Under the pieces are notes generated by a model. That model saw nothing but the letters and a program-made list of their open reading frames with translations, searched no databases and was not told the origin of the DNA. This document shows positions 1-44,476 of a DNA stretch of 44,476 nucleotides, piece by piece (the first letter of the stretch is position 1; the number at the start of each line of letters is the position of its first letter). The position numbers and the translations under genes were made by a program. Origin of the DNA: Gammaproteobacteria bacterium (GTDB taxonomy: Bacteria > Pseudomonadota > Gammaproteobacteria > Pseudomonadales > Halieaceae); contig JAUIEP010000022.1 of the NCBI GenBank assembly GCA_030428835.1, forward strand, positions 1-44,476. Reading direction: 5' to 3'.

Positions 1-1857
1 GTCGCGCCAGGTGGCGCAGAGCTGTGCGTGGCCTGTGCCGGATACCTCGCAGGTGGCCGGGTCCACCGTGGCGTTGCCGTGCCCGTCGCCGGCGATATCG
101 TAGACGGCCTGGTGCGTGCGACCCTCGTGATCTACCCACCCCTTGATGACCTGGATGCGCTGCAACAGGTTGCCGCCCTCGCGGCTGTCGGCGACGGCGC
201 TGGCGACGAATACCGGTCCCGCGCCCGGTGTGGCGGTGGCGGGGAGGTCCGACCCCATCGGCACGCCGTCGCGATAGGCGTCCTCGAGGAAGTCCTGCGA
301 CGCGCAGATGTCCTGTCCGAGTTGCCAGCCGGCGAAGAAGCGCGGTGCGATGCGCGGGCCGCTGGTGCCGAACGTCTCGCGGCGTCGCAGGGCGTCGAAC
401 AGCGCGCCGCGCGTATTCTGTTCCGCGTACACGCCGGCGATACCGCCGGGGTTGTAGCGCACGGGCGACCCCCTGGCGATGCCGCCCGGCACGGCCACCT
501 TGTCGATCAGGCGGCGTGCGGCCGTGCGGTCGCTGCCGTGGGAACCCTGGTGTCCCCGCTCCAGGCCCGCCGCTGGCGTGCCGTTGTGCGTGTCGCTCGC
601 GGCCACGATGCCGAGCTTGAAGGGGTTGACGCCGAGCCGCCGTTCCTCCGCCAATCCCGCCGTGAGCGCGTAGCGCACGTAGTTGTAGCGCGACAGGCAG
701 CCGGTCAGCATCATGCCGCCCGCACCCATCGCTTCGCCGCAGTCCTGTACCACCTCGGCGGGAGAACGGAGTTTCTCGAAGTCGCAGAACTCGTCGGGGG
801 CGCCGTAGACGCTGTCGAGGCCGTTGCGGCACTCGGAGTCGCCCTTGACCTGCATGATCTCCGCCAGCGGTTCGAGTTCCGCGCGCAGCGCCGCCAGCCG
901 CCTGCGCTCCCCGGGCGGCAAGTCCTGGTTGCTGTACGGGTGGAACATGCGGCCGCTGGACCAGTTGCTGTTGTGGGGAATCGCGAGTACGTCGCAGTCG
1001 GGATGCCCGTCGATACAGTGCTCCTTCAGCCACTCCCAGAGTGCCTCCGGGGGGCGCGCATCCTTGGCGGACAGCGCTTCCTGCGGCACCGTACTGGAGC
1101 GGAAGATCACGTTGCGATGCAGGTTGGCGGCCTGCTCGGCCAGCGTGTACTCGTAGGCGTGCAGCGTGGTGAAGGCACACTCGCCGGTGCGGTCCTGCCA
1201 GGCGTCGGTGATGCGCTGGGAGTCCTGCCACATCGTGACCGCGCGTTCGCGACAGCGCATGCCGTCCGCGCCGCACACGCGCACCGAGCGGTCGGAGCCG
1301 AATATCGCCATGCTCGCCAGGCGCATCAGCGGCTGCAACAGGTCGTCTACCGGCAGTGCGATGTCGCCGCGGTACAGCTTGCAGACGAACACGTCGTGCG
1401 CGGGTTCGGTGGGGTCCAGGCACAGGCTGCGCTCACCCAGCATCTCCGCGTGATCGGTGACGGCCATGAAATCCAGCGGCGCGCTGATCCTGACCTGCGG
1501 CGCCGCGTAGCCGGGTGGGTCGTCGGCGAGCGCGATGGTGGCCACGCCGCCGCGCGCGAAGCGGTAGGCGTCGTCCACGGTGGCCTGGCCGCCGAACGAG
1601 CGCGCGTCGTAGGAAGCCGAGGTATGCACGTGCAGCGCGCCGAAAAAGGCGCGGCGCAGCGGATACCGGTCATCGCACTCGGTGCTTTCGGCGGGGGAGG
1701 TCGGCAGGGCGGCGACGGGCACGCCGCCCCAGGACGCCAGGGGGTCCGGGGACTGTTCGACCCGGGCGATTTCGTGGCGTAACCAGAGAACCAGTGAGCC
1801 GGCGAGCAGCAACAACAGCGCGAGGCTCCAGAGCAGGGTTTTGAACAGGCGAACCAC
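1..1857 (-). CDS. DUF3604 domain protein (PHP-like metal-dependent hydrolase family), 3' end outside window
   Basis: The frame stays open to the left edge, so the C-terminus is missing; 619 residues are visible. The N-terminus (about residues 4-27) is one hydrophobic segment, so the protein is probably exported or inner-membrane anchored with its catalytic part outside the cytoplasm. Motifs typical of DUF3604 follow in order: GALHVHTSASYDARSFGG (H76, H78), a VTDHAEMLGE block, IPHNSNWSSGRMFHP and AASDTHNGTPAAGLE, a His/Asp-rich set like PHP-type metal sites. The GTG start is chosen because a GGAG lies about 8 nt upstream and the hydrophobic segment begins at once; no in-frame ATG lies upstream. 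DUF3604 proteins are common in marine gammaproteobacteria, but I know of no settled substrate. The family call is firm and the reaction unknown. Confidence 0.85.
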   Translation of the reverse strand, partial: MVRLFKTLLWSLALLLLLAGSLVLWLRHEIARVEQSPDPLASWGGVPVAALPTSPAESTECDDRYPLRRAFFGALHVHTSASYDARSFGGQATVDDAYRFARGGVATIALADDPPGYAAPQVRISAPLDFMAVTDHAEMLGERSLCLDPTEPAHDVFVCKLYRGDIALPVDDLLQPLMRLASMAIFGSDRSVRVCGADGMRCRERAVTMWQDSQRITDAWQDRTGECAFTTLHAYEYTLAEQAANLHRNVIFRSSTVPQEALSAKDARPPEALWEWLKEHCIDGHPDCDVLAIPHNSNWSSGRMFHPYSNQDLPPGERRRLAALRAELEPLAEIMQVKGDSECRNGLDSVYGAPDEFCDFEKLRSPAEVVQDCGEAMGAGGMMLTGCLSRYNYVRYALTAGLAEERRLGVNPFKLGIVAASDTHNGTPAAGLERGHQGSHGSDRTAARRLIDKVAVPGGIARGSPVRYNPGGIAGVYAEQNTRGALFDALRRRETFGTSGPRIAPRFFAGWQLGQDICASQDFLEDAYRDGVPMGSDLPATATPGAGPVFVASAVADSREGGNLLQRIQVIKGWVDHEGRTHQAVYDIAGDGHGNATVDPATCEVSGTGHAQLCATWRD

Positions 1858-1933
1858 CGGGTTCTCCGCGCCGTGAAAGTAACATCCTACCGCCCGTGCG
1901 CCGGGCTCAGCAAGTTTTCGCCGGTCGGGCTGT

Positions 1934-3451
1934 CTAGAACTCGATGCAGTTGCAGCCGTCGCGCGTGGTCACGCCGCCGCGCCGGCCTATCGGGTCATCC
2001 TCCAGCAGCGCGCGCAGTGCGTGTGCGTCCTGCGGTGTGTTGGCCACGATGCGCTCGCCCGCGTCGTTGCGCGCGATGACGATGCCCTGTTTCGGGCCGT
2101 CGCGGCCGAAGGCCACGGTGAAGGTTTCCACCGTCGCCGGCCCCGTTGGATCCGCGGCGGGCGGCACGATCGGCGCCGCGTCGACCGCGGCCTGCAACGG
2201 ACTGCTGTCGATCGCCTGCCACGCTCCCGTCGGCGCCTCGCGGGAGTACAGGCCGACGGAGTGTTTGGTGAGATACATGCCGTTGGCCGTGACGAGACCG
2301 TGGCCACCCGTGGCGCGCAGGACGCCGGTCATCTGGGCGATGGCATGCAGCGAGTAGTTGTTGCCAGGCCCGCCGAAGTAGGGCAGGCCGCCGGTGACGG
2401 TGACGCCGCGCGGGTCGCGCGGGTCGAGCCCGATTTCGCGGCAGGCGACCTGCACGGCGGAGGGAAAGCAGCTGTAGATATCGAAGTGCCCGATCTCGTC
2501 GACGCCGATGCCGGTGTGCGCGGCGATGGCCCGGAAGATCCCGCGCAGGGCGGGGGAGGCGTGCAGCTGCGGGCGTTCGCTGACGTGCCAGGTGTCGTTG
2601 CAGTCGGCGCCGCCGCGCAGGTAGATCCAGCGCTCCTCGTCGATGCCCAGCGCGCGAGCGGTGCCGACGGTGGTGAGAACCAGTGCCGCCGCCATGTCTA
2701 CCGCCAGTATGGGATTCATCGCGCGCGTGTAGGGATAGCCGATATAGCGATTGTGCGTGGCGATGGTGCCGATCTGCTCAGCGCTCTCGAACACGGGTTT
2801 CCATGCGAACGGATTGCCGGCGGCCACGCGACTCATATCGCTCGTCAGGCCGGCGATCAGCGCCGTGTGCGCCTCGCGATCCAGTCCGAGGTGCCGGCGC
2901 AGGCTGTTCTCGAACAGCGGATAGGTATTGATCGGCTCGTAGAGGCCGTGTGCTCTCTCGGTGTCGTTGACGCCCTCGCGCTCCTCGCCGATGGTGGCCG
3001 GTTCGGTGCTGCCCTGGCCGGGCCAGGCCGACAGGTCGTCGCCGTTGCTGAAAGCGGCGAACATCGTCGCGAGATTCTCGGCACCCGCGAGCAGCACGGC
3101 GTTGTGTTCACCCGCGGCGAGTGCGCGGGCGAAGTGGTTGACCAGGTACTGCGGGGTGTTCCCGCCGATCGTGCCCTGGAACAGCGCCGGTGCAGCTAGG
3201 CCGCAGCGCCCGGCGAGTTCCGCCGCCGCCTCCCGCGGAAACAGCCCGCGCACCTCCGGCGTCGTATCGGCGATGAAGCGCACGGTGCAGAGCGCGTCTA
3301 TCACATGGGTGACGCGCGGTACGCCGCAGTCCGCCAGGGCCGCGCCTGCGGCTGCCTCCAGCGCGTCCACGGGCGTGCGCGTCGCATCGGTCTCGCGCCA
3401 GGTCTGCTGGCCTGCGCCAATAATGATCGGGGTGTTGTCGGCTGCCGCCAT
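1934..3451 (-). CDS. Thiolase-superfamily protein annotated in relatives as acetyl-CoA acetyltransferase (SCPx-like)
   Basis: 505 residues from the ATG at 3451, which begins MAAADNTPIIIGAGQQTWRE. A longer frame exists upstream, but its extra residues are Arg-rich and look non-coding. The protein has a two-domain thiolase layout: an N-terminal half with an IGGNTPQYLVNHFARAL helix where the nucleophilic Cys normally sits, and a C-terminal half with FDIYSCFPSAVQVACRE and GLPYFGGPGNNYSLHAIA. The Cys of the SCPx-type loop (SCFP) is present. The classical N-terminal CxxG nucleophile and the GHPxGATG motif are not. It may act on acyl-CoAs by a modified mechanism, as in thiolase-like aldolases, or may not be a true thiolase. 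It stands alone, divergent from the permease gene. Confidence 0.75.
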   Translation of the reverse strand: MAAADNTPIIIGAGQQTWRETDATRTPVDALEAAAGAALADCGVPRVTHVIDALCTVRFIADTTPEVRGLFPREAAAELAGRCGLAAPALFQGTIGGNTPQYLVNHFARALAAGEHNAVLLAGAENLATMFAAFSNGDDLSAWPGQGSTEPATIGEEREGVNDTERAHGLYEPINTYPLFENSLRRHLGLDREAHTALIAGLTSDMSRVAAGNPFAWKPVFESAEQIGTIATHNRYIGYPYTRAMNPILAVDMAAALVLTTVGTARALGIDEERWIYLRGGADCNDTWHVSERPQLHASPALRGIFRAIAAHTGIGVDEIGHFDIYSCFPSAVQVACREIGLDPRDPRGVTVTGGLPYFGGPGNNYSLHAIAQMTGVLRATGGHGLVTANGMYLTKHSVGLYSREAPTGAWQAIDSSPLQAAVDAAPIVPPAADPTGPATVETFTVAFGRDGPKQGIVIARNDAGERIVANTPQDAHALRALLEDDPIGRRGGVTTRDGCNCIEF

Positions 3452-3525
3452 GCTTGCCGGTCCGTCCGTTAGGGAGCGCACAACATAAACGGGTTGGCGA
3501 CGCTTTGCCAGTGACGGTCGCGCCG

Positions 3526-3553
3526 TTGCTTTTCGCCACGGACGCGTTATGTT
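3526..3553 (+). promoter_or_regulatory. Candidate sigma70 promoter for the AI-2E/PerM permease gene
   Basis: TTGCTT (3526-3531), a 16-nt spacer and TATGTT (3548-3553) match the sigma70 consensus at about four of six positions in each box. The -10 box overlaps the upstream ATG at 3549, which supports translation starting at 3582. This is a weak call from pattern alone. Confidence 0.3.
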
Positions 3554-3581
3554 GAGCACACTACGGGTTGGGGGTCGCGCG

Positions 3582-4664
3582 ATGAATACGCTGTTCAAAG
3601 GGCAGTCGAACCGGGTGTGGCTGCTGGTGTTCCTGGTACTCGCGCTCGGCGCCTGCTACCTGTTGATCAAGCCCTACCTGCAACCCATCGTTCTCGCGAT
3701 CCTGATCGGCATGCTGGCCGCGCCCATCAACGAGAGAATCGTCGGCCTGCTGCGCGGGCGACGCAATCTCGGCGCGCTGCTCGGCTGCCTGTTATTGTCG
3801 CTGGTGATCGTGATACCCGCGCTGATCCTCATGGTCGCCATTCTCAAGCAGGGCATCACGTACTCGATCATCGTGCGGGAGTGGGCGACGCCCGAGAACG
3901 TCCAGCAGCTACTTGCCAACCCGCGTATTGTCAGCGTGCGCGAGTGGCTGACGGATGTACTGCCCGACGGCGCGATGGAGCCCGAGAACATCCGCGAGCA
4001 GGCGCTCGCCGTCGCGGGACAGATGGGCAAGCAGTTCGCCGGTGTGTCCACCGCCGTGATGGGCAGCGTCACCGCCTTTTTCATCAACTTCATGTTGCTG
4101 CTGTTCGTCCTGTTCTTCGTACTGCGCGACCACGACCGCATGCTCGCGTTCATGCGCCACGCGATGCCACTGTCGCGTTCGCAGGAAGATCTCCTGTTCA
4201 GGGAGGTGCGCGAGGTGAGCAAGTCGGCCCTGCTGGGTTCCCTGCTCACCGCCCTTACCCAGGGCGTGGTCGGAGGCCTGGGACTCTGGCTGGCGGGCTT
4301 CCCGGGCTTGTTCTGGGGCGCGGTGATGGCCTTTACCTCGCTGGTGCCGCTGGTGGGCACGGCGCTCGTCTGGGTGCCGGCCGCCGCCTTCCTGGCGCTC
4401 ACCGGCGAGTACGGCTGGTCGGCGTTCCTGGTGGTCTGGGGCGTCGTCGTGGTCGGCTCGATCGATAATTTCCTGCGGCCGCTCTTTATGCAGGGCTCCA
4501 GCATGAATACCGTGGTGGTGTTTTTCTCGCTGATCGGCGGCTTGCAGGTGTTCGGCCTGATGGGGCTGATCTACGGGCCGCTGGTCTTCTCGGTGGCGCT
4601 CGTCTTATTCCGGCTGTACGAGCGCGAGTTTTCCACCTTCCTGGATTCCCAGGACAACCACTAG
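3582..4664 (+). CDS. AI-2E/PerM (DUF20) family inner-membrane permease
   Basis: 360 residues from ATG 3582 (MNTLFKGQSNRVWLL). An alternative ATG at 3549 adds 11 residues but lies on the putative -10 box. The profile is typical of the family: two hydrophobic segments at the N-terminus, a soluble region with the EPENIREQALAVAGQMGKQFAG amphipathic stretch in its middle, then a cluster of C-terminal membrane segments containing TALTQGVVGGLGLWLAGF, LVPLVGTALVWVPAA and the conserved SIDNFLRPLFMQG motif near residue 300. Members have been linked to autoinducer-2 export or Na+/H+ exchange, but the substrate cannot be told from sequence. The gene converges on the acyl-CoA synthetase gene with a 4-nt overlap of stop regions. 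Confidence 0.9.
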   Translation: MNTLFKGQSNRVWLLVFLVLALGACYLLIKPYLQPIVLAILIGMLAAPINERIVGLLRGRRNLGALLGCLLLSLVIVIPALILMVAILKQGITYSIIVREWATPENVQQLLANPRIVSVREWLTDVLPDGAMEPENIREQALAVAGQMGKQFAGVSTAVMGSVTAFFINFMLLLFVLFFVLRDHDRMLAFMRHAMPLSRSQEDLLFREVREVSKSALLGSLLTALTQGVVGGLGLWLAGFPGLFWGAVMAFTSLVPLVGTALVWVPAAAFLALTGEYGWSAFLVVWGVVVVGSIDNFLRPLFMQGSSMNTVVVFFSLIGGLQVFGLMGLIYGPLVFSVALVLFRLYEREFSTFLDSQDNH

Positions 4665-6181
4665 CGCGCGAATCTTGCGCGCAGGGCGGGCTTGTCGACC
4701 TTGTTGGACGCGTTCAGCGGCAGGGCGTCGACGCGAAACCACGCGCGTGGCAGCTTGTAACCGGCGAGCAGCGCGCGACAGTGCGCTTCGAGGTCCGCGT
4801 CCGCCGTGGTGTCCGACTCCACCAGCACGGCGCAGACCCGTTCGCCCCAGCGCGGGTCGGGCAGCCCGATGACGGCGCAGTCCTTTACGCCGGGGAATTG
4901 GCGCAGCGCTTCCTCCACCTCCCGGGACGCGACGTTCTCACCGCCGGAGATGATCATGTCCTTCTTGCGATCAACCACGGCGAGATAGCCCGCCGCGTTG
5001 AAGCGGCCGATATCCCCGGTGTGCAGCCAGCCGTCGCGCAGGGTATTCGCGGTGGCGTCCGGGTCGTGCCAGTAGCCTGCCATGACCTGCGCGGCGCGGA
5101 CCAGTATTTCGCCCTGTTCGCCCGGCGGGACATCGATGCCGTCCTCCACCAGGCGAATCTCGGCGGTCGGCAGCGGCTTGCCCACGGTGTCCAGCAGTGC
5201 CTCCTCGCCCGCCGCTGCGCGGCGGTGATCGTCCACGGTGAGAAAGGACACGCTGCCCGACAACTCCGTCATGCCGTAGCTCTGGCACAACCCCACCTCG
5301 CTGACCGACTGCAGGCGCCTGATCAGGCTGGCCGGCATGGCGGAAGCGCCGTAGCCGATGGTGCGCACACCCGCGAGATCCGCGGGCCGGAAGTCGGGGT
5401 GATCGAGCAGCATGGCGATCATGGTCGGTGCCAGCGACATCGTGGTCACGCCGGCGTCGCGGCAGGCGAGCAGCGTTGCGGCGGCGTCGAAGGCGCGCGC
5501 CAGTACCACGCAGGCGCCGTGCCGGTGCTGCAGCAACACGTTGTGCGCCGCCACGTGAAACAGGGGGAACGGGTAGTAATAGCGGTCGCTGCGCTCGACG
5601 GGACGCCCGAGTTCCGCGGAGACCAGGCCCGCCAGGAATGAACGGTGCGTGAGCACGGCGCCCTTGGGCCTGCCGGTGGAACCCGAGGTGAACAGGATCC
5701 ACGCGGGGTCGTCCGTATTGCCGCCGGGTAACGGCGCACTGCGTGCAGTGCGTAACCATGTATCGTAAGCGTCACCGAGGGTCACCGTGCGCAGGGCGGC
5801 CGGGAACGCCGGCAGCGCCGCCAGAGGGGCCAGCAACTCCCCGTCGGCAAACAGCAGCGTGGCGCCGGAATGGGTTAGCTGGTAGAGCAACTCGGCGGGC
5901 GCGAGGCGCGCATTCAGCGGCACCAGGATTCGCCCCGCCGCCGGTACCGCGTACATGAGGTCGATAAACTCGGGGCCGTTCCACGCGAGTACCGCGACCC
6001 GGTCGCCGGGTTCGCCGACGCTCGCAAGGCGTCCGGCGAGCGTCTCGACGCGCTCGTTCAGTGTGGCGTAGGTGGTGCAGGTGCCCTGCCACCACAATGC
6101 CGGGTCCGCAGGCGCCGAGCGCGCCTGGTCGCGCACGATGTCCTGCAGCAGGGTGGGGCCCGTGTCACTCGCGCCGGTCAC
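4661..6181 (-). CDS. AMP-dependent acyl-CoA synthetase (class I adenylate-forming), last gene of the D-glutamate operon
   Basis: 506 residues, GTG start at 6181. The adenylate-forming signature ILFTSGSTGRPKGAVLTH lies at residues 162-179, followed by GYGASAMPAS, the YGMTELSG motif, the GWLHTGDIGRF hinge-domain block, KKDMIISGGENV and the C-terminal catalytic Lys region (NASNKVDKPALRARF). The family activates a carboxylate with ATP to acyl-AMP, then transfers it to CoA; medium-chain, aromatic or O-succinylbenzoate-like acids are all possible. The start lies 6 nt after the alr stop on the same strand, so it is probably co-transcribed with the D-amino-acid genes. Whether it joins that pathway or only shares the transcript is unknown. 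No strong Shine-Dalgarno sequence is seen, suggesting translational coupling to alr. Confidence 0.88.
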   Translation of the reverse strand: MTGASDTGPTLLQDIVRDQARSAPADPALWWQGTCTTYATLNERVETLAGRLASVGEPGDRVAVLAWNGPEFIDLMYAVPAAGRILVPLNARLAPAELLYQLTHSGATLLFADGELLAPLAALPAFPAALRTVTLGDAYDTWLRTARSAPLPGGNTDDPAWILFTSGSTGRPKGAVLTHRSFLAGLVSAELGRPVERSDRYYYPFPLFHVAAHNVLLQHRHGACVVLARAFDAAATLLACRDAGVTTMSLAPTMIAMLLDHPDFRPADLAGVRTIGYGASAMPASLIRRLQSVSEVGLCQSYGMTELSGSVSFLTVDDHRRAAAGEEALLDTVGKPLPTAEIRLVEDGIDVPPGEQGEILVRAAQVMAGYWHDPDATANTLRDGWLHTGDIGRFNAAGYLAVVDRKKDMIISGGENVASREVEEALRQFPGVKDCAVIGLPDPRWGERVCAVLVESDTTADADLEAHCRALLAGYKLPRAWFRVDALPLNASNKVDKPALRARFAR

Positions 6182-6187
6182 GGCGTA

Positions 6188-7267
6188 CTAACCGCGTGTG
6201 GCGATGCGCGCGACGCGCGCGGGCATGCGTGTGGTCAACTCATAGCCGATGGTGCCGGCGCCGGCCGCGATCTCGGCAACGGGCAGTTCGTCGCCCCACA
6301 ACGTGACCTCGTCGCCGAGTTGCACGCCCTCGATGTCGGTGACATCGAGGGTCAGCATATCCATGGACACGCGCCCGGCCAGCGGCGCGCGCCGGCCGCG
6401 TACCAGTGCGGGCGTGCCGTTGCCGGCCTGGCGCGGATAGCCGTCGCCGTAGCCGGCACTGACCGTGGCGATGCGCGACGGCCTGCGCGCCACCCACGTG
6501 CCGCCGTAGCCGACCGCGTCACCCGGCGCGACGTCGCGCAATGCGGTGATGCGCGCGACCAGTGTCATCACAGGCGCCAGTTCGACCGGTAGTGAGTGTG
6601 TCGCGACCATCGGGTTGAGTCCGTACAGCATGTAGCCCGGGCGGACCCAGTCGCAGTGGCTGCGCGGCCACGCGAGCAGTGCCGCCGAGTTGGCGCTCGA
6701 GCGCAGGCCGGTGTGCGGGATGTCGAGAAAGCGCGCGAGCTGTCCCGGCGTGCGGCTGTCGGCGGGGTTGTCCGCCGCGGCGAAGTGGGTACACAGTACG
6801 ACATCGTTGTGGCAGTTGTCTGAGGCGCGCAGTCGCGCAAGCGCGACGGGTGCATCGGCGGGCAGCACGCCGAGCCGGTTCATACCCGTGTCCACTTTCA
6901 GCCAGCAGTGCACCCGCGCCGGGAGGTTGGCGTCGAGCAGCCACTGTAGCTGCGCCTCGTTCTGCACCATGAGCCACAGGCCAAGGCCCGCGGCGACGCC
7001 CAGTTCCTTCGGCTCGAACACGCCCTGCAACAGGAGTATCGGCGCGCTGATCTCCGCGTCCCGCAACTCCACGGCCTCGTCGATACTCGCCACGGCAAAG
7101 GCGTCCACCACGTCCTGCAGGGCGCGTGCGACGAGGACGGCGCCGTGACCGTAGGCGTTGGCCTTCACCACGGCCATCAACTGTGAGGCGGGTGCCAGGT
7201 CCCGCGCGAGGGCGGCGTTGTGCCGCAGTGCGGCTGTGTTGATTCTCGCTGCGACGGGTCGCGTCAT
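6188..7267 (-). CDS. alr: Alanine racemase
   Basis: 359 residues, the usual length. This PLP enzyme interconverts L- and D-alanine in the cytoplasm. The PLP lysine is K35 in AVVKANAYGHG. The second catalytic base is the Tyr of AVGYGGTW (about Y254). The VRPGYMLYGLNP block (R209), VSAGYGDGYPR, GRVSMDMLTLDVTD and GDEVTLWG are all present, so the enzyme should be active. It sits 12 nt downstream of the D-amino-acid aminotransferase. That position suggests it supplies or drains D-alanine for the transaminase, a catabolic DadX-like role, and not only cell-wall synthesis. A second biosynthetic racemase elsewhere in the genome would fit this but cannot be seen here. Confidence 0.96.
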   Translation of the reverse strand: MTRPVAARINTAALRHNAALARDLAPASQLMAVVKANAYGHGAVLVARALQDVVDAFAVASIDEAVELRDAEISAPILLLQGVFEPKELGVAAGLGLWLMVQNEAQLQWLLDANLPARVHCWLKVDTGMNRLGVLPADAPVALARLRASDNCHNDVVLCTHFAAADNPADSRTPGQLARFLDIPHTGLRSSANSAALLAWPRSHCDWVRPGYMLYGLNPMVATHSLPVELAPVMTLVARITALRDVAPGDAVGYGGTWVARRPSRIATVSAGYGDGYPRQAGNGTPALVRGRRAPLAGRVSMDMLTLDVTDIEGVQLGDEVTLWGDELPVAEIAAGAGTIGYELTTRMPARVARIATRG

Positions 7268-7279
7268 GACTCGCCCGCT

Positions 7280-8161
7280 TCAGTAGTCGAACTTGTGGGC
7301 GACATAGGCGCTCTGCGCGGCGAGCCAGGTATCCCCGACGTCCCCGTCGCCCACGGGGGCGCCGTCAATCGCCACCACCGGTGCGACATCCTTGCTGGAA
7401 CTGGTAAGCCACACCTCCTGCGCGGTGCGCAACTCGTCGAGGGTGACCACGCGCTCCTCGACGTCGAGGTCGGTGTGGCGGCGCAGGATATCGAGCAGCA
7501 TCTGGCGCGTGATGCCGGGCAGCTTCTGTTCGTCCAGCTCGGGCGTCACCACCTTGCCCGCAATCACCGCGAACACGTTGCAGGCCGCGGCCTCGGTAAC
7601 CTCGCCCTGCGCATTGTAGAGAATGGTCTCATCGCTGCCGCTGGCGTGACCCTGCTGGTAGTGCATGACATTCCCCAGCAGTGCGGTGGACTTGATGTTG
7701 CAGCGCCGCCAGCGCATGTCTTCGGCCGTGCTGACACGGTAGCGCGTCACCGTTGCCTTGTCCGCCGTCGGGCAGGGGGGAATCGGGAACGCGAAGGCGT
7801 AGAGCGTGGGCCTGATGTTCGCGGGATAGGCGTGGTCGCGCCGGGTGTCCGCGCCGCGGCTCACGTGCAGGTACAGCGCGAGATCGCCGCCGCCGTTGCG
7901 CGCGATCAGTTCCGTCGCCACCGCGCGCCAGTCGGCCTCGGACATGCCGGAGTCGATCTCCAGCGATGCCAGGCCGTCGGCCATCCGCGCGAGGTGCGGG
8001 CCAAAGCCGACCAGCCGCCCGTCGTAGGAGGGAATGACCTCGTAGATGCCGTCGCCGAACAGGAAACCCCTGTCCATCGGCGAGATCTTCGCCTCTTCCA
8101 GCGGCAGGAAGTCGCCGTTCAAAAAAACGGTGTGCAGGGCGTTCTTGCGTTGTGTGCGCAT
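7280..8161 (-). CDS. dat: D-amino-acid aminotransferase (class IV; D-alanine:2-oxoglutarate type)
   Basis: 293 residues, ATG at 8161. It is a fold-type IV PLP transaminase. The N-terminal block ISPMDRGFLFGDGIYEVIP (27-45) is the hallmark of proteobacterial D-amino-acid transaminases. The PLP lysine is K157 in CNIKSTALLGNVM, and GEVTEAAACNVFAV supplies the conserved cofactor-binding Glu and Asn. The expected reaction is D-alanine + 2-oxoglutarate to and from pyruvate + D-glutamate. It is flanked by a DUF4392 gene (9 nt) and alr (12 nt), which together make D-glutamate the logical intermediate. A branched-chain or 4-amino-4-deoxychorismate lyase relative is less likely given the N-terminal motif and neighbours. 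Confidence 0.9.
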   Translation of the reverse strand: MRTQRKNALHTVFLNGDFLPLEEAKISPMDRGFLFGDGIYEVIPSYDGRLVGFGPHLARMADGLASLEIDSGMSEADWRAVATELIARNGGGDLALYLHVSRGADTRRDHAYPANIRPTLYAFAFPIPPCPTADKATVTRYRVSTAEDMRWRRCNIKSTALLGNVMHYQQGHASGSDETILYNAQGEVTEAAACNVFAVIAGKVVTPELDEQKLPGITRQMLLDILRRHTDLDVEERVVTLDELRTAQEVWLTSSSKDVAPVVAIDGAPVGDGDVGDTWLAAQSAYVAHKFDY

Positions 8162-8170
8162 GCGCTGTTC

Positions 8171-9010
8171 TCAGCCTGTAAATCCGGTCAATTGTCGCAG
8201 CTCGGCGATGATGTCCAGGCCGGCGTCCGGCCCCATCCCGTCCTCGGTGAGCGTGTTCTCGCCCGTGATGCCGTCCACGCTGCCCTTGCCGGACAGGTAG
8301 TTCAGGATAGACAGCGGCGACAGGTGTCCCAACAGGTCGGTGCCCGACCACCAGCCCAGCATGGCGATGACGCCGTATGCGCCCCAGTTCGAGACATCGG
8401 CTACCACGAGCTCGTCACAGCGCGTGACAGAGGGGTTGATATCGAGACCCGCCAACCGGGCGGCGATGTTGCCCATGCCGATCTCGTTGCCGCCGTCCCC
8501 GATGCCGATAGTAGGACAGTAGGCCTCGTCGAGATAGGGGTCGAAGTAAAAACAGCGCTCGGTGATGTCCTGCCGGCGCATGTTGTAGTAGCGACCGTCC
8601 GCCGCGAGGCCGGGACGCTCGATGGCGACCACCGCGGCGGGCGCCAGCCGCGCCAGTTCCGCGATCGCCTCGCGCCGCGCCGTCGTCACGTCACGCGCAC
8701 GCAGTTCGAGCACATTGAACTCGTCCGCCAGGGAGTTCACCAGCGGGGGACCGCAGGTGATGATGGGGCGCGCCGCCAGCGTCTCCAGCGTCTGGTAGAG
8801 AGCGATGGCGCCGACCGGGCCGTCGGTCTCGAAGGTGCCGGTCACGGGAAAGCCGGTGCCGATCAGTACCGTGCCCGTGATATCGCGCAGGTGGTTCGCC
8901 GCGCGCGCCACGTAGCCGGGCGCGAGCGCGGCCTGCGCCACCTGCATGTTGCGCGGGTTGCGCGCGACCAGCAGGTCCTCGATGGCGTGGCTGAGTTCGT
9001 CTTCGGTCAC
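8171..9010 (-). CDS. DUF4392 protein, C-terminal-type domain of D-glutamate cyclase
   Basis: 279 residues, GTG start one base after the pxpC stop region, so translationally coupled. The N-terminal MTEDELSHAIEDLLVARNPRNM, then GTVLIGTGFPVTGTFETDGP and CGPPLVNSL, match the DUF4392 family. GIGDGGNEIGMGNIAARL near residue 165-180 is its glycine-rich signature. In vertebrates this domain is fused behind DUF1445 in the mitochondrial D-glutamate cyclase DGLUCY, which converts D-glutamate to 5-oxo-D-proline and water. Here the DUF1445 partner is a separate gene at the head of the same operon, so the two may form a complex. The family is firm; the reaction is transferred by analogy. Confidence 0.88.
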   Translation of the reverse strand: MTEDELSHAIEDLLVARNPRNMQVAQAALAPGYVARAANHLRDITGTVLIGTGFPVTGTFETDGPVGAIALYQTLETLAARPIITCGPPLVNSLADEFNVLELRARDVTTARREAIAELARLAPAAVVAIERPGLAADGRYYNMRRQDITERCFYFDPYLDEAYCPTIGIGDGGNEIGMGNIAARLAGLDINPSVTRCDELVVADVSNWGAYGVIAMLGWWSGTDLLGHLSPLSILNYLSGKGSVDGITGENTLTEDGMGPDAGLDIIAELRQLTGFTG

Positions 9011-9011
9011 G

Positions 9012-9944
9012 TCAATACTCCCGCAGCACCTTGTTCAGCGTAAACCGTGCCGCGAGGTCGAGCGCGCGCAATGCCGTGGCGCGCGTGATCGGCGCGAAGT
9101 GGACGGTGGCGCCCGGGGTCAGTTGCGCCAGGCGGGCACTGTCCAGCGACAGCGCGACGCCTATCTTGGGGTAGCCGCCGATGGTCTGCCGGTCGTTCAG
9201 CAGGACGATGGGATTGCCGTCCGGCGGTATCTGGATCGCACCCTGGCAGATGCCCTCGGAGACGATGCCCGGGATGTTGCAGTCGACAGGCGCCCCCTCG
9301 AGCCGGTAACCCATGCGGTCGCTGTGTTCGGATACGGTATAGGGCGCGCCGAAAAACCGGCGCTTCTCGAGGCGGCTGAACAGGCGGTGCTGGGCACCGG
9401 GGATCACGCGGACAGTCAGGTGGTTGTGGTAGCGCGGCTGTTCCCGCTCGGGCAGTTGCAGGCGCCGCCGCGAGCGCACCGTGGCGCAGGGCAGCACATC
9501 GCCGGCCGCCAGGGGCTGCCCGTGCAGGCCGCCGATACCCTCGCGCAGCACGGTCGCCGTGCTGCCGAACTGCGGCGGCACATCGAAGCCGCCGGCCACG
9601 CCGAGGTAGGTGCGGGCGCCGCGCCGGGCGAATCCCAGTGCGATCTCGTCGCCCGCGCTGACCGGGTGGACGCACCAGCGCGGTTGTTCCTCGCCGTTGA
9701 CGGTGAGCGGCATCTTCGCGCCCGTGACGCAGATCCAGGTGTCGTCTTCGACGCGCAGTGTCAGCCCGCCCACACTGGTCTCCACGGCGGTGGCGCCCGG
9801 CGCATTCTGCAGGAGGCGGTTGAGATAGTGATACGCCTCGCCGTCCAGCGCCCCGCCGTTGGTCAGCCCGAGGCGGTGGTAACCGGTGCGCCCGCCGTCC
9901 TGCAGCAGGCTCAGTACGCCGCCCTTGACCACGGTAAGGCTCAC
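9012..9944 (-). CDS. pxpC: 5-oxoprolinase subunit C (biotin-dependent carboxylase-like KipA/PxpC)
   Basis: 310 residues, GTG start at 9944 overlapping the pxpB stop by 4 nt (GTGA). The N-terminal GVLSLLQDGGRTGYHRLGL and GALDGEAYHYLNRLLQN are signature PxpC/KipA/AHS2 sequences. FFGAPYTVSEHSDRMGYRLEG and the late LLNDRQTIGGYPKIG are also family blocks. With PxpA and PxpB it forms the ATP-dependent prokaryotic 5-oxoprolinase that opens 5-oxoproline to glutamate. Allophanate or urea-amidolyase homologues share this domain, but those are fused or sit with biotin carboxylases, which are absent here. Confidence 0.93.
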   Translation of the reverse strand: MSLTVVKGGVLSLLQDGGRTGYHRLGLTNGGALDGEAYHYLNRLLQNAPGATAVETSVGGLTLRVEDDTWICVTGAKMPLTVNGEEQPRWCVHPVSAGDEIALGFARRGARTYLGVAGGFDVPPQFGSTATVLREGIGGLHGQPLAAGDVLPCATVRSRRRLQLPEREQPRYHNHLTVRVIPGAQHRLFSRLEKRRFFGAPYTVSEHSDRMGYRLEGAPVDCNIPGIVSEGICQGAIQIPPDGNPIVLLNDRQTIGGYPKIGVALSLDSARLAQLTPGATVHFAPITRATALRALDLAARFTLNKVLREY

Positions 9945-10633
9945 TGCAGATCGCCCCCGAGTGCCAGGTACCGCTTTCGGCTGACCGGCTCGAAGCGCAC
10001 GCGATCGCCCACGGCGACCGGCATGTGCGGCGGGCGCACGGGATCGAACAGCGGCACGGGGCAGCGCCCGATCAGGTTCCAGCCGCCGGGGGAGGGGGCG
10101 GGATACACGGCGGTCTGGCGCTCGGCGATGGCGACGGACCCGCGCGGCACGCGCAGCCGCGGGCTGTCCAGCCGCGGCGCCGCGATGCGCTCGTCGACCT
10201 GCCCCAGGTAGGCAAAGCCCGGAGCGAAGCCGATAGCGTATACCCGGTACACGGTGCCCGCGTGGTACTCGATCACCGCGTCCACGCTCAGCCCCGCGCG
10301 CGCGGCCAGCGCCTCGAGGTCCGCGCCGGCCTCCGGCGCGTAGTACACGGGCAGTGTCACGTCATTCGACGCGTCGCCCGCGTCTTCCGGCGGCGGGGGC
10401 AGGGCGGCGCGGATGCGCCGTGCCACCTCTATGAACCGCAGTGGCGGCCGGTAGATCACCAGAATCGAGGTGTATGCCGGCACGAGGTCAACCAGGTCTG
10501 CGCCGAGTGCCTGCTCGACGGCGCGCGCAGCGCACTGGACCCAGGCATTCACCCGCGGGTCCACGCGCTCCCCCAGGTAGAGCATGAGCGCGCTCTCGCC
10601 GGCGCCGGTGATACGCGGGTACTCAGCGCGCAT
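9941..10633 (-). CDS. pxpB: 5-oxoprolinase subunit B (KipI/AHS1 family PxpB)
   Basis: 230 residues, ATG at 10633, overlapping the pxpA 3' end by 11 nt and the pxpC start by 4 nt. It carries the AHS1/KipI core: an N-terminal GESALMLYLGERVDPRVNAWV, then the most conserved stretch YAIGFAPGFAYLGQVDERI, LRVPRGSVAIAERQTAVYP and SPGGWNLIGRCPVPLFDP. In Bacillus subtilis the homologue KipI was first described as a kinase inhibitor; the enzyme role with PxpA and PxpC is now established. The pxpA-pxpB-pxpC order and overlaps imply 1:1:1 co-translation. Confidence 0.94.
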   Translation of the reverse strand: MRAEYPRITGAGESALMLYLGERVDPRVNAWVQCAARAVEQALGADLVDLVPAYTSILVIYRPPLRFIEVARRIRAALPPPPEDAGDASNDVTLPVYYAPEAGADLEALAARAGLSVDAVIEYHAGTVYRVYAIGFAPGFAYLGQVDERIAAPRLDSPRLRVPRGSVAIAERQTAVYPAPSPGGWNLIGRCPVPLFDPVRPPHMPVAVGDRVRFEPVSRKRYLALGGDLQ

Positions 10634-11354
10634 CGAGCAGCTCGCGGATGCGGCGGATCATGGCCACGCCCCCGGGGTTGTCGCCGTGTACGCAAAGCGT
10701 GTCCGCTGCGAGCGCCAACCTCGCGCCGCTGACCGTGGTGACGCTGCCGTGCGCGCACAGTTGTTCAACCTGGGCCAGGGTGTGCGCCGCGTCGTGCACG
10801 GCGCCGGGCGTGCCGCGCGGTACCAGCGTGCCCGCGTCGGTATAGGCGCGGTCCGCGAAGGCCTCGAAAATAAGCGTCACGCCGTGCGCGCGGGCCTCGG
10901 CGCGGTGCCCGTCCGCCTCCGTCGTCGCCAACAGCATCAGCGGCATATCAGTTGGGTATGCACACACCGCCTGCAACACGTTGGCCCGCACCGCGGGATC
11001 CGCCAGCATGTCGTTGTACAGCGCGCCGTGCGGTTTGACATAGCTCACGCGGACGCCCGCCGCGGCGGCGATTTCCTCCAGTGCCGCTATCTGTTCGTGT
11101 AGGACCGAGCGCAGCTCCGCCGCGGAGAGCCGCATCGATGTGCGGCCGAAGTTGGCGCGATCGGGATAGGACGGATGCGCGCCGACGGCCACCCCGTGGC
11201 GCGCGGCGAGCTCTACCGTCTGTCGCATGACCCGGGGTGAACCGGCGTGCACGCCGCAGGCGATATTGGCCTGGTCGATGAAGGGCATGGCCTCCGCTTC
11301 GGGGCTGAACTGTGCCGTGCCTGCCTCTTCGCCCAGGTCGCAGTTGAGCAGCAT
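10623..11354 (-). CDS. pxpA: 5-oxoprolinase subunit A (LamB/YcsF family PxpA)
   Basis: 243 residues, the family's normal size (about 245). It begins MLLNCDLGEEAG, followed by ANIACGVHAGSPRVMRQTV, GAHPSYPDRANFGRTSM, YVKPHGALYNDML and the C-terminal LCVHGDNPGGVAMIRRIRE. These Asp, His and Asn residues form the conserved YcsF active-site face. It lies 3 nt after the DUF1445 stop. B. subtilis ycsF likewise lies in one cluster with ycsI (DUF1445), kipI and kipA, which supports a real functional link between DUF1445 and the oxoprolinase. Confidence 0.95.
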   Translation of the reverse strand: MLLNCDLGEEAGTAQFSPEAEAMPFIDQANIACGVHAGSPRVMRQTVELAARHGVAVGAHPSYPDRANFGRTSMRLSAAELRSVLHEQIAALEEIAAAAGVRVSYVKPHGALYNDMLADPAVRANVLQAVCAYPTDMPLMLLATTEADGHRAEARAHGVTLIFEAFADRAYTDAGTLVPRGTPGAVHDAAHTLAQVEQLCAHGSVTTVSGARLALAADTLCVHGDNPGGVAMIRRIRELLDAR

Positions 11355-11357
11355 CGA

Positions 11358-12152
11358 CTACAGCACTGCCAACTGTGCGTTGCGCACGTCCGTGACCAGC
11401 ATGCAGCCCGGGCTGTGGGTGATCGCGAGCGGCAGGCCCGCGTTCTCCAGCGCCACCTGCGGTGTGACGCCGCAGGCCCAGAACAGGGGCAGCTCGCCCG
11501 GGGCGATGGTCACCGCCTCGCCGTAGTCCGGCCGCGCGAGGTCCTCGATGCCGATGCGCTCGGGAAAACCCATGTGAATCGGCGCGCCGTGCACCGACGG
11601 GAAACGGGTGCAGACCTGGATGGCCCGGATGGCGTCCGCGGGCGAGAAGGGGCGCATGCTGACGACCATGTGTGCCTCGAAGCGCCCCGCGGGAGTGCAG
11701 TTAATATCGGTGCGATACATGGGCACGTTGCGCCCCTCGCTCACGTTGCGCACCTCCAGCCCGTCGGCGTGCAGCGCCTCCTCGAAAGAGAAGGAACAGC
11801 CCAGCGCGAACGCGACGAAGTCGTCCTGCCACAGGTCGAGAATCTCGCCGCGCTCCTCGGCGAGCGCGCCGTCGCGAAACACGCGGTAGGCGGGCACATC
11901 GGTGCGGATATCGATATCGCCGAGCGTGGGCAGTGCCGGGTCGCCCGGCTCGGAACTCGCCAGCAGCGGGCAGGGCTTCGGGTTGAGCTGGCAAAAACGC
12001 AGGAAGTCGGCGGCGGCGACGGCAGGCAGGATGACGACATTGCACTGCACATAGCCCGACGCGAAACCGGATGTGTTGCCGGTGAACACGCCGCTGCGAA
12101 TGCGCTCCCGCACTTCCCTGGGCGCCATATCCGGTGTCGCGCTGCTGCCCAT
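11358..12152 (-). CDS. DUF1445/YcsI-family protein, N-terminal-type domain of D-glutamate cyclase; first gene of the operon
   Basis: 264 residues from ATG 12152, preceded by a GAGGGG Shine-Dalgarno. A longer open frame upstream is rejected because it runs through a non-coding inverted repeat. Family blocks are [60 protein letters not shown], the [14 protein letters not shown] Cys-containing motif, VVSMRPFSP, and the C-terminal [13 protein letters not shown] with [13 protein letters not shown]. The conserved Cys residues in the last three motifs probably line the active site. Databases call the family putative hydro-lyase. The fusion of this domain with DUF4392 in DGLUCY makes D-glutamate cyclase the best assignment here. 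Eight genes follow on the same strand with almost no gaps. Confidence 0.9.
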
Positions 12153-12247
12153 CGCATCCCCTCGAACCTCGAGGCGCCAGAATAGCAAATCAGGCGGGCT
12201 AGCACATTGCGTGCGAATCTCGGGAGGCAGCGTCCGGAGCGGGCCGC

Positions 12248-12365
12248 GGAGTATGAGCACTTACCCGATACCGGGGGCGTCTGGCGACAGGACGTCGCCA
12301 GCCGAGCCTATACAGGGATGTATGCTTTTTGGCGGTCCCCGGTATCGGGTAAGTGCTCATGCTCC
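12248..12365. repeat. 118-bp MITE-like element with 29-bp terminal inverted repeats
   Basis: The left arm 12248-12276 and right arm 12337-12365 are reverse complements over 28 of 29 positions, with a perfect 24-nt core (12253-12276 with 12337-12360). The interior holds a second perfect hairpin, TGGCGAC-AGGAC-GTCGCCA (12282-12300), and a small palindrome ATACAGGGATGTAT (12310-12323). No convincing gene lies inside. The layout resembles a miniature inverted-repeat element or a REP/BIME pair. It fills the gap between the D-glutamate operon and tesB, just upstream of the tesB promoter. There is no T-tract, so it is not a standard terminator. Confidence 0.8.
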
Positions 12366-12381
12366 GTGCAACACGAACCAC

Positions 12382-12409
12382 TTGGCAGACGAGATGAAAC
12401 CCGGATAAT
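12382..12409 (+). promoter_or_regulatory. Candidate sigma70 promoter for tesB
   Basis: TTGGCA (12382-12387), a 16-nt spacer and GATAAT (12404-12409) match the consensus at five of six positions in each box. Initiation would fall near 12416, giving a leader of about 23 nt before the tesB ATG. The site begins 17 nt after the inverted-repeat element ends, so that element could modulate it. Confidence 0.5.
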
Positions 12410-12438
12410 GGCGCCTCTCACGCAGGATCTACAGGCCC

Positions 12439-13278
12439 ATGCTCGCCAAACTCATCGACGTACTGAGCCCGCGCCCGCTGGGTGACGACCGCTTCGAGGC
12501 GGACAACATGCACCCGGACGCGTTCCGCGTGTACGGCGGCCAGGTGCTCGCCCAGGCCATCGCGGCGGCAGTACAGACCGTGGATCCCATGCGCCGTATC
12601 CACTCCCAGCACGCCTATTTCCTGCGCCCGGGGGACCCGGCGAAAGCCATCGAACTGGAAGTGGAGAGAGTGCGCGACGGCGCCAGTTTCAGCGCGCGAC
12701 GCGTGCTGGCAAAGCAGAAAGGCAGGCCGATACTCGGCAGCTCCATGTCCTTCCAGATGCCCTCCAGGGGTGACGACTACTTCCCCGGGATGCCCCCGGC
12801 GCCCGACCCGGAGACCCTGCCCAACGAGCGCCAGCTCAGCCTGGAGGCGGGCAACCTGGACGAGAGCTTCATGATCACCACGGGGGAGGACCTCGATATC
12901 CGGGTCGTGGAGCCCATTAACTGGGCAAAACCTGTCGCGCGTGAGGGGAAGCTGCAGGCCTGGATGAAAACCAGCGACGCGCTGCCGGACGACCCCGGAC
13001 TGCACCAGGCGGTGCTCGCCTACCTGTCCGACGCGTTCCTGATCGACGTCTGCCTGATCGTGCACGGCCGCGGCTTCGACGAGGGTGATTTCCAGGTCGC
13101 GAGCCTGGACCACGCCCTGTGGTTCCACGACGATTTCCGCGCCGACGACTGGCTGCTCCACGTGGTGGAGGCCGAACGCATCAGCGGCGGCCGCGGCCTC
13201 GCGCGGGGCAGTTTCTACACGCGCGACGGTCGGCTGGTGGCCACTACCATCCAGCAGGGCCTGATGCGCTTCCGCTAG
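12439..13278 (+). CDS. tesB: Acyl-CoA thioesterase II (TesB family)
   Basis: 279 residues, close to E. coli TesB (286), with a double-hotdog layout. The N-terminal hotdog has VYGGQVLAQAIAAAVQTV and HSQHAYFLRPGD. The C-terminal hotdog has DHALWFHDDFRADDWLLHV and ARGSFYTRDGRLVATTIQQG. The catalytic Asp (DHALWFH), Thr and Gln (TTIQQG) expected for TesB are visible. It hydrolyses medium- and long-chain acyl-CoA to free acid and CoA in the cytoplasm. A Shine-Dalgarno-like AGGATCTACAGG precedes the ATG. The acyl-CoA synthetase gene 73 nt downstream does the reverse chemistry, though it has its own promoter. Confidence 0.94.
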   Translation: MLAKLIDVLSPRPLGDDRFEADNMHPDAFRVYGGQVLAQAIAAAVQTVDPMRRIHSQHAYFLRPGDPAKAIELEVERVRDGASFSARRVLAKQKGRPILGSSMSFQMPSRGDDYFPGMPPAPDPETLPNERQLSLEAGNLDESFMITTGEDLDIRVVEPINWAKPVAREGKLQAWMKTSDALPDDPGLHQAVLAYLSDAFLIDVCLIVHGRGFDEGDFQVASLDHALWFHDDFRADDWLLHVVEAERISGGRGLARGSFYTRDGRLVATTIQQGLMRFR

Positions 13279-13285
13279 GGTTTGT

Positions 13286-13315
13286 TTGTCAGCCCGCGCG
13301 GCTTGCCACTATAGT
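13286..13315 (+). promoter_or_regulatory. Candidate sigma70 promoter for the second acyl-CoA synthetase
   Basis: TTGTCA (13286-13291), an 18-nt spacer and TATAGT (13310-13315) match the consensus at five of six positions in each box. The site lies in the tesB-synthetase gap. A start near 13322 leaves a leader of about 30 nt containing an AAGGAAA ribosome-binding site. Confidence 0.5.
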
Positions 13316-13351
13316 GGGCGCCATAACGATCACAGCCGTAAGGAAACCGCA

Positions 13352-14911
13352 ATGCCGCACCCCAGTGTTTACGCCGAGACCTATCCCCACAAAGCCGCCT
13401 ACATCATGGGCGCCACCGGCGAGGTCGTGTCCTTCCGCGAACTGGACGAGGCCTCCAACCGCGCCGCGCACCTGTTCCGCTCCCTCGGACTGCAGCAGGG
13501 CGACCATATCGGTTTCATGCTGGACAACCGGCAGGAGTTCATGCACCTGATCTGGGCGGCACAGCGCTCGGGCCTCATCTATACCCCGATCAGCACGCAC
13601 CTCAAGCGCGACGAGACGGCGTACATCCTCGGCAACTGCGGCGCGAAGGTATTCATCGCCTCGTCGAAATATGCCGACGTGGCCCAGGAGGTGGTGCCGG
13701 AAGCGGAGGGAGTGCAGCACTTCTTCATGGTCGGCGGCATCCGGCCGGGGTTTGAATCCTGGGAGGAGGCCGTCAGCGACCAGAGCGAGGAGCGTATCGC
13801 CGACGAGTGCAACGGCGCCCCCATGCTCTACTCCTCCGGCACCACCGGCTACCCCAAGGGTGTCTACGCGGACCCGGCCAGCCTCGACATCAACGAGCCA
13901 CCGATGCTCGCCAACACCATCGGCCTGTTGTTCGGTTTCGGCGAGGAGACCGTGTACCTGTCGCCGGCGCCGCTGTACCACGCGGCGCCCCTGCACTACA
14001 CGATGATGACCACCTGGAACGGGGGCACCGTGGTCATCATGGAGAAGTTCGACCCGGAGCAGGCCCTGAAGCTTATCGAGGAGCATCGCGTGACCCACAG
14101 CCAGTGGGTGCCCATCATGTTTGTGCGCATGCTGAAACTGCCGGAAGAGGTGCGCAAGGCCTACGATGTCAGCTCCATGCAGTACGCCATCCACGCGGCG
14201 GCGCCGTGCCCGATCGACATCAAGGAGCGCATGATCGAGTGGTGGGGCGAGATCATCGTCGAGTACTACGCGGCCAGCGAGGGCATCGGCATCACGATCA
14301 TCGACTCCGCGGACTGGCTCAAGCACAGGGGGTCCGTAGGCAAGTCGCTGCTGGGTGACGTGCACATACTCGACGATGACGGCAACGAGGTGCCCGTCGG
14401 CGAGATCGGCACGGTCTACTTCGAGGGCGCGCAGGTGCGGTTCCGCTATCACAACGAACCCGAGAAGACCGCCGACGCCTACAACGAGCGCGGCTGGGCT
14501 ACCACGGGCGATGTCGGCTACGTGGACGAGGAGGGCTACCTGTACCTTACCGATCGCAAGAACTACACGATCATCTCCGGCGGCGTGAACATCTACCCGC
14601 AGGAGATCGAGAACCTGCTCGCCTCCCACGACAAGATCGCCGACGTGGCGGTGTTCGGTATCCCCAACGAGGAGTTTGGTGAGGAGGTGAAGGCCGTGGT
14701 GCAGCCCATGAACTGGGCAGACGCCACTGACGAGACCGCCTTCGAGATCCTCGAGTGGCTGCGCGAGCGCATCGCCAGCATCAAGATGCCGCGCTCGCTC
14801 GACTTCCACGAGCAGCTGCCGCGCATGGACAACGGCAAGTTATACAAGCGGCGGCTGGTGGAAGAGTACCGGGCAGCGGCGCGGGACGATAATCCCGCGA
14901 CAAAGGGCTGA
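13352..14911 (+). CDS. AMP-dependent acyl-CoA synthetase (FadD-like)
   Basis: 519 residues from ATG 13352, with Shine-Dalgarno AAGGAAA 5 nt upstream; an upstream in-frame extension overlaps the promoter and is rejected. It carries the AMP-binding P-loop MLYSSGTTGYPKGV (158-171), a YYAASEGIGIT substrate/adenine motif, GWATTGDVGYVDEEGYLYL and DRKNYTIISGGVNIYPQEIE in the mobile C-terminal domain, and a C-terminal LPRMDNGKLYKRRL with the catalytic Lys. The substrate is most likely a fatty or related carboxylic acid; chain length cannot be told from sequence. It is distinct in sequence from the synthetase at 4661-6181, so it is not a recent duplicate. Confidence 0.92.
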   Translation: MPHPSVYAETYPHKAAYIMGATGEVVSFRELDEASNRAAHLFRSLGLQQGDHIGFMLDNRQEFMHLIWAAQRSGLIYTPISTHLKRDETAYILGNCGAKVFIASSKYADVAQEVVPEAEGVQHFFMVGGIRPGFESWEEAVSDQSEERIADECNGAPMLYSSGTTGYPKGVYADPASLDINEPPMLANTIGLLFGFGEETVYLSPAPLYHAAPLHYTMMTTWNGGTVVIMEKFDPEQALKLIEEHRVTHSQWVPIMFVRMLKLPEEVRKAYDVSSMQYAIHAAAPCPIDIKERMIEWWGEIIVEYYAASEGIGITIIDSADWLKHRGSVGKSLLGDVHILDDDGNEVPVGEIGTVYFEGAQVRFRYHNEPEKTADAYNERGWATTGDVGYVDEEGYLYLTDRKNYTIISGGVNIYPQEIENLLASHDKIADVAVFGIPNEEFGEEVKAVVQPMNWADATDETAFEILEWLRERIASIKMPRSLDFHEQLPRMDNGKLYKRRLVEEYRAAARDDNPATKG

Positions 14912-15013
14912 CCCGGCACCCGGTCGCGACGCCCATAATCCGCGGCGCTGTTGCCGGAATAACTGCAGTGACCGCGGCACCGGTATCAGGAGACCTGCAA
15001 CTGCCACGACACA

Positions 15014-16708
15014 ATGGACGACGACCGAGAGCAAGAACAAGAACCTGACGAGGACTGCGACGCCACGCAGGTGACCAGCGAGGACCCGGGCCGCGAGCGC
15101 TTCCCCGGCTATCGCGTCGTCAGGGTGCTCGGCAAGGGCGGCATGGGTGTTGTCTACCTCGCGGTCAAGGTGGTGAAGGTCGACGGCAAGGAGATCGAGG
15201 GACACCAGGTCGCTATCAAGACCATCCTCACGCAGCGCGACACGGACTACTTCCGCGACAAGTTCCTGGACGAGGGCCAGCGCCAGGCGATCTCAGCCCA
15301 CCCGCACATCTTGCCGCTGTTCGATATCGGCCAGAACGAGAACGAACTCTATATGGTCGTCCAGTATGCACCCCAGGGAAACCTGGGCGACCGGCTGAAG
15401 GCGAAGGAGACGATCGAGCGGAAGCAGGCGGCCTATATCGTCAAGTGCATCGCCAAGGCGTTGCACCACGCCCACACGAGGATCAACATCGCGCACCTGG
15501 ATATCAAGCCGGACAACATCCTGTTTGTCGCCGACGAGCCCGTGCTGGCGGACTTCGGAATTTCGCGCGATGTCGTGGACGACACAATCAACGCGACCGT
15601 GGTAGCCGCCACCCCCAGGTACTCGCCGCCGGAGCAGATGCTGGGTAGTCCCCATCGACGCAGTGATATTTACGCGCTCGCCATCACGTTCTACGAGATG
15701 CTCGCGGGCAGGGTGCCGCCAGACAACCTGAAGCAGATCAGGAGTGATGCTGATCGCGACGCGCTGATCGCCTCACTGCCGCAACAGGCGCAGGCCTACG
15801 GCCCGCTGCTCGCGGACTGCCTGCGCTTCGAGCCCGAGGAGCGGCCGAGCGCCGAGCAGTTGCTGCGTCGTCTCGAGGCACTGGAACGGGAGGCCCCCGT
15901 GCGCGGCAGGCTTCTCCCGGCTGTTATCGCCGTGCTCGTCCTTGTCCCACTACTCGTCGCCGCCTTCAATCCGGCCGTGCAGTCCTGGGCGGCGGCGCGG
16001 TGGACGGCGCTGTTTCCTCCGCCCGTGTTCGACGTGCAGTTCATGGTGAATCCCGCGGTCGCCGAAGTCTGGGTAGACGGCGTAAAACAACCGTTTCGAC
16101 AAACGCAGCTTGCGCGGGGCGAGCACGGCGTCGCGGTGGTTGCGGAAGGGTATCTCGGGCAGTACCGGCCGTTAACGGTGCAGGACAGCGGCCTGGAACC
16201 AGCGTTCGCGCTGGATAGTCGCCCGATACCCAGCGATGCGGAGTACTCGGAGTTTTCGCGGCTGTTCGGCAAGGATACCGACGCTGTCCTGGAGCGCGTG
16301 TGGCTGGACGGCACCATGGCCAACCTTGTCGCAATGGAGCGTCTCAAGGCCGATTCGCAGCGCGACTTCGACGACTTCGTCGAGGGATTGCACGCGCTTG
16401 CCCGGGCCGGTGACCCTGTGGCGCAGACCACCCTGTTTTATGCGGCCTTCGAGGATATGTTGCCCGAGGAGCGCGGCACATATCTCGGCGGGCTGCAGGC
16501 GGCGTCATCCGACGGCTATGCCCTCGCCACCGTCCTGCAGGCACTGGATATCATCAGTGCGCTGCTCGAGGAGGGCAAAAAGTTTGACGAGGACATGGAC
16601 TCGTTTGCCGTCGTCACGAACCTCTTGAAGAAGGCCCGCGACCAGGGCATGCCGAAGACGGCGGCGACCTTCGCGCAGATCGTCGGCGCCGACCTTTCAA
16701 ATATTTAG
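15014..16708 (+). CDS. Membrane-spanning Ser/Thr protein kinase (PknB/Hanks type) with PEGA-like extracytoplasmic part
   Basis: 564 residues. The acidic N-terminal tail is followed by a kinase domain at about 33-290: Gly-rich loop LGKGGMGVVYL (39-49), ATP lysine K69 (VAIKT), helix-C Glu near E87, catalytic loop HLDIKPDNIL (161-170; D163, K165, N168), DFGIS (180-184) and PPEQ. All catalytic residues are present, but the usual HRD is HLD, making this a non-RD kinase. A single membrane segment (about 300-317) is followed by a PEGA-like beta segment (VWVDGVKQPF...GEHGVAVVAEGYL, about 350-385) and a helical tail, presumably periplasmic sensors. No clear Shine-Dalgarno precedes the ATG. The caspase gene follows within 50 nt, so co-transcription is likely. 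Confidence 0.93.
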   Translation: MDDDREQEQEPDEDCDATQVTSEDPGRERFPGYRVVRVLGKGGMGVVYLAVKVVKVDGKEIEGHQVAIKTILTQRDTDYFRDKFLDEGQRQAISAHPHILPLFDIGQNENELYMVVQYAPQGNLGDRLKAKETIERKQAAYIVKCIAKALHHAHTRINIAHLDIKPDNILFVADEPVLADFGISRDVVDDTINATVVAATPRYSPPEQMLGSPHRRSDIYALAITFYEMLAGRVPPDNLKQIRSDADRDALIASLPQQAQAYGPLLADCLRFEPEERPSAEQLLRRLEALEREAPVRGRLLPAVIAVLVLVPLLVAAFNPAVQSWAAARWTALFPPPVFDVQFMVNPAVAEVWVDGVKQPFRQTQLARGEHGVAVVAEGYLGQYRPLTVQDSGLEPAFALDSRPIPSDAEYSEFSRLFGKDTDAVLERVWLDGTMANLVAMERLKADSQRDFDDFVEGLHALARAGDPVAQTTLFYAAFEDMLPEERGTYLGGLQAASSDGYALATVLQALDIISALLEEGKKFDEDMDSFAVVTNLLKKARDQGMPKTAATFAQIVGADLSNI

Positions 16709-16753
16709 AGATTTTTAATAGAGTGCGGTGAGCTGGTTATGCTTGAGGATATG

Positions 16754-18544
16754 ATGAGGCTTGCTGTCTTACGTGGTGCAACTATACCACTATTGATACT
16801 CTGCTTGGTTTTAGTGGGGCTACCTGATGCCCTAGCGAAACCCAAGGGCCAGAGTCTCTACGAACCTACCGTGCCTACAAAGCCCAATCTCGCTGAATTT
16901 CCTCGCGATTTTGCCCATGCAATGTATATGAACGCCATCGCGAGAATGGCGTTTGGCCAGCCCCAGAGCGTGGTGGAGCCGCTTTACTACATGGCTGAGA
17001 TGGACCGTGATATGCCTGATGTGCAAAACGCACTCGCGGTCGCCATCTACTTCGGACAAACAATTCGCCGGGAACGGGCGAACTTTTATGCGGACAGGGC
17101 GCTGGCGCGCGACCCTGCCAACGACGTTTTCATAGTTGTGGATGCGCTCACCGATTCCCGCAGTGCGCGTATACAGGCCGACGGTAACCTTGTGTTGACA
17201 GAAGCGGCGGCGACCCAATTACACATGGCCGCCGCGCGCCTCGAGCAGGGCGATGCTAACAAGCGTCTTCTTGCGGAATTGTTACGATCGATTGAACTGG
17301 AAGGTGGGGGAAGCTACCCCTATCGCTTTGGGCAATTCCATCGTCTCATCGCCAACGTGACCATTCTCACGACTATACCTTCCAAGGCGGAATTCGAAGC
17401 GCTGGAAACAAAAATGGAAGGGCGTATTGCCAGCCTGCAGGCACAGGCGCTTGAGGCGAAGCGGTTTGCGGAGCAGGGACGGGAGTGGTTTCAGTCTCTG
17501 GATTCGCGGCTTGCAGGTGCCACACCCTCCGAGAAAGCCCAACTTCAAGAAGCAGTTCCGCTCAAGCAAGCCGAGTACAAGGAGTGGCTGGAACTCTACG
17601 ACCAGAAGTTGGCAGCTATGAATGAAGAGTATACCCGCTTGCAGGCCTTGCTCAGCCAGGACTACAAAACCCTTGCCAGTTTGCGGGTCCAGAAAGACAG
17701 CAAGTACAGCGGTGCCGCGGTACCGCTGTTGCCGCCTGAACCGGGTGTGGCGGGCGGTGTGGTGTCTCAGGACAAGGTGTCGGCAGTAGAGCGGAAGGAG
17801 GCCCCAACGGGTTTAAGGCGGGCGGAATTGGGCGACCTTGGCAAGTACTACGCGCTTGTTATTGGCAATAACCTCTATGGCGACATGCCAAACCTTAGAA
17901 CAGCTATTGCGGACGCGCGAGCCGTGAGTGACCTACTTGAGCACGCTTATGGCTTCCGCACCAAGGTCCTTATCAATGCATCTCGCTCTGAGCTTGTCGG
18001 TGCGCTGTATCAATTGCGTGGTGCTGTGACTAGGGCTGACAACCTCCTTATCTATTACGCTGGTCACGGCTATTTTGATGAGTATTCGCAGCGCGGGTAT
18101 TGGTTGCCCGTGGATGCTGACCGGCAAAATCCGACCAACTGGATTTCCAACTCGGACATTACTGACCAAATTCGGGCAATCCAGGCCAAGCATATCCTTG
18201 TCGTCGCGGACAGCTGCTACTCGGGCACTCTGACCCGTACCGCGGAAATCCGCCCACCAGACTATGATTACCTGAAAAAGATTAAGAACCTGCGTGCCCG
18301 CCTGGTGATCAGCTCCGGAGGCAATGAGCCAGTGGCTGACGGTGGGCCTGGCGGACATTCGGTGTTTGCGAATGCCTTCCTCGATACGCTGCGCTCAAAT
18401 ACGGGAATTCTTGAGTCGACCGACTTATTCAATACCGTGCGCAAGTCTGTCGTGGGTTCGCCACGGTCATTTCAGGTGCCCAACTTTGGTATTCTGCGTG
18501 AGGCGGAGCACAAGGGCGGCGATTTCATCTTCGTTAGGCGCTGA
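16754..18544 (+). CDS. Exported caspase-fold cysteine protease (peptidase C14 family)
   Basis: 596 residues from ATG 16754, chosen because GAGG lies 5 nt upstream; ATGs at 16739 and 16751 are alternatives. A signal peptide (LLILCLVLVGLPDALA) directs it out of the cytoplasm. The middle region (about 210-300) is a long amphipathic, coiled-coil-like helix. The C-terminal third is a caspase domain beginning GKYYALVIGNNLYGDMPNL. The catalytic His lies in IYYAGHGYFDE (H438) and the catalytic Cys in VVADSCYSGTLTR (C488). Both dyad residues are intact, so activity is expected; cleavage after Arg/Lys (metacaspase style) or Asp is undetermined. It lies between a transmembrane kinase gene and a two-partner secretion pair. 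The base composition is markedly AT-richer than the kinase gene just upstream. Confidence 0.92.
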   Translation: MRLAVLRGATIPLLILCLVLVGLPDALAKPKGQSLYEPTVPTKPNLAEFPRDFAHAMYMNAIARMAFGQPQSVVEPLYYMAEMDRDMPDVQNALAVAIYFGQTIRRERANFYADRALARDPANDVFIVVDALTDSRSARIQADGNLVLTEAAATQLHMAAARLEQGDANKRLLAELLRSIELEGGGSYPYRFGQFHRLIANVTILTTIPSKAEFEALETKMEGRIASLQAQALEAKRFAEQGREWFQSLDSRLAGATPSEKAQLQEAVPLKQAEYKEWLELYDQKLAAMNEEYTRLQALLSQDYKTLASLRVQKDSKYSGAAVPLLPPEPGVAGGVVSQDKVSAVERKEAPTGLRRAELGDLGKYYALVIGNNLYGDMPNLRTAIADARAVSDLLEHAYGFRTKVLINASRSELVGALYQLRGAVTRADNLLIYYAGHGYFDEYSQRGYWLPVDADRQNPTNWISNSDITDQIRAIQAKHILVVADSCYSGTLTRTAEIRPPDYDYLKKIKNLRARLVISSGGNEPVADGGPGGHSVFANAFLDTLRSNTGILESTDLFNTVRKSVVGSPRSFQVPNFGILREAEHKGGDFIFVRR

Positions 18545-18575
18545 TTTAAATCGGGCAACGTTTTTTCATCAGAAT

Positions 18576-18604
18576 TTGACGTTTCCTGGTTCCTAAACTA
18601 TTGT
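18576..18604 (+). promoter_or_regulatory. Candidate sigma70 promoter for the tpsB-tpsA pair
   Basis: TTGACG (18576-18581), a 17-nt spacer and TATTGT (18599-18604) lie in an AT-rich gap after the caspase gene. The -35 box is near consensus, the -10 box matches four of six positions and the spacing is ideal. This would allow expression of the secretion pair independent of the kinase. It is sequence pattern only. Confidence 0.4.
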
Positions 18605-18700
18605 TTTATAAAAAGTAGTCATCAGCAGAATAATGCTAGCTTGCTGAAAGTATTGCAGTATTTTGTTGTCTTTTGCTTTTTAGTGTTCGAGGGTTCTATA

Positions 18701-20449
18701 TTGAAACATAGCCGAGTCCTGAGTCTCTTCAGTTCCGTTTTTATTGCCTTATCGTTGCCGTCCCTCGCAGCGGATGCCCCGCCGTCCAGCGCTTTTCCAT
18801 CACAGGTACAGAAACGCCTCGAGCGTCCCCCACAGCCACGTTCCGAACTGCCCGCACAGCCGGACTCGAATGCAGTCACCAAGCCAGCGGCAAGCTCCAC
18901 CGGCGGAATGACGCTTGTCCTGAACAGCGTAACGGTAATGGGCTCCACTGTGTATGACGAGGCCGCCCTTGAGGACCTGTATGCGGAGCTGCTTGGCACA
19001 ACCGTATCACTGGAAACCGTATTCGGGATTGCCGAGGCAGTTACGCGCCGGTACAGGAAGGACGGTTACGTCCTGTCGCAGGCAATTCTACCTGCAGGGC
19101 AACAGCTCGACCCCGGTGGCGCGGACATAACCATTGAAGTCACGGAGGGATTCGTTGACCAAATAAAATTCCAGGACAACGAGTATGCCACGGGAGAGAG
19201 GCGACACCGGATTCGCGACCTGCTTAGTAAAATTCCGCAGGCCTGCCATGCACCGGTTACAAAAGGGGAAGAACCCTGCCCACTGCACAGAAGCGTGTTA
19301 GAGCGGTATATCCTGCTCGCCAATGATCTGCCGGGCGTTGACACCAATGTAACGGTCCTGCGCGGTGACCGACACGGCGCCGTTAACCTCTTCGTCACGG
19401 TAACGGAAACGGCGTTTGATGCCTACGCGAACTACAACAATCGCGGCTCAAAGTACATCGGTCCCGCGCAGCTACAGCTTGGTGCCCGGACCAATTCGCT
19501 GTTTGGTGGAGACAGCTCGACGGAGCTCAGCGCGCTGTTCGCCGAAGATACCGATGAATTGCGTCTCGGGAGGCTGAACCAGGAGTTTTCGCTGGGTAGT
19601 GAGGGACTCACGCTCAGGTTGGCGGCAACTTACAGTGAGAGTGAGCCCGGCCATACGTTACGTGACCTTGAAATTGAAAGCGACAACACCGATATCACGG
19701 GAAGTCTCGTATATCCCCTCGTCCGGTCCCGTTCAAGCAACCTTTTCCTGAATGGTGAGTTTACCTACCGGGAGCAGGAGACAGATTCGCTGGGCGAATT
19801 TCTGTCGGAGGACAAGCTCAGCGTATTGCGGCTCGGTATCACCTATGATCGAACAGACGCCCTTATGGGCGGCGGCATCACGTTGTATGACCTGCGCCTG
19901 CATCAGGGCCTGGATATTCTGGACGCCACCGAGTCCGGCTCGTCGGAGTCGGGCCGTCCCATCGGTGACTCGGAGGCGAGCAAGCTGACCGGGCAGCTAT
20001 CGCGGTTACAGCAGTTGGGTGGCTCAACGTCCCTGCTGGTCGAACTAAGCGGTCAGTATGCCTTCGATACGTTGTTGGTTTCTGAAATGTTCGCCTTTGG
20101 TGGCGAGTACGTGGGGCGCGCTTATGATCCGTCGGAGATTATCGGTGATCACGGCCTGGCCCTGAAGACGGAACTGCGCTATTTCCCAGGTTTTAGTGCC
20201 TCTTACCTCCAGGCATCCCAGCTCTACCTTTACTACGACATTGGGCGTACCTGGCTTCGCGATCGACCGTGCGCATGTGACAAACAAGAGCGCAATAAAG
20301 ACGCAGCCGCACTTGGCTTCGGCGCGCGCTTTAATGTCACTAGCGCAGTGTCCGGTTACTTGGAAGTGAGCGAACCGCTGAATCGCAAGGTGTCCGCAGA
20401 GGGCAATAAAGATACGCGATTATTTTTCAATATTTCCTTCATCTTTTAG
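18701..20449 (+). CDS. TpsB two-partner secretion outer-membrane transporter (FhaC/ShlB/HecB family)
   Basis: 582 residues from a TTG start at 18701. This start has a GAGGG Shine-Dalgarno 7 nt upstream and leads directly into a signal peptide (KHSRVLSLFSSVFIALSLP, cut near SLAAD). A TTG at 18641 would put an extra hydrophobic stretch in front and is less likely. After a Pro-rich linker come POTRA domains: the first covers LVLNSVTVMGSTVYDEAAL to DITIEVTEGFVDQI, a classic POTRA_2; the second runs through the Cys-containing LSKIPQACHAPVTKGEEPC region. The rest is a 16-strand-type barrel, ending FFNISFIF with the terminal aromatic residue for BAM recognition. FGGEYVGRAYDPSEIIGD matches the VRGY-type tip motif of TpsB proteins. 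It should secrete the TpsA encoded 74 nt downstream. Confidence 0.93.
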   Translation: MKHSRVLSLFSSVFIALSLPSLAADAPPSSAFPSQVQKRLERPPQPRSELPAQPDSNAVTKPAASSTGGMTLVLNSVTVMGSTVYDEAALEDLYAELLGTTVSLETVFGIAEAVTRRYRKDGYVLSQAILPAGQQLDPGGADITIEVTEGFVDQIKFQDNEYATGERRHRIRDLLSKIPQACHAPVTKGEEPCPLHRSVLERYILLANDLPGVDTNVTVLRGDRHGAVNLFVTVTETAFDAYANYNNRGSKYIGPAQLQLGARTNSLFGGDSSTELSALFAEDTDELRLGRLNQEFSLGSEGLTLRLAATYSESEPGHTLRDLEIESDNTDITGSLVYPLVRSRSSNLFLNGEFTYREQETDSLGEFLSEDKLSVLRLGITYDRTDALMGGGITLYDLRLHQGLDILDATESGSSESGRPIGDSEASKLTGQLSRLQQLGGSTSLLVELSGQYAFDTLLVSEMFAFGGEYVGRAYDPSEIIGDHGLALKTELRYFPGFSASYLQASQLYLYYDIGRTWLRDRPCACDKQERNKDAAALGFGARFNVTSAVSGYLEVSEPLNRKVSAEGNKDTRLFFNISFIF

Positions 20450-20492
20450 TCGTGGCTCAGATCGAGACGGTTGAACGACGCGAATAGAAATC

Positions 20493-20511
20493 TCCCGACG
20501 ACAGGTCGGGA
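20493..20511 (+). promoter_or_regulatory. Intercistronic hairpin just before the tpsA ribosome-binding site
   Basis: TCCCGAC (20493-20499), a 5-nt loop and GTCGGGA (20505-20511) form a perfect 7-bp stem ending 12 nt before the tpsA ATG. No T-tract follows, so it is unlikely to terminate. It may protect the 3' end of tpsB mRNA or tune the ratio of transporter to the very large exoprotein. Confidence 0.5.
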
Positions 20512-20523
20512 CCAGTAAGCAGG

Positions 20524-23500
20524 ATGGACAGAATGCGCAGCAATGCAGTGAAAACAGCCCTCAACGTGTCACTGGCCCTAGAGATAGCCTTTGCCCCAGC
20601 TCTGGTTACGGCCCTTCCCGATGGGGGTAGTGTCCAGGCCGGGAGTGTGAGCATCAGCACGCCCTCGGCGGGTCGTATGCAGGTGAACCAGGGTTCGGAC
20701 AGGGCGATTATTGACTGGCGAGGGTTCGATATCGGCGCCGGCGAGTCCGTAAGTTTCGCTCAGCCTTCGGCCTCTGCGGTTGCATTAAATCGCGTGCGCG
20801 GTGGCGGCCAGACTCTTATTGATGGCAGCCTTACGGCGAATGGCAAGTTGTTTCTGGTTAATCCTAACGGGGGCATATTTGGCGGGGGAGCAGAAGTCAA
20901 TACAGCGAGTTTCCTTGCAACCACCTCGGACATTAGTAACCATTTTTTCATGCATGGAATCTACGGCTTCAATCAGCCAGGAGGGCCCGGCGCCGCAATC
21001 GAAAACTACGGCGACATAAATGTCGCCGATACCGGTTTTGCTGCACTCGTCGCCCCCTCAGTGAAGAATGCCGGTGCTATCCGAGCAAATCTCGGTACCG
21101 TTACTCTCGCTTCAGGCAACCTGTTCGCGGTGGATTTTTACGGCGATGGCATGATCAGTTTCGCGGCGCACGATGTGATCGAAACCAAGGGTGAGGGAGT
21201 AAGTTCGCTGGTTAATCACAGCGGCAGTATCGTGGCTGATGGTGGAGTGGTATCACTTTCAGCGCGTGCTCTAGAAGGCCTGATAGAGAATGTTATTAAC
21301 ATGGATGGCACCGTGCGAGCCCGCACGGCGCAGCTGCAGAATGGAAAGATTGTATTGGATGGGGGTGGTCGTGGCATTGTCCAGGCATCAGGGCTACTGG
21401 ACACCTCTGGAGTTGGCCTTGGCGAGACCGGGGGCATCGTCAAAGTCCTGGGCGAGAGAGTAGCCCTTATAGGTAACGCTACTATAGATGTCAGCGGCAA
21501 CTCTGGTGGGGGCGCTGCGCTTGTCGGCGGAAGTTACCAAGGCAGCGGTGCAGAGCGTACGGCTAGAGAGGTCTACATTGGCCAGAATGCATCTATTGAT
21601 GCCAGTGCTACTGATTATGGTGATGGTGGTCTGGCTGTCGTTTGGTCTGACGAAACTACTCGATTCCATGGTGTCATACACGCGCGAGGTGGGGCCGCGG
21701 GCGGTGATGGCGGTCTCGTAGAGACATCGGGTGCACAGGTGCTTAGTGTAGCCGGTGGCCGAGTGGATGCCGGTTCGATCTTTGGTGTCGCGGGCGACTG
21801 GTTGCTTGATCCGGCTGATATATTCATTGGGGCCTCCGGCGCGACCGGGGGGGTGACAGATCCGTCGCCAGGCGACAACCCTTTCCAATACGAATCCAAC
21901 GAAAGTACCAACGGATTCGTGGCTGTTGATGATATTGAACTCGCTATGAACAATGGCACGAGTGTCACAATAAGAACCACAGACGGCTCAATCACTGTCG
22001 AACCTGATGCAATCATTAATACGATTGGCACTGACTCCACATTGATGCTCGATGCGTCTGAGGACATCTTCTTCGATGGCGAGTTCAGATCATCCGCTGT
22101 CCAAAACGGCGGTTTACAGGATTGGTTTGTTAACGACCTGCATTTTAAGGCCGGCGGGGACGTTTTTGTGACGGGCAGTATTTACCTTGGGACAGTTGAT
22201 GAGGCAGGGTTTTTCACGATCGATGCGCCTAATGGAGGAATTGAGTTTTCACTTAGTGCTTTTGCTGACGCCGGAGGTGGTTTATTTACTGCGGCTGAGG
22301 AAATTCAGTTGCTGGACAATTCCAGGCTGATAACTGGTACGGGTGGCTTAGTATTCTTCGCGGATTCTGTTGATCTGCAGTGGGGTACTATTTCAGCGAC
22401 AACCGGAACCCTGGATTTCAACGTCAGCACTCTCAACCTTGAGGATGACCTAAGCTCCATATTCTCGGCGGGAATTGTTGACATAACCGCGGATACCGTG
22501 ACGAATGGGGGTCGAATCAGTGGACAACCTAACCTTTTTGAGGCTGGTCGCGACCCGAGTCTGGTCAGGATAAATGCCAATTCGATAGAGCTAAAGAATG
22601 GAGAAATTGAATCCACAAACGGGACAATCGAAATCAACACTGGCACGCTAAGCGGCGCTGGGATAATTGAGCTGCGCGATTTCGAGGGTGAAAACCTTGC
22701 CCCTGGTTTGATCAATATTGCGGCTACCGGCGCTATCACTTTGGGAGCAACCCCGGACGGTGAAAGCCCCACCGCAGCATTTATATTTTCTGAGGCCGGG
22801 CCGGTTGGTCTGGAAGCTAGCGAGTTGGAATTGATCGATGGCGGAATATCCCTGTTCAATGGGTTTTTACTCAATATCAATGCCACAAATTTTGTGAATC
22901 ACGACAGCATATTTGTTGAAGGAGCTGATATCCATATTTCGTCGCTTGATAGCGTGGGCGCAATTCTAGAGACTGGTTCGGTAGTTAATCTGGGGAGCAT
23001 TATCGCGGAAGACGGTGAGATAAATATTGCATCGGGGTCGATCGACTCTTCGGGAGCACTCGAAAGTTTTGCACAATTGGGTACGCCGCTCGTCATTGGT
23101 GAAGAACCGCGACTTCCCACTAGGCTGTTGAATCTTACAGCAACGGGTGATATCACCTTGCGCGATATCTATCATGGCGATACATTAATTGCCCGCGCGG
23201 GCGGCGCTGTTACACTGGATTATGACGGAATCCTGCCGCTTCTTTCTGACGGCTCGCAACCTATGTTTGAAGGCAAGGTCTTGGGTATCCGTGCCAGTAC
23301 TCTCAATATGCTTCCTACTTTTGCTTTGGGGTTAGACCTTGACCGTATAGCGGTCGACCTATTCGGCTCGAACGAGTCTTTCACCTATCATGATCCGAAT
23401 GTCATCGCAATCGGCGGAGTAAGCGATATCCTCGGCGCAAACGCCATGGGCGATATGACGCTCACAGCGGTACAGGCAATGGCCCTCGCTGGGCCCGTCA

Positions 23501-26358
23501 CCAGCGGTGCGAACGTGAATCTAAATGCTCCGATGATCACGGGCGAATTCGGCCCCGGCTCTGGCATCGTGGAGGTTAGCGGCGTTTTGAACACAACGCT
23601 AACTGGTAATGTTGATGCCAACACTGTTGCCTTAGGGGCAGGCGGCACTCTGACAGTGGACAGCGACATACTGGCGGCCAATAACCTGGGCATTCGCGCG
23701 AATGTTCTGGATATTCCTCTCCTCGACGGAGAAGGCGTGCTGCAGACCGATGTCGATGTCTTGGCGCTTGATCTTACTGGTGATGCTGCGGTCGTGGAGG
23801 ACGCCGGTAGCCTGGAGATCGGATCAGTTGGCTCTATCACCGGGGTGACTGCTGTAGGTTCTGTGTCTATTAGCGCGGAGCAGGATATCGTTGTTGGAGA
23901 GCCAATAACGAGTGAGCAAGTTATTCTTTCCGCAGGTAATAGCATAAGTGGCGCTGGTGCTGTGGTAATGTCTCGGCTGGGGCTGCGCGCCAACAGCGTG
24001 AATCTCACTGGTGGCAGCAACGTCGATATATTGGCAGCGGATATTAGCGGGCAGCAGTTTGCATTTACCGATATCGATGATCTGACCGTCGGTGCTGTTG
24101 GAGGTATATCCGGTGTCGCGGCAGCTGACTTTGTGCAACTGACCGCAGGCGGTGATCTCATTCTGAGTGCCGGTATCACCAGTGCTCAGGCAGCATTGAC
24201 CGCTGGTGGTAGTATCAATGGTTCCGCCAGTATCACCGCTGCCAGCCTGGGCCTTCGTGCCAGTACAGTTGATCTTGAGAATACTGGTGATGTGGATGTT
24301 TTGGCTGCTGATATCAGCGGAGAATCGTTCACCTATTCAGATGCGAACGATCTAATTGTAGGCTCCGTCGGCGACATCGTTGGAGTCACTGCTGTGGGCG
24401 CGGTGGCGCTCGGCGCGGGGGGTAGCCTGCAGTTGGATGCGAGTGTTGCAAGCGAGGAGGTCGCCATGACCGCCGCTAACATGATCAGTGGCACTGGTAA
24501 TGTCAACGCCAACAAGCTGGGCCTGAGGGCTAACACCGTCGACCTCGCAAATAGCGGAGATGTTGACGTTTTAGCAGCGGATATCAGTGGCCAATCTTTT
24601 GTATTTTCTGATTCCAACGATTTAGCCGTGGGTACTGTCGGTGATATCTCAGGCGTGAATGCAGCCAGTTTTGTCTCACTGACTGCGTCGGGCGATCTTT
24701 CGATCGACGCGGGTGTTTCCAGTGGCGCCGTAGCGCTCAACGCCGGCGACAGTATCAGTGGCAGTGGCAATGTGATTGCCGAAATGCTGGGGCTGCGAGC
24801 CAGCACAGTCGATCTTGCAGGGAGTGGCGATGTTGATGTGCTGGCTGCGGATATAAGCGGTCAGTCATTCACGTTCAACGATACTAATGACCTGACGATA
24901 GGTAGCGTAGGCGATATTGCCGGTATTACCGCTGTGGATACAGTAGCGTTATCCGCGGCCGGTGATCTTACGCTGGACGAGGCAATTTCGAGTGACGCTG
25001 TGGCGCTGAGTGCGGGTGGCCAGATTGGCGGTGATGGAAGCGTCACCGCTAATAGGTTGGGCTTGCGCGCAGACACTGTGAGCCTGCCCAATAGTAGTGA
25101 TGTCGATGTTTTGGCGGCCGAAATACGAAGTGGCGATTTTAGCTATCAGGATGGCAATGGTTTGACGATTGGCCAGGTTGGGGATATTGTTGGGCTGAAC
25201 GTTAGCGACGGGAGCGCCGAGCTTGATGTAAATGGTACGTTGGCCGTAGCGACAAATATGATGGCGTCCAACGGTGACTTGCGAATAGTGGCAGATTCCG
25301 TGTCATTCGCCGGTGGCGCCAACAGTGTTGCCGCCGCCGGTATGCTGCGCCTGCTGCCGCAGTCTGCTGATGCGTCCATTGGGGTCGCGGGTGGTGAAGG
25401 GGGTTTCCAATTCGACCAGCGGAGCGTAGCGGCGCTTGCGGACGGCTTTAGCCAGATTTCTATCGGACGAGACGACGGCAGCCACGTGATCTCGGTTAAC
25501 GCCGTGACGATTTCCGACCCCTTGCTGCTGCAGGCTCCACAAGCCGGAGGTCAAATCAATGTCAATGGTCAGATTACAGCGGTAGACGACGCCTCAATCA
25601 CTCTAATTGGGCCAGGGGCGACAACGACTCTCGCCGACAACCTCGTCACTTCCGGTGAGAGTATCTTTATCGACGATTCTGTGGTGCTCCTGGGAAATGT
25701 CCTGCTGGACACTACGGCCGGGGGTAGCGTGAGTACTGGCGGGGATATTGTCATCACCGGTCCCGTTTTCGGGCCTGGCAGTCTCGATGCGGTAGCGGGA
25801 ACCGCGGGAGAGATAGGCCTTAGTGTGGCAGGCTCTGAGGGCAGTCAGCTGCAGTCTATTGCGCTTAGCGGGGCAAACGTTGATGCGGGGACTGTATTTG
25901 CCGATGATATTCTGATTTTCGATTCCGCGCGTGCAACAGGCACTCTAATCGCAGGTTCAACCCTGGCGTTTGAAAATGTACTGGCCTTCAACGTGACGGC
26001 CACAGTGGCTGGCGTATCTGGCCCTGATCTCGCCTGTAATGTGCCCGTGGACCCTTTGACTGGCCGCCAATTTATTAATGGTGCACAAGTATTTGCCGCG
26101 ACCGGAGATCTGGACAACGTATTGAATTACCTCAGCGCAAGAGGCGGCACTAGTTGGGTGCGTAGCGATGATGAAGACACGGATACAGCTGCGGGCGAAG
26201 CATTTCGCACAGATCAGTCTCGCGGTGGCAATGTCACGAATACATTCAATAAGGACTACCGCCTACTCGCGAAAGAAGGGCAGCTGGAGCCGGTATTTGA
26301 GGACAATCCGTATATTGAAGACGGCTTCTGGGAGTCAGAGCTGGATATCAGGCGCTAG
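20524..26358 (+). CDS. TpsA two-partner secretion exoprotein, filamentous-haemagglutinin family
   Basis: 1944 residues; ATG 20524, with 20533 (MRSNAVKTALNVSLALEI) as an alternative. A signal peptide ends near ALVTA. Residues about 30-150 are the TPS secretion domain: INQ-like VNQGSDRAIIDWRGFDIG, VALNRVRGGG and the NPNGGIFGGGAEVNTASFLATT motif. The body is low-complexity Gly/Asp/Thr/Ser-rich parallel beta-helix sequence. Residues about 1080-1560 are tandem 90-residue repeats, each with LGLRAxTVDL, DVLAADISG and DLxVGSVGDI blocks. The C-terminal tail (CNVPVDPLTGRQF to ESELDIRR) is short, acidic and non-repetitive, with no recognisable CdiA-type toxin or VENN motif. It is probably a surface adhesin or matrix fibre secreted by the upstream TpsB. 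It is AT-rich relative to both flanks. Confidence 0.93.
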   Translation: MDRMRSNAVKTALNVSLALEIAFAPALVTALPDGGSVQAGSVSISTPSAGRMQVNQGSDRAIIDWRGFDIGAGESVSFAQPSASAVALNRVRGGGQTLIDGSLTANGKLFLVNPNGGIFGGGAEVNTASFLATTSDISNHFFMHGIYGFNQPGGPGAAIENYGDINVADTGFAALVAPSVKNAGAIRANLGTVTLASGNLFAVDFYGDGMISFAAHDVIETKGEGVSSLVNHSGSIVADGGVVSLSARALEGLIENVINMDGTVRARTAQLQNGKIVLDGGGRGIVQASGLLDTSGVGLGETGGIVKVLGERVALIGNATIDVSGNSGGGAALVGGSYQGSGAERTAREVYIGQNASIDASATDYGDGGLAVVWSDETTRFHGVIHARGGAAGGDGGLVETSGAQVLSVAGGRVDAGSIFGVAGDWLLDPADIFIGASGATGGVTDPSPGDNPFQYESNESTNGFVAVDDIELAMNNGTSVTIRTTDGSITVEPDAIINTIGTDSTLMLDASEDIFFDGEFRSSAVQNGGLQDWFVNDLHFKAGGDVFVTGSIYLGTVDEAGFFTIDAPNGGIEFSLSAFADAGGGLFTAAEEIQLLDNSRLITGTGGLVFFADSVDLQWGTISATTGTLDFNVSTLNLEDDLSSIFSAGIVDITADTVTNGGRISGQPNLFEAGRDPSLVRINANSIELKNGEIESTNGTIEINTGTLSGAGIIELRDFEGENLAPGLINIAATGAITLGATPDGESPTAAFIFSEAGPVGLEASELELIDGGISLFNGFLLNINATNFVNHDSIFVEGADIHISSLDSVGAILETGSVVNLGSIIAEDGEINIASGSIDSSGALESFAQLGTPLVIGEEPRLPTRLLNLTATGDITLRDIYHGDTLIARAGGAVTLDYDGILPLLSDGSQPMFEGKVLGIRASTLNMLPTFALGLDLDRIAVDLFGSNESFTYHDPNVIAIGGVSDILGANAMGDMTLTAVQAMALAGPVTSGANVNLNAPMITGEFGPGSGIVEVSGVLNTTLTGNVDANTVALGAGGTLTVDSDILAANNLGIRANVLDIPLLDGEGVLQTDVDVLALDLTGDAAVVEDAGSLEIGSVGSITGVTAVGSVSISAEQDIVVGEPITSEQVILSAGNSISGAGAVVMSRLGLRANSVNLTGGSNVDILAADISGQQFAFTDIDDLTVGAVGGISGVAAADFVQLTAGGDLILSAGITSAQAALTAGGSINGSASITAASLGLRASTVDLENTGDVDVLAADISGESFTYSDANDLIVGSVGDIVGVTAVGAVALGAGGSLQLDASVASEEVAMTAANMISGTGNVNANKLGLRANTVDLANSGDVDVLAADISGQSFVFSDSNDLAVGTVGDISGVNAASFVSLTASGDLSIDAGVSSGAVALNAGDSISGSGNVIAEMLGLRASTVDLAGSGDVDVLAADISGQSFTFNDTNDLTIGSVGDIAGITAVDTVALSAAGDLTLDEAISSDAVALSAGGQIGGDGSVTANRLGLRADTVSLPNSSDVDVLAAEIRSGDFSYQDGNGLTIGQVGDIVGLNVSDGSAELDVNGTLAVATNMMASNGDLRIVADSVSFAGGANSVAAAGMLRLLPQSADASIGVAGGEGGFQFDQRSVAALADGFSQISIGRDDGSHVISVNAVTISDPLLLQAPQAGGQINVNGQITAVDDASITLIGPGATTTLADNLVTSGESIFIDDSVVLLGNVLLDTTAGGSVSTGGDIVITGPVFGPGSLDAVAGTAGEIGLSVAGSEGSQLQSIALSGANVDAGTVFADDILIFDSARATGTLIAGSTLAFENVLAFNVTATVAGVSGPDLACNVPVDPLTGRQFINGAQVFAATGDLDNVLNYLSARGGTSWVRSDDEDTDTAAGEAFRTDQSRGGNVTNTFNKDYRLLAKEGQLEPVFEDNPYIEDGFWESELDIRR
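23770..25119 (+). repeat. Five exact-period 270-bp tandem repeats inside tpsA
   Basis: The codon opening each DISG-like motif falls at 23770, 24040, 24310, 24580, 24850 and 25120, that is, every 270 bp exactly (90 codons). A divergent extra unit lies upstream (motif near 23355) and decays into non-periodic sequence. Units differ by many synonymous and some amino-acid changes, so they are old duplications under selection for a fixed length. This fits identical coils in a beta-helix. Confidence 0.9.
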
Positions 26359-26474
26359 GCTACACTTAACCGCTCGACGTATATTGCACACACATACTCG
26401 GGAAGCGAACAAAGTTACTAGGCGGCGCTGCCCCATTATGCATAGATTGCCAGCCAGTGTCCTGGTCGCCATGT
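26359..26474. other. Convergent gap between tpsA and the OmpA-domain gene
   Basis: The 116 bases between the two stop codons hold no convincing gene or GC-rich hairpin with a T-tract; the best stem is only 4 bp. The base composition returns to the high-GC background across this gap, marking the right edge of the AT-rich block. Confidence 0.5.
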
Positions 26475-27476
26475 TCAATCGAGAATGATAATTTCGAGCC
26501 TGCGATTGTTGGCGTAGGCGCGCTCCGTCGTGCCGACATCGACCGGCTCCAGTTCTCCCCGACCCTCCGCGCTGATCCGGCCTTCGAGACTGGGTTGCAG
26601 TGCTGCCACCTGGTCGCGCACCGCGGCGGCCCGCTGTCGCGACAGCGTCATGTTGTGTCCCGCCGCGCCGCGCGCATCCGCGTGACCGATGAACAGGATC
26701 TGCTTGTCGCCGGCCTGCCTGGCCAGCACGGTGGCGAGGTTGACGATATTGCTGGCGGTGGCCGGCGTGGTCTCCGTGCTGTTTACCTCGAAGTTGATCG
26801 GAATGCTGATGGCCCGCCCCTGGGGTTTTTCTACCACGGGTTCGTCGGTCGGCTCCTGCGCCGGTGCACCGGAGGGGTTGCACAGTTCCTCGCTCCAGAA
26901 ACTGCACGCGTCTCCCGCCTTGGCGAGGATGTCGCTGGCCGCGCCGATGCCGCGCGTGGTGCTCAGGCTCGTCTCGAGCTCGTCGGTGCTCAGCTCCGCG
27001 CGCAGGTAGTCGACTTCCTCCTGCAGCGGCGGCAGGTCCGGGTGGTCGGGCTCCAGTTGCCCGGCGAGGATCAGGAATTCGTTCGCGTTGATCGGGTCAC
27101 CGGCACGGATGCCGAAATTCACCAGTGAGCGCGCCGCTTTCGCGCCGCCGGCCTTGTTGCCGTCGCGCCGCGCCGCCTGCAGGGCGCGGGTGTAGGCGTC
27201 CAGGGCGGGCTTGCCTTGCTCGTTCACATCGTCCGCGCTGTCGCCCAGGAAGTCGTTGAACCACAGGTCGCCCAGGGCCATCCAGTATTCATACTTGTCG
27301 CAGACCTCGGCGGCCTGGGTGTAGAGTGAACGGGCGTCTTCCAGTCGATCCTGCGTATCGGCTGCCTGCGCGCGCCGAAAGAGGTCCTCTGCCTGCGGCG
27401 GGCAGCTCGCGGCGTTGGCCAGTGGCGCGGCGAGGCCGGCGCTCGCCAGCAGTAAAATCAGAAGGGCGGGTTGCAT
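26475..27476 (-). CDS. OmpA-domain periplasmic/outer-membrane protein with helical repeat N-terminus
   Basis: 333 residues from ATG 27476, with an AGGAG Shine-Dalgarno 8 nt upstream and a signal peptide (MQPALLILLLASAGLAAPLANA); the upstream ATG at 27509 lacks these. The mature N-terminal half is TPR/Sel1-like (AEDLFRRAQAADTQDRLEDARSLY, ALDAYTRALQAARRDG). The C-terminal about 115 residues are an OmpA-like peptidoglycan-binding domain: INFEVNSTETTPA, LFIGHADARG, NMTLSRQRAAAVRDQ, ISAEGRGE and NNRRLEIIIL. It could anchor a complex to the cell wall. It converges on tpsA and lies 91 nt downstream of pldA on the same strand. A TATACT box at 27545-27550 (minus) could be its own -10. Confidence 0.88.
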   Translation of the reverse strand: MQPALLILLLASAGLAAPLANAASCPPQAEDLFRRAQAADTQDRLEDARSLYTQAAEVCDKYEYWMALGDLWFNDFLGDSADDVNEQGKPALDAYTRALQAARRDGNKAGGAKAARSLVNFGIRAGDPINANEFLILAGQLEPDHPDLPPLQEEVDYLRAELSTDELETSLSTTRGIGAASDILAKAGDACSFWSEELCNPSGAPAQEPTDEPVVEKPQGRAISIPINFEVNSTETTPATASNIVNLATVLARQAGDKQILFIGHADARGAAGHNMTLSRQRAAAVRDQVAALQPSLEGRISAEGRGELEPVDVGTTERAYANNRRLEIIILD

Positions 27477-27567
27477 GGCCTTACTCCTGCGATGTCTGGT
27501 GCTTTGCATTTCGGCGGCAGCGCTGACTGCCCGGAAGACTTGTCAGTATAGTGGAAAAACCCCCGTC

Positions 27568-28866
27568 CTACTCGAGCGAGGTGCTGTTCAGCTCCAGCGT
27601 CACCCCCCAGCTGTCCGTCTTGCGGAAGTAATCCACCAGGTCGGAGTTGTAACCGCGCTGGCCCCAGATCTGCAGCGGTAGCCCGCCGAAGTCGATCGTG
27701 AGTTCCAGGCGATTGGTGTTGTTGTCGAAGATGCCGTCGTAGCCCGTGTTGTACAGCCAGGCGAACTTGCGCAGGCAGACGCCGCGACCCGGTTCGCCGA
27801 GGGTGCAGAAATCGCCGCCGAACTGGTACTTGCCGAGGAACCCGATGCCGTCGTACTCCTTGCGCCTGGGCAGCCCGAAACCTTCCCAGATATTGGACTC
27901 TTCCTGTTCGCCCTGGAACGGCCCGTCATCCAGGTAGTACCTGGTCAGCACATAGGTGTCGAGCGTACCGCCAGGCGCGGTGTACCAGGTGTGCTTCCAG
28001 TCCAGCGACAGGTAGTCCCAGCCGCGGCTGATGTAATCGCGCGCGAAGTCCGGGTCCTCGCCCTGGCGCTGGAATTCCGCGCGCTCGATGAGGTAGGCGT
28101 CGGCGGAGTCGATGTTCTGGCCGTTGGATTCATGGCCGAGCCCGAAATCGAGGTAACGCGTGTCGTCCCCCAGCCAGTGGCGGAAAAACAGGACGGGGTT
28201 GTAGCGCTTGCCCACGACCGGGGAGGATTCGCGGCTTTCGAGGTACTGGCTGAAGCGGCCGCTGAACGCGAAGTACGCATTGAACAGCGCGGCGTCCTCA
28301 GAGTAGTAGCCGTCGTGCAACAGCGGATACTTGAGCGACAGCGTGGCGTCCAGGTAGCCCTCGCCGACGTCGTTGTCATCGTAGCGGTAGCCGATACGGT
28401 TGGGCTCGTAGCTGGTCAGGCCCGCCCGGGTACGCTGCTCCGGCGCCCGCAGGTCCAGGCCCTTGGCCTCCATGATGCTCGCGATGGGCAGTACGTTCGC
28501 CTGGCTGCAGTTACTGAGCTTGTGCACACCGCCCCTGTTCACCTCGTAGAAATCGAGCCGCCGGAACGGGTTGGAGCTGCCGCCGACGCCCTGCACGACG
28601 CGGCGCGTACCGTCTTCCAGGTCCAGCGTGAGCTGGTTGGGGCGCGCGCCGAGGATGGCGTCCCGTTCGAGTTCGTCGCGACGGCACTCGCCGAACAGTC
28701 GCGCGGTGGCGGCCAGCAGGTAGTCCGTTTCCCAGGGTTCCAGGATCTTCTCCTCGCCCCTGACCTGCAGGACGGGCAGCACGCCCTGTGCAGCGGTGGC
28801 AACCAGTGGTGCGACGCAAAACAGGCAGAGCAGCCAGGACAGGGCCCGGCGTTGCAGGTGACACAT
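27568..28866 (-). CDS. pldA: Outer-membrane phospholipase A (PldA family)
   Basis: 432 residues, clearly longer than E. coli PldA (289) through an N-terminal extension of about 140 residues after the signal peptide (WLLCLFCVAPLVATAAQ). The barrel part begins near YEPNRIGYRYDDN. The active-site strand reads DFGLGHESNGQNID with H245 and S247, matching the HxSNG motif of OMPLA (H142/S144). The position aligned with the third catalytic residue, Asn156, does not appear to be Asn. Strands such as RYNPVLFFRHWLG and DYLSLDWKHTWY alternate as expected, and the C-terminus is LELNSTSLE. OMPLA hydrolyses phospholipids misplaced in the outer leaflet. It starts 14 nt after the RND transporter stop, so it is probably co-transcribed with the pump. 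Confidence 0.87.
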   Translation of the reverse strand: MCHLQRRALSWLLCLFCVAPLVATAAQGVLPVLQVRGEEKILEPWETDYLLAATARLFGECRRDELERDAILGARPNQLTLDLEDGTRRVVQGVGGSSNPFRRLDFYEVNRGGVHKLSNCSQANVLPIASIMEAKGLDLRAPEQRTRAGLTSYEPNRIGYRYDDNDVGEGYLDATLSLKYPLLHDGYYSEDAALFNAYFAFSGRFSQYLESRESSPVVGKRYNPVLFFRHWLGDDTRYLDFGLGHESNGQNIDSADAYLIERAEFQRQGEDPDFARDYISRGWDYLSLDWKHTWYTAPGGTLDTYVLTRYYLDDGPFQGEQEESNIWEGFGLPRRKEYDGIGFLGKYQFGGDFCTLGEPGRGVCLRKFAWLYNTGYDGIFDNNTNRLELTIDFGGLPLQIWGQRGYNSDLVDYFRKTDSWGVTLELNSTSLE

Positions 28867-28880
28867 GACGAGAACCTCGG

Positions 28881-31800
28881 TCAGTTGGACGGCGCGGGTT
28901 CGGGAGTCGCGGCGGCGGCCGTGGGTGGCGCAACCGGCGCTTCTGCGGCCAGTTTACCGCCAAATCGCAGGTAGAAGGCGGGCAGGACGAACAGGGTGAA
29001 AAGCGTGCCCACCAACATGCCCGTCGTGATCATGAGGCCGATGCTGAAGCGGCTGTTGGCGCCCGGTCCCGAGGCGATCAGGAGCGGCCACACGCCCAGC
29101 ACCGTGGCGAAGGTGGTCATCAGGATGGGGCGCAGGCGCAGCGCAGCGGCTTCCATCACCGCCTCGCGCCGGTCGCGGCCCAGCTCGCCCAGCTTGTTGG
29201 CGAATTCGACGATCAGGATGCCGTGCTTGCTGATCAGGCCGATCAGGGTGAGCAGGCCGATCTGTGTGTAGATATTCAGGGTGGCCATGCCGATAGCGAT
29301 CGGCACGACCGCGCCGAAGATAGACAGGGGGACGCTCACCAGCACCACGAAGGGATCGCGGAAGCTGTTGAACTGCGCGGCGAGCACCAGGAAGATCAGC
29401 AGGATAGACAGCGAGAACAGCAGCGGGAAGGAGGCGGTCTCCTGCATGTAGCGCAGCGAGGCGCCGGTATAGCCCTCCCGGAACCCCGGTGGCGCCAGCT
29501 CCTGCATCTGCCCGCGCAGGAACTCGAGGCCCGTGCCGATGCTGTTCGGCGGCATCATGATGCCCTGGATAGTCGTGCTGTTGAGCTGCTGGTACTGGGA
29601 CAACTCGTTCGGTTCCACGCGCGAGTCCAGCGAGATCACCGCGGACAGCGGCACGAGGTCGTCGCTGGCCGTGCGCAGGTAGTACTTTTCCAGTTCCTGC
29701 TTCGTCAGGCGGAAGTCGTTGCCCGCCTGCGGGATCACCTTGTAGGAGCGCCCCTGCAGGTTGAAGCGGTTGATCTCCGCCTCGCCCAGCATCACGGACA
29801 GTGTCTCGCCGATGTCGCGCATGGAAATCCCCAGGCGTGCGGCGAGTTCGCGGTCGATGTTCACCCCGATTTCCGGGCGGTTGAAGTCCAGGGTCTGGTT
29901 GACGAAGATGAACAGGCCGGACTCGCGCGCCACCTGCACGAGTTGCTCACCGAGCCTGTAGACCTCGTCGTAGCTCCGCGTCGAGGCGACGACGAAGCTC
30001 ACGGGCAGTCCCGCGTCCGAACCGGGCAGGGTAGGTGAGCCGAATGCGAACATCTCCATGCCCGCGACGCCGCCCAGCTTTTTCTGGAACTCCGCCTGTA
30101 CCTCGGCCTGCGTGCGCTCCCGCTCGGACCAGGGATGCAGCGTCACGCCGCCGAAGTTGCTGTTGGTGGTGATCACCTGCCAGGAGTGGCTGAACTCGGG
30201 GATCGATTTCCAGATTTCCACCACCTCGGCGAGATAGTGGTCGATGTAGTCGAGGTTGGCATAACGCGGCGCGGTGCCCGTGACGTAGACGCCGCCGGTG
30301 TCCTCATCCGGCGCCAGCTCCTCCTGGGAAAGACCGAACAGCAGCGGCAGGCTGAGGAGAATCACGCAGCCGAACAGCAGGACGGCGCCGCTGTTGCGCA
30401 GTCCCGCGCCGAGCAGCCTGCGATAGAAATGCGTGAGCGCATCGAAGCGTGCGTCGAGCCAGTTGGCGAAGCGACCCTGGTGCTCCGCGTCCGAGAGCAC
30501 GCGCGAGCACATCATGGGGCTCAGGGTCAGGGCCACGACGCCGGACACGACCACCGCGCCCGCCAGCGTCAGGGCGAATTCCGAGAACAGCGCGCCGGTG
30601 AGGCCGCCGATGAAGCTGATCGGCGCGTAGACCGCCGCCAGTGTCAGTGTCATTGACACCACCGGCAGCGCCACCTCCCGCGCACCCTGTAACGCGGCCT
30701 CCATGGGACTCGCGCCGTGCTCGATGTGCCGGTGCACGTTCTCCACCACGACGATGGCGTCATCCACCACCAGCCCGATGGCGATCACCATGGCGAGCAG
30801 GGTCAACAGGTTGAGCGAGAAGCCCATGGCGAAGATGAGGAACACCACGCCGACCAGGGACAGCGGGATCGCCACCAGCGGAATCAGTACGACGCGCAGT
30901 GAGCCGAGGAACAGGTAAATAACGAGGATAACGATCAGGGCCGCCTCGAACAGCGTGCTGACCACTTCGTTCAGCGCCTCGTCGATGACCACGCTGCCGT
31001 CCCAGTCCAGGAACAGCTCCATGTCGGCGGGCAGGGTGTCCTGGATGCGCGGCAGGGCATTGTGTACCTCCTGCGACACGGCCAGCGGATTGGCGTCGGG
31101 CGTTGTCGACACGGACATGAACACGGCGTCGCGCCCGGAGGACAGGGTCTTGAGCTGCGTGGTCTCCGCGGACAGCTCAACGCTGGCGACGTCACCCAGG
31201 CGCACGCGGTCCTCCCCGTCCTGGCGCACCACGAGTTGTTCGAAGTCGGCGGCGCTCTGCATGTCCGTGCGCGCATCCACGGTGGCGCGCACGAGGTTGC
31301 CCTCGGTGGAGCCGGACGTCGCGATATAGTTGTCCCGCTGGATGGCCGCGCTGACGTCGGTGGCGGTGACGCCGAACGCGGCCATGCGCACGGGGTCGAG
31401 CCACACGCGCATGGCCAGGAAGCGGCCGAAGATGCGCGCCTTGCCCACGCCGGGCAGCGTCGCCAGTTCCGGTTGCACGTTGCGCACGAGGTAGTCCGTG
31501 ATCTGGTACGGCGACATCTGTTCGCTGTAGAAAGCGAGGTACATCATGGCGTCGCCGCCCGCTGCCGTGGTGACGACGGGGTCCTCGATATCCCGGGGCA
31601 GGTCGCCGCGCGCCTCGTTGACCTTGGCGATCACTTCCGACAGCACGTCGCTGGCGTTCTCGCCCAGGCGCACGTGCACCTGGATTTCGGAATACCCCGG
31701 GTTGCTGCTGGAGGTCATGTACTCCACACCGCGCGCACCCGCGATGCTGATCTGCAACGGCGTGGTGACGAAACCCTGCACGGTGCGCGCGCTCGCGCCC

Positions 31801-31955
31801 GGGTAGATGGTCTCGATGTAGATGACGCTGCGCTCGATCTCGGGAAACTCGCGCAGGCTGACGCGCGACAGCGAGGCGCCGCCCAACAGCAGCAGCAGGC
31901 TGCTGATGACGATCGCCAGTACCGGCTTCTTGATAAAGGTGTCGGTGAATCGCAT
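28881..31955 (-). CDS. RND-superfamily inner-membrane efflux transporter (AcrB/HAE1 type)
   Basis: 1024 residues, the full family length. It has an N-terminal membrane helix after MRFTDTFIKKPVLAIVISS, a large periplasmic loop with YPGASARTVQGFVTTPLQ and LPGVGKARIFG, then a helix cluster containing GLVVDDAIVVVENVHRH with proton-relay D398 and D399. A second large loop contains VYVTGTAPRYANLDYIDHYL. The C-terminal helices include SKHGILIVEFANKLGE with the relay Lys. All relay residues are present. The tail is Ala/Pro-rich. It lies 3 nt after the adaptor gene and exports substrates by proton antiport. No outer-membrane TolC-type gene follows; pldA occupies that place. Confidence 0.95.
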   Translation of the reverse strand: MRFTDTFIKKPVLAIVISSLLLLLGGASLSRVSLREFPEIERSVIYIETIYPGASARTVQGFVTTPLQISIAGARGVEYMTSSSNPGYSEIQVHVRLGENASDVLSEVIAKVNEARGDLPRDIEDPVVTTAAGGDAMMYLAFYSEQMSPYQITDYLVRNVQPELATLPGVGKARIFGRFLAMRVWLDPVRMAAFGVTATDVSAAIQRDNYIATSGSTEGNLVRATVDARTDMQSAADFEQLVVRQDGEDRVRLGDVASVELSAETTQLKTLSSGRDAVFMSVSTTPDANPLAVSQEVHNALPRIQDTLPADMELFLDWDGSVVIDEALNEVVSTLFEAALIVILVIYLFLGSLRVVLIPLVAIPLSLVGVVFLIFAMGFSLNLLTLLAMVIAIGLVVDDAIVVVENVHRHIEHGASPMEAALQGAREVALPVVSMTLTLAAVYAPISFIGGLTGALFSEFALTLAGAVVVSGVVALTLSPMMCSRVLSDAEHQGRFANWLDARFDALTHFYRRLLGAGLRNSGAVLLFGCVILLSLPLLFGLSQEELAPDEDTGGVYVTGTAPRYANLDYIDHYLAEVVEIWKSIPEFSHSWQVITTNSNFGGVTLHPWSERERTQAEVQAEFQKKLGGVAGMEMFAFGSPTLPGSDAGLPVSFVVASTRSYDEVYRLGEQLVQVARESGLFIFVNQTLDFNRPEIGVNIDRELAARLGISMRDIGETLSVMLGEAEINRFNLQGRSYKVIPQAGNDFRLTKQELEKYYLRTASDDLVPLSAVISLDSRVEPNELSQYQQLNSTTIQGIMMPPNSIGTGLEFLRGQMQELAPPGFREGYTGASLRYMQETASFPLLFSLSILLIFLVLAAQFNSFRDPFVVLVSVPLSIFGAVVPIAIGMATLNIYTQIGLLTLIGLISKHGILIVEFANKLGELGRDRREAVMEAAALRLRPILMTTFATVLGVWPLLIASGPGANSRFSIGLMITTGMLVGTLFTLFVLPAFYLRFGGKLAAEAPVAPPTAAAATPEPAPSN

Positions 31956-31958
31956 GGG

Positions 31959-33026
31959 CTACATGCCGGTTTTCTCGTCCACGGTCACGCGCGCGCCCTT
32001 GTACAGCTTGTTCTGCCCCACGGTGGCCACCCACTCGCCGCCGTGCAGGCCTGCGGTGATGGCGATCTCACCGTTGCGGGTGGCGCCGGTCTCGACCACG
32101 CGCGGCTCCACGGTCGTCTCCCCGACACCCTGGCGCAGTACGTACACGGTATTGCCGTGCAGCGAGTAGCTGACCGCCGTCTCGGGGATCGTCACGACCT
32201 TGCGCGGCTGGTCCAGGTCGATGATGAGCCGCGCGAACATCCCCGGCAGCAGGCCCTTGCTCTCGTCCAGCGTGGCGCGCAGGAGCAGGTTGCGGCTGCC
32301 CGGGTCCACCTTGGCATCCAAGGCCTGCAGCGTGGCGCGAAACACCTTGTCCGGGAATGCCGCGGTGCTCACCGCGATCGCCAGGCCCGGTTTCAGGTGC
32401 GGAAAGTGGCGCGCGGGCACGGAGAAATCGATCTCCAGCTCGGTGAGGTCCTGCAGGGTTGTGATGGGCGCGCCCGTCTCGATGTAGTCGCCGACGCGGG
32501 CGCGGATGATGCCGACGGTGCCTGCGAAGGGCGCCACGACGCGCTTGTTGTCGAGGCGGGCCTCGGTTTCGGCGAGCTGCGCCATGGCGCTCTCGAAGTC
32601 GGCCCGCGAGCGATCGAACTGGCTCTGGGGAATGGACTTCTGCTTGATCAGGCGCGAGTCGCGCTCGAACAGGAGGCGGGCGAGTTCGAGATTGGCCTCC
32701 TGGCGCTTGCGGCTGGCCAGCTCCACGGAATCGTTGAGGGTGAGCAGGGGCTGTCCGGCTTCCACGGTGTCGCCGGAGCGCACGGTAATGGCAATCACCT
32801 CGCCGCTGGCCTCGGCGGACAGCTCCACGCCGCGCACCGCGCGCACGGTGCCGACCGCCTCGAGTTCCGACGGCCAGGTGGCGCTCCTGGCGGTCGCCGC
32901 CTCGATCGTGATGGGCGGCGGGGTGAAGTCCATGGAGGAGACCGCCGCGATCTTCATGTACAGGTAGCCGGCGATGCCTCCGAAGATCGCCACCAGCAGC
33001 AGGAAGACGTACAGGTAAGCGCGCAC
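31959..33026 (-). CDS. RND efflux periplasmic adaptor (membrane fusion protein)
   Basis: 355 residues from a GTG at 33026, chosen for a GAGG 8 nt upstream and an immediate membrane anchor (AYLYVFLLLVAIFGGIAGYLY). A GTG at 33083 would add a 19-residue Gln/Pro-rich leader without a proper ribosome site. The order is typical: lipoyl half-motifs (VELSAEASGEVIAITVRSGD and RVVAPFAGTVGIIRARVGDY) flank a short alpha-helical hairpin rich in Arg and Glu. A beta-barrel domain (LEIDFSVPARHFPHLKPGLA) and a membrane-proximal domain ending YKGARVTVDEKTGM follow. The hairpin (about 55 residues) is short compared with AcrA. It bridges the RND pump to an outer-membrane channel encoded elsewhere. Confidence 0.92.
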   Translation of the reverse strand: MRAYLYVFLLLVAIFGGIAGYLYMKIAAVSSMDFTPPPITIEAATARSATWPSELEAVGTVRAVRGVELSAEASGEVIAITVRSGDTVEAGQPLLTLNDSVELASRKRQEANLELARLLFERDSRLIKQKSIPQSQFDRSRADFESAMAQLAETEARLDNKRVVAPFAGTVGIIRARVGDYIETGAPITTLQDLTELEIDFSVPARHFPHLKPGLAIAVSTAAFPDKVFRATLQALDAKVDPGSRNLLLRATLDESKGLLPGMFARLIIDLDQPRKVVTIPETAVSYSLHGNTVYVLRQGVGETTVEPRVVETGATRNGEIAITAGLHGGEWVATVGQNKLYKGARVTVDEKTGM

Positions 33027-33103
33027 GCTTGGGGCCTCAGTTTGTTGTTGTGGAGGGCGCGACTCCGGTTCCTTCCTGCACACCCCCGGTGCGGGGGGGC
33101 GGA

Positions 33104-33121
33104 AGTCCGGTCGGGCGGACT
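33104..33121. promoter_or_regulatory. Possible operator palindrome in the RND/patatin divergent region
   Basis: AGTCCG (33104-33109), a 6-nt spacer and CGGACT (33116-33121) form an 18-bp palindrome upstream of the efflux genes, where local TetR-type repressors often bind. Next to it, CCCCCG-GTG-CGGGGG (33083-33097) can form a hairpin, and CCAAAA is directly repeated near 33165-33179. No regulator gene is visible in the window. The 33027-33301 gap otherwise shows nothing. Confidence 0.22.
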
Positions 33122-33301
33122 CGCGCCATTTTAGGGGCTTTGGCAGGGGGCTGCACGCGAAAGGCCAAAATGTACCAAAAAGCTGACCTATGTCGCTGAT
33201 TCCGGTGGAAAATTCGCCAGTCTTTGCCCTGCGTCAATGGCCTGTGCCGGCGGCGCGGACTAATTGCTGGGAGCGGGCCCGCGATTGCCTTATCCTAGGA
33301 G

Positions 33302-34975
33302 ATGGACGTGACCACTGCAGAGGGCAGGAACGTGAGAAACAGCCGCCGCTTGAGCAAACTCGAGAAGCGCATGAACCATGCGGAAAACTACGTGGACTGG
33401 GCAGAGGCGGCCCAGGAGCACGACGAACTGACCGGGCAGAAGCGCTGGCGGGAGGTCGACCAGACCAGCCAGTACGACTACGCCGAAATCCGCCTGCGGC
33501 TCGATCGCCTGCGCAGCCTGCGCGCCCGGCACGACTACGCGGGACTCCTGTTCGCCCTCAACGAGGGTATTCACGGCAACATGGCCGGCATGGGGCGCTC
33601 CACGCTGTACCGCCGCGCCAGGTTCGGCACCAAGCGCCTGATCGAGCAGTATATCGACGAGGTGGAGGAGGCCCTGCAGTTGCTGGCCGAGATCGACATC
33701 CCGGAGATCGATATCCAGCAGAAGCTCGATTTCTTCTACCGCGCCAATATCTGCTTCGGTCGCTCCGCCCTGATGTTGTCCGGCGGCGGCGTGCTCGGGT
33801 TCTATCACCTCGGCGTGGTGAAGACCCTGCTGGAGGAGGGCCTGCTGCCGCGGGTGATCTCCGGCTCCAGCGCCGGCTCCCTCGTTGCGGGCGTGCTGGG
33901 CACGCACACCGACGAGGAACTCAAGCACTTCTACGACCCGGCCAACGTGCACTTCGAGGCCGAGCGCGAGGCCAGCGTGTTCTCGCGGATGTTCTTCGGC
34001 GCCAATCCGCAGATCGACGTGCGCGACCTCGAGAAGATCATCGAGCGCATGGTGCCCGACATGACGTTCCAGGAGGCGTACGAGAAGACCGGCCGCCAGA
34101 TCAGTATCACGGTGGCGCCGGCCGAGGTGCACCAGCGCGGGCGCCTGCTGAATGCGATCACCTCGCCCAACGTCTATATCCGCGCCGCCGTCATGGCGTC
34201 CTGCGCCGTGCCCGGCGTGTTCCCGCCGGTGATGCTCATGGCCAAGAACCAGCACGGCGAACCGCAGCCCTACCTGCCCACGCGCAAGTGGGTAGACGGC
34301 TCCATCGCCGACGACCTGCCCGCCAAGCGCCTGCAGCGCCTGTACAGCACCAATCACTTCATCGTCAGCATGGTGAACCCCATCGCCATCCCGTTTATCA
34401 AGCGCGAGGGAGAGCGCAGCATCCTGGGTTCGTCCCTCGGCAAGCTCGGGGTCGGCATGAGCAAGGAGGTGCTCAACTTCTATCGCGGTGTCATCCAGCG
34501 GCGCAACGAGAGCTGGCCGCGCTTCAACATGGTTGTCAACAGCGTGCATGCACTGGTCGACCAGGAGTATTCGGGCGATATCAACATCGTGCCGCAGTTC
34601 ACCTGGTACAACCCGGCCAAGTTGCTGTCGCACCTGTCCGAGAAGGATCTGGTGGACCTGATGCGCGGCGGTGAACTTTCGACCTACCCGACGGTTGAGG
34701 CCATCCGTACCTGTACCAAGATCTCGCGTGCGATGGAGGACATCCTGCACCGCTTCGAGCAGGGTGACCTGCGCCCGAAGGATGACGACTATCACCGCCC
34801 GCGCGCCTCGCGCCGGCGGCCGCCGCCGACCCGCGCCGACCGCGAGGCCATGCGCGAACACCGGCTGCACTCGGGCAAGGTCGCCAAGCCGCAGGCCAAG
34901 CGCAAGCGCAAGACTGCGGCCAAGAAGAAGCCCGCCGCGGCGGACAAGAAACCCGTGCCGCGAGCCGTGGCCTGA
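33302..34975 (+). CDS. Patatin-like phospholipase with N-terminal DUF3336 domain
   Basis: 557 residues from ATG 33302. The AGGAG at 33297-33301 abuts that ATG but is ideally spaced from a GTG at 33308, so the true start may be two codons later. DUF3336 (about 25-155) precedes the patatin domain. The oxyanion loop SGGGVLGFYHLG (160-171), nucleophile elbow GSSAGS (S190) and catalytic Asp in WVDGS (D332) are all intact, giving a Ser-Asp dyad. This arrangement is found in bacterial relatives of yeast Tgl3/4/5 lipases. The last 50 residues are a Lys/Arg/Ala/Pro tail (AKPQAKRKRKTAAKKKPAAA), probably disordered, which may bind acidic membranes or polyphosphate. No signal peptide is seen, so it likely acts on phospholipids or storage lipid from the cytoplasmic side. 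Confidence 0.93.
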   Translation: MDVTTAEGRNVRNSRRLSKLEKRMNHAENYVDWAEAAQEHDELTGQKRWREVDQTSQYDYAEIRLRLDRLRSLRARHDYAGLLFALNEGIHGNMAGMGRSTLYRRARFGTKRLIEQYIDEVEEALQLLAEIDIPEIDIQQKLDFFYRANICFGRSALMLSGGGVLGFYHLGVVKTLLEEGLLPRVISGSSAGSLVAGVLGTHTDEELKHFYDPANVHFEAEREASVFSRMFFGANPQIDVRDLEKIIERMVPDMTFQEAYEKTGRQISITVAPAEVHQRGRLLNAITSPNVYIRAAVMASCAVPGVFPPVMLMAKNQHGEPQPYLPTRKWVDGSIADDLPAKRLQRLYSTNHFIVSMVNPIAIPFIKREGERSILGSSLGKLGVGMSKEVLNFYRGVIQRRNESWPRFNMVVNSVHALVDQEYSGDINIVPQFTWYNPAKLLSHLSEKDLVDLMRGGELSTYPTVEAIRTCTKISRAMEDILHRFEQGDLRPKDDDYHRPRASRRRPPPTRADREAMREHRLHSGKVAKPQAKRKRKTAAKKKPAAADKKPVPRAVA

Positions 34976-35043
34976 GCGCGCTGGCAAGACTTCCCTGACG
35001 CCCCTGCTGTGCTAGTCTGGTGACTGGCCAGGAGGGTGGCGCC

Positions 35044-35364
35044 ATGTTGATCAGCAATATCGAAATACTCCCGAACAAGCGGGTCGTGAAACACCTCGGC
35101 CTGGTGCAGGGCAGCACCGTGCGCGCCAAGCACGCGGGCAAGGACATCATGGCGGGGTTCAAGAATATCTTCGGCGGCGAACTCGGCAGCTACACCGAGT
35201 TGCTGCAGGAGTCCCGCGACGAGGCGGTGCAGCGCATGCAGGACCAGGCGGCGGCCATCGGTGCCAACGCCGTCATCAACGTGCGCTTCTCCACGTCCGC
35301 TATTGCCGCCGGCGCCTCGGAGATCCTCGCCTACGGGACGGCCGTGGTGATCGAGGACATCTAG
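35044..35364 (+). CDS. YbjQ-family (DUF74) protein
   Basis: 106 residues from ATG 35044, with an AGGAGG Shine-Dalgarno 8 nt upstream; an earlier ATG at 35020 lacks one. It matches the YbjQ/heavy-metal-binding family: GLVQGSTVRAKHAGKDIMAGFKNIFGGELGSYTELL, then REEA-like RDEAVQRMQDQAAAIGANAVINVRF and a final EILAYGTAVVIE. It matches the YbjQ family at full length. The family forms pentameric rings in crystals, but its role is unknown. It is the first of four closely packed genes downstream of the patatin gene (68-nt gap) and is followed 9 nt later by a second, membrane-anchored YbjQ paralogue. Confidence 0.9.
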   Translation: MLISNIEILPNKRVVKHLGLVQGSTVRAKHAGKDIMAGFKNIFGGELGSYTELLQESRDEAVQRMQDQAAAIGANAVINVRFSTSAIAAGASEILAYGTAVVIEDI

Positions 35365-35373
35365 GCCCGCACC

Positions 35374-35829
35374 GTGGACGTACTCATCCAACTCGCTATT
35401 TTCCTCGCGCTGCTCGCGGCGGGTTACGCCTTCGGGCGGCGCGCCGAGCGCAGGCACTACGACAGCATCCGCGCGCGCGAGGATGCGCTGCGCCACGTGC
35501 TGGTACTGGGAGAACGCCTCCCGCCCCCGGGTTTCGCGCACTGCGAGACTACCCTGGTCGCCGGCAGCGTGGTGATCTCGGTGGACTACTTCAAGACCGT
35601 GGTCGCCGGACTGCGCAACCTGGTAGGCGGGCGTATCAGTTCCTATGAGTCGTTGCTCGACCGGGCGCGGCGCGAGGCTGTCCTGCGCATGCAGGAGCGC
35701 GCGGAGGCGCTCGGTGCGCAGGCGGTGATCAACATGAAGTTCGAGACCAGCCGCGTCTCCGGGAATGCGGGGCAGTCCATCGGCTCCGTGGAGGTCCTGG
35801 CCTACGGCACCGCGCTGATCAGGACGTGA
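35374..35829 (+). CDS. Membrane-anchored YbjQ-family paralogue
   Basis: 151 residues, GTG start 9 nt after the preceding stop. Unlike the first copy it begins with a membrane segment (LIQLAIFLALLAAGYAFG) followed by a basic stretch (RRAERRHYDS), so the YbjQ domain should lie in the cytoplasm. The domain (about 50-151) keeps ETTLVAGSVVISVDYFKTVVAGLRNLVGG, SSYESLLDRARREAVLRMQERAEALGAQAVINMKF and VEVLAYGTALI. It overlaps the M48 protease start by 4 nt (GTGA), so translation is coupled. The two paralogues could form mixed rings at the membrane; this is inference. Confidence 0.87.
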   Translation: MDVLIQLAIFLALLAAGYAFGRRAERRHYDSIRAREDALRHVLVLGERLPPPGFAHCETTLVAGSVVISVDYFKTVVAGLRNLVGGRISSYESLLDRARREAVLRMQERAEALGAQAVINMKFETSRVSGNAGQSIGSVEVLAYGTALIRT

Positions 35830-36716
35830 CCCTGCTGCCCGACGGCAACCCGCGTATTCCCGAGGGAATCAATGCCAGCGAAGAGCACCCGCTGCGCGAG
35901 TTCGCGCAACTGGTGGTGGGTGTTGGCGTCCTGCTGGTCCTGCTCGTGGTATCGCTCAGCATCGCCGTGAAGCTGCTCGTTGGCTATGTCCCGTTTTCCT
36001 GGGAGGAGCGGATCGCGCCGACGCTGGCCAGCGCGTTCGTGAGCGAGGAGGAGTCCGTCGACAGCGATGCCCTGCGCGCGCTGCGCACGCTCGGGGAGCA
36101 ACTCGTTACGGCCAGCCTCGACGTGCCGGTTGCCGGTGGAGCCGCTGGCGATGTGGTGCCGGCAACCGCGTTCCGGTTCCACCTCATCGCCGCGGACATG
36201 CCCAATGCCTTCGCGACTCTCGGCGCCAACATCGCGGTGACGCGGGAACTGCTGGCGCAGGTGGAGAGCGAAAACGGGCTCGCCATGGTGGTGGCCCACG
36301 AGATCGCCCACGTGCAGTTGCGCCACCCGATCGCCTCGGCGAGCCAGGGTGTCGTCATCCAGTTGGCGCTGGGCATGTTGCTGGGCAGTTCCGGCGACAG
36401 CCTGTTGGGCGGCCTGTTGACTACCGGCGGCGCCGTCACGCTGCTGAGCTTTTCCCGGGACATGGAACGCGAGGCGGACGCGCGGGCACTGCAGATACTC
36501 GCGGCGCACTACGGCCACCTCGGCGGCGCCGATGAGTTTTTCCACTCCCTGGGGGACGGCCGCGACGAGCGCCGCTGGCTGGAGTTCGTGCAGACCCATC
36601 CCAATACCGACAAACGCGTCGCCTATATACGCGAAGCCATGGGCAAAGCGGTGCGGCAGGGCGAACTGACGCCGCTGCCCGAGGCCCTGCGGGTGCAGGA
36701 GCGCGGCGGTGAGTGA
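35826..36716 (+). CDS. M48-family membrane metalloprotease
   Basis: 296 residues, GTG start overlapping the upstream stop. One strong membrane segment (about 29-53) follows a short cytoplasmic tail. The rest is probably periplasmic. The zinc motif is HEIAH (H158-H162) in MVVAHEIAHVQLRHPI, and the third ligand lies in SRDMEREADARAL (E214). NTDKRVAYIREA near the C-terminus is also typical. The HEIAH helix is followed by a hydrophobic Gly-rich stretch. Related proteins (LoiP/BepA, HtpX) act in envelope quality control. Its coupling to two YbjQ-family genes suggests they form one functional unit. Confidence 0.92.
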   Translation: MTLLPDGNPRIPEGINASEEHPLREFAQLVVGVGVLLVLLVVSLSIAVKLLVGYVPFSWEERIAPTLASAFVSEEESVDSDALRALRTLGEQLVTASLDVPVAGGAAGDVVPATAFRFHLIAADMPNAFATLGANIAVTRELLAQVESENGLAMVVAHEIAHVQLRHPIASASQGVVIQLALGMLLGSSGDSLLGGLLTTGGAVTLLSFSRDMEREADARALQILAAHYGHLGGADEFFHSLGDGRDERRWLEFVQTHPNTDKRVAYIREAMGKAVRQGELTPLPEALRVQERGGE

Positions 36717-37803
36717 GTACGCCCGCGTCATCCTGCACGCCGGGCTGAGCAAGACCGGTTCCACGACGCTGCAGGACGTGTGTGCGCAGTTGCGGCCGCT
36801 GCTGGCGCAGCAGGGCATTCACTATCCGCAGTTCACCTTCGAGGGTGAGCCCTTTCCCAACCACTCCATCCCGATGACCGCGGCGCTGACCGGCTCCGCC
36901 ACCCGCTTCGGCCTGCGCCTGTCGGAGCGCTTCAATGGCCGCGAGGAAGACGTGGTTGCGTCCTGCCGTCGCCAGTTCGACGCGGCGCTGGCCGCGGGCG
37001 GCGCCGCAACCCTGCTGTTGTCGTCGGAGATCGTCGAGGGTTACGGCCCGCAGGTGGCCTCCGACCTGTTGCGGCGCCTGCGCGCCTGCGCCGACGAGGT
37101 GCGGGTTGTCGCCTACGTGCGCAGCCCGGTGAGCGCGCTGGCCAGCCTTTTGCAGGAGCGCGCCCGCGCGGGCTCCGCGATGATTCCCGAGGGTCTTGTC
37201 GGCCGCACGCGGGAAAAGTGCGAGCGCCTGCAGAAACACTTTGGCGACGCGCTGACCCTGTTGAATTACCACGAGGCGAGCGCAGCGCCGTCGGGGCTTG
37301 TCGGCGCCTGGTTCGATCTGTTGGGACTGGACGGCGAGGCGCTGGTCGCAACGGCGCACCCGCCGCGCAACACCCGCCTGTGCGCCGAGGCGTACCGCTT
37401 GCTGGTGGCCGTGAACACGCGTCACCCGCTGCAGGGCGGCGGACTCGCGCGCCGGGCGTACGACCTGGATTTCCTGCAGGCGCTACCTGGACAGCGCTTT
37501 GAGGTGCCGGACTTTCACGGTACGCACCTCGAACAGGGCTGTCGCGAGGAGGCGGCCTGGCTGGAGGCAACCTACGCCCTGCGCTTTCCCGCCATGAAAA
37601 GTGCGCCCGCTACGGGGCCGCTGTGGCAGGAGCAGACCCTGGCGGCCCTGCCCGCGGTGCTCGCGGCGGCGCCGCGCGCCGAATTGCGGCAGGCGCTGGC
37701 CGCTGCCCTGCGGGACGAGGCGGCGGCACTGCGGGCAGGGCGTCCGGCGGTCGCCGCGGCGCTCGAACGCATTGCCCGCGCTGCCGCTCAGTCTCCCGCG
37801 TAG
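36709..37803 (+). CDS. Sulfotransferase-like P-loop protein
   Basis: 364 residues, GTG start overlapping the M48 gene by 8 nt. The N-terminal strand-loop VILHAGLSKTGSTTLQDVC resembles the PAPS 5'-phosphosulfate loop. RVVAYVRSPVSALASLLQE fits the 3'-phosphate-binding motif. The middle (NHSIPMTAALTG, LLLSSEIVEGYG) follows the pattern of bacterial carbohydrate sulfotransferase-like proteins. The C-terminal part is an Ala/Arg-rich helical region without known motifs. The acceptor is unknown; a polysaccharide or lipid is possible. The 3' end overlaps the convergent acyl-CoA dehydrogenase gene by 16 nt. Confidence 0.72.
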   Translation: MSEYARVILHAGLSKTGSTTLQDVCAQLRPLLAQQGIHYPQFTFEGEPFPNHSIPMTAALTGSATRFGLRLSERFNGREEDVVASCRRQFDAALAAGGAATLLLSSEIVEGYGPQVASDLLRRLRACADEVRVVAYVRSPVSALASLLQERARAGSAMIPEGLVGRTREKCERLQKHFGDALTLLNYHEASAAPSGLVGAWFDLLGLDGEALVATAHPPRNTRLCAEAYRLLVAVNTRHPLQGGGLARRAYDLDFLQALPGQRFEVPDFHGTHLEQGCREEAAWLEATYALRFPAMKSAPATGPLWQEQTLAALPAVLAAAPRAELRQALAAALRDEAAALRAGRPAVAAALERIARAAAQSPA

Positions 37804-39011
37804 CGCTTGATCACCATCTTGCCCAGGGCCATCTGGTGCACCTGGTCCGGGCCGTCGGCCTGGCGGCACCAGCGCGCGTAGTTGAACGCCTCCGCCATCG
37901 GGTAGTCCTCGGTCAGGCCGCCCGCGCCGTGCATCTGCATGCAGCGGTCGATGACCGTCTGCGCCATTAACGGCACGCTGGTCTTGCTCGCGGCGATCAG
38001 GTCCATCGCTTCTTTCGCGCCTACCTCGTCCATGCGCCGGCAGGTCTTGTACACCAGCAGGCGCATCATCTCGATCTCCGAGAAGCAGCGCGCGATGTCC
38101 TCGCGCACGGACTGGTGCTGGCTCAGCGTGCGGCCGAACGTGCTGCGGTTCTCGACGCGTCGGCAGGCGAGTTCGAGCGAGCGCTGCGCGGCGCCGATCA
38201 GCCGCATGCAGTGGTGGATGCGGCCGGGGCCCAGGCGACCCTGTGCGATCTCGAAGCCGCGCCCCTCGCCCAGCAGCACGTTCTCCAGCGGCACGCGCAC
38301 GTCGTTGAACACGATCTCGGCGTGGCCGATGGGCGCGTCGTCGTACCCGAGCGTGGTCAGCGGGCGGACGATCTCCAGGCCCGGGGTGTCCTTCGGCACG
38401 AGCACCTGGGTCTGCTGCTTGTGCCGGCTCGGGTTGTCCGGGTCGGACTTGCCCATGACGATGAATATCCCGCAGCGCTCGTACAGCGCGCCGGTGATGA
38501 ACCACTTGCGGCCGTTGAGTACCCACTCGTCGCCCTCGCGGCGAATGGCCAGTTCGATGTTGGTGGCGTCGGAGGAGGCGACCTGGGGCTCGGTCATCGC
38601 GTAGGAGGAGCGGATGTCGCCGTTGAGCAGCGGCGTCAGCCACTGCGCCTGCTGCTTCTCGGTGCCGTATTTCATGAACACTTCCATGTTGCCCGTGTCC
38701 GGTGCATTGCAGTTAAACACCTCGGGCGACCACAGGACGCGGCCCATTGTTTCCGCCAGCGGCGCGTAGTCGAGGTTGGACAGCCCGTCGTGCTCCGCGA
38801 ACGCCTTGAGCGACGGCGGTATGAACAAGTTCCACAGCCCCGCCGCCTTCGCCTTCTGCTTCAGCTCGTCCATCAACGGCAGGTAGCTGTGCCGGGTGGG
38901 CGCCGCATGCAACTGGCGCGCGTACTCCCGCTCGTTGGGGTAGATGTGCTCGTCCATGAACGCATTGAGCAGGGCCTGGTAGCGCAGGGAGGTTTCGCTG
39001 AAGGGGTACAT
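37788..39011 (-). CDS. Acyl-CoA dehydrogenase, ACAD10/11-like
   Basis: 407 residues from ATG 39011, with GGAG 5 nt upstream; a GTG at 39029 would add six residues. It has an ACAD fold: N-terminal helices with FMDEHIYPNEREYARQL, a middle FAD/substrate domain with SSYAMTEPQVASSDATNIEL and VLNGRKWFITGAL, and a C-terminal domain with RVENRSTFGRTLSQHQSV and MQMHGAGGLTEDYPMAEAFNYAR. The YPNERE start and ADGPDQVHQMALGKM end match the ACAD10/11 branch. In eukaryotes this branch is fused to an aminoglycoside-phosphotransferase-fold kinase and processes 4-hydroxyacyl-CoA. Here that kinase is a separate gene at the head of the cluster. Confidence 0.93.
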   Translation of the reverse strand: MYPFSETSLRYQALLNAFMDEHIYPNEREYARQLHAAPTRHSYLPLMDELKQKAKAAGLWNLFIPPSLKAFAEHDGLSNLDYAPLAETMGRVLWSPEVFNCNAPDTGNMEVFMKYGTEKQQAQWLTPLLNGDIRSSYAMTEPQVASSDATNIELAIRREGDEWVLNGRKWFITGALYERCGIFIVMGKSDPDNPSRHKQQTQVLVPKDTPGLEIVRPLTTLGYDDAPIGHAEIVFNDVRVPLENVLLGEGRGFEIAQGRLGPGRIHHCMRLIGAAQRSLELACRRVENRSTFGRTLSQHQSVREDIARCFSEIEMMRLLVYKTCRRMDEVGAKEAMDLIAASKTSVPLMAQTVIDRCMQMHGAGGLTEDYPMAEAFNYARWCRQADGPDQVHQMALGKMVIKRYAGD

Positions 39012-39048
39012 GGGGGCTCCGTTGGTCACAATCGTGGTTGCCTTAACG

Positions 39049-39120
39049 CGTCGTCCCCGCGCCGGCGGGGACCCAGTGACTTTGATAGGACGCTGGATCC
39101 CCGCCGGCGCGGGGACGACG
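39049..39120. repeat. REP-like inverted repeat pair between thiolase and acyl-CoA dehydrogenase genes
   Basis: Arms 39049-39076 and 39093-39120 are reverse complements at 27 of 28 positions, separated by 16 nt. Each arm alone can fold as CCCCGC-GCCG-GCGGGG. The CGTCGTCCCCGCGCCGGCGG-type arm resembles the extragenic palindromes widespread in Proteobacteria. There is no T-tract. It fills most of the 153-nt gap between two co-directional genes, where it could stabilise upstream mRNA or attenuate the dehydrogenase. Confidence 0.85.
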
Positions 39121-39164
39121 GGTTGGGTGCATGGGGTCGCGTATGGGGCACGAACCCGGCGGGC

Positions 39165-40400
39165 TTATATCCGCTCGATAATAACCGCCGGCGCCATACC
39201 GCCCGCCGCGCACATCGTGATCAGGCCCAGGGTCTGGTCGCGGCGTTCGAGTTCGTCGAGCACGGTGCCGATCAGCAGTGAGCCGGTCGCGCCGATCGGG
39301 TGGCCCAGGGCCATGGCGCCGCCGTTCACGTTGATCTTGTCGCGGTCGATGCCCATGTCGCGGATGAACTTCTCGGTTACCACCGCGAACGCCTCGTTCA
39401 CCTCGAACAGGTCGATGTCGTCCTTGGTGAGGCCGGCTTTCTCCAGTACTTTCTGCGCCGCGGGTACCGGCGCGTTCAGCATCAGCGTCGGGCAGTCACC
39501 CATGTTGCACATCGCCCGGATGCGCGCGCGCGGCTTCATGCCGTGCGCCTTCGCGTAGTCGGGCGAGGCGAGCAGGACGGCGCCGGCGCCGTCGACCACA
39601 CCGGAGGAGTTGCCCGCGTGGTGCACGTGTACGATGTCGACCCCGGGATATTTCCTGAGCACCATTGAGCGATAGGTGGTGCCCGCCTCGTCGAGCGGGT
39701 AGTCCGCGATCGCCTCGAAGGAGGGCTTCAACTCGGCCAGCGCCTCCGCCGTGGTCTGCGGGCGGGGGAATTCCTCCTTGTCCAGCGCCAGTTCACCGTT
39801 GATGTCGTACACCGGCACCAGGCTCCTGTCGAAGTAGCCGTTGGCGATCGCGTTCGCGGCGCGCTGCTGTGACACCAGCGCCAGCGCGTCCAGCGCCTCG
39901 CGCTCGATGCCCTCGATAGTCGCGATCGCGTCCGCACAGACACCCTGGTGGGGCTGCGGGTGCATGTCGCGCAACTTCAGGTTGCCGTTGTCCATGAACG
40001 GTGTCGGCGAGGCGCCTTCCTCGCCGTAGGTGGACATCATCTCGGCGCCGCCGCCGATCACGAGGTCCTCGGAGCCGGACATGATGCTCATGGCCGCGAG
40101 GTTGACGGAGGTGATACCCGAGCCGCAGAACCGGTCCAGCGTCATGCCGGAGGAGCGGATGTCGTAGCCGGCCTCCAGTGCCGCCATGCGCGCGAGGTCG
40201 CCGGACTGGCGGCCGCGCTGGGAGCTGGTGCCGAAAATAACATCGCCCACCTCGGCGGTGTTCAGGTCGTTGCGCTCGGCGATCGCGGCGAGCACGGTGG
40301 CCCCCAGGTGTTGGGGGTGCTGGTCGGCGAGGGAACCCTTGCCTTTCTTGCCGATGCCCCGGGGCGTGCGGCAGTGGTCGATAATCCAGGCTTCTGACAT
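39165..40400 (-). CDS. Acetyl-CoA C-acyltransferase (thiolase, FadA-like)
   Basis: 411 residues, a complete thiolase. The nucleophile is C92 in TLDRFCGSGITSVN, the catalytic His is H367 in MALGHPIGATGS, and the second Cys is C397 in TMCAAGGMAPAV. NEAFAVVTEKFIRD supplies the conserved NEAF motif. It cleaves 3-ketoacyl-CoA with CoA in the last step of beta-oxidation. It starts 10 nt after the enoyl-CoA hydratase stop and belongs to the kinase-hydratase-thiolase-dehydrogenase cluster. A biosynthetic (acetoacetyl-CoA forming) role is possible but less likely in this context. Confidence 0.95.
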   Translation of the reverse strand: MSEAWIIDHCRTPRGIGKKGKGSLADQHPQHLGATVLAAIAERNDLNTAEVGDVIFGTSSQRGRQSGDLARMAALEAGYDIRSSGMTLDRFCGSGITSVNLAAMSIMSGSEDLVIGGGAEMMSTYGEEGASPTPFMDNGNLKLRDMHPQPHQGVCADAIATIEGIEREALDALALVSQQRAANAIANGYFDRSLVPVYDINGELALDKEEFPRPQTTAEALAELKPSFEAIADYPLDEAGTTYRSMVLRKYPGVDIVHVHHAGNSSGVVDGAGAVLLASPDYAKAHGMKPRARIRAMCNMGDCPTLMLNAPVPAAQKVLEKAGLTKDDIDLFEVNEAFAVVTEKFIRDMGIDRDKINVNGGAMALGHPIGATGSLLIGTVLDELERRDQTLGLITMCAAGGMAPAVIIERI

Positions 40401-40410
40401 GTCGTTCTCC

Positions 40411-41175
40411 TTACTTGCCTTTCCAGTTCGGTGCGCGTTTCTCGGCGAAGGCGGTGGCGCCCTCGATGGCGTCCTCGCTGCCGAATACCGGCATCACGAG
40501 CGCACCCTGCTTCTTCCACATCTCGTCCGCGCTCCAGTCGACGGACTCCAGGATGACCTGCTTGCTCACCGCGACGGCCAGCGGGCCGTTGGCGACGATT
40601 TTCCCGGCCAATTCCTTGGCCGCTTCCAGCGCGGTGCCGGCGGGCACGACCCGGTTGACCAGGCCGAGTTCAGCGGCGCGCGCCGCGTCGATGAAGTCGC
40701 CGGTGAGGGCGAGTTCCATGGCGATGCGCGGCGGGATCTGGCGCGGCAGCTTCATCAGGCCGCCGGCCGCCGCGGCGAGGCCGCGCTTGGTCTCGGGGAT
40801 GCCGAACTTGGCGTTGTCGGCGGTGACGATCAGGTCACAGGAGATGGCCAGTTCCAAGCCGCCCGCCAGCGCGTAACCTTCCACCGCCGCGATCAGCGGC
40901 TTGCGCGGTCCGCGCTCGGTCAGGCCGGCGAAGCCGCGGCCCTCGATCTGCGGTACCTCACCGGATACGAAGGCCTTCAGGTCCATGCCGGCGCAGAAGG
41001 TGCCGCCCGCGCCGGTCAGGATCGCGACCTGGATGTCGTCGCTCTCGTCGAGCTGGTCCATGGCGGCGGCCACACCCTCGGCCAGTGCCCGGTTCGCGGC
41101 GTTCTTCGCCTCCGGGCGGTTCAGGGTGACGGTCATGATGCCGTCGGCTACGTCTACCAGTACTTCGTCGCTCAT
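40411..41175 (-). CDS. Enoyl-CoA hydratase (crotonase family)
   Basis: 254 residues from ATG 41175 (MSDEVLVDVADG), with a GAGGA ribosome site; a longer open frame upstream runs into the kinase gene and is rejected. The oxyanion-hole segments are TGAGGTFCAGMDLKAF (54-69) and EGYALAGGLELAISCDL. Both catalytic acids of the rat enzyme (E144, E164) have counterparts, E108 in GGLEL and E128 in FGIPETKRG. It should therefore be a true hydratase of 2-enoyl-CoA, not merely a crotonase-fold isomerase. It sits between the kinase (53 nt) and thiolase genes. Confidence 0.92.
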   Translation of the reverse strand: MSDEVLVDVADGIMTVTLNRPEAKNAANRALAEGVAAAMDQLDESDDIQVAILTGAGGTFCAGMDLKAFVSGEVPQIEGRGFAGLTERGPRKPLIAAVEGYALAGGLELAISCDLIVTADNAKFGIPETKRGLAAAAGGLMKLPRQIPPRIAMELALTGDFIDAARAAELGLVNRVVPAGTALEAAKELAGKIVANGPLAVAVSKQVILESVDWSADEMWKKQGALVMPVFGSEDAIEGATAFAEKRAPNWKGK

Positions 41176-41228
41176 GCTTGGGTCCTCGTGGGGTGAACGG
41201 TTGGGGGCGCGCGGCGCCCGGCTGTGGT

Positions 41229-42248
41229 TTAGTCGGTGAGTGCGGCGCCGAGGCCGGACAGGCCCTTCACGGCGTCGGTGTTCGAGTGCGCGTCGGCGCT
41301 GGATGCGGTGCCGATCTGCGCGCGTTTCACGATCCCCTGCATGATCGCCGCCAGGCGGAACAGGGAGAACACGATGTAGAAATTCCAGTTGTCGATAGAG
41401 TCGCGCCCGGTGCGCTCGCAATACTTCGCGATGTACTCTTCATCGCTGGGTATGCCGAGTGCGGCGCGGTCCACGCCCATCAGGCCCTTGATGCGGCCGT
41501 CGCCCGGCAGCATCCACGCCATGCACTGGTTGGCGAGATCCGCGAGCGGGTGACCGAGGGTGGACAGCTCCCAGTCGAGCAGGGCGATGACTTCCGGCTC
41601 GTTGTTGTCAAACATCATGTTGTCGAGGCGGTAGTCCCCGTGCACCAGGCTCACGGTGCCGTCGTCCTCGGGCATTCTCGCCTCCAGCCACGACATCAGG
41701 TGCTCCATGTCCTCGATGCGCTCGGTTTCCGAGGCGCGGTACTGCTTGCTCCAGCGGCTGAGCTGGCGCTCGAAGTAATTACCCGGCTTGCCGAAGTCCG
41801 CCAGGCCGACCTCGTTCACGTTGACGTTGTGCAGGGCCGCCATGGTCTTGTTCATGGCGTCGTAGATGCCGGCGCGCTCGGCGTTGTCGCGCGCCTCTGG
41901 TAGCTGCGGGTCCCACAGTATGCGGCCCTCCTTGTACTCCATGATGTAGAACATGGAGCCGATCACGGCGTCGTCCTCGCACAGCAGGTAGGTCTTCGGC
42001 ACCGGCACGTCGGTGTCCGCCAGCGCAGTGATCACGCGGTATTCCCGGTCCACGGCGTGGGCGGACTTGAGCAGTTCGCCCGGCGGTTTGCGGCGCAGCA
42101 CGTAGTCGGTGCCGCCCGCGCTCAGTTTGAAGGTCGGATTGGACTGCCCGCCCGGGAATTTCTCCGCCGACAGGGGGCCCTCGAAACCCGGTACGTGTCG
42201 TTCCAGGTAGCGGCCAAGCGCGTCGGTGTCGAGGGTCTGTGTATTCAT
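41229..42248 (-). CDS. Aminoglycoside-phosphotransferase-fold kinase, ACAD10/11-kinase type
   Basis: 339 residues, ATG at 42248. It begins with a GFEGPLSAEKFPGGQSNPTF nucleotide-binding lobe and VLRRKPPGELLKSAHAVDREY. The catalytic loop is LVHGDYRLDNMMFD (H203, D205, N210), and the metal Asp is in ALLDWELSTLGHPLADLANQ (D225). This exact pattern is that of the kinase domain of ACAD10/11 and the Pseudomonas levulinate enzyme LvaA, which phosphorylate 4-hydroxyacyl-CoA so that a partner ACAD can eliminate phosphate. Classic antibiotic resistance is unlikely. It heads a minus-strand cluster ending with an ACAD11-like dehydrogenase. The 215-nt gap upstream, shared with the divergent sprT gene, shows no clear promoter. 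Confidence 0.9.
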   Translation of the reverse strand: MNTQTLDTDALGRYLERHVPGFEGPLSAEKFPGGQSNPTFKLSAGGTDYVLRRKPPGELLKSAHAVDREYRVITALADTDVPVPKTYLLCEDDAVIGSMFYIMEYKEGRILWDPQLPEARDNAERAGIYDAMNKTMAALHNVNVNEVGLADFGKPGNYFERQLSRWSKQYRASETERIEDMEHLMSWLEARMPEDDGTVSLVHGDYRLDNMMFDNNEPEVIALLDWELSTLGHPLADLANQCMAWMLPGDGRIKGLMGVDRAALGIPSDEEYIAKYCERTGRDSIDNWNFYIVFSLFRLAAIMQGIVKRAQIGTASSADAHSNTDAVKGLSGLGAALTD

Positions 42249-42463
42249 AATCTCTGTGTAATTGGTGGTCGGCAGGTGCTGGAATCCCGCCGTCGGAAAG
42301 TCTGTGCCGCCGGCCCTACACGGACAATGACAGGGGGCAACAAATAAATGTGCTGGAACTGACAGCCGGCGCCGGCCCGGTTATGCTCTGGTGTCTGGGC
42401 CAGCCTGAGTCTAGCAGCTGGCCGAGGGTACGCCATCGGGGGCGAGCGGGGATCAGGGGAGCC

Positions 42464-42988
42464 ATGGCGATTGCGCCGATCGACAGCGAGCAACGGCAGC
42501 ACGTGCGGGCCGAGACGGAGCGCTATGTCCGCATAGCCGGTGAATACTACGAGCGGGAGTTTCCCCGCATCGCCGTGCTGTTTGACCTCAAGGGCCACAC
42601 GGCCGGCATGTTTCGCTACGACGGCAAGCGCAGCGTGATCCGCTACAACCCCTGGATATTCTCCAAGTACTTCCGGGAAAACCTGCGTGATACCGTGCCC
42701 CACGAGGTGGCGCACTATATCGTGCACGAACTCCACCCGTACCGGCGGGTCAAACCCCACGGCCGGCAGTGGCAGAAGGTCATGGACCTGTTCGGCGCGG
42801 ACCCGGGCGTAACCTTTGATCTCGACCTCTCCGACGTCCCGCAGCGGCGCCAGCGCACCCACCCCTATTACTGCGACTGCCAGTTCCACGAGGTCTCGAC
42901 CACGCGGCACAACCGGGTGCAGCGGGGCAAGGGTCGCTACCTGTGCCTCACCTGCAACGCCGAACTCAAGTACGCCGGCATCGCCTGA
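42464..42988 (+). CDS. sprT: SprT-family zinc metalloprotein
   Basis: 174 residues from ATG 42464, preceded by an AGGGGAG Shine-Dalgarno; an upstream in-frame ATG (42350) is in unconserved sequence. E. coli SprT is of similar size. The metalloprotease motif is PHEVAHYIVHE (H80, E81, H84), with KPHGRQW supplying a third ligand (H99). A C-terminal zinc ribbon uses C137, C139, C161 and C164 (YYCDCQF and CLTCN). SprT/Spartan homologues in eukaryotes cleave DNA-protein crosslinks; the bacterial role is not established. It stands alone, divergent from the kinase cluster and convergent with the DUF748 gene. Confidence 0.85.
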   Translation: MAIAPIDSEQRQHVRAETERYVRIAGEYYEREFPRIAVLFDLKGHTAGMFRYDGKRSVIRYNPWIFSKYFRENLRDTVPHEVAHYIVHELHPYRRVKPHGRQWQKVMDLFGADPGVTFDLDLSDVPQRRQRTHPYYCDCQFHEVSTTRHNRVQRGKGRYLCLTCNAELKYAGIA

Positions 42989-42992
42989 GCAC

Positions 42993-44476
42993 TCAGTCCC
43001 CGATGAAAAGCTGCACCCCGCTGATGGGCGGCGCCTTCTTGTCCAGCCGGGAGGGCTCGACGGCCACCCGCTCGGCGGCCAGGCCGGCGGTCCCGACGAG
43101 GAACTCCTGTACCGCGGTCTCGCGGCCCGCTGCGAGGGCGGTCAACTGCTCTTCGGGCAGGGGCAGCGCCGACCTGACCGCGCGCTGTTGCTCCACGGCG
43201 GTCAGCCCTTCCTGCGGCGCGTCCAGGCGCGCGTAGCGCCGCCCGATCGCCTCTTCCCACGCGGGCGTGTGACCCTCGATATCGGCGCGGGTCAGGCCCC
43301 CGTCCAGCAGTTCGGCGTCGAGCGCGGCCTGGCGCAGCGCCTTGCGGTCTGCCTCGGGGTGTATCTGGCCGGCGAGCGACAGCGTAAGCCTGGGACGCTG
43401 GGCGAGCGCCGCGGCGAGGCCCGACAGTTTTTCCCGGTTGTGCTCATCGAGGTCCGCGGAGCCGGACGCGAACACGATGTGCTGGAAGTCATCGTCGCTG
43501 CCCACCAGGTTCGCCAGCAGTGAAAACGGCGCGGTGACCGCCTTGGTGATGACCTGCATGAACGCCTTGGCGACCACGCTGCCGATCTTGAACTGGGGGT
43601 CGTCGAGGTTGCCCGCGACGGGTACGGCGAGATTGATCACGCCGTTGGCGTCCGTGAGCAGCGCCAGCGCGGCCTTCAGGGGCAGGTCCAGCGCCTTCTC
43701 GCTTTCTACCGCGTCGCCGAGCTTCAGCTTGTTGACCACGATCTCGTTGCGGCCGTTCAGGCGATTGTCGGCCAGGTCGTAGTCCAGCTTGATGGTGAGC
43801 AGCCCGCGGTCGATCTTGTAGCCGGCGTAGGTGCCGGAGTAGGGCGTGAAGCGCGCCATGTCGAGGCCGTCGAAGGTCAGCTCGAGGTCCAGTTGCGGCG
43901 GCACCGCCAGGGGGTTCGCCGTGCCGGTCAGCGACACGGGGGCGTAGCCCTCCACCGACCCCTCGAGATGGACCCGCGCGGGTTCCGCGGACTCGCTGTC
44001 CAGGCCCACGATGCTGCCGTCCAGTGACTCGATGTCGGTGCGGAACGCGCTGGACAGCGACTCGTCCGCGAAGTCCACACGGGTGTCGCGCACGGCGATC
44101 TCCCCGATCGCGACCTGCCAGGGCGCGCTGTCCGCGGGCGGCTCATCAGGCGTTGCCCCTGCCGGTTCCTCCTCCCCTGCAGCCGCCTCGCCGTCCTCGC
44201 CGGCCATCCCGGCGTTCGCCGCCTCGTCCGGCGCGGGCGCCAGAAGGTGCGAGGTGTTGATCGTGCCGTCGCGCTCGATATGCAGGCGCCCGCTGAAGGT
44301 GTCCAGCAGGAATTTCTCCAGCCTGACCTGTTGTCCCGGTATGTTCACGGCGAGCTGGTCGAGCGTGATGGCCTTGAAGCTGCCGAACTCGCGTTCCGCG
44401 CCGTCGTGCACCAGTGCGAAGTCGGTGATGCTGGTATTCAGTGCGACGGTGTCGGGGCCGAACTCGCGGAGCGTCG
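42993..44476 (-). CDS. DUF748 (AsmA-like) envelope protein, 5' end outside window
   Basis: The frame is open to the right edge, so the start and probable N-terminal signal or membrane anchor are missing; about 493 residues are visible. Repeated AsmA/DUF748-type beta segments appear: ITLDQLAVNIPGQQVRLEKF, IAVRDTRVDFADESL and LDLELTFDGLDMARFTPYSG. YKIDRGLLTIKLDYDLADNRL and the family block LPLKAALALLTDANGVINLAVPVAGNLDDPQFKIG follow. An acidic, Gly/Ala/Glu-rich linker lies near its visible N-terminus. The C-terminal part (FASGSADLDEHNREKLSGLAAAL) is OmpA-like. AsmA-like proteins form long grooves that may move phospholipids between membranes. It converges on sprT with 4 nt between the stops. Confidence 0.9.
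   Translation of the reverse strand, partial: TLREFGPDTVALNTSITDFALVHDGAEREFGSFKAITLDQLAVNIPGQQVRLEKFLLDTFSGRLHIERDGTINTSHLLAPAPDEAANAGMAGEDGEAAAGEEEPAGATPDEPPADSAPWQVAIGEIAVRDTRVDFADESLSSAFRTDIESLDGSIVGLDSESAEPARVHLEGSVEGYAPVSLTGTANPLAVPPQLDLELTFDGLDMARFTPYSGTYAGYKIDRGLLTIKLDYDLADNRLNGRNEIVVNKLKLGDAVESEKALDLPLKAALALLTDANGVINLAVPVAGNLDDPQFKIGSVVAKAFMQVITKAVTAPFSLLANLVGSDDDFQHIVFASGSADLDEHNREKLSGLAAALAQRPRLTLSLAGQIHPEADRKALRQAALDAELLDGGLTRADIEGHTPAWEEAIGRRYARLDAPQEGLTAVEQQRAVRSALPLPEEQLTALAAGRETAVQEFLVGTAGLAAERVAVEPSRLDKKAPPISGVQLFIGD

Follow-up and report, generated by a model that had tools for sequence, protein, structure and literature searches.

We find in the window, a 44,476-nt contig from a gammaproteobacterium of the family Halieaceae, an operon that differs from known systems in joining the two putative halves of a D-glutamate cyclase, the three subunits of 5-oxoprolinase, a D-amino-acid transaminase and an alanine racemase. 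We put the probability at roughly two in three that this operon joins the supply of both peptidoglycan D-amino acids to an ATP-driven return of D-glutamate, the natural metabolite common to the linked genes. Such a role would assign a bacterial function to DUF1445 and DUF4392, which together make up a mammalian enzyme, would suggest how a whole marine family makes its wall D-glutamate without glutamate racemase, and would turn the stereochemical gap at 5-oxoproline into a testable question.

In the scheme we propose, in which enzyme activities, essentiality and the direction of flux are predicted, Alr would convert L-alanine to D-alanine, and Dat would move the amino group of D-alanine to 2-oxoglutarate, yielding D-glutamate in place of the missing MurI; D-alanine would then go to Ddl and D-glutamate to MurD. 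D-glutamate that is unused, freed by wall turnover or taken up would be converted to 5-oxoproline by a two-protein DUF1445/DUF4392 enzyme, and PxpABC would open the 5-oxoproline with ATP to give glutamate.

Organization of the operon

Eight open reading frames, all on the minus strand, run from 12152 to 4661 in the order DUF1445-pxpA-pxpB-pxpC-DUF4392-dat-alr, followed by a gene for an AMP-binding acyl-CoA synthetase (Table 1), with successive intergenic spacings of +3, -11, -4, +1, +9, +12 and +6 nt. The first-pass annotation of this DNA had described eight one-strand genes spaced between -11 and +12 nt, the same range that the coordinates give, and its family names hold throughout, every one of the eight proteins exceeding the Pfam cut-off for its named family. 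NCBIfam cut-offs are also passed by PxpA, PxpB, DUF1445 (as 'putative hydro-lyase') and Alr; PxpC falls under its equivalog cut-off (225.9 versus 500) and over that of the domain model (255.0 versus 230.2), the acyl-CoA synthetase does not reach the cut-off of its best-matching model (452.2 versus 476), and DUF4392 has no match among the NCBIfam models. For DUF1445, the PRK05463 match (395.6 bits, residues 7-263) favours an ATG start at 12152 over a GTG at 12260. A promoter and terminator scan returned nothing clearly above shuffled sequence.

Table 1. Genes of the operon, in order of transcription, with window coordinates and profile support.
Gene product	Position	Strand	Support
DUF1445 / PF07286 'D-glutamate cyclase' protein, 264 aa	11358..12152	-	Pfam D-Glu_cyclase/DUF1445 216.6 bits; NCBIfam PRK05463
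PxpA, 5-oxoprolinase subunit A, 243 aa	10623..11354	-	Pfam LamB_YcsF 290.5 bits; NCBIfam PRK05406.1-5 314.2 vs cut-off 213
PxpB, 5-oxoprolinase subunit B, 230 aa	9941..10633	-	Pfam CT_C_D 227.7 bits; TIGR00370 160.1 vs cut-off 145.55
PxpC, 5-oxoprolinase subunit C, 310 aa	9012..9944	-	Pfam CT_A_B 290.3 bits; TIGR00724 above cut-off
DUF4392 / PF14336 protein, 279 aa	8171..9010	-	Pfam GLUCM-like_C/DUF4392 203.9 bits
Dat, D-amino-acid transaminase, 293 aa	7280..8161	-	Pfam Aminotran_4 171.0 bits; nearest solved relatives
Alr, alanine racemase, 359 aa	6188..7267	-	Pfam Ala_racemase_N 217.6, _C 150 bits; TIGR00492 351.4 vs cut-off 168
AMP-binding acyl-CoA synthetase, 506 aa	4661..6181	-	Pfam AMP-binding 269.1 bits

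Conservation of the gene cluster

Of 29 untruncated Halieaceae loci, 28 have the first seven genes complete on a single strand, and the order of the genes present is unchanged in all 30 family loci and in all 80 named loci; the latter are the 80 most similar of 555, a non-random set that partly overlaps the family genomes. Because of this completeness and constancy of order, the linkage of the seven genes (scored for genes on the same strand, no more than 6 kb away and with 40% identity or more) is far beyond chance, and what had been noted in a single strain recurs across many genera. Among the 30 family loci, pxpA and pxpB are each present in 29 and pxpC in 30, the absences falling in truncated loci; all three are present and adjacent in the window, and pxpB and pxpC are missing from four loci outside the family (among the best 80 of 555). 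DUF1445 and DUF4392 co-occur in the window genome, and DUF1445 was found in 35 of 37 genomes having DUF4392, the two misses (G017 and G025) being fragmented assemblies.

Candidate sources of D-alanine and D-glutamate

By PDB comparison, the nearest solved relatives of Dat are D-amino-acid and D-alanine aminotransferases. D-amino-acid-transaminase models match it best, yet it stays below their cut-offs (PRK06680, 237.8 versus 320 bits; TIGR01121, 209.7 versus 277.45), as against 152.1 bits for the best BCAT model; the TIGR01121 cut-off discriminates little here, because it is passed in none of 57 relatives' genomes and in 13 of 369 class genomes. The protein carries IKS..LLGNV with K157, which we take to be the catalytic lysine, and R108-x-H110, presumably the R-x-H pair of D-amino-acid transaminases. 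Other matches to the same Dat model in the window genome score 140.7 and 37.2 bits against 209.3 for the operon protein, the sole Dat-grade one found. At E <= 1e-48, a threshold chosen post hoc in the gap between a match at 1.4e-50 and the weaker best matches, none of them better than 4e-47, 34 of the 36 family genomes have exactly one Dat, in every case adjoining DUF4392; the two genomes lacking it are 74% (G011) and 88% (G021) complete. Alr (TIGR00492) gives a single match in the whole window genome and contains VVKANAYGHG and GYGDGYPR, motifs that we assume to have functional roles in alanine racemase. In each of the 34 family genomes having DUF4392, the best Alr match is no more than about 2 kb from it, and one genome (G035) has a second, partial match of 269.8 bits.

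A search for MurI at E <= 0.001 found nothing in the window genome, and none of the 36 family genomes has a match above 27 bits. With no MurI in the family and no other strong candidate found for making D-alanine or D-glutamate, Alr and Dat most probably also supply peptidoglycan synthesis, and the operon looks more like a wall-supply unit than a purely scavenging pathway; a MurD2/MurL route, a bifunctional DapF or a PabC-type enzyme may be another source of D-glutamate. A D-amino-acid transaminase making D-glutamate from 2-oxoglutarate is a stated alternative to MurI (PMC8788868), and, as in such a supply, Dat would here feed MurD with D-glutamate, the difference being that Dat and Alr share their operon with a putative D-glutamate cyclase and an oxoprolinase. 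The sole above-cut-off MurD match in the window genome has residues of the D-glutamate type: Asp at E. coli position 182 and Lys at 348 and 319, which have been tied to use of D- rather than L-glutamate (PMC8788868). At a fourth position of the glutamate site, that of E. coli Leu416, it has Phe, the same as MurD2, whose substrate choice was left unaltered by a change of this type alone (PMC8788868); the solved MurD 7sir likewise has Phe there.

Beyond the family, 15 of the order's 21 other genomes have MurI above cut-off. Across the order, 40 of the 42 genomes that lack an above-cut-off MurI match have Dat, versus 3 of the 15 that possess one. In the class sample of 369 gammaproteobacterial genomes, 252 lack a strong MurI match; a Dat-grade transaminase is present in 216 of these, versus 48 of the 117 with a strong match (Fisher p 6.6e-18, relatedness among genomes uncorrected).

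The putative cyclase halves and the predicted fate of 5-oxoproline

In the window the putative cyclase halves are two separate genes flanking pxpABC; in mammals, we know of no pairing of D-glutamate cyclase with PxpABC, Dat or Alr. The mammalian enzyme (human C14orf159, mouse 9030617O03Rik) has the same two domains, DUF1445 and DUF4392, in one protein (PMC5132392), and its mouse form converts D-glutamate to 5-oxo-D-proline (PMC5339696). The window's DUF1445 protein, with PDB relatives 2pif and 3db9, is homologous to one of these two domains, and its DUF4392 protein, whose PDB relatives include the TON_0340 group, to the C-terminal one. Six acidic metal ligands have been described for TON_0340 (PMC5132392). 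They correspond to E61, D63, E131, D172, E176 and D257 of the window protein, in columns that are invariant across 14 sequences.

PxpABC is described for 5-oxo-L-proline, and the first-pass annotation's warning that the predicted cyclase product, 5-oxo-D-proline, is the other enantiomer was well taken. The substrate of PxpABC here is likely the D form or a racemized form: 5-oxo-D-proline could be made acceptable by a D-tolerant PxpABC or by racemization by DUF1445 or DUF4392. A more elaborate version, which we hold only tentatively, makes the operon amphibolic, with an ATP-consuming, stereo-inverting branch—D-glutamate to 5-oxo-D-proline, then to L-glutamate once the lactam is racemized by DUF1445 or DUF4392 or met by a D-active PxpABC—that would set the D-glutamate level in Halieaceae, replacing the regulation lost with MurI.

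Parts of this arrangement have parallels elsewhere. As here, pxpA, pxpB and pxpC stand together in the PxpABC operons of B. subtilis and C. glutamicum (pxpTABC); B. subtilis, used as a search control, also has a DUF1445 protein, whose gene we take to sit beside the pxp genes. In C. glutamicum the operon also encodes a transporter and a GntR regulator (PMC13274462); the window has DUF4392, dat and alr instead. Marine bacteria also convert D-glutamate to L-glutamate by DgcN-DgcA, a route with different enzymes that is described as energetically costly (PMC12363236, PMC10845958).

Alternative roles

The operon had initially been read as a dedicated D-amino-acid or peptidoglycan-fragment catabolic pathway, in which Dat would gather the amino groups of D-alanine and other donors as D-glutamate, to be cyclized and hydrolysed to L-glutamate for growth. 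The enzymes do form a closed route, the linkage is conserved, and free D-alanine and D-glutamate are present in seawater and sediment (PMC6965332). Among the best 80 of 555 loci, moreover, alr is lacking in 38 of 53 clusters outside the family (linked in 15), and 14 of 50 dat-linked loci there have 0.9-1.4 kb between DUF4392 and dat, a gap that holds a same-strand LysR-type gene in both members examined (L115 and L120); an Amphritea cluster carries an AsnC/Lrp-type gene. For the core outside the family, mostly without alr, a catabolic role is more likely. In Halieaceae the reading as a dedicated catabolic pathway lacks support: with Alr and Dat the only strong wall sources found and MurI missing, a purely catabolic operon is unlikely, and Pfam assigns none of the eight window genes to a transporter or regulator family.

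More improbable still is a housekeeping role in which PxpABC disposes of 5-oxo-L-proline, the substrate of DUF1445 and DUF4392 is L-derived pyroglutamate or some other small molecule, and alr and dat are metabolically unconnected. Other types of pxp operon do exist, as in Corynebacterium glutamicum (PMC13274462), TON_0340, itself a DUF4392 protein, is reported to be a Mn-dependent phosphatase (PMC5132392), and 8 of 79 named loci (among the best 80 of 555) have DUF1445-pxpABC-DUF4392 without a close same-strand dat. Yet dat is linked to the core in 50 of 58 loci outside the family (among the best 80 of 555), counting L118, L123, L124 and L144 as linked despite 3.1-4.4 kb in between and L112, with a 34%-identity transaminase 0.9 kb off on the opposite strand, as without dat; chance alone is unlikely to keep genes together over such distances, and the substrate of the mouse homologue is D-glutamate (PMC5339696).

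Against a tight coupling of supply and return, DUF4392 is rare in the class sample (3 of 369 genomes), where genomes having Dat but lacking MurI are common, so a Dat-based supply does not need this return arm. We find no support for a general rule that such a supply depends on the cyclase as a safety valve, given those 3 genomes against 216 with Dat and no strong MurI match, and given a genome (G045) in which MurI, DUF4392 and DUF1445 are all absent and the alr and dat matches are still adjacent, an arrangement that itself speaks for the supply role. We also rejected DUF4392 as a general marker of MurI loss: MurI is above cut-off in 13 of 50 genomes, hand-chosen from the best 80 of 555 DUF4392 loci with Halieaceae included, close to the 115 of 369 in the class. 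By cluster type, in a grouping of our own, MurI occurs with 3 of 20 alr-linked clusters, 9 of 25 dat-only clusters and 1 of 5 in which dat is absent or the locus is cut off before it, a difference that is suggestive only.

The eighth gene

The acyl-CoA synthetase gene follows alr in 14 of 14 loci of the window's genus and in 0 of 19 others, and we reject it as a pathway member; of the eight-gene operon first proposed, seven genes stand as the conserved unit, and the AMP-binding gene is genus-specific. The same arrangement in named loci L090, L091, L092, L097 and L127 is taken to represent same-genus genomes already counted. Synthetase-like matches of 29-31% identity also lie upstream of DUF1445 in eight other loci (L068, L121, L129, L133, L140, L142, L146 and L148), a different place from that of the gene after alr.

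A conserved operon in Halieaceae

The operon comprises eight open reading frames spaced by −11 to +12 nt, in a genome of 5.2 Mb assembled into 319 contigs. Pfam and NCBIfam point to the DUF1445, PxpA, PxpB, PxpC, alanine racemase (Alr) and AMP-binding acyl-CoA synthetase families, Pfam alone assigns DUF4392, and the class IV transaminase is closest to D-amino-acid transaminases (Dat; Pfam/NCBIfam).

Coordinates of the operon, its flanks and one variant intergenic region
Feature	Position	Strand	Remarks
Eight-gene operon	window 12152 to 4661	minus	
Upstream flank: acyl-CoA thioesterase II and second AMP-binding gene	window 12439-14911		also in many family loci outside the window's genus
Downstream flank: AI-2E-type and thiolase-like genes	window 1934-4664		same-genus loci only
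AsnC/Lrp-type regulator and PLP-dependent (PALP) gene between DUF4392 and dat, Amphritea opalescens	locus L144, 10674-12331	PALP gene on opposite strand	

DUF4392 is present in 34 of the 36 Halieaceae genomes, as against 3 of the order's 21 remaining genomes. We compared the loci of 30 of the 33 other DUF4392-bearing family genomes (leaving out G002, G003 and G025), finding all seven core genes, DUF1445-pxpA-pxpB-pxpC-DUF4392-dat-alr, on one strand in 28 of 29 untruncated loci; the sole exception, genome G022, has no DUF1445 beside the cluster and carries one elsewhere. Among the genes present, order is kept in 30/30 loci. The linkage claimed in the first-pass annotation is thus borne out, and the co-occurrence across genomes that it proposed to look for extends to clusters outside the family. 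An acyl-CoA synthetase gene follows alr in 14/14 same-genus loci versus 0/19 others; beside these, a 34th locus (L065, G019 C8) encodes another DUF4392 protein of that genome, a divergent one with 28% identity over 218 aa, and a search of its surroundings found none of the operon genes.

Supply and use of D-glutamate

The window's own genome yields no match to glutamate racemase (MurI), and no family genome has one above 27 bits, the three weak matches scoring 22.9 to 26.2 bits; in the rest of the order, MurI exceeds the cut-off in 15 of 21 genomes. Dat-grade transaminases (E <= 1e-48) occur once each in 34/36 family genomes, always adjoining DUF4392, and the next matches to the Dat model in the own genome reach only 140.7 and 37.2 bits. 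Alr gives a single match there and exactly one in 32/36 family genomes (a contig-end fragment in G021), with none in G011, a second match below 25 bits in G020 and G032, and a partial second match (269.8 bits) in G035.

We then considered which glutamate the wall ligase MurD uses. A single MurD match in the own genome, at 392.8 bits, passes the cut-off, and weaker hits of the Mur-ligase type lie near it on the same contig; in the family assemblies G009 and G014 no MurD match passes. An alignment with Escherichia coli MurD shows that the protein retains Asp at position 182 and Lys at both 348 and 319 (its D191, K359 and K330, respectively). The L-Glu-using MurD2 is reported to carry Glu and Arg at positions 182 and 348, and changing both switched it to D-Glu (PMC8788868, in part). 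At the E. coli Leu416 position our MurD has Phe, as MurD2 has, a position whose change reportedly left MurD2's choice of glutamate unaltered (same portion of PMC8788868). Since the first three of these residues are of the D-Glu type, the cell probably requires free D-Glu, for which the MurI and Dat searches turned up no candidate source but Dat.

Outside the family, Dat occurs in 6/6 genomes of the order with no MurI above the cut-off and in 3/15 with MurI. Among 369 sampled gammaproteobacterial genomes, taken singly irrespective of kinship and with a strong MurI match set at E below 1e-30, 216 have Dat without strong MurI, 36 neither, 48 both and 69 MurI only. MurI is above the cut-off in 115/369, and a Dat-grade transaminase is found in 216 of the 252 genomes without a strong MurI match. 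Within the class, D-Glu may come from Dat more often than from MurI.

The first-pass annotation had the operon making D-Ala, passing its amino group on to give D-Glu, cyclizing this to 5-oxoproline and hydrolysing the product to glutamate. That chemistry stands, but its reading as a dedicated catabolic pathway gives way, for Halieaceae, to an amphibolic one, which we regard as the best: Alr and Dat would supply the wall, while the predicted cyclase-oxoprolinase branch would return D-Glu to L-Glu, perhaps in the service of overflow, turnover or uptake. One earlier account, in the portion available, set aside D-glutamate cyclase and D-Ala:D-Glu transaminase as likelier anabolic than catabolic (PMC6131576). 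Among the papers listed on D-glutamate cyclase, DUF4392, oxoprolinase, 5-oxo-D-proline, MurL/MurD2, Dat with glutamate racemase, and dgcN, none has a title or abstract opening that describes the operon, which is weak evidence of absence, most subscription journals lying outside the search.

The predicted cyclase-oxoprolinase arm

According to excerpts of the respective papers, DUF1445 and DUF4392 are fused in one animal protein, DUF4392 having six invariant acidic metal ligands and phosphatase activity in vitro (PMC5132392), and the reaction given for the mouse homologue of human C14orf159 is the conversion of D-Glu to 5-oxo-D-proline (PMC5339696). The window protein has all six ligands, which are invariant over 14 sequences. 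DUF1445 accompanies DUF4392 in 35/37 genomes and also occurs without it (G021, G048, G054 and the control Bacillus subtilis), an asymmetry consistent with a two-component enzyme whose DUF4392 part would rely on DUF1445. Whereas the mouse product is the D form, the substrate given for Corynebacterium glutamicum PxpABC is 5-oxo-L-proline (PMC13274462, in part).

Clusters in other genera

Among the best 80 of 555 DUF4392 loci in named genomes, counting those with enough sequence, dat is linked in 71/79 and alr in 36/74. Leaving out 18 own-family and 3 uncertain-family loci, the remaining 59 of these 80 have dat linked in 50/58, alr in 15/53 and all seven genes in 12/50, with genera including Marinobacterium, Amphritea, Aestuariicella, Pseudoalteromonas, Colwellia, Arsukibacterium and Sedimenticola. 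Clusters outside Halieaceae look more catabolic: most lack alr, and some have a DUF4392-dat gap of 0.9-1.4 kb (L102, L104, L111, L113, L115, L117, L119, L120, L128, L130, L131, L134, L135 and L152), with a LysR-type regulator gene inside it in the two cases examined, L115 and L120.

In a shorter cluster, seen in Pseudoalteromonas (L143, L154, L161 and L201) and in L150/L055, pxpA adjoins DUF4392 and dat, while pxpB and pxpC are missing from the vicinity; DUF1445 is present in the Pseudoalteromonas examples, and PxpA may have other partners here. Three further loci (L132, L149 and L162) carry an alanine-racemase-like gene (35-37% identity) upstream of DUF1445, not downstream of dat.
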